Under the pieces are notes generated by a model that did no database searches, was not told the origin of the DNA, and saw only the letters and a list, made by a program, of their open reading frames with translations. Shown here piece after piece: positions 1-40,079 of a stretch of DNA of 40,079 bases. This DNA is from a virus. The stretch spans positions 1-40,079 of IMG/VR virus record IMGVR_UViG_3300044618_000932; one strand, given 5' to 3'. How positions within the stretch are numbered: position 1 is the stretch's first letter; each line of letters opens with the position of its first letter. A program made the position numbers and the translations under genes.

Positions 1-117
1 TGTGTTTCACCGGGGGGGGGTGTGGTCGGCAATCGACCTTGAACCCTGCCGATTAGAAAAGGTTTGCGGGTAGGAATAGGTGTCGCCTAGTGCGGCTTGT
101 TGCATTGTTGTGGGGTG
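1..117. repeat. Direct terminal repeat, left copy
   Basis: Bases 1-117 match 39963-40079 base for base except at positions 10-11 (CC here, AA in the right copy), directly beside a run of nine G. This is either the overlap of a circularly permuted or circular assembly, or a true short terminal redundancy. The unique genome length is therefore about 39,962 bases. Confidence 0.95.
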
Positions 118-140
118 GTCGAGCGGAGCGAGGCGTTGGG

Positions 141-152
141 CGAGCTTGCGAG
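141..152. repeat. CGAGCTTGCGAG repeat, copy 1
   Basis: This 12-mer recurs exactly at 39930-39941 in the same orientation and at 39727-39738 as its reverse complement, all within the junction-spanning non-coding region. It is itself made of two GCGAGC-like halves. Neighbouring variants such as CGAGCGGAGCGAG (119-131) and CGAACGTAGTGAG (167-179) follow a similar pattern. Confidence 0.7.
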
Positions 153-214
153 CTTTGGCCTTGCCCGAACGTAGTGAGGGTGAGGTCGAGAGCCGGCACG
201 AAGTGACGGATCGT

Positions 215-231
215 GCGTGCCGTAGGCACGC
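215..231 (+). terminator. Hairpin with downstream T-run, plus-strand terminator candidate
   Basis: GCGTGCC, loop GTA, GGCACGC forms a perfect 7-bp stem, followed on the plus strand by GAAAA and seven T. The T-run is offset from the stem by five bases. No plus-strand gene lies upstream, so it may instead be a structural element of the non-coding region. Confidence 0.35.
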
Positions 232-262
232 GAAAATTTTTTTGGGGTGCTTGCTTTTGTTA

Positions 263-304
263 GCGGGCAGTGAAAAGCCCGCAAGCGGTTAGGCCTGCGG
301 GCTT
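263..304 (-). terminator. Rho-independent terminator of the leftward early operon
   Basis: The arms AAGCCCGCA (275-283) and TGCGGGCTT (296-304) form a perfect 9-bp stem with a 12-base loop. Read on the minus strand the stem runs into TTTT. It lies just 19 bases beyond the stop of the last leftward gene (323). A competing 6-bp pairing, GCGGGC (263-268) with GCCCGC (277-282), shares the middle arm, so two mutually exclusive hairpins are possible. Confidence 0.75.
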
Positions 305-322
305 CTCTGTGTGTTGGTTTGG

Positions 323-445
323 TTATTTGTAATGCTTGCGGAGGATGTAGAAGCTAATCAAAATGCAGCCGACTACACCCACTGTCACGCCATCTATGAA
401 TCCTGCAGGGTTTGCGGTGCATGATTGAATTAGTTCGGCGGTCAT
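323..445 (-). CDS. Small single-pass membrane protein (40 aa)
   Basis: The frame opens with ATG at 445-443, overlapping the TGA of the upstream gene (ATGA coupling), and stops with TAA at 323. The product has a short polar N-terminus with one Cys, a hydrophobic segment at about residues 17-34 (GVTVGVVGCILISFYIL) and a basic C-terminus (RKHYK). That is the layout of a one-pass membrane protein with the basic end in the cytoplasm. It is the last gene of the leftward operon, immediately before the terminator. I recognise no family. A holin- or antiholin-like or superinfection role is possible but unsupported by homology. The coupled start and immediate terminator make a real gene likely. Confidence 0.65.
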   Translation of the reverse strand: MTAELIQSCTANPAGFIDGVTVGVVGCILISFYILRKHYK

Positions 446-996
446 TGTTCGTCCACCGAGTCGCTACCCATTCCACAATTTTCACACCATCCGTGCTTGT
501 CGACTGGTGCGATTTCTTCGCAATAGTCACACACTAAGCATTCGCAATCACGGGCGTAGTCGTTGCATCCTTTGCATTTTCCGTTTGTGTCCATCGTGGA
601 ATTTTTAGGATCATAAAGCATTTCCTGGGCTTCTTTGCGGTTTTTAGGTGCTGAGATGTCGTCCACAATTTGAGACAATTCGCATTTAGGACATTGCGAC
701 CAAACACCATTTTTGTATACGGTTAGTAGGCCTTCACACTCGGGACGCTCACACACGTACGAGAATGGTAACGGATTAGCTAGATGTGCGATGAGTTGTG
801 CAACGCTTGAAGCGAACTCATCCAAACTGCATTTGATGTCGGGGAAGTAGTCACAGAACCAATGAGACTCACCTATCGTTCGGTTAGGTTCATCGGGGCT
901 TTGTTCTCCTGCAAGGTTGCAGACTTTATAGATGCTGTTCAAAGCTGAGGAGAGTTCCGCAACAATTGCAGCCTCCGTCGCGTTGTGCTTTTTCAT
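442..996 (-). CDS. Zn-ribbon protein, function unknown (184 aa)
   Basis: I start the gene at ATG 996-994, because this ATG overlaps the TGA of the upstream gene (ATGA) and has AAAGGGAC eight bases upstream. A longer in-frame extension to 1149 lies wholly inside the upstream gene. The C-terminal half carries several metal-binding-type pairs: CERPEC with QCPKC around residues 90-115, then CKGC, CECLVCDYC and CENCG near the end, enough Cys for two or three zinc sites. The N-terminal half is helical and acidic. It resembles phage-encoded zinc-ribbon accessory proteins that act on nucleic acids or proteins, but I do not recognise the family. It is coupled to the GP88-like gene, so a shared role is plausible. 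Confidence 0.75.
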   Translation of the reverse strand: MKKHNATEAAIVAELSSALNSIYKVCNLAGEQSPDEPNRTIGESHWFCDYFPDIKCSLDEFASSVAQLIAHLANPLPFSYVCERPECEGLLTVYKNGVWSQCPKCELSQIVDDISAPKNRKEAQEMLYDPKNSTMDTNGKCKGCNDYARDCECLVCDYCEEIAPVDKHGWCENCGMGSDSVDEQ

Positions 997-1877
997 GGTT
1001 GGTGTCCCTTTTCTAGTTGTTGAGCTGTTGTAATCATTGGATGATTGGTTTTCATTGTGTGTTTTCGGCGCAAGATAACTACCGAGCCTGTCGGCGTGAG
1101 ATATCTTGCATCGCTTGTGTCTCCATCTACTGTGGGCATACCTGCCCAAGTTTTAGGAATAGGCCTCATGTGTTCCGTCTTTGGTTGTTTACCTGAGCGC
1201 ACTTCTACTACTATTGCGAGCGGTCGGCCAATGTCGGCGCATTCGCTGATATGGTCGGCGGTTGTTTTTTCACTCACTGAGTATGTCCAATGATAATTCG
1301 CAGGGCGAGTAGTTTCCGGCCTGCTACTCACTGTATGTTTGGTGTAGTCGTAAAACTGTACACGCTTGAACATTTCAAACATCCAAGGTGCTACACGCTC
1401 CCACCTGATATCGGAATATGTGTTTAGACGGATAGCGAGATTTTGCGCACCTACTTTTCCGACAGCTGTGAAAAGTTCATCTATTAACAGGATCATAAAA
1501 CTTTTAGGAGATGCTGTAAGTAGAGCAGTCTTTGCCATTCTCGAGCGGTACACACTCGGATAACTTCCATTTCCTGAAAAGGCCACGCATGAGCTAGCGC
1601 AAGAATCCGCAAAGGCGCAAAGGTTCGCTATGTTGGAATGCTTCGCAGGTAGTAAGGCAAGGCCGAGCGTAGTTTTTTCATCTTTTTGAAGTTTGGATAT
1701 GTTGCCACTAAATAGGCTTGGAGCTTTTTTTAGATTCCATTGGCTAGCGGTGTTTTGGAAAACTTGGTGAGCTAGGTTCAATTGCATTTCATAACCTACT
1801 GCATCATGTTTTAGAAGTTCTAAAACATAATCTGCAGCCTGGCTTAGGTCGCGTTCTATTTGTTTAGGTGTTTTCAT
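993..1877 (-). CDS. GP88-like phage protein (294 aa)
   Basis: The protein resembles the phage family named Gene product 88: a LGLALLPAKHS segment, then a Cys cluster (LCAFADSCASSCVAF, residues ~87-101), the SRMAKTALL stretch, IRLNTYSDIRWE, and a C-terminal VIV-type strand. This family is frequent in actinobacteriophages and has no established function that I know of; its Cys cluster hints at metal binding. The ATG at 1877 is preceded by AAAGAAAGACAAAC. Upstream (1878-1920) is an AT-rich gap containing an 18-bp perfect palindrome. The stop overlaps the next start (ATGA). The family call is from memory of motifs and was not searched. Confidence 0.7.
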   Translation of the reverse strand: MKTPKQIERDLSQAADYVLELLKHDAVGYEMQLNLAHQVFQNTASQWNLKKAPSLFSGNISKLQKDEKTTLGLALLPAKHSNIANLCAFADSCASSCVAFSGNGSYPSVYRSRMAKTALLTASPKSFMILLIDELFTAVGKVGAQNLAIRLNTYSDIRWERVAPWMFEMFKRVQFYDYTKHTVSSRPETTRPANYHWTYSVSEKTTADHISECADIGRPLAIVVEVRSGKQPKTEHMRPIPKTWAGMPTVDGDTSDARYLTPTGSVVILRRKHTMKTNHPMITTAQQLEKGHQP

Positions 1878-1893
1878 TGTTTGTCTTTCTTTT

Positions 1894-1911
1894 TTTTTAG
1901 GATCCTAAAAA
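1894..1911. promoter_or_regulatory. Perfect palindrome, possible operator
   Basis: TTTTTAGGATCCTAAAAA is an 18-bp perfect inverted repeat centred on GGATCC in the gap between the genes at 1921-2394 and 993-1877. A related sequence, TTAGGATCTTAAAAATT, occurs in the next upstream gap at about 2503-2519. Read on the minus strand the arm ends in a T-run, so a terminator-attenuator is a second reading; with no unpaired loop bases an operator is more natural. Confidence 0.45.
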
Positions 1912-1920
1912 TTTTTTAGG

Positions 1921-2394
1921 TTAGCCTCGTGCGTGTGTTTCTAATAATTCAATAGCGGTTCGCAAGTCTTGAGCGAATGCTTGTTGAACATATGGCATCA
2001 AGGCGAGTTTGTTTTTTCCGATTTCTTCTGCCCATTCGGTCAGGTTGTTAATGAGTTTGTCAAGCGGTGTCGGTTCGTTGTCCCATTGTTGAACATCTTC
2101 GGCAAGCTCGTGCAACAGTTGGAAAAATGGTTGGACATCTGTCCACGCTTTACCTAAACGATATTCGACTTGCTCTTCACATTCGTAATAGATAGCTGTT
2201 GCATCTTCACCAAAGTTTTGCGGTGCTTCGGCGTGTCCATCAGTTATAAGGATGGTGCGTGTGTTGGTTTTGTGTGCGTTTTTTAGTTCGCCATAAATAG
2301 CGGTGCATCCTCCACCTGTTCCGATGTGTTCCCATTTATAGCTAGGTGCTATCTGCTCAAGTGCATTTAGCATTAGTGGTATTTGTTGGTTCAT
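1921..2394 (-). CDS. Conserved-type phage protein of unknown function (157 aa)
   Basis: Start ATG at 2394 is preceded by GAAGGGAAATC, a good ribosome site, and by a promoter candidate at 2433-2461. The N-terminal half contains GTGGGCTAIYGEL and RTILITDGHAE, suggesting an alternating beta-strand fold. The C-terminal half (about residues 85-157) is mainly helical and acidic. I recognise neither domain. It is first in a short transcription unit that continues into the GP88-like and Zn-ribbon genes, so it is probably an early accessory protein. No transmembrane segment or signal peptide is visible. Confidence 0.75.
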   Translation of the reverse strand: MNQQIPLMLNALEQIAPSYKWEHIGTGGGCTAIYGELKNAHKTNTRTILITDGHAEAPQNFGEDATAIYYECEEQVEYRLGKAWTDVQPFFQLLHELAEDVQQWDNEPTPLDKLINNLTEWAEEIGKNKLALMPYVQQAFAQDLRTAIELLETHARG

Positions 2395-2432
2395 GATTTC
2401 CCTTCATGTGGTCGGCGTATTCCGATGAGATA

Positions 2433-2461
2433 ATTTTGTCACGATTTCACGTCGGTGTCAA
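2433..2461 (-). promoter_or_regulatory. Sigma70-type promoter, leftward
   Basis: On the minus strand a perfect TTGACA (2461-2456) is followed after 17 bases by CAAAAT (2438-2433), and 39 bases later by the ATG at 2394. It lies just downstream of a strong hairpin that would end the previous transcript. The -10 box matches 4 of 6. Confidence 0.6.
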
Positions 2462-2470
2462 GGTATGCAA

Positions 2471-2497
2471 AGCACTTCGGCCTATGGCCGAAGTGCT
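2471..2497 (-). terminator. Strong intergenic hairpin, terminator candidate
   Basis: AGCACTTCGGCC, loop of three bases, GGCCGAAGTGCT: a perfect 12-bp stem. On the minus strand it is followed only by a weak T-run. It sits between the stop at 2640 and the promoter at 2433-2461, where one unit should end and the next begin. A second hairpin, TTGGCG-AAAA-CGCCAA, lies at 2575-2590. The rest of the gap 2395-2639 has no credible gene. Confidence 0.55.
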
Positions 2498-2639
2498 ATT
2501 AGTTAGGATCTTAAAAATTCGCGGGAGCTTGTTTGATGCGTTTTGTTTATATTTCTTGGCCGAAGCTTTAAAGATTGGCGAAAACGCCAACCATTATTTA
2601 GAGAGCAATTGAGCGAAGCGAAAGCGCTAGCAAAAACAT

Positions 2640-3191
2640 TTAAGAATTACGCTTAAAAATTGAGCCTGGATAGATAATGTAACGAACAAATTTAAAAAAT
2701 GCGTTACGACTAGGCTCGACATAAATACCGTTGTCCCACAAACTGTAATGTTTGCCACCTGAAGAAGCTTTAGTTTTTGCTTCTAGGGTGAAGGCATCGG
2801 AAGCGGCAGTTACCTTCTTTTTTTCTTTGGCCGGCGGCATAAGCTTTGCAAGGTTTTTTTCGACCACGTATGTGGCATCGGAAGCGAAATCAAAACTGAA
2901 CAGCGTGTGAAGTGCCAAAATTATGTCGGGCGCGATCAGACGGCCACCCAATAAAAATGTGCCTGTGTAAATTGTGATTGTGTGTTGATGTTTGTTGTTT
3001 AACGACCAGGATTCAGCCTTTATGATTTTGCTTTCTGGATCGAGAATGAAAAAATATGAGATGTCTTCGGCATTGTGGTCTGCGAACACGGAATCTGTTA
3101 GTTCGCTAAGTTGCCAACCGTTTTTCAACGGTGATTTGTAGTAGCTAGTTGTGTGCTGAAGTATTCGCAGCATTTCATTTTGAGTTTTCAT
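2640..3191 (-). CDS. Hypothetical protein (183 aa)
   Basis: The ATG at 3191 overlaps the preceding stop (ATGA). The sequence reads as a soluble alpha/beta protein: residues ~20-100 alternate strands (YFFILDPES, HTITIYTGTFLLGG), followed by a lysine-rich helical stretch (PPAKEKKK) and a C-terminal segment with YSLWDNGIYVEPSRNAFFKF. I do not recognise the family. Its neighbours are a small membrane protein upstream and, across a terminator-like gap, the 157-aa gene. It is the last gene of the unit that begins at about 3888. Confidence 0.7.
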   Translation of the reverse strand: MKTQNEMLRILQHTTSYYKSPLKNGWQLSELTDSVFADHNAEDISYFFILDPESKIIKAESWSLNNKHQHTITIYTGTFLLGGRLIAPDIILALHTLFSFDFASDATYVVEKNLAKLMPPAKEKKKVTAASDAFTLEAKTKASSGGKHYSLWDNGIYVEPSRNAFFKFVRYIIYPGSIFKRNS

Positions 3192-3376
3192 GGTTTCCTT
3201 TTGATAAACATGGCTGCAAGGGCAATCAAGACGAACACACCAAGAAAAATTGATGTTGTGTCGTTTTGTTGTTGGAATTCTTTGAATCCGTCAGCTACTG
3301 ATGTGATGTTAAAACAATCTCCGGTTGCTGGGTTGAATTCTGGGTATTGGGGATCAGGGCAGTTTGGGTTTTCCAT
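3188..3376 (-). CDS. Small single-pass membrane protein (62 aa)
   Basis: I start at ATG 3376-3374, which overlaps the preceding TAA (TAATG); an extension of nine residues upstream would run into the previous gene. Residues 1-43 are polar with two Cys (NPNCPD, TGDCFN). Residues ~44-58 are hydrophobic (TSIFLGVFVLIALAAMF) and the end is KRKP. This predicts an N-out, C-in one-pass protein without a signal peptide, whose exposed Cys pair could form a disulfide. Function unknown; it may sit in the host membrane as a lysis or exclusion factor. Confidence 0.7.
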   Translation of the reverse strand: MENPNCPDPQYPEFNPATGDCFNITSVADGFKEFQQQNDTTSIFLGVFVLIALAAMFIKRKP

Positions 3377-3888
3377 TAGTCCATCCTTGATGTTGCGTAG
3401 CATTTGATGCCATGGCCACGAAGCTCTTTAGCTACTGCTAACGATGCTGCTTCAGCGCGTTCGAGGCTTTGACTCATGTTGACAACCAAGTAGCTCATCG
3501 GGAGAACCCAGCCACCTTCGTAGGCTTTGTAGCCAATGCTGTTACGAGCCAAGTATTTAGCGAACGATGACGTTGCTGGTTTGATAACAACCCAAGCGAA
3601 GCCACACACACCTTCTGAGACGTACCAGGAGCGTCCACCAGGTTTCGGAGCGTCAGATAGGCCAGCGGTCTCGTAGACAGCCATAGGGGCTGGTATGCAA
3701 AGCTTGTAGGCAACTTCAGCTGTGAGAGCTAAATCGGTGATGAGCTTTTTAAAGCTTTCATCGCGTTCTTCGCGTGCCAGTTTTGATTCTGCACACATAG
3801 CTTTGAAATTGGCACGTGCTTCGGCACGGTGGATAGAGCAATATTTGCTTTTACCTACAGTTGCTTGGTCGCATTTTTGACAGTTCAT
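3376..3888 (-). CDS. Protein with N-terminal zinc finger, unknown function (170 aa)
   Basis: Residues 1-20 have the layout C-x2-C-(x10)-C-x2-H (CQKC ... YCSIH), typical of small zinc knuckles in phage proteins. A helical, charged segment follows to about residue 60. The remainder is a compact domain with VCGFAWVVIKPATSSFAKYL and a C-terminal helix in which SLERAEAASLAVAKELRGHG is prominent. I have the impression of a recurrent actinophage protein but know no function. The start at 3888 is preceded by GGAAGGGACTCCG, and the gene opens a short leftward unit behind the promoter at 3931-3958. Confidence 0.75.
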   Translation of the reverse strand: MNCQKCDQATVGKSKYCSIHRAEARANFKAMCAESKLAREERDESFKKLITDLALTAEVAYKLCIPAPMAVYETAGLSDAPKPGGRSWYVSEGVCGFAWVVIKPATSSFAKYLARNSIGYKAYEGGWVLPMSYLVVNMSQSLERAEAASLAVAKELRGHGIKCYATSRMD

Positions 3889-3907
3889 CGGAGTCCCTTC
3901 CGTTATG

Positions 3908-3923
3908 GTCGCGTTAGTGCGAC
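3908..3923. promoter_or_regulatory. Inverted repeat between promoter and ribosome site
   Basis: GTCGC-GTTAGT-GCGAC is a 5-bp perfect dyad lying between the -10 box and the ribosome site of the gene at 3376-3888. Its position just downstream of a promoter would suit an operator or an mRNA 5' hairpin. Confidence 0.35.
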
Positions 3924-3930
3924 AACAGAA

Positions 3931-3958
3931 GTTTTACAGATGGGTGTGCCACTGTCAA
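3931..3958 (-). promoter_or_regulatory. Sigma70-type promoter, leftward
   Basis: Minus strand: perfect TTGACA at 3958-3953, a 16-base spacer, then TAAAAC at 3936-3931. The start codon follows 43 bases later at 3888. It overlaps no gene and lies directly after the whiB stop at 3965. Confidence 0.6.
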
Positions 3959-3964
3959 GTCAAT

Positions 3965-4276
3965 TTATGGAAATTCTTTAAGCCAGTTTTTATGGGGGTC
4001 AAGACCATTGAGCTGTGATCGTTCTTTGGGGCTTTTGCCGCCAAATAAGCCGAATCTGCGCCATTGATCCTTTTCGTGGTGCATAGCAAAGGCAAGGCAC
4101 AATTCACGCACTTCACATCCGTTACAAAACTGTTTGCCTGGTTCATAAAGTTTCGGGCTGGAGTTGTGAGATTCTTCGGGGAAGAACATTTCTATCGGGA
4201 GCGTTTTACACGCGGCTTTGTCTTTCCACCAGACTGGGGCGAATTCGTGGTTTTTCGATGTTGGTGACATATGCAT
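3965..4276 (-). CDS. whiB-like: WhiB-family transcription factor (103 aa)
   Basis: This has the WhiB signature: four Cys that bind a [4Fe-4S] cluster (C23, then C51-x2-C54-x5-C60 in CNGCEVRELC), WW at 16-17 and a turn motif GLFGGKSPKER (76-86) that corresponds to the family's G[VI]WGG box plus basic tail. Family members bind the principal sigma factor region 4 and alter promoter choice; actinophage versions are known to repress host whiB genes or affect superinfection. Met 1 and Met 3 are both possible starts, neither with a strong ribosome site. The 5' end overlaps the upstream gene by 85 bases. This is the best marker of an actinobacterial host. Confidence 0.9.
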   Translation of the reverse strand: MHMSPTSKNHEFAPVWWKDKAACKTLPIEMFFPEESHNSSPKLYEPGKQFCNGCEVRELCLAFAMHHEKDQWRRFGLFGGKSPKERSQLNGLDPHKNWLKEFP

Positions 4277-4389
4277 TCACATTCTTTATGTACTTCAGGT
4301 GGCCAAATAACAAGCGCACGTTCAACTGTTCCGCAATGAGTGCAGTCAGGGTGTGCGCGGGTGAACTCAAAGAGCGGTATGGAATTCAA
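4192..4389 (-). CDS. Small Cys-rich protein with TTG start (65 aa)
   Basis: A frame opening at TTG (4389-4387), preceded by GCGGAGCATC, encodes CTHCG (residues 16-20) and CECIC-H (37-42), a plausible single zinc site, followed by a basic C-terminus (KTKPRVKRSR). It overlaps the methyltransferase C-terminus by 23 bases and the whiB 5' region by 85 bases. That heavy overlap is the main doubt. In favour are the paired Cys motifs, the GGAG at good distance, and the otherwise poor ribosome site of whiB, which would benefit from coupling. Function unknown. Confidence 0.55.
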   Translation of the reverse strand: MNSIPLFEFTRAHPDCTHCGTVERALVIWPPEVHKECECICHQHRKTTNSPQSGGKTKPRVKRSR

Positions 4390-6214
4390 GAAGATGCTCC
4401 GCTATCCATTGCGCTACTGGCGATGCGACACCGTTGCCACACATCTTGTATCGGGTGGTGTCAGAGTTTGTTGTTCCGTCAGCTCGATACAGAGTGTGGT
4501 TGTCAGGCCATCCCATTAGGCGTTCGCATTCAACTGGTGTAAGCCTGCGTACAACCATGTCTGCAAGTACACCTGTTGATTGTTTGGTGCCGGCACGAAG
4601 AGCCTGGTGAACAGGACCACCCAAGGCATCGTTGTATTCATCGTATGCTTCAACTACGAGGTGTTCTCCGCGTGATGAGGGTACGCCACCATCGCCACCT
4701 GATCGCAGCGTTGGTGCAATGTCGGTTTCAACGATTAATGATTCGCTTCCTCCAACTAGGTCGCCACCATTTGCTTTGAGTGTTCCTACACCTTCGGTGT
4801 ATTGGGCAAATGAAGTGGGTGTGTAGGAAACAGCTACGCCTGATGCGCTCATTGTGTCAAGCGTGTATGCAGGATCACCAGCGTTGCCGATGCCTGTTCC
4901 GTTTTGGTGTTTTTCAATTTCTCGTACATCGTCAATTGGTATTGCATCAGTAGCTACTGCTGGCACGAATGCGTTTGTGATAGTTGGTGATGGGTCACCA
5001 TCTTCGCCAACACCTAAACCTTGACGATTTTGACTGTCAAGTTTTTCAGGGTCACGCAAGGCATTTCGAGTATCAATCGGTATAGCGACTGCTTGACCTG
5101 CTCCACCTACACGCAATGTTGGGAAAGTTTCTTCAGAAGGTTGAGCATCGAGGCCTTGTGTGTGGCTAAAACCAATTGCGCTTGGCTGGAACAACACTTG
5201 ATCGTTACTGCCGGCGAGAGTTAACGAAGTATCCGAAAGCAGCGGACCTTTGCCACCGCCTGGTTTACCTTCACGCTGGCGCATCAACACGGGTTGCTCA
5301 TCAACGGCAACCATCGGAACGTTGTTGCCTCCTGTACCCATCCGCGACATCAAAGTTTGCACAGGCGATTCATAAATACGCACATCATCAACGCGTGTGC
5401 CATCAATCAACATTGGCTCAACAACAAGGTTGTAATGCTCGGAGCCACTAGGACCACCAGTACCTTTATGCCATTTAGATGTCACAGATGTAGTTAAAAC
5501 ATCATCATCAGTAGAACCAGCTGCCCAAGGCAACTCAGCTTCTACTCGTTGATTAGGTCTCCCGCTACCTGAATCAAAGCTTTCTCCAAGCGTGGAGGCA
5601 AGTGCTTTCCTCTCCTTGTTGCGCGTCGAAGTATTCCTGCGGCGGCCTTCGCTGACAGGTAATAACGCTTCTCCACCTCGTTTGAGGATTGAAGGATCGA
5701 AGCAAGCGATGACGAACACTCGTCTACGCCTTTGGGGGACTCCATAGAACTGTGCGTCCATGCAATGCCATTCGACGTGATGACCCCCGATGTTAACCAT
5801 TTCTTGGAGGACTGCGTCGAAGTCAGCTCCTTTGTTGGAGCTGAAGGCTCCAGCCACGTTTTCCCAAATAGCCCATCTTGGGTATTGTCCATTGGTTGCA
5901 TCTCTCATCTCCTTGATGATTCGTGTTGCTTCAAAGAAAAGGTTCGAACGAGAACCTTCCATAAGTCCAGCTCTTTTGCCGGCGAGTGATAAATCCTGGC
6001 ATGGTGAGCCAAAAGTAATTAGGTCAACTGGTGGTAGTTCTGCACCGTTAACTTCGGAAACATCCCACCACTTCGGCACTTCAGGCCAACGGTAAGTAAG
6101 TACTTCTTGGCAATGCTTGTCCCATTCAACCTGGAATCCACATTCCCAGCCTGCGTTATCAAATCCAATATCGAATCCTCCAACGCCAGCAAAAAGACTG
6201 CCGTAAGTTGGCAT
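4367..6214 (-). CDS. dcm-like: DNA (cytosine-5) methyltransferase (615 aa)
   Basis: It methylates cytosine C5 in DNA from S-adenosylmethionine, probably protecting phage DNA from host restriction. Motif I is LFAGVGGFDIGF (8-18), motif IV is GSPCQDLSLAGKR with catalytic Cys72, motif VI is WENV (117-120), motif VIII is QRRRRVFVI (161-169), and motifs IX-X are RRLTPVECERLMGW (~556-569) and CGNGVASPVAQW (~592-603). The stretch between motifs VIII and IX spans about 370 residues, far longer than in ordinary ~330-420 aa enzymes. It is built of recurring segments around TL-x-GG or PT-L/I cores (TLRVGG, TLKANGG, TLRSGG, PTITN, YTLDT), so the enzyme may recognise more than one target. The start overlaps the SSB stop (TGATG). 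No endonuclease partner is visible. Confidence 0.93.
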   Translation of the reverse strand: MPTYGSLFAGVGGFDIGFDNAGWECGFQVEWDKHCQEVLTYRWPEVPKWWDVSEVNGAELPPVDLITFGSPCQDLSLAGKRAGLMEGSRSNLFFEATRIIKEMRDATNGQYPRWAIWENVAGAFSSNKGADFDAVLQEMVNIGGHHVEWHCMDAQFYGVPQRRRRVFVIACFDPSILKRGGEALLPVSEGRRRNTSTRNKERKALASTLGESFDSGSGRPNQRVEAELPWAAGSTDDDVLTTSVTSKWHKGTGGPSGSEHYNLVVEPMLIDGTRVDDVRIYESPVQTLMSRMGTGGNNVPMVAVDEQPVLMRQREGKPGGGKGPLLSDTSLTLAGSNDQVLFQPSAIGFSHTQGLDAQPSEETFPTLRVGGAGQAVAIPIDTRNALRDPEKLDSQNRQGLGVGEDGDPSPTITNAFVPAVATDAIPIDDVREIEKHQNGTGIGNAGDPAYTLDTMSASGVAVSYTPTSFAQYTEGVGTLKANGGDLVGGSESLIVETDIAPTLRSGGDGGVPSSRGEHLVVEAYDEYNDALGGPVHQALRAGTKQSTGVLADMVVRRLTPVECERLMGWPDNHTLYRADGTTNSDTTRYKMCGNGVASPVAQWIAEHLLEFHTAL

Positions 6215-6597
6215 CAGAACGGCTCCTCAATTTCAGGGAACGCATTCTTTAATGTTGCGACATCGTCAGGATTGCTTCCGTCGCGCTTTCTCCAACGTGA
6301 AGACAAACCAGCTTCATCAACGATGATTTGTGTTTTCTTTTTTTCCACTCCATCTTTGCTGGTGTATTCCTTGATTTCGATACGACCGATAACAATCACA
6401 CGACTTCCTTTGGGGAACTCGTTGCAATAGTTTTCTGCTTGCTCACCGAATGCGACACAGTCAAACCAAGTGGTTTCTTCTTGACCGTTTGGTTTGCGGG
6501 TTACAGCAACACTGAAGTTTGCTACTGCATTACCTGATGATGCGAATCGCAATTCGGGATCACGCCCGATACGACCGACGATGTATATGTGGTTCAT
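6214..6597 (-). CDS. ssb: Single-stranded DNA-binding protein (127 aa)
   Basis: MNHIYIVGRIGRDPELRF, SGNAVANFSVAV, WFDCVAFGEQAENY, KGSRVIVIGRIE and KKKTQIIVDE are the successive strands of the bacterial-type SSB OB fold. It coats ssDNA in replication and annealing. I take ATG 6597 as the start because the fold begins there and GAAGGAACC precedes it; an upstream 39-residue extension is instead part of the Zn-ribbon gene in another frame. The C-terminus is short and acidic (EIEEPF), in place of the usual DDDIPF partner-binding tip. It likely works with the annealing protein and exonuclease genes upstream. Confidence 0.93.
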   Translation of the reverse strand: MNHIYIVGRIGRDPELRFASSGNAVANFSVAVTRKPNGQEETTWFDCVAFGEQAENYCNEFPKGSRVIVIGRIEIKEYTSKDGVEKKKTQIIVDEAGLSSRWRKRDGSNPDDVATLKNAFPEIEEPF

Positions 6598-6749
6598 ATT
6601 GTTGGTTCCTTCTCCTGAAGTGGTTTGGGTTGGTTTGCTGCTTTTGGGCAGCGGTGCGTAGGAGGTGATGTCACCTTTACGAATGTTGTAATTCCGACTT
6701 TGCATCTTGGGCAATGCCAGTCTTTGCGACGTGAGTTACGGCCGTCCAT
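6594..6749 (-). CDS. Small Zn-ribbon protein (51 aa)
   Basis: A short frame from ATG 6749-6747 to the TGA at 6596-6594, which overlaps the SSB start (ATGA). It encodes HCPRCKVGITTFVKV followed by PPTHRCP, i.e. C-x2-C and a distal H/C pair, flanked by basic residues (GRNSRRKD at the start). This is the general layout of tiny actinophage zinc-ribbon proteins. AAGGAAGTATCCTTAAC lies upstream as a moderate ribosome site. The Cys-rich content, tight coupling to ssb and the otherwise unexplained 190-base gap make it likely real. Function unknown, probably nucleic-acid associated. Confidence 0.7.
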   Translation of the reverse strand: MDGRNSRRKDWHCPRCKVGITTFVKVTSPPTHRCPKAANQPKPLQEKEPTI

Positions 6750-6788
6750 ATGTTAAGGATACTTCCTTGTTGGAAATTTTTGAGAACA

Positions 6789-7253
6789 TCAGCTGCCACT
6801 AGATCCACGCCAATGACCTATACCGCCATTGTCGTACAAATACTTTGCAACTTTTAGGTTGCAATCTGGCTTTTGAAGTACCAGCATTTTTCCAAATTCG
6901 TATTTGCACACTTTGGATGTGATGGTTTTGTGGCTGCTGTTAATTTGCATTAACCCAATGTCGTATGACTTGACAGCTTTGCATTTTCGGTAGGTGCGAG
7001 CGTGTGAAAGTTTGCAATCTCGATGACTCTTTCCTTTGTGGTAATTCCAACCAATAGCTTTCGGCTGGCATTTTGACTCACGCATCATGATTGGCGCAAA
7101 AATTTTGACCGGCAAACCATGCTTGCGTAGCGCGTCATGCCATTGTGGGCAGGGCAGTGGTTTGGGTGGTGTGTGATGGGCTTTCGCCGGTGCAGCTGTG
7201 AAGCCGATAGAGATGGATATGGACAGAAAAATTGTTGTGGTGATACGTTTCAT
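6789..7253 (-). CDS. Secreted lysozyme/transglycosylase-like protein (154 aa)
   Basis: The N-terminus MKRITTTIFLSISISIGFTAAPAKA is a clear Sec signal peptide (basic, hydrophobic, A-x-A at ~23-25). The mature part resembles the lysozyme/lytic transglycosylase fold: FAPIMMRESKCQP carries the likely catalytic Glu59, SYDIGLMQINSSH is the conserved Gln-Ile-Asn segment, and NLKVAKYLYDNGGIGHW is the C-terminal core. Six Cys in the mature region could give three disulfides, consistent with extracytoplasmic action on peptidoglycan. The start ATG is preceded by AAAAGGAGGGG, the strongest ribosome site of the region; a GTG one codon upstream is too close to it. Its place among recombination genes, away from the endolysin, is unusual. 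Confidence 0.8.
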   Translation of the reverse strand: MKRITTTIFLSISISIGFTAAPAKAHHTPPKPLPCPQWHDALRKHGLPVKIFAPIMMRESKCQPKAIGWNYHKGKSHRDCKLSHARTYRKCKAVKSYDIGLMQINSSHKTITSKVCKYEFGKMLVLQKPDCNLKVAKYLYDNGGIGHWRGSSGS

Positions 7254-7302
7254 CACCCCTCCTTTTGTTTGACGGACATGACATTTCGTCTTATGGTGGC
7301 TC

Positions 7303-7317
7303 CTTTCGATACGAAAG
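7303..7317. promoter_or_regulatory. Small dyad upstream of the secreted lysozyme-like gene
   Basis: CTTTCG-ATA-CGAAAG is a perfect 6-bp inverted repeat in the 75-base gap 7254-7328. On the minus strand it is followed by AAAGGAGCCACC, a ribosome-site-like sequence not followed by a standard start codon. It could be an mRNA hairpin or a protein-binding site. No convincing -35/-10 pair was found here. Confidence 0.3.
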
Positions 7318-7328
7318 TATTAAACCTA

Positions 7329-7517
7329 TCAATTTTGGTTTTGAGCCTTAATTTGCAGGGGTTCCCATTCGCCACAGAAGTAGTAGCAAGGCACAATTGG
7401 AAATGACCAATACGCAGGTGAAGTTTGTTTCACGCTTGGTGGGTATCGCCGGCATTGACCATCAATGTTGTCACCGTTGTAATGGAAACAGCTTTCGCAT
7501 ACAGGATGTTCAAACAT
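7329..7517 (-). CDS. Small Cys-rich protein (62 aa)
   Basis: Residues 7-24 contain CESCFHYNGDN...CRRYPP and the C-terminal half contains CYYFCGEWEP: two widely spaced Cys pairs that likely form one zinc site. This C-x2-C ... C-RYPP ... C-GEW layout recurs among small phage and bacterial proteins, without a function known to me. The start at 7517 has GGGAGTGGTGG just upstream and overlaps the preceding gene by 8 bases. It is the last cytoplasmic gene before the secreted lysozyme-like gene. Confidence 0.75.
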   Translation of the reverse strand: MFEHPVCESCFHYNGDNIDGQCRRYPPSVKQTSPAYWSFPIVPCYYFCGEWEPLQIKAQNQN

Positions 7518-7728
7518 TCCACCACTCCCTGGTTTTGTTTTCCCATTGGAAGTAATACTGTTTTATCCAATCGGGTTGTTTTTTTTCTTTGCAGAGTGCT
7601 AATGCGTGAGCTAAAGCGTTGGCGACCATGCGCCATTCTCGAGCGTCTTCTTTAGCTTCTTTTAATTTGAATGCGAGAAGTTTATTTTTTTCTTCCATCT
7701 CGTCAAGTAGGTCTTCGTACTTGGCCAT
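7510..7728 (-). CDS. Coiled-coil small protein (72 aa)
   Basis: The start is ATG 7728-7726, which overlaps the TGA of the resolvase-like gene (TGATG); a longer frame runs into that gene. Residues 1-45 form a charged heptad-like helix (YEDLLDEMEEKNKLLAFKLKEAKEDAREW), then a helix ANALAHALALCKEKK, and a Trp/Tyr-rich tail (WIKQYYFQWENKTREWWNV). No family recognised. It may be a small oligomerising accessory to the recombination proteins encoded beside it. Confidence 0.7.
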   Translation of the reverse strand: MAKYEDLLDEMEEKNKLLAFKLKEAKEDAREWRMVANALAHALALCKEKKQPDWIKQYYFQWENKTREWWNV

Positions 7729-8063
7729 CAGTAACCTGCTTCTTTCAGTAATGCAACCAAGCGGGCAAACGGGAGGATGGCATACCATTCTCCGGCATCA
7801 CCTTTGCCGCGTCGCTTCGCAACAACTGATCCAGTGGAAGCTTTAGCGTTAGCAATTTCAACCTCAAGTTCTTTGATCCATTCAGAGAGAGTGAGCTTCG
7901 CATGGTCTTTTACTTCGAAGACAATAGGGCCACACCCAGTGATGTCTCCCTTGTCTACAGTCCCGTGAAGGGCGCGTCTTTCGGCGTATATGAAACCATT
8001 TTCTTGGAGGAAACGCACCACAGCAGTCTCTGCGGCCGTCCCTTTCTGTTTCGCTTTACTCAT
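7728..8063 (-). CDS. Hjc-like Holliday junction resolvase / PD-(D/E)XK nuclease (111 aa)
   Basis: Motifs of the archaeal-type resolvase fold are in order: an N-terminal basic KQKGTAAETAVVRFL with Glu12, a loop GTVDKGDITG with Asp40, and VFEVKDHA with Glu50 and Lys52, the catalytic E-x-K. The helix SEWIKELEVEIANAK and a strand YAILPF follow. Proteins of this type cut four-way DNA junctions, and in phages they resolve branched concatemers before packaging. I start at ATG 8063-8061, coupled to the previous TAA; the longer frame of 139 residues overlaps the upstream gene. It fits the neighbouring exonuclease, annealing protein and SSB. Confidence 0.85.
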   Translation of the reverse strand: MSKAKQKGTAAETAVVRFLQENGFIYAERRALHGTVDKGDITGCGPIVFEVKDHAKLTLSEWIKELEVEIANAKASTGSVVAKRRGKGDAGEWYAILPFARLVALLKEAGY

Positions 8064-8383
8064 TAGAAATTGATATCTCCAGTACAACCCTCGTAGAAGG
8101 CATTTCCAAACACTGTCGCCGGATGGTAACCAAACTTGATGCACCATTTATCAGCTGCATAAAGAGTAATTCCTTTTGCAACCCAGTCTTTCCAAATGAT
8201 GTGATGAACGTGTTGAATCGCACCATCAGAAACCATTCGAGTAATCAACGGGGCAGGATCAAGACGTATATCTACATCTCCACCGTTTTTAAGTTTGTAC
8301 TCGCGGCGATACTTCTTTGCATCCTGGACACAAATATCGCAACGACACTTGTGCTTTACATATGTGCTTCGATTGTGCAACAT
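8063..8383 (-). CDS. Hypothetical DNA-binding-like protein (106 aa)
   Basis: The N-terminal part carries YVKHKCRCDICVQDAKKYRREYK (three Cys and many basic residues), a common opening of small phage proteins. The C-terminal part, WVAKGITLYAADKWCIKFGYHPATVFG, has the spacing of a helix-turn-helix, with the second helix starting near PATVFG. A DNA-binding role is therefore a reasonable inference, but no family is recognised. Its start overlaps the preceding TGA and its own stop overlaps the resolvase start, so the set is probably expressed together. Confidence 0.7.
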   Translation of the reverse strand: MLHNRSTYVKHKCRCDICVQDAKKYRREYKLKNGGDVDIRLDPAPLITRMVSDGAIQHVHHIIWKDWVAKGITLYAADKWCIKFGYHPATVFGNAFYEGCTGDINF

Positions 8384-8568
8384 CAGAACACCTTCAACAT
8401 TGCAAGTTCGCGTTCCAAGTCTTCAATCTTGTTGTCCAAGTCACGAATCTTGTAACGAAGACGTGAGATTGTTTGCACATCCCGAACACGTTGTTCAGCC
8501 AAGTTATAAATCCAAAAACCAACTGTTCCGATGAAAACAACTGTTGTCAAATAAATAATGAAAAACAT
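8383..8568 (-). CDS. Small membrane-anchored coiled-coil protein (61 aa)
   Basis: Residues 2-23 are hydrophobic (FFIIYLTTVVFIGTVGFWIYNL), followed by a charged heptad repeat (VQTISRLRYKIRDLDNKIEDLERELAMLK) to the end. This predicts an N-terminal membrane anchor with a cytoplasmic coiled coil. Starts and stops overlap both neighbours by one base. Similar small proteins are often annotated as Rz-like or hypothetical; here the context is recombination, not lysis. It might tether the replication or recombination complex to the membrane, which is speculative. Confidence 0.7.
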   Translation of the reverse strand: MFFIIYLTTVVFIGTVGFWIYNLAEQRVRDVQTISRLRYKIRDLDNKIEDLERELAMLKVF

Positions 8569-9242
8569 CAGTCCTCCTTCGGCTTGTTAGCTAATTCGGC
8601 AATCATCTCTTTGTAGGTTGCGCGCAACTTCTCAAGGTCACCGTGTGTAGCTTTTGCTAACACAACATTTGATCGTGCAGCTACATCTTCAGCTTCGATG
8701 TTGGCCTTAGCGCAAGCCGTAACGAATTGTGTTAACTGTGTCTTCTTTAATGGTGTATCAGCAGTTACCGGTGCAACCTTTGGCTCTACTGGTTCCTTTT
8801 TGTTTGGCACAGGGCCGTTGGGTGCTCGTGCAGGTGCAGGGCGATCAACGTCATCCCACTCTTGCTTAGTCCACAACGACAGGCAGATACCGAAGCGCAT
8901 AGCAGCGTTACGGATAAAGTCAGACACCAACTCTTTCAACAGGTCTTGCTTGTTGTGGGCTACCGATCCGATACCGAGACGGCGTACACCGTGGATGGTG
9001 AGCCAGCCAGCCATGTGAGCCATGCCGTTTTCGACACGGTAAGCAGGAAGACCATCGGCATCAAATGCGACAGGTTCCCAAGTCCAAAACTCATCGATTT
9101 CGAGAAGCATTTTTGTTACGTCCGCATGGCCGACAAAATCGAGCTGCTGACCGCCTTTCGGCAACTTGCCGACAATCTTCGGGTCAGGTACTCCGTACTT
9201 GGTTAATACTTCGTGCAATGGCACGTTCTTTGATGTTTCCAT
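8568..9242 (-). CDS. Rad52/Sak-like single-strand annealing protein (224 aa)
   Basis: Residues ~20-130 match the Rad52-like phage annealing fold: LDFVGHADVTKMLLE, WTWEPVAFDADGLPAY, MAGWLTIHGVRRLGIGS and DLLKELVSDFIRNAAMRFGICLSLW. A Pro/Lys-rich linker (~135-160) follows, then a C-terminal helical region. It would anneal complementary single strands generated by the adjacent exonuclease. It starts at ATG 9242-9240, overlapping the exonuclease TGA (TGATG), so the exonuclease-annealase pair is made together as in lambda Red or RecET systems. The exact annealase subfamily is uncertain. Confidence 0.85.
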   Translation of the reverse strand: METSKNVPLHEVLTKYGVPDPKIVGKLPKGGQQLDFVGHADVTKMLLEIDEFWTWEPVAFDADGLPAYRVENGMAHMAGWLTIHGVRRLGIGSVAHNKQDLLKELVSDFIRNAAMRFGICLSLWTKQEWDDVDRPAPARAPNGPVPNKKEPVEPKVAPVTADTPLKKTQLTQFVTACAKANIEAEDVAARSNVVLAKATHGDLEKLRATYKEMIAELANKPKED

Positions 9243-10180
9243 CAGTTGGCTCCCTTCAGCCTCAATGTACGCACAGGGACTTCCCGTGTGTAGGACGCAA
9301 CCAAATCTGGATGCGCTTCTTTCAATGCCTTGGTGTCAAGGCTTGAACGACTTGTTGTTTTCCATGTTGCTACAACTTCGCCAGCGACAACAGCTGTAGC
9401 TGCATCACCAATGAGTTCGCACAGTTCAGCCTTGCAGGCATCTTCCATGGCTTCGTAAGATTTCAATTCTGATTTGATGTGCTTAAGTTGCGCTACAAGA
9501 TCAGAACCTTTAGGTCCGAGTTCAACGAGGCCACCATCGTCTTGTTGGTGACGGCTCGAGATTGTTTCGTAAGTCCAGGCAACACCTTCAGGTGTCATCC
9601 CCATGTCAATGTATGAAAGCCATTGACTTACAGCATTGATATGAGCTTCTTTTTCATCAGACGATACGAACTGGGTGTACATATTTAATGTTTGCGAGCG
9701 GTCAAACACAGCCCACAACACTTCATGCACGTTGGCACACACAGCTTGGTGGATGCCCTGTACACGCCAGTACTCAGGCAACTCGCCTATCCAGTCACGT
9801 GTCGTTGTTTTAATTTCAAGAATGCGCTCACCATCAAAACCATCAAGGGTTGCAATCATGCGGGCATTGCCATCAGAAAAGACATACATAACTTCTGGTG
9901 TTGTGAATGATCCGTTGACTTTGTCGTTCGCCCAGTCAAGCAATGTTTGCTCCAGGCGATTACCGCGCTCCATCGCCTCGTTCTGCTCCTGCGGAACTGG
10001 GGGTGTGTCCCGCAGAAGCTCCGCAGCATAAGCCGCGGCCGAGGTGAATGGGTGCTTGTCGTAGATAGCAGCAGCAACCGAAGCTGACACCTGCTTATCT
10101 CCTGTTTCATTAGCGAATCGTTGATTTAACCATTCTTGTGAGCCGTGTGTTTGTTTTTGAATTTGAGTCCAAGTTCTCAT
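9242..10180 (-). CDS. YqaJ/lambda-exonuclease-like recombination nuclease (312 aa)
   Basis: PD-(D/E)XK nuclease of the viral recombinase type: GSQEWLNQRF near the N-terminus, GNRLE (Glu77), ATLDGF (Asp113), LEIKTT (Glu122 and Lys124) and YWRVQGIHQ with a conserved Gln (~145). It would resect dsDNA 5' to 3', giving 3' tails for the annealing protein encoded next. A C-terminal helical region with conserved hydrophobics follows. The start at 10180 has GAAAGGAAGGGACCC upstream, and a promoter with an operator-like palindrome (10198-10232) precedes it, so this gene opens the recombination operon. Confidence 0.88.
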   Translation of the reverse strand: MRTWTQIQKQTHGSQEWLNQRFANETGDKQVSASVAAAIYDKHPFTSAAAYAAELLRDTPPVPQEQNEAMERGNRLEQTLLDWANDKVNGSFTTPEVMYVFSDGNARMIATLDGFDGERILEIKTTTRDWIGELPEYWRVQGIHQAVCANVHEVLWAVFDRSQTLNMYTQFVSSDEKEAHINAVSQWLSYIDMGMTPEGVAWTYETISSRHQQDDGGLVELGPKGSDLVAQLKHIKSELKSYEAMEDACKAELCELIGDAATAVVAGEVVATWKTTSRSSLDTKALKEAHPDLVASYTREVPVRTLRLKGAN

Positions 10181-10197
10181 GGGTCCCTTCCTTTCAA

Positions 10198-10220
10198 GTG
10201 ACTACGGTAACCGTAATCAC
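10198..10220. promoter_or_regulatory. 23-bp near-perfect palindrome, probable operator
   Basis: The sequence is symmetrical around position 10209. Its inner core TACGGTAACCGTA (10203-10215) is a perfect odd dyad; outside it GTGA and TCAC are also complementary, with one mismatched pair between. It covers the -10 region of the promoter at 10204-10232 and lies 18 bases before the start codon of the exonuclease gene. That position is typical of a repressor-binding site. The binding protein is unknown. Confidence 0.65.
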
Positions 10221-10232
10221 GGGGTGTGTCAA
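10204..10232 (-). promoter_or_regulatory. Promoter candidate of the recombination operon
   Basis: Minus strand: perfect TTGACA at 10232-10227, a 17-base spacer and TACCGT at 10209-10204 as a weak -10. The weak -10 lies inside the palindrome at 10198-10220, so the promoter may need or be blocked by a regulator. The -35 overlaps the stop of the upstream gene (10229). Confidence 0.45.
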
Positions 10233-10504
10233 GTTAATAATTTGGTTTCTCGGACCATGCCAATTGGGATGAAAAATGGGTGGATACCTTCGCCGTCTGT
10301 GTAGGTCTGATACAGGGTGATGTGGCCTTCTTTGCCGCCTTCACCTGGGGGGATCAGGAACCCGACAGTTGTTACCAGCATCTCTCCATCGTCTTCTACG
10401 TGGTCTAGCTCAATCCAGCCAGGATCACCACAATGGGCATCAGCCCAAACAATCCGGACAATGGGATAGCTAGTCGGCGGGGAATCTTGTTCTGGTTGGT
10501 TCAT
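10229..10504 (-). CDS. Conserved-type phage protein, unknown function (91 aa)
   Basis: I start at ATG 10504-10502, preceded by GGAATGGAAGAAG. A longer reading from 10612 would overlap the Zn-ribbon gene in another frame and has a low-complexity Pro-rich start, so I reject it. The product has VRIVWADAHCGDPGWIELD, then TVGFLIPPGEGGKEGHITLYQ and FFIPIGMVRETK. This looks like a small all-beta protein of a type common in phages (VW-D-AH-G-D opening), with no assigned function that I know. It overlaps the Zn-ribbon gene by 35 bases. Confidence 0.75.
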   Translation of the reverse strand: MNQPEQDSPPTSYPIVRIVWADAHCGDPGWIELDHVEDDGEMLVTTVGFLIPPGEGGKEGHITLYQTYTDGEGIHPFFIPIGMVRETKLLT

Positions 10505-10604
10505 CTTCTTCCATTCCCCGACGACCACATTCAGGGCAGTTACGGCCGGTGGAGGAGGGCCATTCGATGTCACAGAAGTCGCAGGTAAGAATACGCTCTC
10601 GCAT
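10470..10604 (-). CDS. Tiny Zn-ribbon protein (44 aa)
   Basis: ATG at 10604-10602, TAG at 10472-10470. The product starts MRERILTCDFCDIEWPSST and continues with NCPECG: a textbook pair of C-x2-C knuckles 11 residues apart, which should bind one zinc. An acidic-basic tail follows. GGTGGAACC upstream is a usable ribosome site. It fills the gap between the phosphoesterase stop (10617) and the next gene start, which it overlaps by 35 bases. Function unknown; such mini-ribbons may bind RNA, DNA or host polymerase. Confidence 0.72.
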   Translation of the reverse strand: MRERILTCDFCDIEWPSSTGRNCPECGRRGMEEDEPTRTRFPAD

Positions 10605-10616
10605 GGTTCCACCGTA

Positions 10617-11690
10617 TCACCACTTCTCTTTCTTCTTATCTGTAAAGAAGACAGGACATTGCCAAGTGATGTTGTGTTCTGGGGTCACAATTGCTAGAGC
10701 CTGGGAAGGCACTTGAAACTGGAACGAGTTCATGATGGCGTACTCGTCATAGCCTTTCATTGAGCCGTTGACGACCAGTTCAGGGGTGGAGATGTATTGA
10801 TGCCAGTGCCCCATCCAAATGGTCTTAAAAGGCGTTCCAGTGTCTGAATAGCGTTGAAGTTTCCGTGCCCGGAGGCGCATCACGGTAGGCCAAATACCAC
10901 CGATACCCCCACCACCCTTGGCTTGATCACCGTGGGTCAAAAGATGGTTGTATCCATAGATCGACACCATACAGTCAGCTGAGTCAGGGACATTGAAAGT
11001 GATGTTTTTACTGCCGGCAAAATGACGCTCGACCATCTTGGAAAGCAACCAGTCAAAGTTTGTCTTTGCGCGGAGCTTCATGCGTGGTTTGCGTGTCGTA
11101 CGGCCGTGGTTGCCAGGAACCGAAATGACGTGAACCTTTTTGAATTCCCGACCGAACATTTCAATTGAAGCTGCAACTTGTTCCGACCAGTAAAGCAATG
11201 ATCCGAGCATACTGTCTTCGTTTGTTTCGGCAAGTTCTTCATGGATATCTCCTGAGAAGATGTCTCCACCAAGCATCAGAACCATACCGTCATAGGTAAC
11301 ACCGGACAGGTAGTTCTGTGTTAAATGAATAACATTCTTAGTCCACAGTTCAAGACGCTGAGTAGCGATTGTTCTGTTGTAGGCGTTGATTCCGTCCATC
11401 TCTGATGCAAGTACAACTTCATCAAAGTGTGTATCGGACAGCATCGCCACGACAGTTGCGCGGTTCTTTCCTGTCGGAGTTTTAGTTAGCCACACAGGTG
11501 GATCAATGCTCGCACCTTCAACCATATCTACAACATTTAAAGCCTTTTCTAGCTTTTCATTTTGTGATTCAAGTTGAACAATTTGGTTAGTGGCAGAGTC
11601 GCGTTGGCGGCGAACCTTGTTTAGTTCAATAGAAAGTTTTTCGTATGACTTTCGAAGTTCTATAACTTCAGGTGAATCATCAATTGGCAT
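10617..11690 (-). CDS. Calcineurin-like metallophosphoesterase with N-terminal coiled coil (357 aa)
   Basis: All metallophosphoesterase motifs are present: LSDTHFDE (D86, H88), LGGDIFSGD (141-148), PGNHGR (192-197), THGD (252-255) and GHWHQ (294-298). Residues 8-52 form a coiled coil that likely drives oligomerisation. Phage enzymes of this superfamily may act as DNA exonucleases (SbcD/Mre11 type) or nucleotide phosphatases. The recombination setting favours DNA, but the enzyme lacks an SbcC partner here. The start at 11690 overlaps the upstream gene by 11 bases with AAGGAG about ten bases upstream. Confidence 0.87.
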   Translation of the reverse strand: MPIDDSPEVIELRKSYEKLSIELNKVRRQRDSATNQIVQLESQNEKLEKALNVVDMVEGASIDPPVWLTKTPTGKNRATVVAMLSDTHFDEVVLASEMDGINAYNRTIATQRLELWTKNVIHLTQNYLSGVTYDGMVLMLGGDIFSGDIHEELAETNEDSMLGSLLYWSEQVAASIEMFGREFKKVHVISVPGNHGRTTRKPRMKLRAKTNFDWLLSKMVERHFAGSKNITFNVPDSADCMVSIYGYNHLLTHGDQAKGGGGIGGIWPTVMRLRARKLQRYSDTGTPFKTIWMGHWHQYISTPELVVNGSMKGYDEYAIMNSFQFQVPSQALAIVTPEHNITWQCPVFFTDKKKEKW

Positions 11691-11931
11691 AACAGCAGCA
11701 CTCCTTACGTGCGTGACGCAGAAGCGTTTGGTGGTTTAGAAAGATGCCCTCATTACGGAGAGTTTTGGAAAGCCAATTGGTGTTGTACTCGCCAGTACCC
11801 TCAGCAATTTTACCGAGGATTTCATCTATTTTTTCAGCTAATGCTTGTTCAATAGTTGCCCTAACAACAACATATTTACAGAGCCGAGCTGGTGGCTTCG
11901 GACCCTGATCTAGTTTGTCCAATATTGACAT
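11680..11931 (-). CDS. Small HTH-like protein (83 aa)
   Basis: The start ATG at 11931 is preceded by AGAGGGGGACACCC. The first half is a helix (EQALAEKIDEILGKIAEG), the second reads WLSKTLRNEGIFLNHQTLLRHARKECCC, resembling a winged-helix or HTH with a basic recognition segment (TLLRHARK) and three adjacent Cys. Similar small proteins recur in actinophages in front of terminase, nuclease or HNH genes. A DNA-binding role is inferred only. Confidence 0.7.
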   Translation of the reverse strand: MSILDKLDQGPKPPARLCKYVVVRATIEQALAEKIDEILGKIAEGTGEYNTNWLSKTLRNEGIFLNHQTLLRHARKECCCYAN

Positions 11932-12070
11932 GGGTGTCCCCCTCTAAGTGACGATCAATCTTTTCAATAAGACTGATGAGTTCATCTTCCTCTTGTAGAC
12001 CCCTCGGTACGACCCTTGCCAGGAATGCCCTTATTGTCCACAGGTCTATTCTGTCAAACTTTGGCTTCAT
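11876..12070 (-). CDS. Small hypothetical protein (64 aa)
   Basis: I choose ATG 12070 (MKPKFDRIDLW); a TTG two codons upstream is the alternative. AAGGGTGCTTGCCA precedes it. The core is amphipathic helical (RAFLARVVPRG, EDELISLIEKIDRHLEG). Its 3' end overlaps the next gene by 56 bases, where its C-terminus becomes Ser/Thr-rich and may not be constrained. It is plausibly the first gene of the leftward early block, after the lysis genes. No family recognised. Confidence 0.6.
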   Translation of the reverse strand: MKPKFDRIDLWTIRAFLARVVPRGLQEEDELISLIEKIDRHLEGDTHVNIGQTRSGSEATSSAL

Positions 12071-12108
12071 TGGCAAGCACCCTTCAGTTAGCGGAACGCC
12101 AATCTACC

Positions 12109-12282
12109 CTAAATGTCGCCTTTGAGGTGGTCGTCGATGTGATTATCTAGCTTCACTTCGATTCGGTTAAGAGCCTGTCCGACAATTGCGTGATCGTCCC
12201 GGTTCTCTTTCCGCATCCCCTGCACCAGGGCTGCCAGAACACCGCCAACGGCAGCGACAACAGCCACAATGACGGCTTCCAT
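12109..12282 (-). CDS. Small membrane protein, holin candidate (57 aa)
   Basis: ATG 12282-12280 overlaps the TAA of the endolysin (TAATG) and the frame ends with TAG at 12109. Residues 2-21 are a hydrophobic Ala/Val-rich segment (EAVIVAVVAAVGGVLAALVQ), followed by basic and acidic residues and an amphipathic helix (AIVGQALNRIEVKLDNHIDDHL). One membrane segment and a charged tail, coupled directly to an endolysin, is a typical holin or lysis-accessory layout. Two further small membrane proteins nearby (13006-13176, 14222-14491) compete for the holin title. Confidence 0.75.
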   Translation of the reverse strand: MEAVIVAVVAAVGGVLAALVQGMRKENRDDHAIVGQALNRIEVKLDNHIDDHLKGDI

Positions 12283-12896
12283 TATGCAGGAACAAATGCA
12301 GGTGGGAATTCATCTCCGTAGCAGTATTGCCAATGCCACGCTTCGAACTCAGGGGACTTAGGATCTGCGGTTTGCATAAAGAAACCGTATCGAGGTGCGT
12401 TTTCACACATCCATTTCAATGCTTTCTTATCGGAAGCAAGTGCCAAGATTTGCCCTTTTTTATCTTCCACTGCTAAGTCAATTGCAAGACCCCAGCCATG
12501 ATTACTTCCACGCTTACCTGTCGGATCTGGTGCAGCTGAAGGAGCTTTACCTCGCTTTAAGAACCAGGTTTTGCCTTCGTATTGGCGTGTTACTTGTGGT
12601 TTACGACCCTCGTCTTTGAGGCTGTATCGGTCATTAAACATTGCTAGCTGGCCCTCAAAGGAACGGTAATCACCAATGTTCCTAAGGGTGATGCCTGCTT
12701 TTTTAGCTTCGTCGTACATCGTGTTAAACGCAAAGGCAGCGGTGGTGAACATTTTCCCACCAGTATTGACACGGGCAAGTAGTGACTTGTCTAAACGTCC
12801 ATTGATTTGCTTTTGGAGTGCTACTGGCAAAACCAGCTTTCTGTATGGGTATTTCATTCTTCGTGTCCTTGGTTTTTTCCTGTTACGTGCGGCCAT
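12282..12896 (-). CDS. Endolysin: VanY-type M15 D-alanyl-D-alanine peptidase (204 aa)
   Basis: Peptidase of the M15B/VanY family, cutting peptide stems of peptidoglycan to release progeny. The motifs are GDYRSFEGQLAMF (75-87), SNHGWGLAIDLA (131-142) with zinc ligands His133 and Asp140, and EFEAWHWQY (183-191) with the general base Glu185 and ligand His188. No signal peptide; the basic N-terminus (AARNRKKPRTRRMKYPYRK) suggests export through a holin. The start at 12896 is preceded by TTTGGGAGATATTC. No separate cell-wall-binding domain is visible. Confidence 0.92.
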   Translation of the reverse strand: MAARNRKKPRTRRMKYPYRKLVLPVALQKQINGRLDKSLLARVNTGGKMFTTAAFAFNTMYDEAKKAGITLRNIGDYRSFEGQLAMFNDRYSLKDEGRKPQVTRQYEGKTWFLKRGKAPSAAPDPTGKRGSNHGWGLAIDLAVEDKKGQILALASDKKALKWMCENAPRYGFFMQTADPKSPEFEAWHWQYCYGDEFPPAFVPA

Positions 12897-12971
12897 GAAT
12901 ATCTCCCAAAGTTAGCCTTCGGTAGTCCCAAGATACTACAACGAAATTAACTGCTATGATTCCCTCGGCAG

Positions 12972-13001
12972 TGCCGGCGGGTCGTCCCTTCCCCGTCGGC
13001 A
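12972..13001. other. GC-rich hairpin upstream of the endolysin
   Basis: TGCCGGCGGG and CCCGTCGGCA form a 10-bp stem with a single G-T wobble (an A-C mismatch on the minus strand) and a ten-base loop. It lies in the 109-base gap 12897-13005. No T-run follows on the minus strand, so it is more likely an mRNA-stability or attenuation element than a terminator. Confidence 0.35.
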
Positions 13002-13005
13002 TTTG

Positions 13006-13176
13006 CTATTCCTCGGCTTCTACTCCGAGAACAATTGCAGCAATATTAAAACCAAGTGTTATAAAACTAATAATCATTGCTTTTCTTAATGTTTCACCTG
13101 ACAGCGTAATTAACACAAGACCTGTACCGGATGCCCATAGCACCAGCGACATTATGTGAGAGAAGTACTTACGCAT
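13006..13176 (-). CDS. Two-pass membrane protein, holin candidate (56 aa)
   Basis: ATG 13176-13174 to TAG 13008-13006. Two hydrophobic segments are evident: MSLVLWASGTGLVLITL (residues ~9-25) and MIISFITLGFNIAAIVLGV (~34-52), joined by the short polar turn SGETLRKA and ended by EAEE. A hairpin of two membrane helices in under 70 residues fits class II holins. It sits between the surface protein and the endolysin, in the same direction. No clear ribosome site is visible; the start lies 12 bases after the stop of the upstream gene, so reinitiation is possible. Confidence 0.7.
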   Translation of the reverse strand: MRKYFSHIMSLVLWASGTGLVLITLSGETLRKAMIISFITLGFNIAAIVLGVEAEE

Positions 13177-13188
13177 GGCCCGACTTTA

Positions 13189-14241
13189 TCATCTGCGTCT
13201 TGTCACTACAGGAGCGGCCATCATCACAGTGGTAATTGCAATAAGTGAGCGACGTTGCGATACCGGTATAGACGATCCGACAGGAACATAGGTGTCTGTG
13301 TTGCCAGCAAAGATGTCAATTTCTTCTTCGAAAGCTTCTCGAACTTCTTCGCTGGCTGACTGGACTGCTTCAACAATAGCTAAACCAGATTCGGGGGTTA
13401 AAGCTTCTTCGTCAATAGCGGCGAAGATTTCTTGGGCGACATCGGCGGTAGCTATTTCAAGTACCGCTGGGTTGGTAGCAAGCTCCGTGGCTTGTTCGTC
13501 ATTTAATCCGTCTTGAACCAGCGTCTGCAATTCCTCCAGCTGCGGAGCTATTGTTGTGGTCGTCGTCGTAGAAGGAGAAATCGTTGTTGTTACTAGCGTT
13601 GTTGTTGTGGTTGTTGTCGGTGGTGTTGTCGTGGTCGTTGTGGGTATTTGTTGAACGATTGTGGTGGTTGATGGTGGAATCGTTGTTGTCGTTTCGGGGA
13701 TGGTTGTCGTTGAAGTTGACGAAGTGGTTGTGGTGGTAGATGTTGAAGTGGTTGTTGTTGGTTCCGTTGTGGTTGGTGGCAAGGTGGATGGAATCGTTGT
13801 TGTTTGAGGAATGGGAAGAATAGTTGTCGTTGTTGTGGGTAACGGTGCAATGCTGGTGGTAACAGCTCCTTGGCCGTAGCTCAATTCATATTGGACATTC
13901 CAACCGTTACCTCCGCGCCACACGTCAGGTTCCCAGCAGCAAGTACCAGCTCTTAATCGGTATCTGCCGGGTTCTAACTGCATTGAGATGTAGGACTGTA
14001 AACCGTAGTAGTCGTCATTGGTGATTAACAGTTGACCGGTTTCGTTGTAGAGCCATAGTTGAGGATCAGAGTTGTACCCTGGAGACTGGTAGGTACGAGC
14101 AACAAACAAAGTTGGTTCGGTGTATTCAAACCAAATGTCTGTTGGTTCGGTGATAATTGGGTTTTCTGCGTTGGCGTTTGATGCCAGCAGAAATACAGAA
14201 GCCCCTATAAGAAAGAAAACCCTACTCAGTCGGGTGATCAC
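13189..14241 (-). CDS. Secreted membrane-anchored Thr/Pro-rich surface protein (350 aa)
   Basis: Residues 1-25 are a Sec signal peptide ending ASNANA. Residues ~26-125 form a beta-rich domain (WFEYTEPTLFVARTYQSPG, LWLYNETGQLLITNDD, MQLEPGRYRLRAGTCC) resembling pre-peptidase/DVUA0089-type domains. Residues ~130-235 are a low-complexity Thr/Pro stalk. Residues ~240-315 are an acidic helical domain. The end, SLIAITTVMMAAPVV plus TRRR, is a membrane anchor with a stop-transfer tail. The start is GTG 14241, overlapping the upstream gene by 20 bases. The layout says: exported, anchored in the host membrane, projecting through the wall. Candidate roles are superinfection exclusion, aid to lysis, or a virion-attached adhesin. 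No homolog is known to me. Confidence 0.8.
   Translation of the reverse strand: MITRLSRVFFLIGASVFLLASNANAENPIITEPTDIWFEYTEPTLFVARTYQSPGYNSDPQLWLYNETGQLLITNDDYYGLQSYISMQLEPGRYRLRAGTCCWEPDVWRGGNGWNVQYELSYGQGAVTTSIAPLPTTTTTILPIPQTTTIPSTLPPTTTEPTTTTSTSTTTTTSSTSTTTIPETTTTIPPSTTTIVQQIPTTTTTTPPTTTTTTTLVTTTISPSTTTTTTIAPQLEELQTLVQDGLNDEQATELATNPAVLEIATADVAQEIFAAIDEEALTPESGLAIVEAVQSASEEVREAFEEEIDIFAGNTDTYVPVGSSIPVSQRRSLIAITTVMMAAPVVTRRR
13560..13860. repeat. Low-complexity Thr/Pro-coding repeat
   Basis: Irregular runs of GTTGTTGT, GTGGTGG and similar (ACA/ACC/ACG Thr codons on the coding minus strand) encode the stalk of the 350-aa surface protein. Units are not identical, and synonymous Thr codons are mixed, which should limit replication slippage. 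Confidence 0.85.
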
Positions 14242-14491
14242 GCTTCACACCGAAGGCTGCGTCTACTTCGTGTGCTTCAAGCTTTCCGTCAAGGGAGGCT
14301 TTCGCTAGGTTAACAAGTACGTCTGCGATTGCGTGGAATCCACCGAGAGCTGCTGAGTACCACAGTGGGATGGACACGCCTGTGCCTACCGAGTTAATGA
14401 TGCTTGAACCAGTGATGATTGTAAGGCTCGACATAATAAACAACGCAACAATGCGACTTGCTACGTCTTTAGCGATCTTGAGTGACAACAT
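14222..14491 (-). CDS. Holin-like membrane protein (89 aa)
   Basis: ATG 14491 is preceded by CCAAGGAGCTTCAA. There are two likely membrane spans: VASRIVALFIMSSLTIITGSS (~10-30) and VSIPLWYSAALGGFHAIADVLVNL (~39-62). A charged C-terminal tail (KASLDGKLEAHEVDAAFG) follows. The two-span layout, an A-LGG--A turn and a polar tail resemble r1t-type phage holins. It is the first gene after the tail genes and precedes the surface protein and endolysin, so it is the best holin candidate by shape. Confidence 0.72.
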   Translation of the reverse strand: MLSLKIAKDVASRIVALFIMSSLTIITGSSIINSVGTGVSIPLWYSAALGGFHAIADVLVNLAKASLDGKLEAHEVDAAFGVKRDHPTE

Positions 14492-14542
14492 TTGAAGCTC
14501 CTTGGTAGGCCCTTCAATCGCTGTAGGTTAGCACACGGGAGT

Positions 14543-15661
14543 CTACGGGATACTGTAGGCAACAGCCGCTTGGGAAATAAAACGGATGTTGAACCTGATA
14601 GTTCCTGACAGTTTGCTGGCGTTATTGAAGTTAAACCAGCCACTTCCTTGGGGGTCTACACGGTAGGACGTGTCGGCGTAGTTGGTAAATACGCTTGAGT
14701 CGTACCCGTTGCTCACGTAGGGAGTACCACTCAAGAGCACATTGGTTCCTGGCTTGTCAAGTTCAATGTTTCGTGTTGCAGAAGTAATCTGGCTGGCGAA
14801 GTTGACAGACAAGTTGCGGAACTGGTACGAGTCTACGATTGTTCCAAAAGCATTGTAGTTAGTGCTGAACGTAGAGAACGTACCGATACCTGGAACTGTG
14901 TATCTTTCTTGGTCAGCCCATGCTTCAAATGAATAGTCATCTGTTCTTGCCGTACGGATTTGCGGACGACCCGCGTTGACGGTCTTTGTGTTAGACCATG
15001 CACCAAAGTAATTAACAGAGTTGTGTGTAACGTATGCTCGCCAAACTATGTTGACTGAAGCATCCTGACTTAAACCAAACTGTTTTGATGTCGAACCTAA
15101 AGTTTCAGCAACATTTGAACCGTTGTCGTATGAGTATTGGTAACCAGTTGCGTTAGCTACAGCCACACATGAAGTACTAAAGACAATTTGGTTTCCGTTC
15201 CACGAGTCATTTACATAACCCCAATCCGTTACCAGTGAAGCAGAAGTAGTAGTACCACCAACAGTTGCATTAACTGTTCCACAACTTATTTGAGAAGTTT
15301 CTGTAGCCCCAGCATAAGCAGAAACAGTGTATGCGTAATCGGTTTGCATGGCCGGCACGACATCAGTAGTGCTAGTACCGCTAGTAACATTCTTAACAAA
15401 TGTCCCGTTGCGATAAAGTTTGAAACCTTCCTGCCCGACACCAGCAGTCCAAGAAATAGTTGCTGTCACATGAGAAATACTGGAAGTACCAGATGTAGGT
15501 GCAGTCAATCGAACCCACACCTGCTTCCATGTGCCCCCATCTTTAACGTAAACATCAGAGGCTAAACGCCAAGTGCCACTCAAGTTCCCTTGTACAGCGT
15601 TCCAGTCTTTCCATGATCCACTGAGATAAGCCTTCGGGGAATGACCGTTGACACCAGGCAT
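14543..15661 (-). CDS. Tail/fibre protein with Ig/FnIII-like domains (372 aa)
   Basis: The N-terminus PKAYLSGSWKDWNAVQGNL and VYVKDGGTWKQVW is the kind of short virion-anchoring segment seen at the head of phage fibre proteins. Residues ~53-135 read as a fibronectin III-like domain (APTSGTSSISHVTATISW, GFKLYRNGTFVK, YTVSAYAGATETS). Further beta-rich modules fill the remainder (YQYSYDNGSN, VNIVWRAYVTH, and so on). Low charge and many Ser/Thr/Gly suit an exposed adhesin. It is the last structural gene before the lysis set and overlaps the stop of the preceding fibre gene. Minor tail protein or receptor-binding fibre is the best label. Confidence 0.75.
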   Translation of the reverse strand: MPGVNGHSPKAYLSGSWKDWNAVQGNLSGTWRLASDVYVKDGGTWKQVWVRLTAPTSGTSSISHVTATISWTAGVGQEGFKLYRNGTFVKNVTSGTSTTDVVPAMQTDYAYTVSAYAGATETSQISCGTVNATVGGTTTSASLVTDWGYVNDSWNGNQIVFSTSCVAVANATGYQYSYDNGSNVAETLGSTSKQFGLSQDASVNIVWRAYVTHNSVNYFGAWSNTKTVNAGRPQIRTARTDDYSFEAWADQERYTVPGIGTFSTFSTNYNAFGTIVDSYQFRNLSVNFASQITSATRNIELDKPGTNVLLSGTPYVSNGYDSSVFTNYADTSYRVDPQGSGWFNFNNASKLSGTIRFNIRFISQAAVAYSIP

Positions 15662-16485
15662 TAAATTACCTTAACCCAAATGTCGCCATTCTTCCCGCCG
15701 GTAGGGTCACTAGTAGAAACAGTTGTCTGTGGAACAGTCGCGTAATCAATCTTGGCGTTCGTCACATTAGCGTCAGCAATCTTTGCTGTGGTCACAGAGT
15801 TAGCAGCTAACTTGGCTGCTGTCACACCTAAATCTTTAACACGCACAGCATCGCTTTGAATTTCAAGAGTTGAATCATCAACGTTGACAGCTAGTGCGTC
15901 ACCTGCACCTCCAACCAAACCAGATCCCGCAACTTCAGAAGCAACTTTTGCAGCTGTAACAGAAGCATTAGCAAGCTTTGCTGTACTAACAGCGAGGTTG
16001 TCAATTTTTGCTGTAGTGATAGCAACATCGGCAATGCCTACTGTCCCAACTTGGCCCCAAGCAGGATCGTTAGCACCGATTACAAGCGGATGGCCTTGTG
16101 TTCCCTTGGTAAGTTCCTCAAATGTGGATGCACCTTGGTAGACAATAGAGCCACGGTTTGCATACTTGGCTGTAAGTTCATTAGCTTCGTTGGCATCGAT
16201 TGCTGTAAAGACTGGGTAAATGGTTGCACCGGATGCGTGAGATGAAGCAGAAGTTCCGTCAACACCCCGTGAAACAATCGTCAAGGTGTTGCTTGACAAG
16301 GTCACGAGCATCTTTTCCTCGGAAGAAGTTTGAGGCGAGAGAACAACATAAAATGGGATAGTCGTAGAAGTAGACCAGTTGGTAGAAGCAGCAATACTAA
16401 AAGTCGTAACGCCAGAAGCGGCTATAGACCCCGTCAAAGTAGAAGCTACAGCCCCACCTGCAAACTGTCGACGTACTTTAGCCAT
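15661..16485 (-). CDS. Tail fibre/stalk protein with TTAKI-type repeats (274 aa)
   Basis: The first ~110 residues form a compact Ser/Thr-rich beta domain (FYVVLSPQTSSEEKMLVTL). From ~150 on, a degenerate repeat of the type (I/V)-(T/S)-TAK-(I/L)-A-(N/D) recurs: ITTAKIDNLAV, VSTAKLANASV, TAAKVASEVA, TAAKLAANSV, TTAKIADANV, TNAKIDYATV. This repeat is common in trimeric phage fibres that build beta-helical stalks. The end, TSDPTGGKNGDIWVKVI, is a typical short phage fibre cap. The start at 16485 has TTGAGGAGTAAATA upstream. Confidence 0.82.
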   Translation of the reverse strand: MAKVRRQFAGGAVASTLTGSIAASGVTTFSIAASTNWSTSTTIPFYVVLSPQTSSEEKMLVTLSSNTLTIVSRGVDGTSASSHASGATIYPVFTAIDANEANELTAKYANRGSIVYQGASTFEELTKGTQGHPLVIGANDPAWGQVGTVGIADVAITTAKIDNLAVSTAKLANASVTAAKVASEVAGSGLVGGAGDALAVNVDDSTLEIQSDAVRVKDLGVTAAKLAANSVTTAKIADANVTNAKIDYATVPQTTVSTSDPTGGKNGDIWVKVI

Positions 16486-16488
16486 TAT

Positions 16489-18357
16489 TTACTCCTCAAT
16501 GGATCTCATTGTGATAATAGCAGTCCCGTCCCATTCCCATTCACGGTCACGGGCATCTTCGCCCTGCCATTCCATGTCCTCCACAATTACAGAAATGACC
16601 TCGTTGCCTTCTTGGTATTTAATAACTCGTGGATTATGGACAAGCTCACGAAGTTCTGCTCGTTCGGCCAAAACATCAAAATGATAAGTACGACCCCACA
16701 TATCAATTCGATGATGAAGCAGTACAGGAACTTTGAAGTATTCACTTCGTGTTGGGGTGGCATATGCACGAGCCGTGATACGGGTCAATGTAGGGCTTAG
16801 GCCATTAGAATCACTACGCGTCAAAACAACCTTAAAGGCAGCTTCGATCATTTTTGTTTCCGAGCCTTCAAACGTGTGTTGAGTTCTTAATGCAGATGCA
16901 GAAATTCCATTTTCGAAGTATTCCTTATCGTCAAGAGATGTGTAGAAAGTAATTGAACCAACTAGTGGAGTCGTGCGGGCATCTACTTTTACAACAAACT
17001 TAGGATCCATGATGCCCCAACGGAATTTTCCAGTTTCAATGTTTCCTGATGGGACTTTAGTGTTTGCATCTTCAACAACAACGCCTACGCCACTAATGGT
17101 AAAGACGCGCTTAGATTCAACTGTTACGCAAGATTTTACGCTAGCTGTTGACGTATACATCAAATCTGTAGCCCATGCTGGTGTATTCGCAGAAGTGAAG
17201 ACAGACAGGTCAAGACGGCCTAGACCGCTTGAAACACCATCGTAGTTTGTGTATCCAAACCAAACAAAACGACCTTCGGAAGTAAAGCCGTTTACATTTC
17301 CTGATGTAGGGATGTTTGCTCCAGCAACAAGGTTGGAATCGTTGTCTGTTGAACAGAAGCGGACACCTTTGTTTGTGCCGACGATAATAAAACCAAGGTA
17401 ACCGTGTACAGAAGTAGGGTATTCCCCTGTTGGTAGTTCTAAAGCAACGATAGCGACATCTACTGTGCCGTCTGTTTTGATACCTAAACGATAAACAATT
17501 CCTGCATCGTTTGAATATCCCGCTACATAGATAGCGTTTTGCCCACCAACAATTCCTGTGCAGGTAAAGTTCGGATCACGAATTGTTGCAGTTGCAGAAC
17601 CATGAGACGTAGATGCAACATATGGAATTATATGTATATGGCTATTTGCTGTGTCGTTATGGAACCCAAGAACAAAACCTTTAGCAAACCCCAACTTCGT
17701 GTAGTTGTATGTACCGCCTGAAGTTGCGTAATGGTCTGTAACAGAAGAACCACCGATAGTGGTCATCATCACACCTTCATTAGCGTAGGCAACATAGATT
17801 TGCTTACCGTCAGTAGTGATGTCATTAATGGTTGCTGTTGGCGCGCCAGTAGTTACAGAAGTCCAAGTAGGGGTAGCAGCATATGGGTTGTTGCTGTACT
17901 TTAAAGTTTGCCCATCCCCCACATAGACATAACCGTTTACTTCTACCATAGGAAGATTCGTGTTTGCACTCGCCAAAGAAAGCTTCGTTGAATTCAACAA
18001 AGAAAGCTGGCCCTTCGACCAAGGATCAACACCCTTAGATTTAAAAAAACGATACGGATCAGAATCGACATCACCATAAACTTGGCCAGCACCAAAATGC
18101 CAAGAAGTCTGATTGCGTCGCCACAAACCCTGAGGGTTAATAGTTGCCTCGCCAGGCTCAACACCTTGGTCAACCGAATCACGAATACGAGGTTCAAAAC
18201 CACGCAAAAACTGCCTGGACTTTTGATCAATCATGTACGGACGACCATCAATAGCAACTGGAAAAACACTAGGAACCAAAGAAGAAGAACTAGCACCAGT
18301 GAAGAACGCCGGCACATCGGCCAGGTTGTCACTCCTGAAGTCAATAATGTCTGACAT
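16489..18357 (-). CDS. Beta-propeller-like tail protein (622 aa)
   Basis: The N-terminal ~120 residues (FPVAIDGRPYMIDQKSRQF, FEPRIRDSVDQGVEPGEATI, LWRRNQTSWHFGAGQ) are of a type I associate with tail proteins of actinobacterial phages. The middle, about residues 130-430, repeats short strand modules (VYVGDGQTLKYSNN, IYVAYANEGVMMTT, IYVAGYSNDAGIVYRL, RFVWFGYTNYDG), suggesting a multi-bladed propeller. The end is a compact beta domain (KVPVLLHHRIDMWGRTYHFD ... MEWQGEDARDREWEWDG). Size and place after the 295-aa tail protein recall tail tube/nozzle proteins of short-tailed phages (T7 gp12 type), but homology is not established. Confidence 0.72.
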   Translation of the reverse strand: MSDIIDFRSDNLADVPAFFTGASSSSLVPSVFPVAIDGRPYMIDQKSRQFLRGFEPRIRDSVDQGVEPGEATINPQGLWRRNQTSWHFGAGQVYGDVDSDPYRFFKSKGVDPWSKGQLSLLNSTKLSLASANTNLPMVEVNGYVYVGDGQTLKYSNNPYAATPTWTSVTTGAPTATINDITTDGKQIYVAYANEGVMMTTIGGSSVTDHYATSGGTYNYTKLGFAKGFVLGFHNDTANSHIHIIPYVASTSHGSATATIRDPNFTCTGIVGGQNAIYVAGYSNDAGIVYRLGIKTDGTVDVAIVALELPTGEYPTSVHGYLGFIIVGTNKGVRFCSTDNDSNLVAGANIPTSGNVNGFTSEGRFVWFGYTNYDGVSSGLGRLDLSVFTSANTPAWATDLMYTSTASVKSCVTVESKRVFTISGVGVVVEDANTKVPSGNIETGKFRWGIMDPKFVVKVDARTTPLVGSITFYTSLDDKEYFENGISASALRTQHTFEGSETKMIEAAFKVVLTRSDSNGLSPTLTRITARAYATPTRSEYFKVPVLLHHRIDMWGRTYHFDVLAERAELRELVHNPRVIKYQEGNEVISVIVEDMEWQGEDARDREWEWDGTAIITMRSIEE

Positions 18358-18358
18358 A

Positions 18359-19246
18359 TCAGTCTCTGTTCAGATACAGCGGATATTGAGAATCAAGCTT
18401 GGTTGCTTCAGCTGTGATGCGGTCACGCCGCAAACGTTGCAGTTGGTTGATGCTGTTTGATACTGCACCTGCTGGTACTTCATCAGCGCGGCGAGTGTCG
18501 CCTTGTGACTCTGTGAAGTTGCGCTTGATTTCACGCGGAGCCATTAACCTAATTTGTGCGCCAAGAATCAAAATGTCTTCGGCTGTGATGGGGAAACCAA
18601 CGTTTACCTGTAGGTCGTCTGTTTCTTTAATGATTCGATTAAACGGTGCTTTGTAGGTAATACGAAGATTTCCAGAACGAGTAGGTTCGTTGAACTTCAA
18701 TGCCGTACCTGATCCAAAGTCAGATGTTGGAAGGTTGCGAACAATTCCAACCTTACGAATCATCGGATAATCGGTTGACAAATAACGAAGACGTACATCA
18801 AGCAACTCAATTACGTCACCGATAGAAGGCAAGTTAATCATCGTGTCGCTACCGTTGTAGTTCAAGTCAAGGCTTTTTACCCGATAAAGGCCGTTTACTG
18901 GCGCAGCCAAATCAGCTAAATCGTCGTTGAAAGCTTCCATGATTTGGTTGCGTGGGAATCGTGGGTCAACGATGCACATAGATCCAGCGGTATGTGCTGC
19001 TGCTGTAGTGCCATTGAATCCGCGTTCTACGGTTGCTGTCTTTGTGCCGGAAACAATTTCCCATATATAAAGAAGCTCTGAATCAATCTCAATAATTGCG
19101 CCAGGTTGGATGCCTCGCGTTTCATAAGAAAATACAACAGTTGTTGCAGTAGCAGTTAAAGCAACAGAAATTTTGTTGCGTTCTTCTACCACCCCTGATA
19201 GGAGTTGGCGTTGAGTCCTATTGATGAGATGGGCAACTGTTGACAT
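18359..19246 (-). CDS. Tail-adaptor-like structural protein (295 aa)
   Basis: I start at ATG 19246 (MSTVAHLINRTQRQLLSG), just after the glycosyltransferase stop; a longer frame reaches into that gene. The opening helix with an N-R-T-R-L pattern, followed by beta segments (GAIIEIDSELLYIWEIVSG, ATVERGFNGTTAAAHTAGS) and a C-terminal helical part with PREIKRNFTESQGDTRRADEVP, recalls head-to-tail adaptor/tail tubular A-type proteins. The segment FPRNQIMEAFNDDLADL and the gene order (adaptor, then large propeller protein) support a short-tailed virion. No weak spot such as a frameshift is visible. Confidence 0.72.
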   Translation of the reverse strand: MSTVAHLINRTQRQLLSGVVEERNKISVALTATATTVVFSYETRGIQPGAIIEIDSELLYIWEIVSGTKTATVERGFNGTTAAAHTAGSMCIVDPRFPRNQIMEAFNDDLADLAAPVNGLYRVKSLDLNYNGSDTMINLPSIGDVIELLDVRLRYLSTDYPMIRKVGIVRNLPTSDFGSGTALKFNEPTRSGNLRITYKAPFNRIIKETDDLQVNVGFPITAEDILILGAQIRLMAPREIKRNFTESQGDTRRADEVPAGAVSNSINQLQRLRRDRITAEATKLDSQYPLYLNRD

Positions 19247-19253
19247 GAGGCAA

Positions 19254-20291
19254 TCATAGACGATAGAACACCATGTTGTTTTGAAGCCTTTCATTATTGG
19301 GTTCCATGCTCAAAGCAAGCAGTCCGTGCTTCTCTGCTTCCTTTTGGAAGCCAAGCTTGTATGACGAGTACGCCATCAAGTCATGCACTAAGGAACCCCA
19401 AGCAAAAGCTTCGCAGAGATAGTCAAGTGGTTTCTCTGTGATAATTAAAGCCCTGTCGCAGGCCGATTTGCATCGAACCCAATCTTGGCGGTTGTAATAC
19501 AGTTGCGCCAACTCCACCCATGCTTCTCGTCTGTCGGGGCATTCAGCAACAGCCAAATAGAGGTGATGTTCGGCAGCATCAGGCCTCATCTTTGCCATGT
19601 ACCGGTGCGAAGCTGCGCGTTCAGGGTTCCAACGGGACAGCTTCAAATGTTCGGAAAAATGGTATTGAGCTAGTCCATGTTGTCCGTGGAAGAAGTATTC
19701 ACGGGCTAGGTAGAACTGGTTGCGATCATCGCTTGGTTCTTCTTCTACAGCTAGTTTCAGTAGGGGTAGGTATTGGCTGCGGGATTTGGTGTGGTCAGGA
19801 TGATGATGGATTTCTAACCCGTCAACCCAATACTGGTTTTCTACACCGTCGTATTTGAGAACTTCATGGACTGGGTGTTTCCATTTGTAGCCATGTCGGG
19901 CGTGGATTTTGTCGCCACCATAGGTGAGTCCTTCGGATCCGTCTTCGTTCCATGACCAAATGTATTTGTATCGGGGTCGGGTCACACCTTCAGGTATGGC
20001 TTCTAGGGCTTGTCGCCAGCCTGGTTGTAGGACTTCATCTACGTCTAGCCATATCACATAGTCAGCGTCATCGGGGATGAGACTCATGGCGTGGTTGCGG
20101 GCGTGGTCAAACCGCCAAGGGTCGATTTTTCTGATGTGGGTTTCAACGCCCATCTTGTTTGAGAGGACTACGGTTGCATCGGTGGAAAGTGTGTCCACCA
20201 AGATCCGGTAGTCAGCTTCTTTACATGATTCGGCCCATCGTGCTACGAACTGTTCTTCGTTTTTAGCGATGGTTGCTACAGCTATTTTCAT
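19254..20291 (-). CDS. Glycosyltransferase family 2 with TPR tail (345 aa)
   Basis: GT2 fold: IAVATIAKNEEQFVARW at the N-terminus, LVDTLSTDAT, WRFDHARNHAM, and YVIWLDVDEVLQPGW with the metal-binding D-x-D. The C-terminal ~150 residues contain helical TPR-like repeats (AEHHLYLAVAECP, AWVELAQLYYNRQDW, AEKHGLLALSMEPNNE). I start at ATG 20291, behind GAGGGGCA; an upstream in-frame TTG six codons earlier is weaker. It transfers a sugar from a nucleotide sugar, probably to a virion or host protein. Lying between fibre and tail genes, it is likely part of a virion-glycosylation pair with the enzyme at 23526-24608. Confidence 0.88.
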   Translation of the reverse strand: MKIAVATIAKNEEQFVARWAESCKEADYRILVDTLSTDATVVLSNKMGVETHIRKIDPWRFDHARNHAMSLIPDDADYVIWLDVDEVLQPGWRQALEAIPEGVTRPRYKYIWSWNEDGSEGLTYGGDKIHARHGYKWKHPVHEVLKYDGVENQYWVDGLEIHHHPDHTKSRSQYLPLLKLAVEEEPSDDRNQFYLAREYFFHGQHGLAQYHFSEHLKLSRWNPERAASHRYMAKMRPDAAEHHLYLAVAECPDRREAWVELAQLYYNRQDWVRCKSACDRALIITEKPLDYLCEAFAWGSLVHDLMAYSSYKLGFQKEAEKHGLLALSMEPNNERLQNNMVFYRL

Positions 20292-20312
20292 TGCCCCTCT
20301 TTTCTTCAATAT

Positions 20313-20729
20313 TTAATGCGTGTGACCGTGATCGTGATGTTGTGATTGTTGTTCTTGCAAAGTTATTACTGCTTGGCTTTCTTCAGTCATGTCTGTAACA
20401 ACTTTCATAATTCCATGATATGTATCGTATTCCCAAAACTGCCAAACATAAGGCTGACCCTTTACGGGTGGATTAGGAATCTCTATCCATTCCCCAATAT
20501 TGTCAACTGTTACACCTTGGGTTAAATCACGCATTGCCTGTCTCCAAATACGCCACTCAAGTTTTGTTACATCATCCAATGGTGAGTCAGGTGTTTGTGT
20601 CCAGTCAGATTCTGCAAGCATCCATCCACGAATAGATTTTAATGCTTGCAGAAATTCTTCAGGTGTTTCCGCAGAGCCAACAGCATAAGGAAACTTTGGG
20701 ATGGGTGTGTTTTTTAATGGGAGTTTCAT
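20313..20729 (-). CDS. Tail fibre assembly chaperone-like protein (138 aa)
   Basis: Residues ~24-70 contain EEFLQALKSIRGWMLAESDW, LPDSP-like PDSPLDDV, and WRIWRQAMRDLTQG, the signature of phage tail-fibre assembly chaperones (WR--RQ-LRDL). Such proteins help fold or trimerise fibre proteins. The C-terminus is notably His-rich (QQSQHHDHGHTH). It lies two bases downstream of the collagen-like fibre gene, the expected place. The start at 20729 has CAAGGTATAACA upstream. Confidence 0.82.
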   Translation of the reverse strand: MKLPLKNTPIPKFPYAVGSAETPEEFLQALKSIRGWMLAESDWTQTPDSPLDDVTKLEWRIWRQAMRDLTQGVTVDNIGEWIEIPNPPVKGQPYVWQFWEYDTYHGIMKVVTDMTEESQAVITLQEQQSQHHDHGHTH

Positions 20730-20731
20730 TG

Positions 20732-22906
20732 TTATACCTTGATAATAAAGTTGAAAGCAAGGAACGGGTTGGTTACATCTAGTGGGTTGTTCGCAAATCC
20801 ACCGTTACCACTAGAGCCAGTAAAGTTTGCCAAGTCGGTAGAGTGACTGTGTGCCGCACTGCGCCCACCAGTGCCAAAGTTGTGTGTGTGACCAGATGAA
20901 ACGGTATTGCTGTTGTATTGAGCAGGATAACTACCATCGGCAGTGTACGCTAAGAACCCTCCACCAGCATATCCAAACAATCTAATACCAATAGCATGAA
21001 CATGGTTTTGATTTATGTCGCCAGTAGTTCCACTATGGCTATGGTCGGCAGATTCCGTACCACTAGAAGTAGCAGGATGGTCATGGTCAATAGCGTGAGT
21101 GTGTGTCGGCAAGTTAGCGGAGTTAATCGTCTTAGACTCACCACCACCAGCAGTACCCAAAGCACGGTTAGTTAAACCAGTACCAGTACCCGCACCAATA
21201 GGCATACGACTACGAGTATCAGGCAAATTAAACGTAGTAGAACCATTACCCGCACCAAAAGTGACACCGATAGCAGTGAACAAATCAGCGTATGTCGTTC
21301 GATCAACTGCCGTACCGTCACAAGCCAACCATCCAGTAGGAATAGTTGAACCTGCATACATTTGCACAGTTCCAGCAGGAGTTACTGTTCCTGTCGGACC
21401 TGTCGAACCAGTCGGGCCTGTCGCACCTGTCGGACCGGTAGGACCCTGTGGACCTGTAGGACCATCGTTACCTTGAATACCTTGAGCACCCTGAATACCC
21501 TGTGGACCCTGAGCACCAGTAGGACCAGTAGGACCCGTCGCCCCGTCAGTACCATTTGTTCCTGTTGCACCAGTAGGACCAGTAGGACCAGTTGCGCCGA
21601 CAGAACCAGTAGCACCCGTAGGACCCGTGTCTCCTGTTGCACCAGTAGGTCCTGTCACAGTAGAAGCCGCACCAGTAGGACCAGTAGCACCAGTAGGTCC
21701 TGTAGGTCCAATGTTTGCAATTACTAGCAATACGTCAAGACCATCAGCAAAACCTGTCGTGCCTGTACCACCTGAAGAAACAAAAGAAACAGGAATATCA
21801 ATCCAAGAGTTCACGTGATCCGTAACGGTTCCTGACACAACAAATCTTTGAACGTTTGCAGAGTTAGCAGAGTCTTGGATATAGATAGTGTCGTTCGGTT
21901 TTAAGATCGCCAAGAACAAGTCAATGTCAAAACCGTCTTGGTCAATGTGGTTTATTTGTAGCTGTGTCGCAGATGTTTGCGTTGCATTGTTGTACGCCAA
22001 CAAGCCAGTTCCAGGGTTACCTGATGTGGTGTTGGTATCAATCAGATACTCATAGAAACTTGAAGACTGTCCTTGTGGGCCTGTGGGTCCCGTAGGTCCG
22101 GTGGCTCCTGTAAGCCCTGTAGCCCCTGTAGGTCCTGTCGCCCCAACCTCAGCCATCAACGCCCATTCAAAAGGATTAGCACCAGGGGTTTTACCAATAT
22201 TCGGGAAGATAACACTAACCCAAGAAGAACCATTATAGGAAACAACGTCATTCAAATCGTAGTTTGTTGCAGCGTTCCATGGACCTTCCCAAACGAAACT
22301 TGCACCTGTCGGTCCTGTAGGTCCCGTAACAGTTGAATCTGCACCTGTCGGTCCTGTAGGTCCCGTAGGTCCTGTAGGTCCTGTTGGTCCATCGTTTCCT
22401 TGGACACCTTGGATACCTTGAGCACCTGTTGGTCCTTGTGCACCAGTAGGTCCAGTGGGTCCGATAGGTCCTGTAGGTCCAGTTTCTCCCTGTGGACCAG
22501 TAGGACCAGTAACACCCTGGATACCTTGCGGCCCAGTAGGTCCAGTAGGACCTTGTGCGCCAGTAGGTCCTGTGACACCTTGTGGTCCTGTGACACCTTG
22601 AATACCCTGTGCACCCGTAGGTCCTGTAGGGCCTTGTGCGCCAGTTGGACCCGTAACGCCTTGAATACCCTGCGCGCCTGTAGGGCCAGTTGATCCTGTA
22701 GGACCAGTAACACCTTGGATACCTTGAGCACCCTGCGGTCCTACCGCACCTTGCGGTCCAGCTTGTGAAGTTCCCACCACAACAACACGATTACCGACAG
22801 ACAAAGGAACATTAGAATCGGTAAGTGCAACAACATACTGATTGTCTTTACGGTAAACGGTAGTTGTCTCGTTTGAAATCGCAACTGTGACGCTGGTGGT
22901 CGCCAT
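20732..22906 (-). CDS. Collagen-like tail fibre with C-terminal phage tail collar domain (724 aa)
   Basis: Three blocks of G-x-y triplets, rich in GPT and GPQ (about residues 50-200, 255-280 and 400-515), should form a collagen triple helix. Between them are beta domains (residues ~203-250, starting with [19 protein letters not shown], and ~285-395). The C-terminus from ~517 is a phage tail collar domain: [20 protein letters not shown] and [14 protein letters not shown]. It then carries many H-x-H pairs ([24 protein letters not shown]), like metal-binding sites in T4 short tail fibre proteins. It is the main receptor-binding fibre candidate. A chaperone and a glycosyltransferase gene follow. 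Confidence 0.93.
21362..22740. repeat. Collagen-coding triplet repeats
   Basis: Two main clusters (21362-21712 and 22300-22740) and a short one (22070-22142) of 9-base units based on GGNCCNACN on the coding strand. Third bases vary, so the DNA units are not identical, but recombination between blocks could still change fibre length. Confidence 0.85.
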
Positions 22907-22908
22907 TG

Positions 22909-23250
22909 TTATCTCGTTACGTCAGCGTCAACTGTGACTGTTCCACGAAGAACTGTTGAAATCACTCCTGAAGCGTTCTCTTGCAAATCCCAGTAGTAAT
23001 AACCAGGTTTTAGCTCTGCGGAATCTGTAGACGACAAAACACACGTTACCTGCCCATTAGATCCGTCTGTAACTGTGCAGGTAAAAGATGCGCTAACGAT
23101 AGCAATATCAGGGCTAGTTCGAAGCTGAGCCGTATAAGTACGGCCCGTTATATTGATAGGGGTTGTTTGATCATCCTGTGTCAAAGAAACGACAATGGTT
23201 TCGGTGTCTCCGCGGGTGATATTTAAGTCAAGAGTTGCAGGTACAGCCAT
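22909..23250 (-). CDS. BppU-N-like baseplate/fibre-anchoring protein (113 aa)
   Basis: [51 protein letters not shown] and [16 protein letters not shown] match the pattern of the BppU N-terminal domain, a small beta sandwich that anchors receptor-binding proteins to the virion (known from lactococcal phages). It is encoded directly before the collagen-like fibre and may connect it to the tail. The whole protein is this single domain, shorter than classical BppU. Confidence 0.75.
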
Positions 23251-23253
23251 AGG

Positions 23254-23526
23254 TCACCACTTTACCTTATTTGCCCAGTACGCCGCCGACATTTTACCCT
23301 TAGCAATATTTTTTGCATGGCGCGCCTTGAAAGATTCGCGGCGTTTCCGATAGGCCTCAGATTCTCCTGATTTCTTAGGCGAACCAGAAACGCCCTGCTG
23401 TCCAAACCTAATAAGTTTTACTTGGTCACCTTCTTTGGCAAGAACAGCGTGTGACTTAGATGCGTTCGGGGTGCGCTTAGGTTTGTTGTAGCCAGCAAAC
23501 TTTTCGCCTCGATATTCAATAGCCAT
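23254..23526 (-). CDS. Small basic phage protein (90 aa)
   Basis: Strongly basic. The core VKLIRFGQQGVSGSPKKSGESEAYRKRRESFKARHAKNIAKGKMSAAYWANKVKW has the RR-SF-ARH ... YW--K-W pattern of a family of small proteins widespread in marine and actinobacterial phages (I recall it as DUF6321-like). No function is established that I know; the basic charge suggests nucleic-acid contact in the virion. The start overlaps the preceding stop by one base. Confidence 0.78.
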   Translation of the reverse strand: MAIEYRGEKFAGYNKPKRTPNASKSHAVLAKEGDQVKLIRFGQQGVSGSPKKSGESEAYRKRRESFKARHAKNIAKGKMSAAYWANKVKW

Positions 23527-24608
23527 TAGATCTCCAAAACTTTTGCATCAGATAACACCTGAAGAACACCTTCAGGTACTTGGTACTCTACCCCAGGCAA
23601 AAAGTCATAGTGGGCGCGTCCGATATCGCAAGACATCTTTTTCTTTACCTTAATAGGGACAGTCACAACAACAGGTTCCCAAATTGGGTCTGCTAATAAT
23701 GTCCCAACTGGCACAGCTTCAAGCAAAGCTTTGGTGGCTTTACGCCATGACCAAGCCGATGCTGATTTGGCATTGACAGAAGCTTCGCTTTTGTGGTTGC
23801 TCCAGTTCCGATAATGGTCCAACATCAGCTCACACAACTCATCAAGGTTAGGTTCATCCCAGTTGCCAATAGTCATAGCAGGACTACGGGTAGTGGATAC
23901 AACCCCGGTAGCAAGATAAGAAAACTGTTCTTGGCCTGTCGTGTCTGAAATAATTGTTGGCATACCCAAAGAAATAGATTGCAACGGCATCAACCCAAAA
24001 CCCTCACCACGGGACGCAGCTATAAAAACATGGCCTTGCCTAAACCATTCACGCTGGGTTTCTTCATCCATCCATTTACGGTGCATCACAATACGAGGAT
24101 GCTTCACATCGGGGGTGTCATTGGCATGAGGCGCAGCTTTAATATGTAGTTCCGCATCGGGCAGGTTTAGACGTTGAAAAGCTTTAACAACAACATCTAA
24201 ACCTTTACGGAACCATAATGAACCGCCGGCAAGAAACTTAAACGGCCCATCAGGTTCTGTGTAACCAGACCAAAACTTATTATCTACACCTAGCGGAACC
24301 ATACGTACATCAGAATGATGTTGACTAAACAGTTCAAGGTTGTGTTGGCACGGCACAATAATTTGGTCGTATCTTGGAAGCCACCGTAAAAAATTGTTAG
24401 GTAACTGATCCGTTTCCCACATCGTAAAAGAAGCTCGATGTTGACCAGATGTAAAACCCCTTGGACCATCAGGGGTGTTCATGTAAACCAAAACAGAAGC
24501 ATCATTATCTAGCGTTACTGTTTTCGGTAGGGCAGATTTAAAGCCGGCAAGCATTGAGCCATAACCAAACTTTGGGTCTTCAACCCCTTGCCAAGATTGA
24601 AAGTTCAC
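23526..24608 (-). CDS. Glycosyltransferase, GT4-type (360 aa)
   Basis: GT-B fold: the donor-binding half has PLGVDNKFW, FKFLAGGSLWFRKGLDVVVKAF, and the diagnostic FIAASRGEGFGLMPLQSISLGMPTI, with the E-x7-E-like signature of family 4. The N-terminal acceptor half includes FTMWETDQLPNNFLRWLPRYDQI. A short C-terminal extension (VKKKMSCDIGRAHYDFLPG) has beta character. Translation starts at GTG 24608, overlapping the upstream TGA (GTGA). It lies with structural genes upstream of the fibre and is likely to work with the GT2 enzyme on a virion protein. Confidence 0.88.
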   Translation of the reverse strand: MNFQSWQGVEDPKFGYGSMLAGFKSALPKTVTLDNDASVLVYMNTPDGPRGFTSGQHRASFTMWETDQLPNNFLRWLPRYDQIIVPCQHNLELFSQHHSDVRMVPLGVDNKFWSGYTEPDGPFKFLAGGSLWFRKGLDVVVKAFQRLNLPDAELHIKAAPHANDTPDVKHPRIVMHRKWMDEETQREWFRQGHVFIAASRGEGFGLMPLQSISLGMPTIISDTTGQEQFSYLATGVVSTTRSPAMTIGNWDEPNLDELCELMLDHYRNWSNHKSEASVNAKSASAWSWRKATKALLEAVPVGTLLADPIWEPVVVTVPIKVKKKMSCDIGRAHYDFLPGVEYQVPEGVLQVLSDAKVLEI

Positions 24609-24904
24609 TCAGCTACGCCACGCTTTATAAGGTTCTCAACATTCGGACGAGACTCTACTTCAGCAGCTGTAGTAGCCCTAGCTTCCAAAGCCGCTGCACC
24701 ATCAATCCCTTTAGGTTGTAAACCATTCCTACGAAGACGTTTATACGCGGGCATATCTTTATCCCAATTCTTAGCTCGCTCATTAATCTTCGCTACTTCT
24801 TGACCTTTGGTCGTTGAAGGATTAGCTCCGAAACTGATGCCAGCAACTCGACATCCGAAACATCCCTCAACATCCAAATTTGGATGTGTTTCCATGTGCT
24901 TCAT
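24605..24904 (-). CDS. Conserved-type small phage protein (99 aa)
   Basis: N-terminal CFGCRVAGISFG (one C-x2-C) with preceding His residues (KHMETHPNL) could form a zinc site. The rest, ERAKNWDKDMPAYKRLRRNGLQPKGIDGAAALEARATTAAEVES, matches a pattern I have seen in many phage small proteins next to structural genes. Function unknown; perhaps a head or tail accessory. Its ATG at 24904 overlaps the upstream TGA (ATGA), and its stop overlaps the GT start. Confidence 0.75.
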   Translation of the reverse strand: MKHMETHPNLDVEGCFGCRVAGISFGANPSTTKGQEVAKINERAKNWDKDMPAYKRLRRNGLQPKGIDGAAALEARATTAAEVESRPNVENLIKRGVAE

Positions 24905-25158
24905 GACGTGATGTAATCCTCATATCCAGCATTAATTAATTCTGTTTCTTCTGCCGATGTCAATTCGTAAATATGGCCACCGTAGTAAACCTTCTCAACA
25001 AGATCCATACTGTAAGGCTGGTTTTCGCTGTATGTTCCGTCAGTAAGTTTCCAAAGGTTTCTTCCACGTGGTCCTGGCTTTAAATAAGACAAAATCCCGT
25101 CGCGCCAATCTGTTGACCAACTAACAAAATCATCCGTTGGCGGGGAAAAAGTTGCCAT
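24901..25158 (-). CDS. Hypothetical small protein (85 aa)
   Basis: Aromatic-rich, with WSTDWRDGILSYLKPGPRGRNLWKLTDGTYSEN and VEKVYYGGHIYELTSAEETELINAGYEDYI. It appears to be a small beta protein with a C-terminal helix. Proteins with a similar YYGGH-YELT ending are common in cyanophage and actinophage structural regions, without known function. It is coupled to both neighbours (TAATG and ATGA). Confidence 0.72.
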   Translation of the reverse strand: MATFSPPTDDFVSWSTDWRDGILSYLKPGPRGRNLWKLTDGTYSENQPYSMDLVEKVYYGGHIYELTSAEETELINAGYEDYITS

Positions 25159-25535
25159 TACTTCTTCTTGTTTTTAGCTCGCTGCGCTGCTCGCGCTCTA
25201 CCAAGGTCACCAGCTTGGCTATTCTTAGACGCACGATTACCGGGACCATATGTACGATCCCATTGCTCACCAGCAATCTTCATCGCAACTTTCCCAACTT
25301 TAGGACTAGTACCAAGTGAGCTTTCAGAAACAACACCATCAAATTCCTGCATATATTCCTTGCGGGAAATAGGGCCAGGCATTCCAGGATCAGAAGACCG
25401 ACGGCTACCGCTTGGAATAACGCTCTTGTCTGTCAATTTGTATTTGCGATAAATCTCTTTACGAATTTGATCTTCAGACATTGAAGGCTTTGCAGGCTTT
25501 GCCATTTTCTTTGCAGGAGCTTTTTTAGCGACCAT
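25158..25535 (-). CDS. Basic protein with AKKAPAKK N-terminus (125 aa)
   Basis: The N-terminus MVAKKAPAKKMAKPAKPS is Lys/Ala/Pro-rich like histone H1 tails and nearly repeats the opening of the unrelated protein at 38791-39102. The middle has a helix (EDQIRKEIYRKYKL) and a Gly/Pro/Ser segment; the end is again basic (RARAAQRAKNKKK). Likely a DNA- or capsid-binding structural protein. The start at 25535 has GAAAGAGGAACGTA upstream, right after the capsid terminator, so its transcript must pass or restart there. Confidence 0.7.
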   Translation of the reverse strand: MVAKKAPAKKMAKPAKPSMSEDQIRKEIYRKYKLTDKSVIPSGSRRSSDPGMPGPISRKEYMQEFDGVVSESSLGTSPKVGKVAMKIAGEQWDRTYGPGNRASKNSQAGDLGRARAAQRAKNKKK

Positions 25536-25575
25536 TACGTTCCTCTTTCAATAAATGGAATAACCCGAATATAGC

Positions 25576-25602
25576 AAAAACCCCCACCCGAAGGTGAGGG
25601 TT
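25576..25602 (-). terminator. Rho-independent terminator after the capsid gene
   Basis: Minus strand: AACCCTCACC, loop TTCG, GGTGGGGGTT, then TTT. The stem has one mismatch, the loop is the very stable C(UUCG)G tetraloop, and five consecutive T are read through the 3' arm and tail. It lies about 50 bases after the major capsid stop (25651), so it would keep capsid and scaffold transcripts short and abundant. Confidence 0.88.
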
Positions 25603-25650
25603 ATTGCCTGCTGTGTCTCGCCTTTCGGCAGTCACATCATATGGGTTTAA

Positions 25651-26616
25651 TTAGGCGTTTACACCAATGCTTGAAGCAGATTCGATGCGGCGCAATGCTT
25701 CCTGACGGAACACACCGTAACCAACGAAATGCTTCCAACCAACAGGCTGGAAACGCTTCAACACGTCAACCACTTCACCGTAGACCATCGTTGGCTGATC
25801 GCCGTAGCCAGCTGCGTTAGCAACAGCCTTAGCGAGAGCCTGACGACCCATGATGAGTGTTCCGTATACGTCAATTGTGCCGGCCGAACCGCTGTTGTCG
25901 GATGCGTTAGCGAACAGAGGCGCACGAGCGGACTCCATAAAGCGAACGCCTTCAAACATACCAATTTCACCGTTGTAAATGCCCTCAGGATTTACGTAGT
26001 TAGCAGGGGTACGCCATGCGGCTGCATCGGTTGCTGAACGGAAGTCGTACGACACGTCAGGGTGGATGAAGCCGACGTATGAACCGCCGATTGTTGGGAC
26101 GTTTGCACCGCGCAACTGAGCAACAACTCGACGAACATCGTTCGCTGAAAGTGTGTCGTCAGAGTTAACTGTGGTACGGCTGGATGGGTCAGTTGCACCA
26201 CCGGTTGCGTACACGACGTTTGTTCCTGCTTGGAGTACGTCACGGCAAACGGTGTCAATGCTGATACCAGCGTTGTAACCAACAGCGTTAGCTGCTACTG
26301 GGTCAACGTTGATGAACGATGTTGCACGAAGCTTGGCTGTCGTAACAACTGCATTGCCGTATTCACGCATGGTTACCGAAACTTGGCTGTCGCTCAAAGC
26401 AACAGGAGTTACGTCAACAGTCTCGGAAAGTTCTGAAGAAGCAACTGCCAAGTCTTGGAAGATGGTGAATGTGTGGGTTGCACCTGGGCTGGTGGCATTG
26501 GTTGCCTCAACTTCAGCAAAACGATCGAAGTAAAGCTCTGGACGCAAAGCGAAATATGCGAGCTTCTCAAACGCTGTCTGGTTGAGATCAAGGGATGAAA
26601 CCTGTGTATAGGCCAT
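25651..26616 (-). CDS. Major capsid protein, N4-gp56-like (321 aa)
   Basis: The sequence pattern fits the N4 gp56 family of HK97-fold capsid proteins: QTAFEKLAYFALRPELYFDRFAE near the start, HTFTIFQDLAVASSELSETVDVTPVALSDSQVSVTMREYGNAV (the E-loop/strand region), SIDTVCRDVLQAG, ANDVRRVVAQLRGANVPTIGGSYVGFIHPDVSYD and a late LKRFQPVGWKHFVGYGVFRQEALRRIE. It follows a scaffold gene and is followed by a strong terminator. The start at 26616 has TTTAGGAGAACCCCAA upstream. Confidence 0.9.
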   Translation of the reverse strand: MAYTQVSSLDLNQTAFEKLAYFALRPELYFDRFAEVEATNATSPGATHTFTIFQDLAVASSELSETVDVTPVALSDSQVSVTMREYGNAVVTTAKLRATSFINVDPVAANAVGYNAGISIDTVCRDVLQAGTNVVYATGGATDPSSRTTVNSDDTLSANDVRRVVAQLRGANVPTIGGSYVGFIHPDVSYDFRSATDAAAWRTPANYVNPEGIYNGEIGMFEGVRFMESARAPLFANASDNSGSAGTIDVYGTLIMGRQALAKAVANAAGYGDQPTMVYGEVVDVLKRFQPVGWKHFVGYGVFRQEALRRIESASSIGVNA

Positions 26617-26643
26617 TTGGGGTTCTCCTAAATTAGAGGGGGT

Positions 26644-27090
26644 TTACTGATTTTGTGCCTCAGCCAAAATCGCAAGAACCTCTGCCTCAGAATCAGCGTT
26701 TGCTATACGAGTCTGGATATCAGGAACCTGAAATGAAGACCCTGCACCTGCAGCAACCTGATTAGTGCGGGACCAAGCTTGTTGCTCGGACTGCAAATTT
26801 TCAGTCTGCTCTGATGGTGCTGACAACAACCGTGCTTCAACTGCGGCTTGCTTAATCGCATCGCTCGTCAATTCGCCGTCATACGCCTTTACGAAGTACT
26901 TAGCTGCTGTGTCGGCAGGATCAATACCTGCTTTAACAAAAGCTAGTTCGCGCTTCGCCTGTTCGGCCTCTGCTGCTTGCTGACGATACAACTTGATTTC
27001 TGATTCAAGTTCCTTGATTCGGGAACGCAACGGATTGCGTGTTTCCTGAACCTCATCGCTTGATTCATCGAAGTCATTGAAATCGGACAT
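26644..27090 (-). CDS. Capsid scaffold protein (148 aa)
   Basis: I start at ATG 27090 (MSDFNDFDESSDEV) because CAAGGAGAGTGCCAT precedes it; the longer frame reaches into non-coding sequence. An acidic start is followed by a coiled coil (LRSRIKELESEIKLYRQQAAEAEQAKREL) and a helical, Gln/Ala-rich C-terminal region. This composition, and the place directly before the capsid gene, identify a scaffold (or head-assembly) protein. No protease domain is present. Confidence 0.85.
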   Translation of the reverse strand: MSDFNDFDESSDEVQETRNPLRSRIKELESEIKLYRQQAAEAEQAKRELAFVKAGIDPADTAAKYFVKAYDGELTSDAIKQAAVEARLLSAPSEQTENLQSEQQAWSRTNQVAAGAGSSFQVPDIQTRIANADSEAEVLAILAEAQNQ

Positions 27091-27221
27091 ATGGCACTCT
27101 CCTTGTTTGAAGCCCACACCCCACCGGAGGAGCGAGGTGGCTGCTTGATTGTTGTCTCCCCATATGTACACGTCTAACTCGGGGGGCGGTTAGCCGGTTC
27201 CTCCCATCGGGATCGCTAGTA

Positions 27222-27250
27222 ATAGTACACACCAATGCTTGCTAATGCAA
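27222..27250 (-). promoter_or_regulatory. Candidate promoter for scaffold and capsid
   Basis: Minus strand: TTGCAT (27250-27245), 17-base spacer, TACTAT (27227-27222), in the 170-base gap between 27091 and 27260. The gap also holds an inverted repeat TGCTTG-CTAATG-CAAGCA overlapping the -35 (27236-27253) and a C6 stretch. A promoter here and the terminator at 25576-25602 would give a separate scaffold-capsid transcript. Confidence 0.45.
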
Positions 27251-27260
27251 GCACCATCTA

Positions 27261-28091
27261 CTAAGCCTCACCAAGTCCTGACACACCAGTTTGCGAGGTA
27301 GCGAATGAACCGCCACCAGCAAAACCTGCTTGACGCTGCCGCCTACGAGTTTCAACACGTTGTCTAGCAGCTTGATTAGTACCTGTCGCAGCACCAATAG
27401 CTTCTTGCTGGCTAATCGCTTCCTCTCCTTGAAGAGGGTTATACAGCTGTTGTTGTCTACCAACTTCACCAAACGCGGTCTGCGCTTCGGCTTGGGTAAC
27501 GTCTTCTCTCGCTAAAGCTTCGGCATCAGCTGCTGACAACTGAATACCAGCCTGACGCTTACCCTCAGCAGAAATTTGTGCAGCACGTGCCTGACGAACA
27601 AGAATAGGTGTCGCCTTCTCCGGATCAAGAAAATAAGCAGCAAGTTCACCATCACCAACACCATAAAGCTCTTTCATCTGTGCAATTACTTGTGGGTTTG
27701 AATCCGCTACTGCCCTATATCCATCATTTACACGAGACTGAACTTCAGCTACAGATGTGTTGTTTGCAATGAAATTGGCAAAGTCCGTCGGATCGTCATA
27801 AAACCCAGGAGGTAAACCCGACCCCCTCATCGCCGCTTCATAGCCACGCTCAAGACCAATGTATTGAGTTACAGATAATTCAGGAAGACCTGCTTTAACT
27901 CTTGCTGCATTACCAGAAAAACGCTTTTTAAATTCTTCCGTATCTCGAAGAGCGTTTCCAATAGTGTCAATATCTGGATCGCCAGACAATGTTTCATCCG
28001 TATAAAGACCCCAAACTCTGTCAGCCAAATTACCTAAACCATAACGCTCAAGCTCTGCCCGGATAATTTGCTTTGCATCTTGTTCTGCCAT
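27261..28091 (-). CDS. Putative internal/structural virion protein (276 aa)
   Basis: Helical and Gln/Ala-rich. The N-terminal part (QIIRAELERYGLGNLADRVWGLYTDE, TEEFKKRFSGNAARVKAGLPELSVTQYIGLERGYEAAMR) and later repeats of about 60 residues resemble those of the next two proteins. The C-terminus is Gly/Gln/Arg-rich and disordered. Together with the 292-aa, 264-aa and 1,619-aa proteins it forms a block between portal and scaffold where short-tailed phages encode ejected internal proteins. Function is inferred by position only. Confidence 0.68.
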   Translation of the reverse strand: MAEQDAKQIIRAELERYGLGNLADRVWGLYTDETLSGDPDIDTIGNALRDTEEFKKRFSGNAARVKAGLPELSVTQYIGLERGYEAAMRGSGLPPGFYDDPTDFANFIANNTSVAEVQSRVNDGYRAVADSNPQVIAQMKELYGVGDGELAAYFLDPEKATPILVRQARAAQISAEGKRQAGIQLSAADAEALAREDVTQAEAQTAFGEVGRQQQLYNPLQGEEAISQQEAIGAATGTNQAARQRVETRRRQRQAGFAGGGSFATSQTGVSGLGEA

Positions 28092-28969
28092 TACATCACC
28101 TTTCCAAACGACCTAGAAATACTGGCCGCTAATTTACGAGCATCCTGAACAGCTGTCTTTGTTTTTGAATAACCATACTTGTCATCAGTCTTCAATTTCA
28201 CTTGCCATTCTCCGAGCGACAACTGACGGTAATTACCTTTTTCATCGCGGCTTGCAATTGACTCTAAAAACTCAGGTTTAGAAAAATCAATTTCCGTAGC
28301 AGGGCGTTCAAGAACTCTAGAAGCAAGATACTTGTAATCATTTGTAATATCATCAAACGTTAAATCAGCATCAAGCTGAGAAGACAAATGAGGATATAGA
28401 CCTTTTAACTTCTCTTTGTACATACGCTGGATATCGGCAGGTTGACGGCCTTCTTGCAAATAAGAAGCAACAGTAGTGTCATCCAAAGAAGCACCATATG
28501 CCTTAGCAACTTTTTTAATGTTTGAAGCATTTTCCGAAAACAAAGCTTCTTTAGCAGCTTCGCTTTCAACTCCTTTTTGGAAAATAAGACTGTAAGCCAT
28601 CTTTTTCAGATTTTCACCAGTAATTCCACGGCGAGCCATATCTCGAACAAAAGTACCAACATCTGAATCGCTCAAACCAGAAAAATCAGAAACAGACTGA
28701 AGTTCAGTACGTGTATTTTCAATTAAAGTTTCTTGATCAGCAGCAGTAGCTGCGTCAAAACGTTTAGCTGCACCAACAGTTGTTTTCCAATAATTTGTAT
28801 TGCTTATAGCTCCGGCAAGACGGTCAGCTGTCCACTCGTTTTTGATCGCTTTGCGAAATACCGCAATCATGTCTTGACCGAAAATGTCAGGACTTTCTAG
28901 AAGATACGAATATTGAGGAAAATTTTCTCTAACAGTTTGTTCTAAAGATTTTTTTTTCGTAGTAGCCAT
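28091..28969 (-). CDS. Putative internal/structural virion protein (292 aa)
   Basis: Mostly helical: VRENFPQYSYLLESPDIFGQDMIAVFRKAIKNEWTADRLAGAISNTNYW is an opening recurrent in actinophage structural proteins (a LL-E-P-I ... W--L-AI--T-YW pattern). The remainder has regular charged helices and a basic end (ARKLAASISRSFGKVM). Start and stop overlap both neighbours, so it is expressed with them. It is similar in style to the 276-aa protein, perhaps by old duplication. No catalytic motif seen. Confidence 0.7.
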   Translation of the reverse strand: MATTKKKSLEQTVRENFPQYSYLLESPDIFGQDMIAVFRKAIKNEWTADRLAGAISNTNYWKTTVGAAKRFDAATAADQETLIENTRTELQSVSDFSGLSDSDVGTFVRDMARRGITGENLKKMAYSLIFQKGVESEAAKEALFSENASNIKKVAKAYGASLDDTTVASYLQEGRQPADIQRMYKEKLKGLYPHLSSQLDADLTFDDITNDYKYLASRVLERPATEIDFSKPEFLESIASRDEKGNYRQLSLGEWQVKLKTDDKYGYSKTKTAVQDARKLAASISRSFGKVM

Positions 28970-29763
28970 TATGCACCTCTCAGCATTTTTTCGAATGTTG
29001 CAGCGTATTCAGCAAACCGTGCAGCTTCCACTTCTTCTGGGTTAACTGTTTCTATTTGAGACTCTGCTGCTGCTGTCAAAGACGGAGCGTTACCGCCTGC
29101 TTCCATGCCAGAATATGCGGCACGAAACTTTTCTAGTTCTTGTTTCGTTGCTCCCCGACCGAGATCGCGTTTCATTACTTCGTCAAAAATCGAGTCAACA
29201 TCTTTAATAGGTGTGCGACGAGAAGCTGCTGTTGATATTGCACTGTCCATTGAAGTGACTTTTCCCCACAAGTCTTTCATCGTTAGGTTCGAAACATCTT
29301 GCAAAATAAGAAGTTCTTTGTATCGATTAATATCTGTTTCAGAAATACCGGATGCTGATACTTCTGCACCACCACCGAAACCTTTTTGCCGTAAAGTTTT
29401 TAAAGTTTCCAGTCTTTTATCAAGAGACATTTTTCTTAACTCAACATATGCCTCATTAAATTTAGATGTTGCATAAACCTCATAATCTTGAGTTACTGTT
29501 CCGCTTTGCCCACCACTACTGTTTGATGGAGTTGAACCTTCTGGTGACCATTCCGTATCAGTGGTAGAAGCAGGGACAGTAGTAGCGGCAGCAGGGGTAT
29601 TCATTTCGGTTTGTTCGTTTTTCCAATCTTGTTGACGCTTATCCAAAAGATTGAACAACCTCGTCCGTTCCGCGGCCTGTTCGGGCGCAAGTGGACCAGA
29701 AAAATTAGCTAAATCAAATTCTTTTTTAGTCAAACCAAAACGGGGTGGTTTTAATACAGTCAT
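28969..29763 (-). CDS. Putative internal/structural virion protein (264 aa)
   Basis: N-terminal helix (APEQAAERTRLFNLLDKRQQDW), a Thr/Ser/Pro/Gly-rich flexible region at ~50-90, and a helical domain to ~240 with an acidic end. The start at 29763 has TTGGAGTAAAAA upstream. No family recognised. It lies between the giant protein and the 292-aa protein, and the set probably forms the internal core or ejection apparatus. Confidence 0.68.
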   Translation of the reverse strand: MTVLKPPRFGLTKKEFDLANFSGPLAPEQAAERTRLFNLLDKRQQDWKNEQTEMNTPAAATTVPASTTDTEWSPEGSTPSNSSGGQSGTVTQDYEVYATSKFNEAYVELRKMSLDKRLETLKTLRQKGFGGGAEVSASGISETDINRYKELLILQDVSNLTMKDLWGKVTSMDSAISTAASRRTPIKDVDSIFDEVMKRDLGRGATKQELEKFRAAYSGMEAGGNAPSLTAAAESQIETVNPEEVEAARFAEYAATFEKMLRGA

Positions 29764-29766
29764 TTT

Positions 29767-32700
29767 TTACTCCAATTCAGCCTGAAACTCTTGTTCCCAA
29801 ATACGCCTAAAATCAGGATTAATAGTAGCAAGTTCTTCACCACGCTCAAATAAACTCTTGCGGTAATCAATAGCAGTTGGGTTTTTTTCTGCAGCCAAAG
29901 AAACACCAGCCTTTTCTTTCAACATATTTATTGCTTGTTCACGGTTTTTTAAATATTCACGGATTGTATTTGCAACTGGATCATTTGCAGTACGTTGATC
30001 AGCAACCAGTTCGTTTACATCAGCAATAAATCTCTTAAATTCGTTGGGATCAAATTTTGCATCGATAGGAAAACCGTTAAAGTTTTTATGAATTCTTTCA
30101 CGCTCTGCCTTTTTTTCCGCAGCAGTAGCATTGGGATTTTTCTTACGGAAATCACGATACAAATACGAACCAACGCGCAACTGAGCTTGCTCCAAACGGT
30201 CAACAGGGTCGTTACGGCGGCGTATTCCAGCATTTAATTGTCGCGACCAAACCGGCATAGACAAAGCACCATCGCCAATAGGCGCAAGATAAGGAGCTAC
30301 GGACTTGTGAGAACGAACCAAATCGGAGTTTTTATTTTCCCAAAGTCCGTAAGCTTCCGAAGCCTCAACACCCTTATAACGTGGATCAAGAGTTGTCTTT
30401 GCACCGATATATACAACTGCGCTTTCACCAAAAGTGTCAATGAACTTTCCAATAGCTGTTTCATAATCTTCGGCTTGCCAAATTTGAAACTGTTTTACCA
30501 TTTCATTTACATAGAAATACTCTGAAAGTTTTTCTTCAGTTCTCATTCTGTAGTCAGGACGTGCAGCTGTCGGTCCAATAAATTGAGACAAAGCACGTAA
30601 CATTGTTAAAGGCCTTGCTTTTGTTTTTGCGTCGTCATGTAAACGAGCTACATCTTCAGAATCATTTAAGTTGTATTCACCAGTTGTACTCATATATGCA
30701 AACAAGTCTGCATAAGTATTCCCATACATGGTCGACAGTTCGTCGGGGCTGTCACGTATCGCTGATAATGCTTTTGTAAAAGAACCTGGCAAAAGGTTTT
30801 CCAACGAAGCGTCACCATAAGGATTGACTAATTTACGGAATGAGTCAGTATCTGGAATATTAAAAGCGTTAAATACTTCAGTTGCAGCAATTTGGAACAT
30901 TGGCCCAACAGAAGGAATGATAGCTAAACCAGCAGAAAGACGCTTTACTGGCGCAGAAAGATTAATACCTTCTTCACCGGTAATTGCTTTAATGATTTGT
31001 CCGGAAAGAGGGAACGTAAACATCATGTCATTAGTAATGGGGTCTTTGTAGATGATTCCACGGCCATCATTGTCCGGATCAAACCCTTCAAGACCCCGGT
31101 AAATCTTTTGCACTTTACGAATTCTTGCTGGATTTTGAAGAAGTTCTCTTGAGTAACGACCGGCTACTTCAGCCCACGCAGCACCAAATGGGGCGATAAC
31201 TCGGAAAGCATCAGTTAAGTTACTTCGTTCAACATTATTGAAAAACAATTCTTCTAAATCAACTTTCGTTCGCGTTGATGCATATGTGTTTAACTGTTCA
31301 ACAGTACCGACACCCGTTCCCTTTGTAATTGCTTCGTCTGTATTGACAAGTATTTGATCGTAAAACTTACGACCACCAACATAAATCTCAATAGCTTTTT
31401 CAGGATTAACAGCATAAACATCGGGCAGTGTGCGCGCAGCATATGTGTCTAGGTCATCAAGCAAACGTTTAGCTTCATCGGCAGACAAAAGACCGGCGTT
31501 TTCGGAAACATTTTTATAGTAAGCAAAACGGAAAGCAGGAGAGCGTTCAGCAAGTTCTGTGAATTTTTGTACCGGCACATCAAAAAACCATTTTGGTATA
31601 GCTGCAAAAGCTTTAAGGGCATCACGGCCACGATATGAAATTCCATCATCAACCACAGGTTTAGTGCGGATCATTGTCCTAGTCCAAGTAGGGAGCAAAG
31701 GATTATTTCCGATATTCATTGCTTCTTTGTGCGCTGTGCGACGTTCATCAATAAATCGACGTGCGCTCATTGAAAAATCGTCACCGTTTAAAGCTGTTCC
31801 GACATCCGTGACTTCAATAACCTTATAAGAATCTGCACCTGGAACCTTGTTAACTTCAAGAACTAAAAAGTTTTTAAACTTTGGTATTCCACTAGGACCT
31901 GTTATATCTTGAACAAGCAGTTCTCCAGCCTTGGGCTTTTTCCCTGTTACAGAAAATCTCATTACTTCTGTTTCATCCCATAGTTCAGAAGCACCAGCAG
32001 GTACGGCGTTGTAACCAGCCAAAACACGAAGTTCGTCAGCACCAAGAGTTAAATTATCGATTTGACCACGAGCAGCAATATCAAACCAGGCTTCTACAAG
32101 CTCACTGTTTGTCATATTGTCTGCATTGGAAATCGGTGCAGAAATTTTATTTAAACCATTATTGATGTCACCAGTTAAGGGGCCATCTTTAAAGTAGCCA
32201 ACAAGTGTGTCACGAGCCTTTACTGCATCATCAGTGCCCTTGTTTAGCCAGTCAACAGCAATTTGAAGTTGACGATCTTGAGGAAGATGTTGAACTTGTG
32301 TCATTAAACGCAAGAAAGGATCGGCATAGGCCTGACGTGCACTATCAAGCCAACCAGTAGTGTAAGCAGAATCGCTAGTATTCACTACTGCTGCTTCACC
32401 AGACCTAACCATACGCATAAGTTGATCTGCTGGATCTTCGACTAGATATTTGCTTTTTTGATTTACAAAACTAATGTAATCCTGCATATCTTCAGCAACA
32501 TCAAAAATGTCTTCTCCTTCATTTACAAATACGCTTCCACCGATAGTACCTGTAGCTCGTTTACGCATCGCAATCAATATGTATTGAAGAGGGTCACTAA
32601 AAAACCCATTCAGACCAAGACGTAGCTGTGCGTCCATTGTGTTGCGCATGATATATCCGATAGATAAAAGCGCATAAGGCTTCCACAAATCATTTTGAAT

Positions 32701-34626
32701 CCACTCTGCAACTGCACTTGCTTGAAGTTGGCGACCATCAGGTGTTAACTTCCACAAGTCATTATTAGTCAAACGACGCAATTGACGAGGATCAGGAAGA
32801 ATCTGAACATTATTCAACATATCCGAAATGGCTAATGGACCAAAAGTTGTTAATTCGCCTTGCCCTAAGTTATAAACAACATCATCTAAATCAGCGCGGG
32901 TCATACCAGCTACTACTTTGCTTGGATGTGTTTCTTTAAGCAAATCGAACAATTCGGTATCAGTCATAAACTGTGTCATGTGCTTAATAAATCCAGCATC
33001 ATCAGTCATGCCATGTTCGTCAATAGCATTTTTTCTAAGAGTATCTATTCCTGAACGGAATTTTTCAACAACTTCTTCAATTACTTTTTGGTCAACTCCC
33101 TGAGCTTCAAGAGCTGTCCAAACAATTCCTTTTTCTTTACGAGGAACGTCGCCCATAAACATACGAAACATTTGGTCAGCGTCAACGCGTGTCCCGGATG
33201 TTCCAGCCCAGTCGAAAGCTTTATCAATTAACTTTTTTCCGTCACCAGAATACGGATCAACTTTTAGAACTTTTAAATAATTTTCAATGTTAAAAATTGC
33301 TTGCACTTTTTCTTGATCAGTACCATGAACAATTAAAGTGTTTTTAGGAACTTTAGAAAACCACATACTTCCACGGAGTGTGTTATATCCAGGTATTTTT
33401 TCTACAAGATTCATTCCCGCAATAGGCAATTCTCCTGATTGTGAAGCAAAAGGAACAAAACCTTGCTTAGTTTCATCAGACAAACGAATAGCTTGCTCAG
33501 CGATAATGCCACGAACTTGATCAGTGTCAGAAACAGAAGCCAAACGACGAGCTTGTTCCGGGCTTAGTTTTCCTCCATAAGCACGAAGAATTTTCAAAGG
33601 GTCAGATTCGTCTGCGGTGCGTTGAACAACTCGTCGGCCACTTGCAGAATTATCAAGCCAGTTAAAAAATTTACTGTTATCAATTGCGTGTTGTTCTGCC
33701 GTAGAAAGCAAACCCATACTTCCGGAAGCAAGTTTACGAGCAGCTGATATTTCGTCTGCTGTTTTCAAGCCTTCAATTGCTTTTCCTGCTTTAACAGATT
33801 TAGCTGCAACTTCAAGAGGCTTACTGACAGGATCGGCATACCACGCAATAGAAGCATCAATTAACCCAGATAAAAAATTATATGGTTTAGATCCAGGAGC
33901 AGAAACTATGTTTGCTGTACCGCGGCCAACAGTATAAGACTCGCCATTTATTTGCCAGCGAAATTGCTTAACTTTCTCTACGCGTTTTTTTTCTGCTTCA
34001 CCAGCAACAAAAAAACCTTCACCGGCTTGATCACCATTTTGAAGTAACGCTCCTAGAGAGGTTGAGGCAAACATTCCTTCAGGAAGGAATGTTCCTTTGT
34101 TCCATCCACCCCATCCCCAATCTTTTCCTTCTACACCAAATTTTTCTTCAGCGTTGGGATCGGTTCTAAGCGAACCATAGTTTGCAATATATTGAGGTAC
34201 GGATTCAGCAGCAGCAGTTACGTATCGAGAAGCTGTTTTGAGTTGATCAACTTTGCCAATGGTATTACCTAAAGTCCATTTAAGCGCGTTAAAAACGCCT
34301 TGCTTAACATTTGGAACCCAACTTTTTTTGGCATACGGGTCTAGCCTGGGATCCGGTGGGTTTTCAACAGGTTTTTCTGTGTTTGCACGACGAAGATAAG
34401 CATTTTGTGCAGACCTTTTAGCAGCAGCATTGATTGTTTCAGGGTCAGCACCAGCTTCAGCTAAAGCCAAAACCACTCCGGTTTCCATGTATGGATGAAC
34501 CTTGTAAATGTCAGCAATGCGTTGAGAAATAATTGAGTCGTTTTTATTTACAGTTTTTTCAGAATTAATTCTGCTAGCTACATCAGAAAAAAGACGCTGT
34601 TGGTCGCGCTTGTCAATCCAGCTCAT
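29767..34626 (-). CDS. Giant internal virion / ejection-type protein (1,619 aa)
   Basis: One uninterrupted frame taking about 12% of the genome. It is rich in charged helices with scattered hydrophobic stretches, e.g. PYALLSIGYIMRNTMDAQL (~655-675) and SAGLAIIPSVGPMFQIAAT (~1220-1240). A C-terminal block reads DAFRVIAPFGAAWAEVAGRYSREL ... RKVQKIYRGLEG ... DPITNDMMFTFPLSG, a pattern I associate with very large virion proteins of short-tailed phages. It is not tape-measure-like (no long coiled coil). No transglycosylase or protease motif is convincing. Likely a T7 gp16-type ejection protein in role; homology is unproven. Start and stop overlap or abut the neighbours. Confidence 0.7.
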   Translation of the reverse strand: MSWIDKRDQQRLFSDVASRINSEKTVNKNDSIISQRIADIYKVHPYMETGVVLALAEAGADPETINAAAKRSAQNAYLRRANTEKPVENPPDPRLDPYAKKSWVPNVKQGVFNALKWTLGNTIGKVDQLKTASRYVTAAAESVPQYIANYGSLRTDPNAEEKFGVEGKDWGWGGWNKGTFLPEGMFASTSLGALLQNGDQAGEGFFVAGEAEKKRVEKVKQFRWQINGESYTVGRGTANIVSAPGSKPYNFLSGLIDASIAWYADPVSKPLEVAAKSVKAGKAIEGLKTADEISAARKLASGSMGLLSTAEQHAIDNSKFFNWLDNSASGRRVVQRTADESDPLKILRAYGGKLSPEQARRLASVSDTDQVRGIIAEQAIRLSDETKQGFVPFASQSGELPIAGMNLVEKIPGYNTLRGSMWFSKVPKNTLIVHGTDQEKVQAIFNIENYLKVLKVDPYSGDGKKLIDKAFDWAGTSGTRVDADQMFRMFMGDVPRKEKGIVWTALEAQGVDQKVIEEVVEKFRSGIDTLRKNAIDEHGMTDDAGFIKHMTQFMTDTELFDLLKETHPSKVVAGMTRADLDDVVYNLGQGELTTFGPLAISDMLNNVQILPDPRQLRRLTNNDLWKLTPDGRQLQASAVAEWIQNDLWKPYALLSIGYIMRNTMDAQLRLGLNGFFSDPLQYILIAMRKRATGTIGGSVFVNEGEDIFDVAEDMQDYISFVNQKSKYLVEDPADQLMRMVRSGEAAVVNTSDSAYTTGWLDSARQAYADPFLRLMTQVQHLPQDRQLQIAVDWLNKGTDDAVKARDTLVGYFKDGPLTGDINNGLNKISAPISNADNMTNSELVEAWFDIAARGQIDNLTLGADELRVLAGYNAVPAGASELWDETEVMRFSVTGKKPKAGELLVQDITGPSGIPKFKNFLVLEVNKVPGADSYKVIEVTDVGTALNGDDFSMSARRFIDERRTAHKEAMNIGNNPLLPTWTRTMIRTKPVVDDGISYRGRDALKAFAAIPKWFFDVPVQKFTELAERSPAFRFAYYKNVSENAGLLSADEAKRLLDDLDTYAARTLPDVYAVNPEKAIEIYVGGRKFYDQILVNTDEAITKGTGVGTVEQLNTYASTRTKVDLEELFFNNVERSNLTDAFRVIAPFGAAWAEVAGRYSRELLQNPARIRKVQKIYRGLEGFDPDNDGRGIIYKDPITNDMMFTFPLSGQIIKAITGEEGINLSAPVKRLSAGLAIIPSVGPMFQIAATEVFNAFNIPDTDSFRKLVNPYGDASLENLLPGSFTKALSAIRDSPDELSTMYGNTYADLFAYMSTTGEYNLNDSEDVARLHDDAKTKARPLTMLRALSQFIGPTAARPDYRMRTEEKLSEYFYVNEMVKQFQIWQAEDYETAIGKFIDTFGESAVVYIGAKTTLDPRYKGVEASEAYGLWENKNSDLVRSHKSVAPYLAPIGDGALSMPVWSRQLNAGIRRRNDPVDRLEQAQLRVGSYLYRDFRKKNPNATAAEKKAERERIHKNFNGFPIDAKFDPNEFKRFIADVNELVADQRTANDPVANTIREYLKNREQAINMLKEKAGVSLAAEKNPTAIDYRKSLFERGEELATINPDFRRIWEQEFQAELE

Positions 34627-35009
34627 TAGTACCCATCTCTTACATACGAATCAATTAAATCCGCAAGTTCCTCATTGGGAAAATTTCTATAAATAGTCCG
34701 CAAGCGATCAAGAACAGCATCTTGTGTACGTGGTTGCATTTGAATACCAGCTTGAACAGCATTGGGGCCATCCCCAAAGTCAACACCTGCAGTAATTGGT
34801 TCATCTGGTCGTTCTGTTGAACGAGTAAAAGCACCGAGACTTCCAGGTGCTACCTGTGGGCGAGCATCTGCCGGCGAAGCTCCCATAGGCATTGCTTTCT
34901 GAGCATTACGTTGCTCAGTAGCTTTTCCATAGGTTTGACCTGTGGCTGTTTGCACAGCTACCTTTGGATTCATTGCGTTGTTCAAATCAGTTCTATTCCG
35001 ATATGCCAT
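34626..35009 (-). CDS. Small structural protein downstream of portal (127 aa)
   Basis: The N-terminal half is disordered and Gln/Ala/Pro-rich (NAMNPKVAVQTATGQTYGK, MPMGASPADARPQVAPGSLG). The C-terminus is a short helix (AVLDRLRTIYRNFPNEELADLIDSYV). It is coupled to the portal stop (TAATG) and to the giant-protein start. Small proteins with this layout between portal and large internal proteins are common in actinophages; a linker or portal accessory role is plausible. Confidence 0.7.
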   Translation of the reverse strand: MAYRNRTDLNNAMNPKVAVQTATGQTYGKATEQRNAQKAMPMGASPADARPQVAPGSLGAFTRSTERPDEPITAGVDFGDGPNAVQAGIQMQPRTQDAVLDRLRTIYRNFPNEELADLIDSYVRDGY

Positions 35010-36760
35010 TACTGTCCTCCAAGTTGAGCAAGAAGTGCTTCAATTCCTCCACCAGCTTGCGGTGGTGCTGGTTGTTCTGCGCCCATACCTGGTTGTGCCA
35101 AACCTGGCATCATTTCAGGTGTCATTCCACCCATTTGTTCCGGTGGTGGGGCTGGTGTTGCTTGTCGTTCCTGTGCCCGTTTTTGTGTACGAGCAACAGC
35201 ATCATAAATTGGTGTGTTCTCAACAAGAACAAGCTTTGTCAAATACGCAAGGTCGTCTGGCTGGTATGGGCCATTCGGGTCCGCAGCTTGCTGTTGAATA
35301 GATGACAACAAAGCCGATTCCATAGATTCAGCAACAATGCGGTCACGTTCAAGTTCAGGATCAGCTACCAGAGGGTCTGCCTCGCGCGCTGATTCTTTAG
35401 AGATAAGTCCTGCTCCAAGACGCTGACCCAAAGCAATAATTAAACTGTTCACATCGGAACCCGATGCGGAGTACGACACGTTGTGATAGTCAGATTCCCA
35501 AAGCTTGTTTGGTGTGTAATCGGTCATCCCACCTTTGCGACCGGTGATGTAGAAAGACTTCGCTGTATTACCCCAATAGGCTTTTTCGATAGCAATAGCA
35601 ATTTTGTCTTCTTCCAAAAGAGATTGTTCAAAGATTGATTGTGCTTCTTGGATGCGGAAGTCAATGGTAGATGAAAGAATGTTTTCACCTCGCCGGCCAG
35701 TACGGATGTTGCTTCCTGATTCTCCACCAAACTCTGCTGGGATAGCACCTTCAAGACGCTCTTGGCGTTCAAGACGGTCGATAGCAATGTCTGTTTTGTA
35801 GCCTGGGTTAGTTTGAAGCTGGGTAATATCTCCACCTTTTACAACACCAAGAAGACCCATCTTGCCGTCAGCTACTTGAATGATCTGTGGGTTTTCACCT
35901 GGGCGGGCAACAAGGTACTCATCAGGGAAGATGCCACGCTCAATAGCGATTTCGGTAAGAGCTTGAAGGCGGGCACGGGTGTAGTACATACCGATTGAAC
36001 CATCAAACTGTCCACGTTGCTTGTCGAGGTTGATGCGTTGTGGGATAACAGCTAACGGGCGACCAGTGCGGTTAGTGATGCGCTCCAACAAGACTGGTGC
36101 AAAGTTCTTTAACTTCACACCTTCGGTATCAGACGGGGCGAGAACTACAACAAGTTCATCGGCGCACACATACTCCAACATCGTGATTTTTTCATCCCAG
36201 TTTTCGTAAGACAAACCTGGAATGACATCGCCGTATGTGTCGACAACCCATTTGTAGGTTTTGGAGTACGAAAAGATGACGTTCATTGGGACTGGATCGT
36301 CTGGATCTTCTAAAGGAGAAGCAAAAGTGTCAAGTGGGTTACGGATATGCCACTTTGGGGTGTTGGTACGGAAGTCAGGTTTGATAACTACTGGGGCAGA
36401 TGAGTATGCAAGTAGATGTCGTGCGCGGCGGCGTTGTTTTGCCGGCATACGGTTCGCATCCCAAATGGAAAGCATTGCTCGCTTACGGGTGCGAGCTAGT
36501 TCTTTGGCTCGTTCTTGACCTTCACGCAACGGAGGGAAATAGGGAACGGGCATTGTTGAAGCAATACGCATAGACATCTGCTCAAGACCTACAGAAACAA
36601 GGTTTGCTACAGAAGATTTAGCGTTTTTATCTAGTTCGTTCAACGGCAAAATAATGTCACCGTTAACAAGTTCTTGAACTTGTCGCATTTGACGCATAAT
36701 TGGGCCTTGTGCTTCGCGTCGAATTTTATACAAATTCACAATCTCGTCAGCTGTGATCAT
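35009..36760 (-). CDS. Portal protein (583 aa)
   Basis: Position directly after the large terminase, size, and pattern support a portal: N-terminal helix (EIVNLYKIRREAQGPIMRQMRQ), the wing region with RAKELARTRKRAMLSIWDANRM, PLDTFASPLEDPDDP, a beta block, LERITNRTGRPLAVIPQRINLD and the later helical stem (EGAIPAEFGGESGSNIRTGRRGENILSSTIDFRIQEAQSIFEQSLLEED). The C-terminal ~60 residues are Pro/Gly/Gln/Met-rich and probably disordered, ending GGIEALLAQLGGQ. It forms the dodecameric DNA channel at the capsid vertex. The start at 36760 has GGAGCGTTAA upstream. Confidence 0.85.
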   Translation of the reverse strand: MITADEIVNLYKIRREAQGPIMRQMRQVQELVNGDIILPLNELDKNAKSSVANLVSVGLEQMSMRIASTMPVPYFPPLREGQERAKELARTRKRAMLSIWDANRMPAKQRRRARHLLAYSSAPVVIKPDFRTNTPKWHIRNPLDTFASPLEDPDDPVPMNVIFSYSKTYKWVVDTYGDVIPGLSYENWDEKITMLEYVCADELVVVLAPSDTEGVKLKNFAPVLLERITNRTGRPLAVIPQRINLDKQRGQFDGSIGMYYTRARLQALTEIAIERGIFPDEYLVARPGENPQIIQVADGKMGLLGVVKGGDITQLQTNPGYKTDIAIDRLERQERLEGAIPAEFGGESGSNIRTGRRGENILSSTIDFRIQEAQSIFEQSLLEEDKIAIAIEKAYWGNTAKSFYITGRKGGMTDYTPNKLWESDYHNVSYSASGSDVNSLIIALGQRLGAGLISKESAREADPLVADPELERDRIVAESMESALLSSIQQQAADPNGPYQPDDLAYLTKLVLVENTPIYDAVARTQKRAQERQATPAPPPEQMGGMTPEMMPGLAQPGMGAEQPAPPQAGGGIEALLAQLGGQ

Positions 36761-36805
36761 TTAACGCTCCGAAGTTCAACATGGTTCATCAGATATTACA
36801 CATTT

Positions 36806-38776
36806 TTAGTTGAGCCATGATGGCCTCCATTGTCGAGGAGGTGCTTGAGGTGTTAATAGCTGTGGCATATGTAGTTCTGCGAACCAATGTGCCATCACGG
36901 TGTCTGTTCCGTGTTTCTTATCTCTTGTCCATGAACACATCTCGTCCACGAGTGCGAGCGTCTTCCAGTTTCCACGCATAGATGGCAAACGAACTGATCC
37001 TGAACGCCACAATGGTGGCAACAGAGCTTCAACACCGAGCGATTCGTCAAGTTTGTTGCGTGATGTGGTGTGTGGAATAACGTTTACTTCGTTTAATGCT
37101 TGCCAACGGCGCACAAAGTCATGTGCCAAAAGGAATCTTTGGGCTGCGTTAATTTCTACGATCCAATGGCTGATTGGATATCCCAGTCTTTCGGAGCGTT
37201 CTTGCCATTCTTCCATCACACCGGAGTATTCGCTTGTAGCTACGTTGAATCCAAGTAGTTCTTCAGCGTTTAATTTGCGGCGTTCGATGTCTACGAGGTA
37301 GCGAAGGTTGGTTTCTGGCTGGTAAATCCACCATTCGATCGCCCAAAACTGTGTTGGGGATGGGTCAACTGACGCAATTGAGATGTACGGATGGCTTAAA
37401 CCTTCGGGGATGTAGCCAGGCATACGGTCGTTGTCGATACATCCTGGGTATAGAACCCCGTCGTTACCTAATCCTCCGGTAGCCCACACCCGTTCAATGA
37501 GGGTATTGGACATATCAATGTCTTCTTGTTGGTACACAACCCTGAATTTGTTAGGCGTGGAGTGCTTGATGAACGATAGGTCTTGCCAAGATAGGCGATA
37601 CGGATCCAGCAGGGGTCCGTCTGGCCAAGGTAAAGAAAATTTTTTTCTAGAGCTAGGGCCTGTGTCTAGTTCTTCGTAATAAGCCTTGTAGGACAGATGT
37701 TTGTATTTTTTAATTCGTACGGGTTCTTTAATGTCTGTTTTGTCTTTGATGTCTGAACCGTCATAGTCCTCATCTGTGTCTTCGAAGGTTTCTTTGGATA
37801 GGCAGTAGGCGTAGAGGTCGCCTGATCCGAGTCTTTGTCCGATTACTGCAATGAGGCCGCCTGGGTCTACGCGGGCTTCGGCCATGGAGTCCCAGCGTTC
37901 TAGGAGTCTGTCTCTTGCGGTGGATTCTTTAGCGTTTTCGGGTGAGGCTACGTCGTCGAAGAGGACTAGGTCGGCTCGGTGTCCGATGAATTCTGAGTCG
38001 AATCCGTATGCGCGGACGGTGGGTTCTTTGTTGTCTAGGCCTGATTGGGTTTGTTGTTCAACGATGAATTCTTCTGCGCGCCATAGAGCACCTTTGTCGG
38101 TGGGTTTAAAACGTCCGTAGTCGACAGCGAGGCATCCTTCGGCGTTCATGGCTAATCCTTTGCGGACTAGTTCAGGGTCGGGTTGGATGGGGACTGGGCG
38201 TTCAAGGGTTTCTCTGATTCGCCGGCTGTACATCTTTGCCAGGTTGAGCGAGATTGATCCATAGAGGATTCGGATGCCTCGATTGCGGATGATGCACCAC
38301 ACAGCTACGTCGTGGAACAGGGTTGATTTGCCTGCACCGGGGGCGACGTTTACTACAAGGTGTTCTTTGTCTTCTGATTCGAGGTATTGAACGATTTTGT
38401 AGGCTGCGTCTACCTGCCAGGGAGATGGGACACGACCCAAATAGTATTTACGGAAGAAGTCAAAGTCGACCAAACCTCTTTTGGCTTCTTCGCATAGACG
38501 ATCATCGGGGATGACTGGGGGAAGGTTTGAGGCTTCGAGGAGGTCTTGTTGGAGTTGTTTCCTAGCCCCACCTGAATGGGCTGATGAAACGACTCGTTCT
38601 TCCAGTTTGGCCAAGTCGTTGGCAGCCATAGCTGCTTTTTGTTTGGCTTCCCATTTGGAGGCTGTGTTCTTGTGAATGCCGGCGACGCGAGCTGCGTCAG
38701 CTAGCGACATCCCTGAGTTACGAGCCTGCCAAAATAGGGCTACGTCCCTTGCGGGTACTACCCGTTTTGTTCCCAT
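36806..38776 (-). CDS. terL: Terminase large subunit with N-terminal helix-turn-helix (656 aa)
   Basis: Residues 10-45 form a homeodomain-like HTH (VALFWQARNSGMSLADAARVAGIHKNTASKWE) of the type that usually occurs in the small terminase. The ATPase has Walker A VNVAPGAGKSTL (142-153) and Walker B ADLVLFDD (268-275). The nuclease domain starts near residue 470 (ISIASVDPSPTQFWAIEWW) with a first acidic residue, and the later stretch HWIVEINAAQRFL holds a second. It packages and cuts concatemeric DNA. A fused DNA-recognition domain may replace a separate small terminase, as none was seen. Confidence 0.93.
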   Translation of the reverse strand: MGTKRVVPARDVALFWQARNSGMSLADAARVAGIHKNTASKWEAKQKAAMAANDLAKLEERVVSSAHSGGARKQLQQDLLEASNLPPVIPDDRLCEEAKRGLVDFDFFRKYYLGRVPSPWQVDAAYKIVQYLESEDKEHLVVNVAPGAGKSTLFHDVAVWCIIRNRGIRILYGSISLNLAKMYSRRIRETLERPVPIQPDPELVRKGLAMNAEGCLAVDYGRFKPTDKGALWRAEEFIVEQQTQSGLDNKEPTVRAYGFDSEFIGHRADLVLFDDVASPENAKESTARDRLLERWDSMAEARVDPGGLIAVIGQRLGSGDLYAYCLSKETFEDTDEDYDGSDIKDKTDIKEPVRIKKYKHLSYKAYYEELDTGPSSRKKFSLPWPDGPLLDPYRLSWQDLSFIKHSTPNKFRVVYQQEDIDMSNTLIERVWATGGLGNDGVLYPGCIDNDRMPGYIPEGLSHPYISIASVDPSPTQFWAIEWWIYQPETNLRYLVDIERRKLNAEELLGFNVATSEYSGVMEEWQERSERLGYPISHWIVEINAAQRFLLAHDFVRRWQALNEVNVIPHTTSRNKLDESLGVEALLPPLWRSGSVRLPSMRGNWKTLALVDEMCSWTRDKKHGTDTVMAHWFAELHMPQLLTPQAPPRQWRPSWLN

Positions 38777-38790
38777 TAATACCTAACTGG

Positions 38791-39102
38791 TTATTTCCCA
38801 TACCTCGGGGTTGGATCTCCAGATGCCTTTTTGCCTTTGATTTTCTTACGAACAGCACTTTCAACAGCACTAATGCCTACAACCGCAGCCAACACAGGGC
38901 TACTAGCAATCACAACTTTGCCGGCTGTAGTGTCATAAAAATCTTTTTTAGGTTTTGACCCTGACTTCTTAGCAGCATCCGAACGAGCCATCCCTTTACC
39001 AGCGTCACGACGGTTATGAGCTTTATAGAAATCACCTCTAGACAAAGCATCAATATCGTTCTTGGCCGCAGCCTTTTTAGCAGGGGCTTTCTTAGCGGCC
39101 AT
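38791..39102 (-). CDS. Lys/Ala-rich H1-like protein with hydrophobic segment (103 aa)
   Basis: The N-terminus MAAKKAPAKKAAAKND resembles histone H1 tails; the middle is basic (NRRDAGKGMARSDAAKKSGSKPKKD), and residues ~60-85 (AGKVVIASSPVLAAVVGISAVESAV) are hydrophobic, followed by basic KKIKGKKASG. It may bind DNA and a membrane or capsid surface. It directly precedes the terminase and shares its N-terminal motif with the 125-aa protein at 25158-25535. Function unknown. Confidence 0.72.
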   Translation of the reverse strand: MAAKKAPAKKAAAKNDIDALSRGDFYKAHNRRDAGKGMARSDAAKKSGSKPKKDFYDTTAGKVVIASSPVLAAVVGISAVESAVRKKIKGKKASGDPTPRYGK

Positions 39103-39104
39103 GA

Positions 39105-39221
39105 TTACTTCTTCTTCTTCTTCGAAGCAACCATTTTCTTACCAGACTTCTTCGCATCCATCTTCGCAGCCTTCATACCAGCTTCCGTATACGGATACTT
39201 TTTCTTTCCAACCTGAGGCAT
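39105..39221 (-). CDS. Very small basic protein (38 aa)
   Basis: I start at ATG 39221 (MPQVGKKKYPYTEAGMKAAK) with AAAGGAAAATGAT upstream. The longer frame to 39311 lies inside the upstream gene and is rejected. The pattern GKKKYPYT--GM-AA---AKKSGKK is a common signature of small phage proteins located near terminase or capsid genes. It is extremely basic (ends SKKKKK), so it should bind nucleic acid. Function unknown. Confidence 0.72.
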   Translation of the reverse strand: MPQVGKKKYPYTEAGMKAAKMDAKKSGKKMVASKKKKK

Positions 39222-39222
39222 A

Positions 39223-39390
39223 TCATTTTCCTTTGCTAGAACGGGATGCCGCCATATTATCAACAAGATTCGGATAAGGTCGCCCAGCCTTCTTCGCACG
39301 AGCTTTCGCATTCCTCTTCTGCTGATCCGTCAAAGGAGTTGACTTCTTCTTCGGATTCGGTTTATCCCAAACATCTTTTTTCTTTTGCAT
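39223..39390 (-). CDS. Small basic protein, first gene of the late operon (55 aa)
   Basis: Start taken as ATG 39390 (MQKKKDVWDKPNPKKKS). A longer form from TTG/GTG near 39420 would add a hydrophobic stretch (SVAGVVVFAT), and no good ribosome site separates the options. The core KKKSTPLTDQQKRNAKARAKKAGRPYPNLVDNMAASR has the KAKA-R--GRPYPN-VDN pattern seen repeatedly in small actinophage proteins just upstream of structural genes. It is followed after 1 base by the next small basic gene. Confidence 0.68.
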   Translation of the reverse strand: MQKKKDVWDKPNPKKKSTPLTDQQKRNAKARAKKAGRPYPNLVDNMAASRSSKGK

Positions 39391-39726
39391 AGTTGCAAAC
39401 ACTACAACACCTGCTACACTCACCAACGCAAACGAACAAGTCCTCCACGCTGGGAAGCGTCAAGGCAAGCAAGGCTGTATACCGGTTGCAAGGTACGGGG
39501 CATTTCACACCAGGGAACTGGGGTAGATGAATCCTGCAATCAAGTCCGCGACGAGACATACAACGACCCCTATTGCGTAAGAGATTCAAGCAGCGTATGA
39601 ACGACAACAAACAAAACCGGTGTCGGCTAAAAGAACTAGCTAACGGCCACCGCAACCCAAAAGGTTGAAAACGTGGGGGGAAGCAAACACCCGTCTACAC
39701 CCCGTCAAACACTCTCACTACCGCCC

Positions 39727-39738
39727 CTCGCAAGCTCG
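39727..39738. repeat. CGAGCTTGCGAG repeat, inverted copy
   Basis: CTCGCAAGCTCG is the exact reverse complement of the 12-mer at 141-152 and 39930-39941. It overlaps the first arm of the hairpin at 39737-39767. Confidence 0.7.
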
Positions 39739-39767
39739 GGTTGGTCACACAAACACACACCAACCCG
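39737..39767. other. Hairpin in the late leader
   Basis: CGGGTTGGT and ACCAACCCG form a perfect 9-bp stem around a 13-base A/C loop. If the promoter at 39822-39851 is used leftward, this hairpin would be in the 5' leader of the late mRNA. There is no T-run on either side. Confidence 0.5.
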
Positions 39768-39821
39768 GCACACAACATCCCGCGCTGCGAAACAACAAAA
39801 GAGTGACACCGTACAAACAAC

Positions 39822-39851
39822 GTTATAAATATCCCTATACCCTGGTTTTAA
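39822..39851 (-). promoter_or_regulatory. Candidate late promoter, leftward
   Basis: Minus strand: TTAAAA (39851-39846; 4/6 match), an 18-base spacer, TATAAC (39827-39822; 5/6 match), inside an AT-rich island of the non-coding region. The leader to the first gene start at 39390 would be about 425 bases. No other pair upstream of the late operon is as good. Confidence 0.4.
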
Positions 39852-39929
39852 GGCAGACCCCCAGTTGATCTGTAGCCTGAGTGTGTTGCAGTGTTGGTTT
39901 GTCGTAGGATTTGGGTTGTGTTGTGGGAG

Positions 39930-39941
39930 CGAGCTTGCGAG
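39930..39941. repeat. CGAGCTTGCGAG repeat, copy 2
   Basis: Identical to 141-152, in the same orientation, and reverse-complementary to 39727-39738. It lies 21 bases before the terminal repeat begins. Confidence 0.7.
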
Positions 39942-39962
39942 CGGGACGAATTATATGGGGTG

Positions 39963-40079
39963 TGTGTTTCAAAGGGGGGGGGTGTGGTCGGCAATCGACC
40001 TTGAACCCTGCCGATTAGAAAAGGTTTGCGGGTAGGAATAGGTGTCGCCTAGTGCGGCTTGTTGCATTGTTGTGGGGTG
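39963..40079. repeat. Direct terminal repeat, right copy
   Basis: Matches 1-117 with AA instead of CC at the two bases before the G9 tract (39972-39973 versus 10-11). Everything after the G9 tract is identical. Confidence 0.95.

Follow-up and report, generated by a model that had tools for sequence, protein, structure and literature searches.

A probable two-part surface-display device with exchangeable lectin-like heads, common to phages and Acidimicrobiia

Several phages encode membrane-bound proteins that face the outside of the host cell and stop superinfection, among them Ltp and Sie2009 (PMC4737114). Ltp of TP-J34, Sie2009 and the host protein CwpV all sit on the outer face of the membrane, and Ltp is a small lipoprotein that acts after adsorption (PMC4737114). 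A second group of phage membrane proteins regulates lysis. In mycobacteriophages this is done by LysF1b, with one helix in an N-out/C-in orientation, and LysF1a, with two helices in an N-in/C-in orientation, and pairs of this type are frequent in M. smegmatis phages (PMC13056207). Here we describe a pair of genes, encoding a stalked protein and a small two-helix membrane protein, in an IMG/VR virus record of 40 kb that carries terminase, portal and capsid genes; the whole stretch analysed (40,079 nucleotides) is referred to as the window. The likeness to the superinfection-exclusion proteins lies in the predicted membrane-bound position on the outer face and in the proposed purpose; these proteins have no stalk, swappable lectin head or two-helix partner. 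In LysF1a and LysF1b, too, a one-helix N-out/C-in protein is combined with a two-helix N-in/C-in protein in a lysis cassette. LysF1b, however, is a small protein whose helix is N-terminal and whose cytoplasmic tail is charged, and it has neither head nor stalk nor described cellular homologs (PMC13056207).

The stalk-protein gene is confirmed as a real gene encoding a protein of four modules, and it is positioned after the tail gene block (Table 1). A first-pass annotation had described a signal peptide, a beta domain with adjacent cysteines, a Thr/Pro stalk, an acidic helical domain and a hydrophobic end with RRR, all of which were found. A start resembling a signal peptide is present in 84 of 86 complete relatives; the other two seem to be damaged or truncated frames. 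The 111 residues of the stalk include 57 Thr, 16 Pro and 10 Ser, and all four Thr codons are used (ACA 26, ACC 14, ACG 13, ACT 4); the stalk is therefore no simple DNA repeat. Against the nearest relative we obtained dN/dS values of 0.04 for the head, where dS is saturated, 0.07 for the C-terminal domain and 0.06 for the partner gene, and all three are under strong purifying selection. These low ratios, together with more than 200 relatives, mark the stalk protein as more than a chance reading frame.

Table 1 Features of the stalk-protein locus in the window
Feature	Position	Strand	Basis and remarks
Stalk-protein gene	13189..14241	(-)	350 aa, GTG start; 20-base overlap with the end of the upstream gene
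Signal peptide, residues 1-25	14167..14241	(-)	MITRLSRVFFLIGASVFLLASNANA, AxA-type end
Head, predicted PPC/collagen-binding-type beta domain, residues 26-124	13870..14166	(-)	AlphaFold2, Foldseek, swap boundary
Thr/Pro/Ser stalk, residues 125-235	13537..13869	(-)	Composition
Conserved acidic helical membrane-proximal domain, ~residues 236-329	13255..13536	(-)	Alignment and AlphaFold2
RR, short hydrophobic segment and RRR end, residues 330-350	13192..13254	(-)	Sequence; RR invariant in relatives
Upstream holin-like membrane protein, 89 aa	14222..14491	(-)	PHROG family phrog_26427
Two-helix membrane protein, 56 aa, TLSG motif	13006..13176	(-)	phrog_29041; directly downstream of stalk gene
Endolysin, VanY/M15 D-Ala-D-Ala peptidase	12282..12896	(-)	Downstream; PF02557 E 5.6e-18
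Small one-helix protein	12109..12282	(-)	3' of endolysin; from sequence

The protein ends in RRSLIAITTVMMAAPVVTRRR, and residues 330-350 are predicted to form a membrane anchor with N-out/C-in topology. Given the signal peptide and this hydrophobic end, the protein is expected to be exported and anchored in that orientation. The uncharged hydrophobic run covers only ~16 residues, which is short for a membrane helix and counts against display at the surface; in an AlphaFold2 model of the C-terminus of a relative, the corresponding RR-hydrophobic end forms a helix of 23 residues. A sortase anchor was rejected, as the C-terminus has YVPVGSSIPVSQRR and LPXTG is absent. SEA-like autoproteolysis at the GS of YVPxGS was dropped as well, since the G varies among relatives and structural support was nil. 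Matches to PMT-type O-mannosyltransferases were found in 17 of 61 genomes searched from the Acidimicrobiia family discussed below, and several anchor-bearing genomes among them gave no match. The occurrence is patchy, and O-mannosylation of the stalk by PMT therefore has no general support.

The head is predicted to adopt a PPC/collagen-binding fold. AlphaFold2, run with 23 relatives, returned an all-beta fold (pLDDT 92.5), for which Foldseek identified the PPC/collagen-binding domains 5sv5, 4hpk and 1nqd (probability 1.00, TM 0.6-0.65), with 5sv5 matched at probability 1.00, TMq 0.65 and E 2.5e-3. All 23 aligned relatives keep the adjacent cysteine pair unchanged, and Asp residues and a YRLR motif are invariant in the same alignment. 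A Pfam search with the head gave no match, and a sequence-profile search of the PDB found no chain. The NCBIfam model NF038127 (DVUA0089 family) scored the window head at 24.4 bits, below its sequence cut-off of 29, and matched the heads of 20 of the 23 relatives, with a best E of 3e-9. The predicted fold resembles those of ColG s3b and the PPC domain of B. anthracis collagenase at 16% identity, but the protein that carries the head has no peptidase. From the fold and the domain names, and from these only, we suggest that the head may bind sugars.

Relatives were gathered through the C-terminal domain, giving 81 and then 209 viral loci; the searches were seeded with patterns, and the frequencies reported here describe the set found, not nature. 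The plan stays the same throughout the 103 distinct proteins: a head, then a Thr-rich stalk with a median length of 168 residues, then the helical domain, and last a hydrophobic stretch preceded by RR. What varies is the head, which belongs to the PPC type in 37 cases, PA14 in 29, an unknown class in 15, SUEL/LCCL in two and single types in three; these classes were taken from trimmed heads, a first clustering having been spoiled by stalk sequence. The heads are interchangeable modules swapped among near-identical phages. Two contigs, L002 and L003, share 94.7% identity over 8.4 kb starting at the stalk and running downstream, and one carries a PPC head whereas the other carries a PA14 head. 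In a second pair (L063 and L069) the heads differ and the upstream 3.4 kb is retained at 88.6% identity. In the phage genome collection the only relative was in DSL-LC01, where it is annotated as hypothetical. We found no literature on a phage-encoded surface lectin or an Acidimicrobiia RCC1 surface protein, and the two main freshwater actinophage papers mention neither lectin nor PA14.

Heads that swap as receptor-binding proteins do, in a gene that follows the tail block, would also suit a virion protein, in which case the product would decorate the tail or capsid, reaching the particle despite its signal peptide. We regard this as very improbable, because the signal-peptide-like start is kept in nearly all complete relatives, the partner is a membrane protein, homologs are chromosomal and one head swap left the upstream tail genes unchanged. 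As a separate observation, the tail genes at 14534-15996 of the window diverge in DNA among the window, L002 and L003 between flanks that are 82-90% identical, which is likely to reflect receptor-binding variation.

The two-helix protein is an obligate partner of the C-terminal domain. Among the 103 phage relatives, every two-gene form with sufficient flank (92 of 92) has it directly downstream, nine have it fused by way of a disordered linker to the C-terminus, and two are cut too short to be assigned. A reverse search started from the two-helix protein, in which some loci lay on contigs already found and the query was independent, located the C-terminal domain upstream or fused in 77 of 78 loci; the last is cut and has no upstream sequence. 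An independent library confirms the fusion, since its family phrog_29041, which carries no functional assignment, matches the 56-residue protein of the window with E 3.6e-8 and, with E 1.8e-5, the C-terminus of the DSL-LC01 protein. AlphaFold2 modelled a fused relative as a compact helical domain (pLDDT 94-98) followed by the RR-hydrophobic helix, a disordered linker and a helical hairpin. Obligate pairing and fusion together lead us to propose that the two-helix protein is the membrane half of the anchor and that the two proteins pair physically.

The alignment of relatives defines the helical domain by the motif AxxEVREAFEEEI...D.YVP.GS.IPV, and the window carries the two sequence hallmarks of the anchor family, namely an EVREAFE..D.YVP..RR helical domain and a downstream partner with TLSG. 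A structural search of the PDB with the C-terminal domain retrieved no resembling solved structure. In BFVD the domain matched models labelled 'uncultured Caudovirales', for example A0A6J5SZ50 (PA14) and A0A6J5P167 (FN3), which are uncharacterised entries; nine entries had E <0.001, with up to 47% identity. One variant deviates from the plan. On a phage contig that was binned together with an Acidimicrobiaceae MAG (L155:4893-5975 and 5972-6385), the protein keeps the PPC head, the stalk and a hydrophobic end of RR type, but a different segment stands in for the conserved helical domain; the two-helix protein here has an additional N-terminal domain.

The notion of a phage-only domain was dropped. 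Although a pattern scan of 84,980 species genomes gave no relative, HMM searches found chromosomal copies. The C-terminal domain was detected by profile in six of 395 genomes from the class of an Acidimicrobiaceae MAG, and a longer profile matched 16 of 201 genomes of that Acidimicrobiia family. About 14 of these carry the domain, leaving out the MAG whose phage contig L155 gave the group (G001) and a genome with the two-helix protein only (G793). In a sample of the phylum two of 396 genomes matched, both from the same family. The cellular copies lie on contigs of up to 120 kb beside IMPDH, GroEL, VTT-domain and glyoxalase-like genes. These neighbours look chromosomal, although binning errors may occur among MAG contigs. 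Some copies are fused (L169, L170, L172, L173, L190 and others) and some are in two genes (L171, L193, L194 and L195-L197), of which the last three end in RRRED and are followed after a few bases by the two-helix gene, the layout seen in the window.

Like the window protein, the chromosomal proteins (L169-L174, L189-L197) have a signal peptide, the helical domain with RR, a TLSG partner, fused or separate, and in most cases a Thr-rich stalk. They differ in that several have much larger heads of other types, including RCC1 repeats, DUF4082 and DUF285/BspA, and in lying away from phage genes; they are uncharacterised. The exported and anchored plan of an adhesin or receptor, proposed at first from the window alone, is supported by this comparison, in which the RCC1-, BspA- and DUF4082-headed relatives make a surface location firmer. 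The search for the architecture in phages and hosts that had been suggested thus yielded both the 103 phage relatives and chromosomal Acidimicrobiia copies. The plan itself was right, and the accompanying idea of a possible new phage type was half right, as the anchor is common to host cells. The obligate partner, the modular exchange of heads and the sharing of the anchor with hosts were absent from that annotation.

In a tree built from 107 columns the host sequences fall in three places among the phage sequences, and the direction of transfer cannot be read from it. This would suggest either that transfers between host and phage took place more than once or that the order lies beyond the resolution of 107 columns. 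The phage is aquatic, and its hosts are probably Acidimicrobiia, because cellular homologs were found only in one family, a related phage contig (L155) was binned with a MAG of that family, and the window has a gene for a WhiB-like protein (3965-4276, minus strand), recognised by eye from its Cys pattern.

The placement next to lysis genes also held, with a holin-like gene upstream and a VanY/M15 endolysin downstream. The 'nuclease' label of phrog_26427 looks wrong for an 89-residue protein, and a holin fits both sequence and position. The small one-helix protein beyond the endolysin is possibly a second holin-like protein; its match to XhlA was at chance level only. Both flanks were available for 66 distinct loci. 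In 59 of these the device has a holin-like or M15 gene near it, with M15 downstream in 49 and holin-like homologs upstream in 23 and downstream in 25. The remaining seven (L035, L079, L039, L109, L096, L082 and L084) have no recognised lysis gene beside the device, and in three of the seven sugar-enzyme-like genes adjoin it. Downstream of the device in L035, L039 and L079 we noted by eye glycosyltransferase-like, PhyH-like and methyltransferase-like genes, not lysis genes. The device thus often travels with late lysis genes, while its fixed partner is the two-helix protein.

This neighbourhood raises the question of whether the pair controls lysis, with the head sensing an outside ligand or arriving phages and thereby delaying or triggering a holin-like two-helix partner. 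The parallel in topology with LysF1b and LysF1a (PMC13056207) makes this the main structural rival, and the fusion of the partner in nine forms is in keeping with it, as are the lysis genes in 59 of 66 loci. We nevertheless consider it unlikely. The pair also occurs on chromosomal contigs with RCC1 and BspA heads, seven phage loci have no recognised lysis gene adjoining, the window and 48 of 66 loci have a holin-like gene besides the pair, and LysF1b has no large outer domain. The window pair does lie in a lysis cassette, as LysF1a and LysF1b do, but its family is not confined to such cassettes, given the chromosomal pairs and the seven loci. Assignment to the lysis machinery by position is weakened by the same loci and chromosomal copies. 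These copies argue against a basic function in lysis, but phages could have reused the device. An extended version, in which the swappable lectin head reports on the surroundings or on arriving phages and times lysis via the conserved membrane-proximal domain and the obligate two-helix protein, with another signalling job in uninfected Acidimicrobiia, seems to us still more doubtful.

We consider it probable that the stalk gene and the small downstream gene form a two-part surface-display device common to lytic phages and Acidimicrobiia, acknowledging that the 59 loci beside lysis genes would also fit a role in lysis. The signal peptide would export the stalk protein across the membrane, with the hydrophobic end remaining within it, and the two-helix partner (N-in/C-in) would make up the half of the anchor on the membrane side. 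By means of its Thr-rich stalk the protein would hold the lectin-like head, here of PPC type, off the cell. Made late with the holin and endolysin, the device would be displayed on the infected cell and coat it with a sugar-binding-type head that is exchangeable among phages.

As to purpose we can only guess. Our preferred guess, with somewhat less than an even chance, is that the head keeps further phages from adsorbing or injecting by masking or disturbing surface glycans; a second and less likely one is that infected cells or debris are made to adhere. The protein matched no PADLOC model, and a known defence protein was rejected. A pure adhesin on the same anchor, whose heads bind other cells, algae or particles and cause clumping with no role against other phages, is rather unlikely. 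The PPC, PA14, SUEL and LCCL heads on a long stalk and the adhesin-like heads of the chromosomal relatives are what such a protein would have, but the gain for a lytic phage shortly before lysis is not obvious. The present data do not separate an adhesin from receptor masking.

If the display reading is correct, the helical domain and its two-helix partner, split or fused, would represent a new type of bacterial surface anchor common to phages and their hosts, on which phages exchange lectin-type heads as modules. It would also give phages of the poorly cultured aquatic Acidimicrobiia a concrete route to alter the surface of infected cells. The family offers hints to function for hundreds of phage proteins now labelled hypothetical, and the anchor could serve to mark the hosts of phages in which it occurs. 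The chromosomal RCC1, DUF4082 and BspA surface-type proteins with the anchor constitute an uncharacterised family of their own.

Elsewhere on the minus strand of the window we noted by eye two glycosyltransferase-like genes within the structural block (19254-20309 and 23526-24608), which could act on surface or virion sugars, and a collagen-like protein (20732-22906) that has long runs of GPTGPTG and whose end is tail-collar-like. A 1619-residue protein adjoining the portal genes (29767-34626) had no PHROG match. Distant from the lysis block, the same strand encodes an SLT-type transglycosylase with a signal peptide (6789-7256; PF01464, E 8.6e-7).

What the first reader, a model, noticed from the sequence alone, without database searches (positions are those of the whole stretch)
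19254..24608. Fibre with GPT collagen repeats flanked by two glycosyltransferases
The fibre has extensive Gly-Pro-Thr triplets. In the Bacillus spore protein BclA, GPT triplets carry O-linked glycans. A GT4 enzyme (23526-24608) and a GT2 enzyme (19254-20291) bracket the fibre, its BppU-like anchor and chaperone in the same direction. The simplest reading is a dedicated system to glycosylate the collagen fibre during assembly, shielding it or tuning adhesion.
Basis: partly seen in the sequence, partly recalled or inferred. Interest (0 to 1): 0.75.

Follow-up and report, generated by a model that had tools for sequence, protein, structure and literature searches.

The report
Phage collagen fibre with own glycosyltransferase
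This virus of bacteria carries a collagen-like tail fibre full of Gly-Pro-Thr repeats, and one of its two neighbouring sugar-attaching enzymes, but not the other, tracks that repeat so closely in related phages and in bacteria that it most likely puts sugars on the fibre.

Summary
In detail: a 724-aa collagen fibre (37 GPT; longest run 47 triplets, at most 6 in 1000 shuffles) lies between a GT4 and a GT2 gene, all on the - strand. The GT2 is a GT-A domain plus TPR (AlphaFold pLDDT 93.6; best solved structures SunS/ThuS) and tracks the GPT motif: of 91 nonredundant viral GT2-TPR genes, 66 have a collagen within 5 kb, each at least 20% GPT (62 Thr type, 4 mixed, 0 Gln type). Related phages with a Gly-Pro-Gln shaft in the same slot lack GT2-TPR and carry a shorter GT2 (19 with collagen: 18 Gln, 1 mixed); their GPT is about 12-fold below expectation. 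Of 80 bacterial relatives, 52 have a GPT collagen within 4 kb, 42 within 150 bases. C. difficile SgtA, of the same architecture, adds beta-O-GlcNAc to Thr of collagen-repeat peptides of its neighbour BclA3. The GT4 is not tied to GPT (35 of 47 Thr-type, 10 of 15 Gln-type genomes). Best reading: GT2-TPR O-glycosylates Thr of the shaft; GT4 does something else. Against: relative L006 has a GPT fibre without GT2; 25 of 91 viral and 28 of 80 bacterial genes show no collagen nearby. No biochemistry.

The parts
20732..22906 (-). collagen-like tail fibre, 724 aa
   Evidence: PF01391, PF07484; PHROG tail fibre families; triplet counts
22760..22906 (-). fibre N-terminal anchor segment (aa 1-49), of a kind found on both Thr-type and Gln-type fibres
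   Evidence: nearest of the other 40 N-termini compared is the Gln-type L255, 61% identity
22337..22759 (-). collagen run 1: 47 Gly-X-Y triplets (aa 50-190)
22064..22144 (-). collagen run 2: 9 triplets (aa 255-281)
21665..21709 (-). short collagen run of 5 triplets (aa 400-414)
21383..21652 (-). collagen run 3: 30 triplets (aa 419-508)
21200..21373 (-). Collar domain at the C-terminal side of the shaft (aa 512-569)
   Evidence: PF07484 E 4.2e-22
19254..20291 (-). GT2-TPR glycosyltransferase, 345 aa: GT-A catalytic domain (about aa 1-170) and TPR domain (about aa 171-345)
   Evidence: PF00535 and TPR_2 over cutoff; phrog_13126; AlphaFold pLDDT 93.6; SunS/ThuS best PDB match
20313..20729 (-). 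tail fibre assembly chaperone
   Evidence: PF16778 E 1.2e-10
22909..23250 (-). 113-aa protein upstream of the fibre, phrog_1084 (unknown function), BppU_N below cutoff
   Evidence: seen in many relatives
23254..23526 (-). 90-aa conserved protein, phrog_7595
23526..24608 (-). GT4 glycosyltransferase with C-terminal extra domain of about 50 aa; not tied to GPT collagen
   Evidence: PF13692/PF00534; presence independent of fibre type
18359..19246 (-). phrog_7578 protein (unknown function), downstream border of the cassette used as anchor for comparison
   Evidence: alignment A1
25651..26616 (-). major capsid protein, anchor for finding relatives
   Evidence: phrog_1357 E 8e-77

Best explanation
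The GT2-TPR protein (20291-19254) is a dedicated protein O-glycosyltransferase for the collagen shaft of the fibre. Its TPR domain holds the still-unfolded Gly-X-Y chain, and the GT-A domain transfers one sugar from a UDP-sugar (GlcNAc is the best guess, by analogy with SgtA) to Thr in the Y position, mainly in Gly-Pro-Thr, before the chains wind into a triple helix. The sugars then take the place of the hydroxyproline that most bacteria lack, stabilising and hydrating the shaft and possibly shielding it. The GT4 gene is not part of this pair and has another target. Shown: gene anatomy, predicted fold, motif-level co-variation of GT2-TPR with GPT, lack of coupling of GT4. Inferred: the reaction, the sugar, the timing, the stabilisation.
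For: (1) Of 56 nonredundant fibre cassettes bounded by the 113-aa and phrog_7578 genes, 47 are Thr type with GT2-TPR, 8 Gln type without it, 1 Thr type without it. (2) 120 nonredundant viral anchors: GT2-TPR (91) 62 Thr, 4 mixed, 0 Gln, 25 without collagen within 5 kb; short GT2 (29) 18 Gln, 1 mixed, 0 Thr, 10 without. GPT is 20-79% of triplets in the 66 and 0-3% in the 19. On loci of at least 8 kb with none of ten marker genes of this lineage: GT2-TPR 19 Thr, 1 mixed, 14 without; short GT2 2 Gln, 2 without. (3) Pooled, GPT makes up 37.0% of triplets beside GT2-TPR (30.8% expected from X and Y frequencies) and 0.5% beside the short GT2 (6.1% expected); all 19 fibres beside the short GT2 are below expectation, 1 of 66 beside GT2-TPR. 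(4) Thr- and Gln-type fibres share N-terminal anchors (window vs Gln-type L255 61%), so shaft dialect and GT change while the anchor stays; shaft type needs 5 changes on the phrog_7578 tree; of 4 well-supported independent pairs 3 agree, 0 oppose, 1 does not differ. (5) 52 of 80 bacterial homologs have a collagen within 4 kb, 42 of them within 150 bases upstream on the same strand; all 55 collagen ORFs found in the 80 loci have GPT of at least 10%. (6) Fold: SunS/ThuS peptide glycosyltransferases on top, Z 22.2-20.8; profile hits GmaR, ThuS and SunS. (7) C. difficile SgtA: 358 aa, GT-A plus TPR, gene directly upstream of bclA3, adds beta-O-GlcNAc to Thr of BclA3 collagen-repeat peptides in vitro (passages of PMC7157674).
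Against: No mass spectrometry or assay. L006 (capsid protein 98% identical to the window's) has a GPT-rich fibre (Y-Thr 0.76, GPT 0.29) and no GT2-TPR in 40,306 bases. Of 91 nonredundant viral GT2-TPR genes 25 show no collagen within 5 kb, 9 of them with at least 5 kb upstream; of 12 contigs without a nearby hit searched whole, 9 have no collagen match at all, one of them 73,960 bases long. Of 80 bacterial homologs 28 have none within 4 kb, 12 of these with at least 7.4 kb on both sides. Distant homologs (28-35% identity) in 5 phages examined lie beside virion genes without collagen within 8 kb. Thr is already the commonest Y residue in Gram-positive collagens (48%; PMC8968730 passage). The supported independent switches are too few for a significant sign test. 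Thresholds for Thr/Gln type were set after seeing the data. SgtA itself was not aligned.
Confidence: 0.74

Rival explanations
1. One reading: GT4 and GT2 are a dedicated pair, GT2 adding the first sugar and GT4 extending it on the collagen fibre.
For: Both genes bracket the fibre in the same direction, and GT4 is in 46 of 66 nonredundant slots.
Against: GT4 is present in 35 of 47 Thr-type and 10 of 15 Gln-type genomes, so it is neither needed for nor limited to GPT fibres; 12 of the 20 GT4-less records were searched whole and have none elsewhere, while 2 positive controls rang.
Confidence: 0.1
2. GT2-TPR modifies another virion protein or a host surface glycan, and only travels with the GPT shaft on one recombination cassette.
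For: Distant homologs in 5 phages examined lie in virion gene regions without collagen; some closer homologs also lack a collagen on their contig; phage glycosyltransferases are often read as DNA- or cell-wall-modifying (PMC10202952 passages); shaft and GT could move together.
Against: The coupling is to the triplet motif itself, also on contigs without marker genes of this lineage and in bacterial genomes; fold and architecture are those of peptide/protein glycosyltransferases and of SgtA.
Confidence: 0.17
3. The Thr and Gln dialects are two routes to a stable helix without any glycosylation; the neighbouring GTs are bystanders of the two fibre lineages.
For: Y-position Thr and Gln are proposed to stabilise bacterial collagens through hydration (PMC8968730 passages); recombinant prophage collagen EPclA is stable and unglycosylated (PMC3368898 passages); L006 has a GPT shaft without GT2-TPR.
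Against: Does not explain why GPT, but not GAT, is avoided where GT2-TPR is missing (Y=Thr after X=Pro 1%, after X=Ala 37%), nor the next-door GPT collagens in bacteria.
Confidence: 0.08

Closest known systems
Clostridioides difficile SgtA-BclA3 (spore surface)
   Same: GT-A plus TPR enzyme of about 350 aa, gene next to a collagen-like protein with GPT repeats; SgtA shown to add beta-O-GlcNAc to Thr of peptides from that region (Ser accepted too), Mn-dependent (passages of PMC7157674)
   Different: Spore surface protein, not a virion fibre; direct sequence homology not tested; no activity shown for the phage enzyme
SunS/ThuS glycocin S-glycosyltransferases and GmaR (flagellin O-GlcNAc transferase and antirepressor; its enzyme function is recalled)
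   Same: SunS/ThuS: same overall GT2-plus-helical-repeat fold, Z 22.2-20.8; profile matches to all three
   Different: About 16% identity; substrates are glycocin Cys or flagellin, not collagen (recalled)
Bacillus anthracis BclA glycosylation
   Same: A collagen-like spore protein that carries glycans (PMC8968730 passages); its GPT triplets are recalled and named in the finding
   Different: Bacterial spore; its enzymes were not looked at here
Mimivirus L230 collagen lysyl hydroxylase/glucosyltransferase
   Same: A virus-coded enzyme that glycosylates viral collagen (PMC9614988 passages)
   Different: Modifies hydroxylysine, bifunctional, giant eukaryotic virus
Mycobacteriophage Che8/Rita virion glycosylation
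   Same: Phage structural protein carrying glycans (PMC11256854 passages; the primary paper was not read)
   Different: Major capsid protein, not collagen
Prophage collagen-like proteins EPclA/EPclB of E. coli
   Same: Phage-coded collagen-like proteins, trimeric in EPclA (PMC3368898 passages)
   Different: Recombinant rEPclA not glycosylated; commonest triplets GPK, GPQ, GPA

Membership tests
SgtA-type collagen O-GlcNAc transferase | GT-A (GT2) domain followed by C-terminal TPR, about 350 aa | tested here: met
SgtA-type collagen O-GlcNAc transferase | gene beside a collagen gene with GPT repeats | tested here: met
   window; 66 of 91 viral anchors within 5 kb; 52 of 80 bacterial homologs within 4 kb
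SgtA-type collagen O-GlcNAc transferase | sequence homology to SgtA itself | not tested
   SgtA sequence was not fetched
SgtA-type collagen O-GlcNAc transferase | transfers GlcNAc to Thr/Ser of collagen repeats, Mn-dependent | not testable with these tools
   needs an assay
SunS/ThuS S-glycosyltransferase | overall fold | tested here: met
   VIA-align Z 22.2, rmsd 2.4 over 255 residues (7msp_A), next family 18.4
SunS/ThuS S-glycosyltransferase | glycocin precursor as substrate, gene nearby | not tested
   neighbours are fibre and virion genes; no dedicated glycocin search was made
GT4 glycosyltransferase (gene 24608-23526) | Glycos_transf_1 / Glyco_trans_1_4 domain over cutoff | tested here: met
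   PF00534 35.2 bits against 26.4; PF13692 40.7 against 27
GT4 glycosyltransferase (gene 24608-23526) | EX7E motif (recalled) | tested here: inconclusive
   first E (E202) invariant, the second position appears as invariant Gln (Q210) in 21 sequences; whether this matters is not known
Collagen/Collar phage tail fibre | PF01391 and PF07484 in one protein with a tail fibre chaperone next to it | tested here: met
BppU baseplate protein | BppU_N domain over Pfam cutoff | tested here: inconclusive
   14.4 bits against 23.1, E 0.032
   GT2-TPR yes, GT4 no

The most novel reading that the evidence does not exclude
Phage collagen fibres come in two interchangeable shaft dialects, Thr-Y (GPT) and Gln-Y (GPQ), each with its own partner glycosyltransferase: GT2-TPR for GPT, and a short TPR-less GT2 for the Gln shaft, the latter modifying either Gln itself or the Thr that remains in GAT/GDT/GST. 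Swapping shaft and enzyme together under a conserved anchor would be a written collagen modification code in viruses.
Probability: 0.27. Interest if true: 0.85.

Novelty: new variant of a known kind. Interest (0 to 1): 0.68.

Why it matters
Collagen repeats occur in many phage fibres, but how bacteria and phages stabilise them without hydroxyproline is largely open. The data give a concrete, testable rule (GT2-TPR goes with GPT, a short GT2 goes with GPQ) that proposes a substrate for an orphan family (phrog_13126, named beta-1,4-glycosyltransferase) with hundreds of viral and bacterial relatives, and it would make glycosylated collagen fibres a widespread virion feature. I saw no paper that says this in the listings of searches of the open-access library held here; of the larger result sets (57 papers, 184) only the top 20 and 15 were listed.

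Tried and rejected
GT4 as partner of the fibre: rejected. Chance origin of the GPT run: rejected. The repeat as a by-product of Gram-positive residue habits alone: not enough, since phages of the same lineage use Gln in the same slot. Likeness of the TPR to the collagen-binding TPR of prolyl 4-hydroxylase: Pfam TPR_P4H E 0.044 (below cutoff) and PDB E 0.012-0.074 for prolyl 3- and 4-hydroxylase chains; many unrelated TPRs score as well or better, so I make no claim from it. The structure of the short GT2 came out poor (pLDDT 68), so no fold search was run with it. The 8 proteins that seeded the short-GT2 model came from the 8 Gln-type cassettes, so 8 of 8 holds by construction; searches are the wider look, though they still contain the seeds. 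An earlier count said 46 and 10; the counted table is 47/8/1. Of the 9 GT2-TPR anchors without collagen within 5 kb but with at least 5 kb upstream, L191 has a shorter GPT collagen next door, L154 one 6.5 kb away and L163 one elsewhere on its contig; L153, L160, L169, L178, L184 and L197 have no collagen match on their contigs, nor have L177, L157 and L053, also searched (3 of 12 with a match).

Many of those loci are only cut short of that gene; with ten marker genes tested the numbers are 19 Thr and 1 mixed against 2 Gln. I lowered the novel case from 0.30 to 0.27 for that. The bacterial misses (28 of 80, 12 with full flanks) were also added then.
Full report
What is there. The window is a 40,079-base virus record. 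On the - strand, downstream of the capsid gene (phrog_1357), come three small genes, a GT4 glycosyltransferase (24608-23526), a 90-aa gene, a 113-aa gene (phrog_1084; BppU_N only below cutoff), a 724-aa collagen fibre with a Collar domain, a tail fibre chaperone (PF16778), and a GT2 with a C-terminal TPR domain (20291-19254), followed by a phrog_7578 gene. The fibre has 37 GPT and runs of 47, 9, 5 and 30 Gly-X-Y triplets; 1000 shuffles of the protein never gave a run over 6.

Relatives. One search showed at once that relatives with a collagen but no GPT (L008-L015, L074, L077, L079) keep GT4; GT2-TPR was not seen in them, though several of these contigs end before its place. Whole-record searches of 16 contigs without a seen GT2-TPR (or, for L005, with the gene beyond the locus end) found it only in L005's.

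The two dialects. In 93 cassettes bounded by the 113-aa and phrog_7578 genes (56 nonredundant at 95% DNA identity), 47 have a Thr-type shaft and GT2-TPR, 8 have a Gln-type shaft and no GT2-TPR but a different GT2 of about 260 aa without TPR, and 1 (L205, the same contig as L006) has a Thr-type shaft and neither. Since the short-GT2 model was built from those 8, I scanned IMG/VR with it (best 80 of 393). Of 88 short-GT2 ORFs in all loci then held (duplicates included), 57 have a collagen on the same strand in the locus; the nearest is Gln type in all but L265 (mixed, no GPT, downstream), and none of the loci holds GT2-TPR. Taking all anchors together, 259 in number and 120 nonredundant at 90% protein identity: GT2-TPR (91) has 62 Thr, 4 mixed, 0 Gln and 25 without collagen within 5 kb; short GT2 (29) has 18 Gln, 1 mixed, 0 Thr and 10 without. 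The 2x2 table 62/0/0/18 (mixed and missing left out) has Fisher p 2.8e-18, which ignores relatedness. GPT is 20-79% of the triplets of the 66 and 0-3% of the 19. On loci of at least 8 kb with none of ten marker genes of this lineage the split is 19 Thr and 1 mixed (14 without collagen) against 2 Gln (2 without), so the GT2-TPR/GPT link is seen well beyond the lineage while the short-GT2/Gln link mostly rests on it. Thresholds for the types were chosen after looking at the data.

The motif. Pooled over 66 fibres (4,673 triplets) beside GT2-TPR, GPT is 37.0% of triplets against 30.8% expected from X and Y frequencies. Over 19 fibres (1,623 triplets) beside the short GT2 it is 0.5% against 6.1%. 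In the latter, Y is Thr after X=Pro in 1% but after X=Ala in 37%, so it is Pro-Thr and not Thr that is avoided. This is what one expects if GPT is the acceptor of GT2-TPR and is kept only where the enzyme is present.

Relatedness. On a maximum-likelihood tree of phrog_7578 (56 representatives of 113 loci; 87 Thr/GT2, 23 Gln/short GT2 and 3 Thr/none before merging; 43/12/1 after), the shaft type needs 5 changes and GT2-TPR 6. Of 4 well-supported independent pairs that differ in GT2-TPR, 3 differ in shaft type the same way, 0 the other way and 1 not at all (presumably L006, the only discordant row); a sign test cannot reach 0.05 with so few. Thr- and Gln-type fibres share N-terminal anchors: in 41 N-termini (window included), 5 of 8 Gln-type ones (L008, L125, L255, L305, L308) have a Thr-type nearest neighbour, at 74, 53, 67, 43 and 35% identity, and the window's own nearest is the Gln-type L255 at 61%. 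The shaft dialect thus changes together with the enzyme under a conserved anchor.

Bacteria. Of these 80, 52 have a collagen ORF within 4 kb: in 47 the nearest lies within 500 bases, in 42 within 150 bases upstream on the same strand. The other 28 have none within 4 kb, 12 of them with at least 7.4 kb on both sides; of the 34 loci with such full flanks 22 have one. All 55 collagen ORFs found in the 80 loci have at least 10% GPT (a few may be shadow frames).

The enzyme. AlphaFold gives pLDDT 93.6. Foldseek and VIA-align put the peptide S-glycosyltransferases SunS and ThuS first (Z 22.2, 21.1, 20.8; next family 18.4); a sequence profile finds GmaR, ThuS and SunS besides many TPR proteins. C. 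difficile SgtA has the same two-domain make-up (358 aa, GT-A plus TPR), its gene lies directly upstream of bclA3, and the purified fusion enzyme adds beta-O-linked GlcNAc to Thr of BclA3 collagen-region peptides, a region the paper describes as rich in GPT repeats; Ser was accepted too (passages of PMC7157674). SgtA was not aligned here, so homology to it is likely but not shown.

The GT4. In 66 nonredundant slots between the 99-aa and 113-aa genes, GT4 is present in 35 of 47 Thr-type, 10 of 15 Gln-type and 1 of 4 untyped ones. Twelve of the 20 GT4-less loci were searched as whole records and have no GT4 elsewhere, while two positive controls rang; the records may be incomplete. It is therefore not the partner of the GPT fibre. 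It lies after the head genes; capsid or neck glycosylation, as reported for the capsids of mycobacteriophages Che8 and Rita (PMC11256854 passages), is only a guess.

Results against. L006, whose capsid protein is 98% identical to the window's (as L056 of the same contig) and whose GT4 is 89% identical, has a GPT-rich fibre (Y-Thr 0.76, GPT 0.29) but no GT2-TPR in 40,306 bases; the equally close contig of L005 has GT2-TPR. Of 67 named-phage records with a GT2-TPR match I looked at 7: DSL-LC01 (52% identity, two GPT collagens upstream) and the fecal contig MT838491 (44%, GPT collagen next door) fit; PaBG, Lu11, HRDY3, Alexandra and Afa-NA1 (28-35%) lie in virion gene regions with no collagen run within 8 kb. 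The wider family may thus glycosylate other virion proteins. Thr is the commonest Y residue in Gram-positive collagens anyway (PMC8968730 passages), so Thr richness alone would mean little without the Gln-type control group.

Verdict. The GT2-TPR is most likely the O-glycosyltransferase of the GPT shaft; GT4 is not part of that unit. The kind of system is known from bacterial spores; its use on phage fibres, and the pairing of two shaft dialects with two different GTs, I did not see in the listings of the literature searches made.

Noticed in passing
window 4367-6214, - strand: A 615-aa DNA methyltransferase whose PHROG match spans 610 residues over only 285 profile positions and also hits a primase family in residues 61-207: it may carry a large insert, as some other actinophage methylases do (PMC9957025, start of abstract seen in the listing).
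   Followed up: no
window 23526-24608, - strand: The GT4 family here has Gln in place of the second Glu of the usual EX7E motif (motif recalled) and an extra C-terminal region of about 50 aa in the 21 homologs aligned.
   Followed up: partly
window 29767-34626, - strand: 1,619-aa protein near the portal gene with no PHROG match at E 0.001; best matches in relatives at about 19-54% identity.
   Followed up: no
L008 13511-14290, L014 15237-16016, L125 17652-18449 and 32 other loci: A second GT2 family of about 260 aa without TPR. Where a collagen is in view it is a Gln-rich shaft that avoids GPT, except L265 (mixed, GPT-free). Its substrate is unknown.
   Followed up: partly
L339 6433-8004: In actinophage DSL-LC01 a tryptophan halogenase gene overlaps the start of the GT2-TPR gene downstream of two GPT collagens.
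   Followed up: no
L177, L178, L184 8001-9740: GT2-TPR as part of a 579-aa ORF with an extra C-terminal region, on contigs without a collagen match; next to Gly-rich fibre-like proteins in L177.
   Followed up: no
L066 9502-13439 and L131 2-3132: Two different copies of the capsid-to-collagen gene block at the two ends of one IMG/VR contig (3300027759_000160, 42,135 bases): a chimeric assembly or a real duplication.
   Followed up: no
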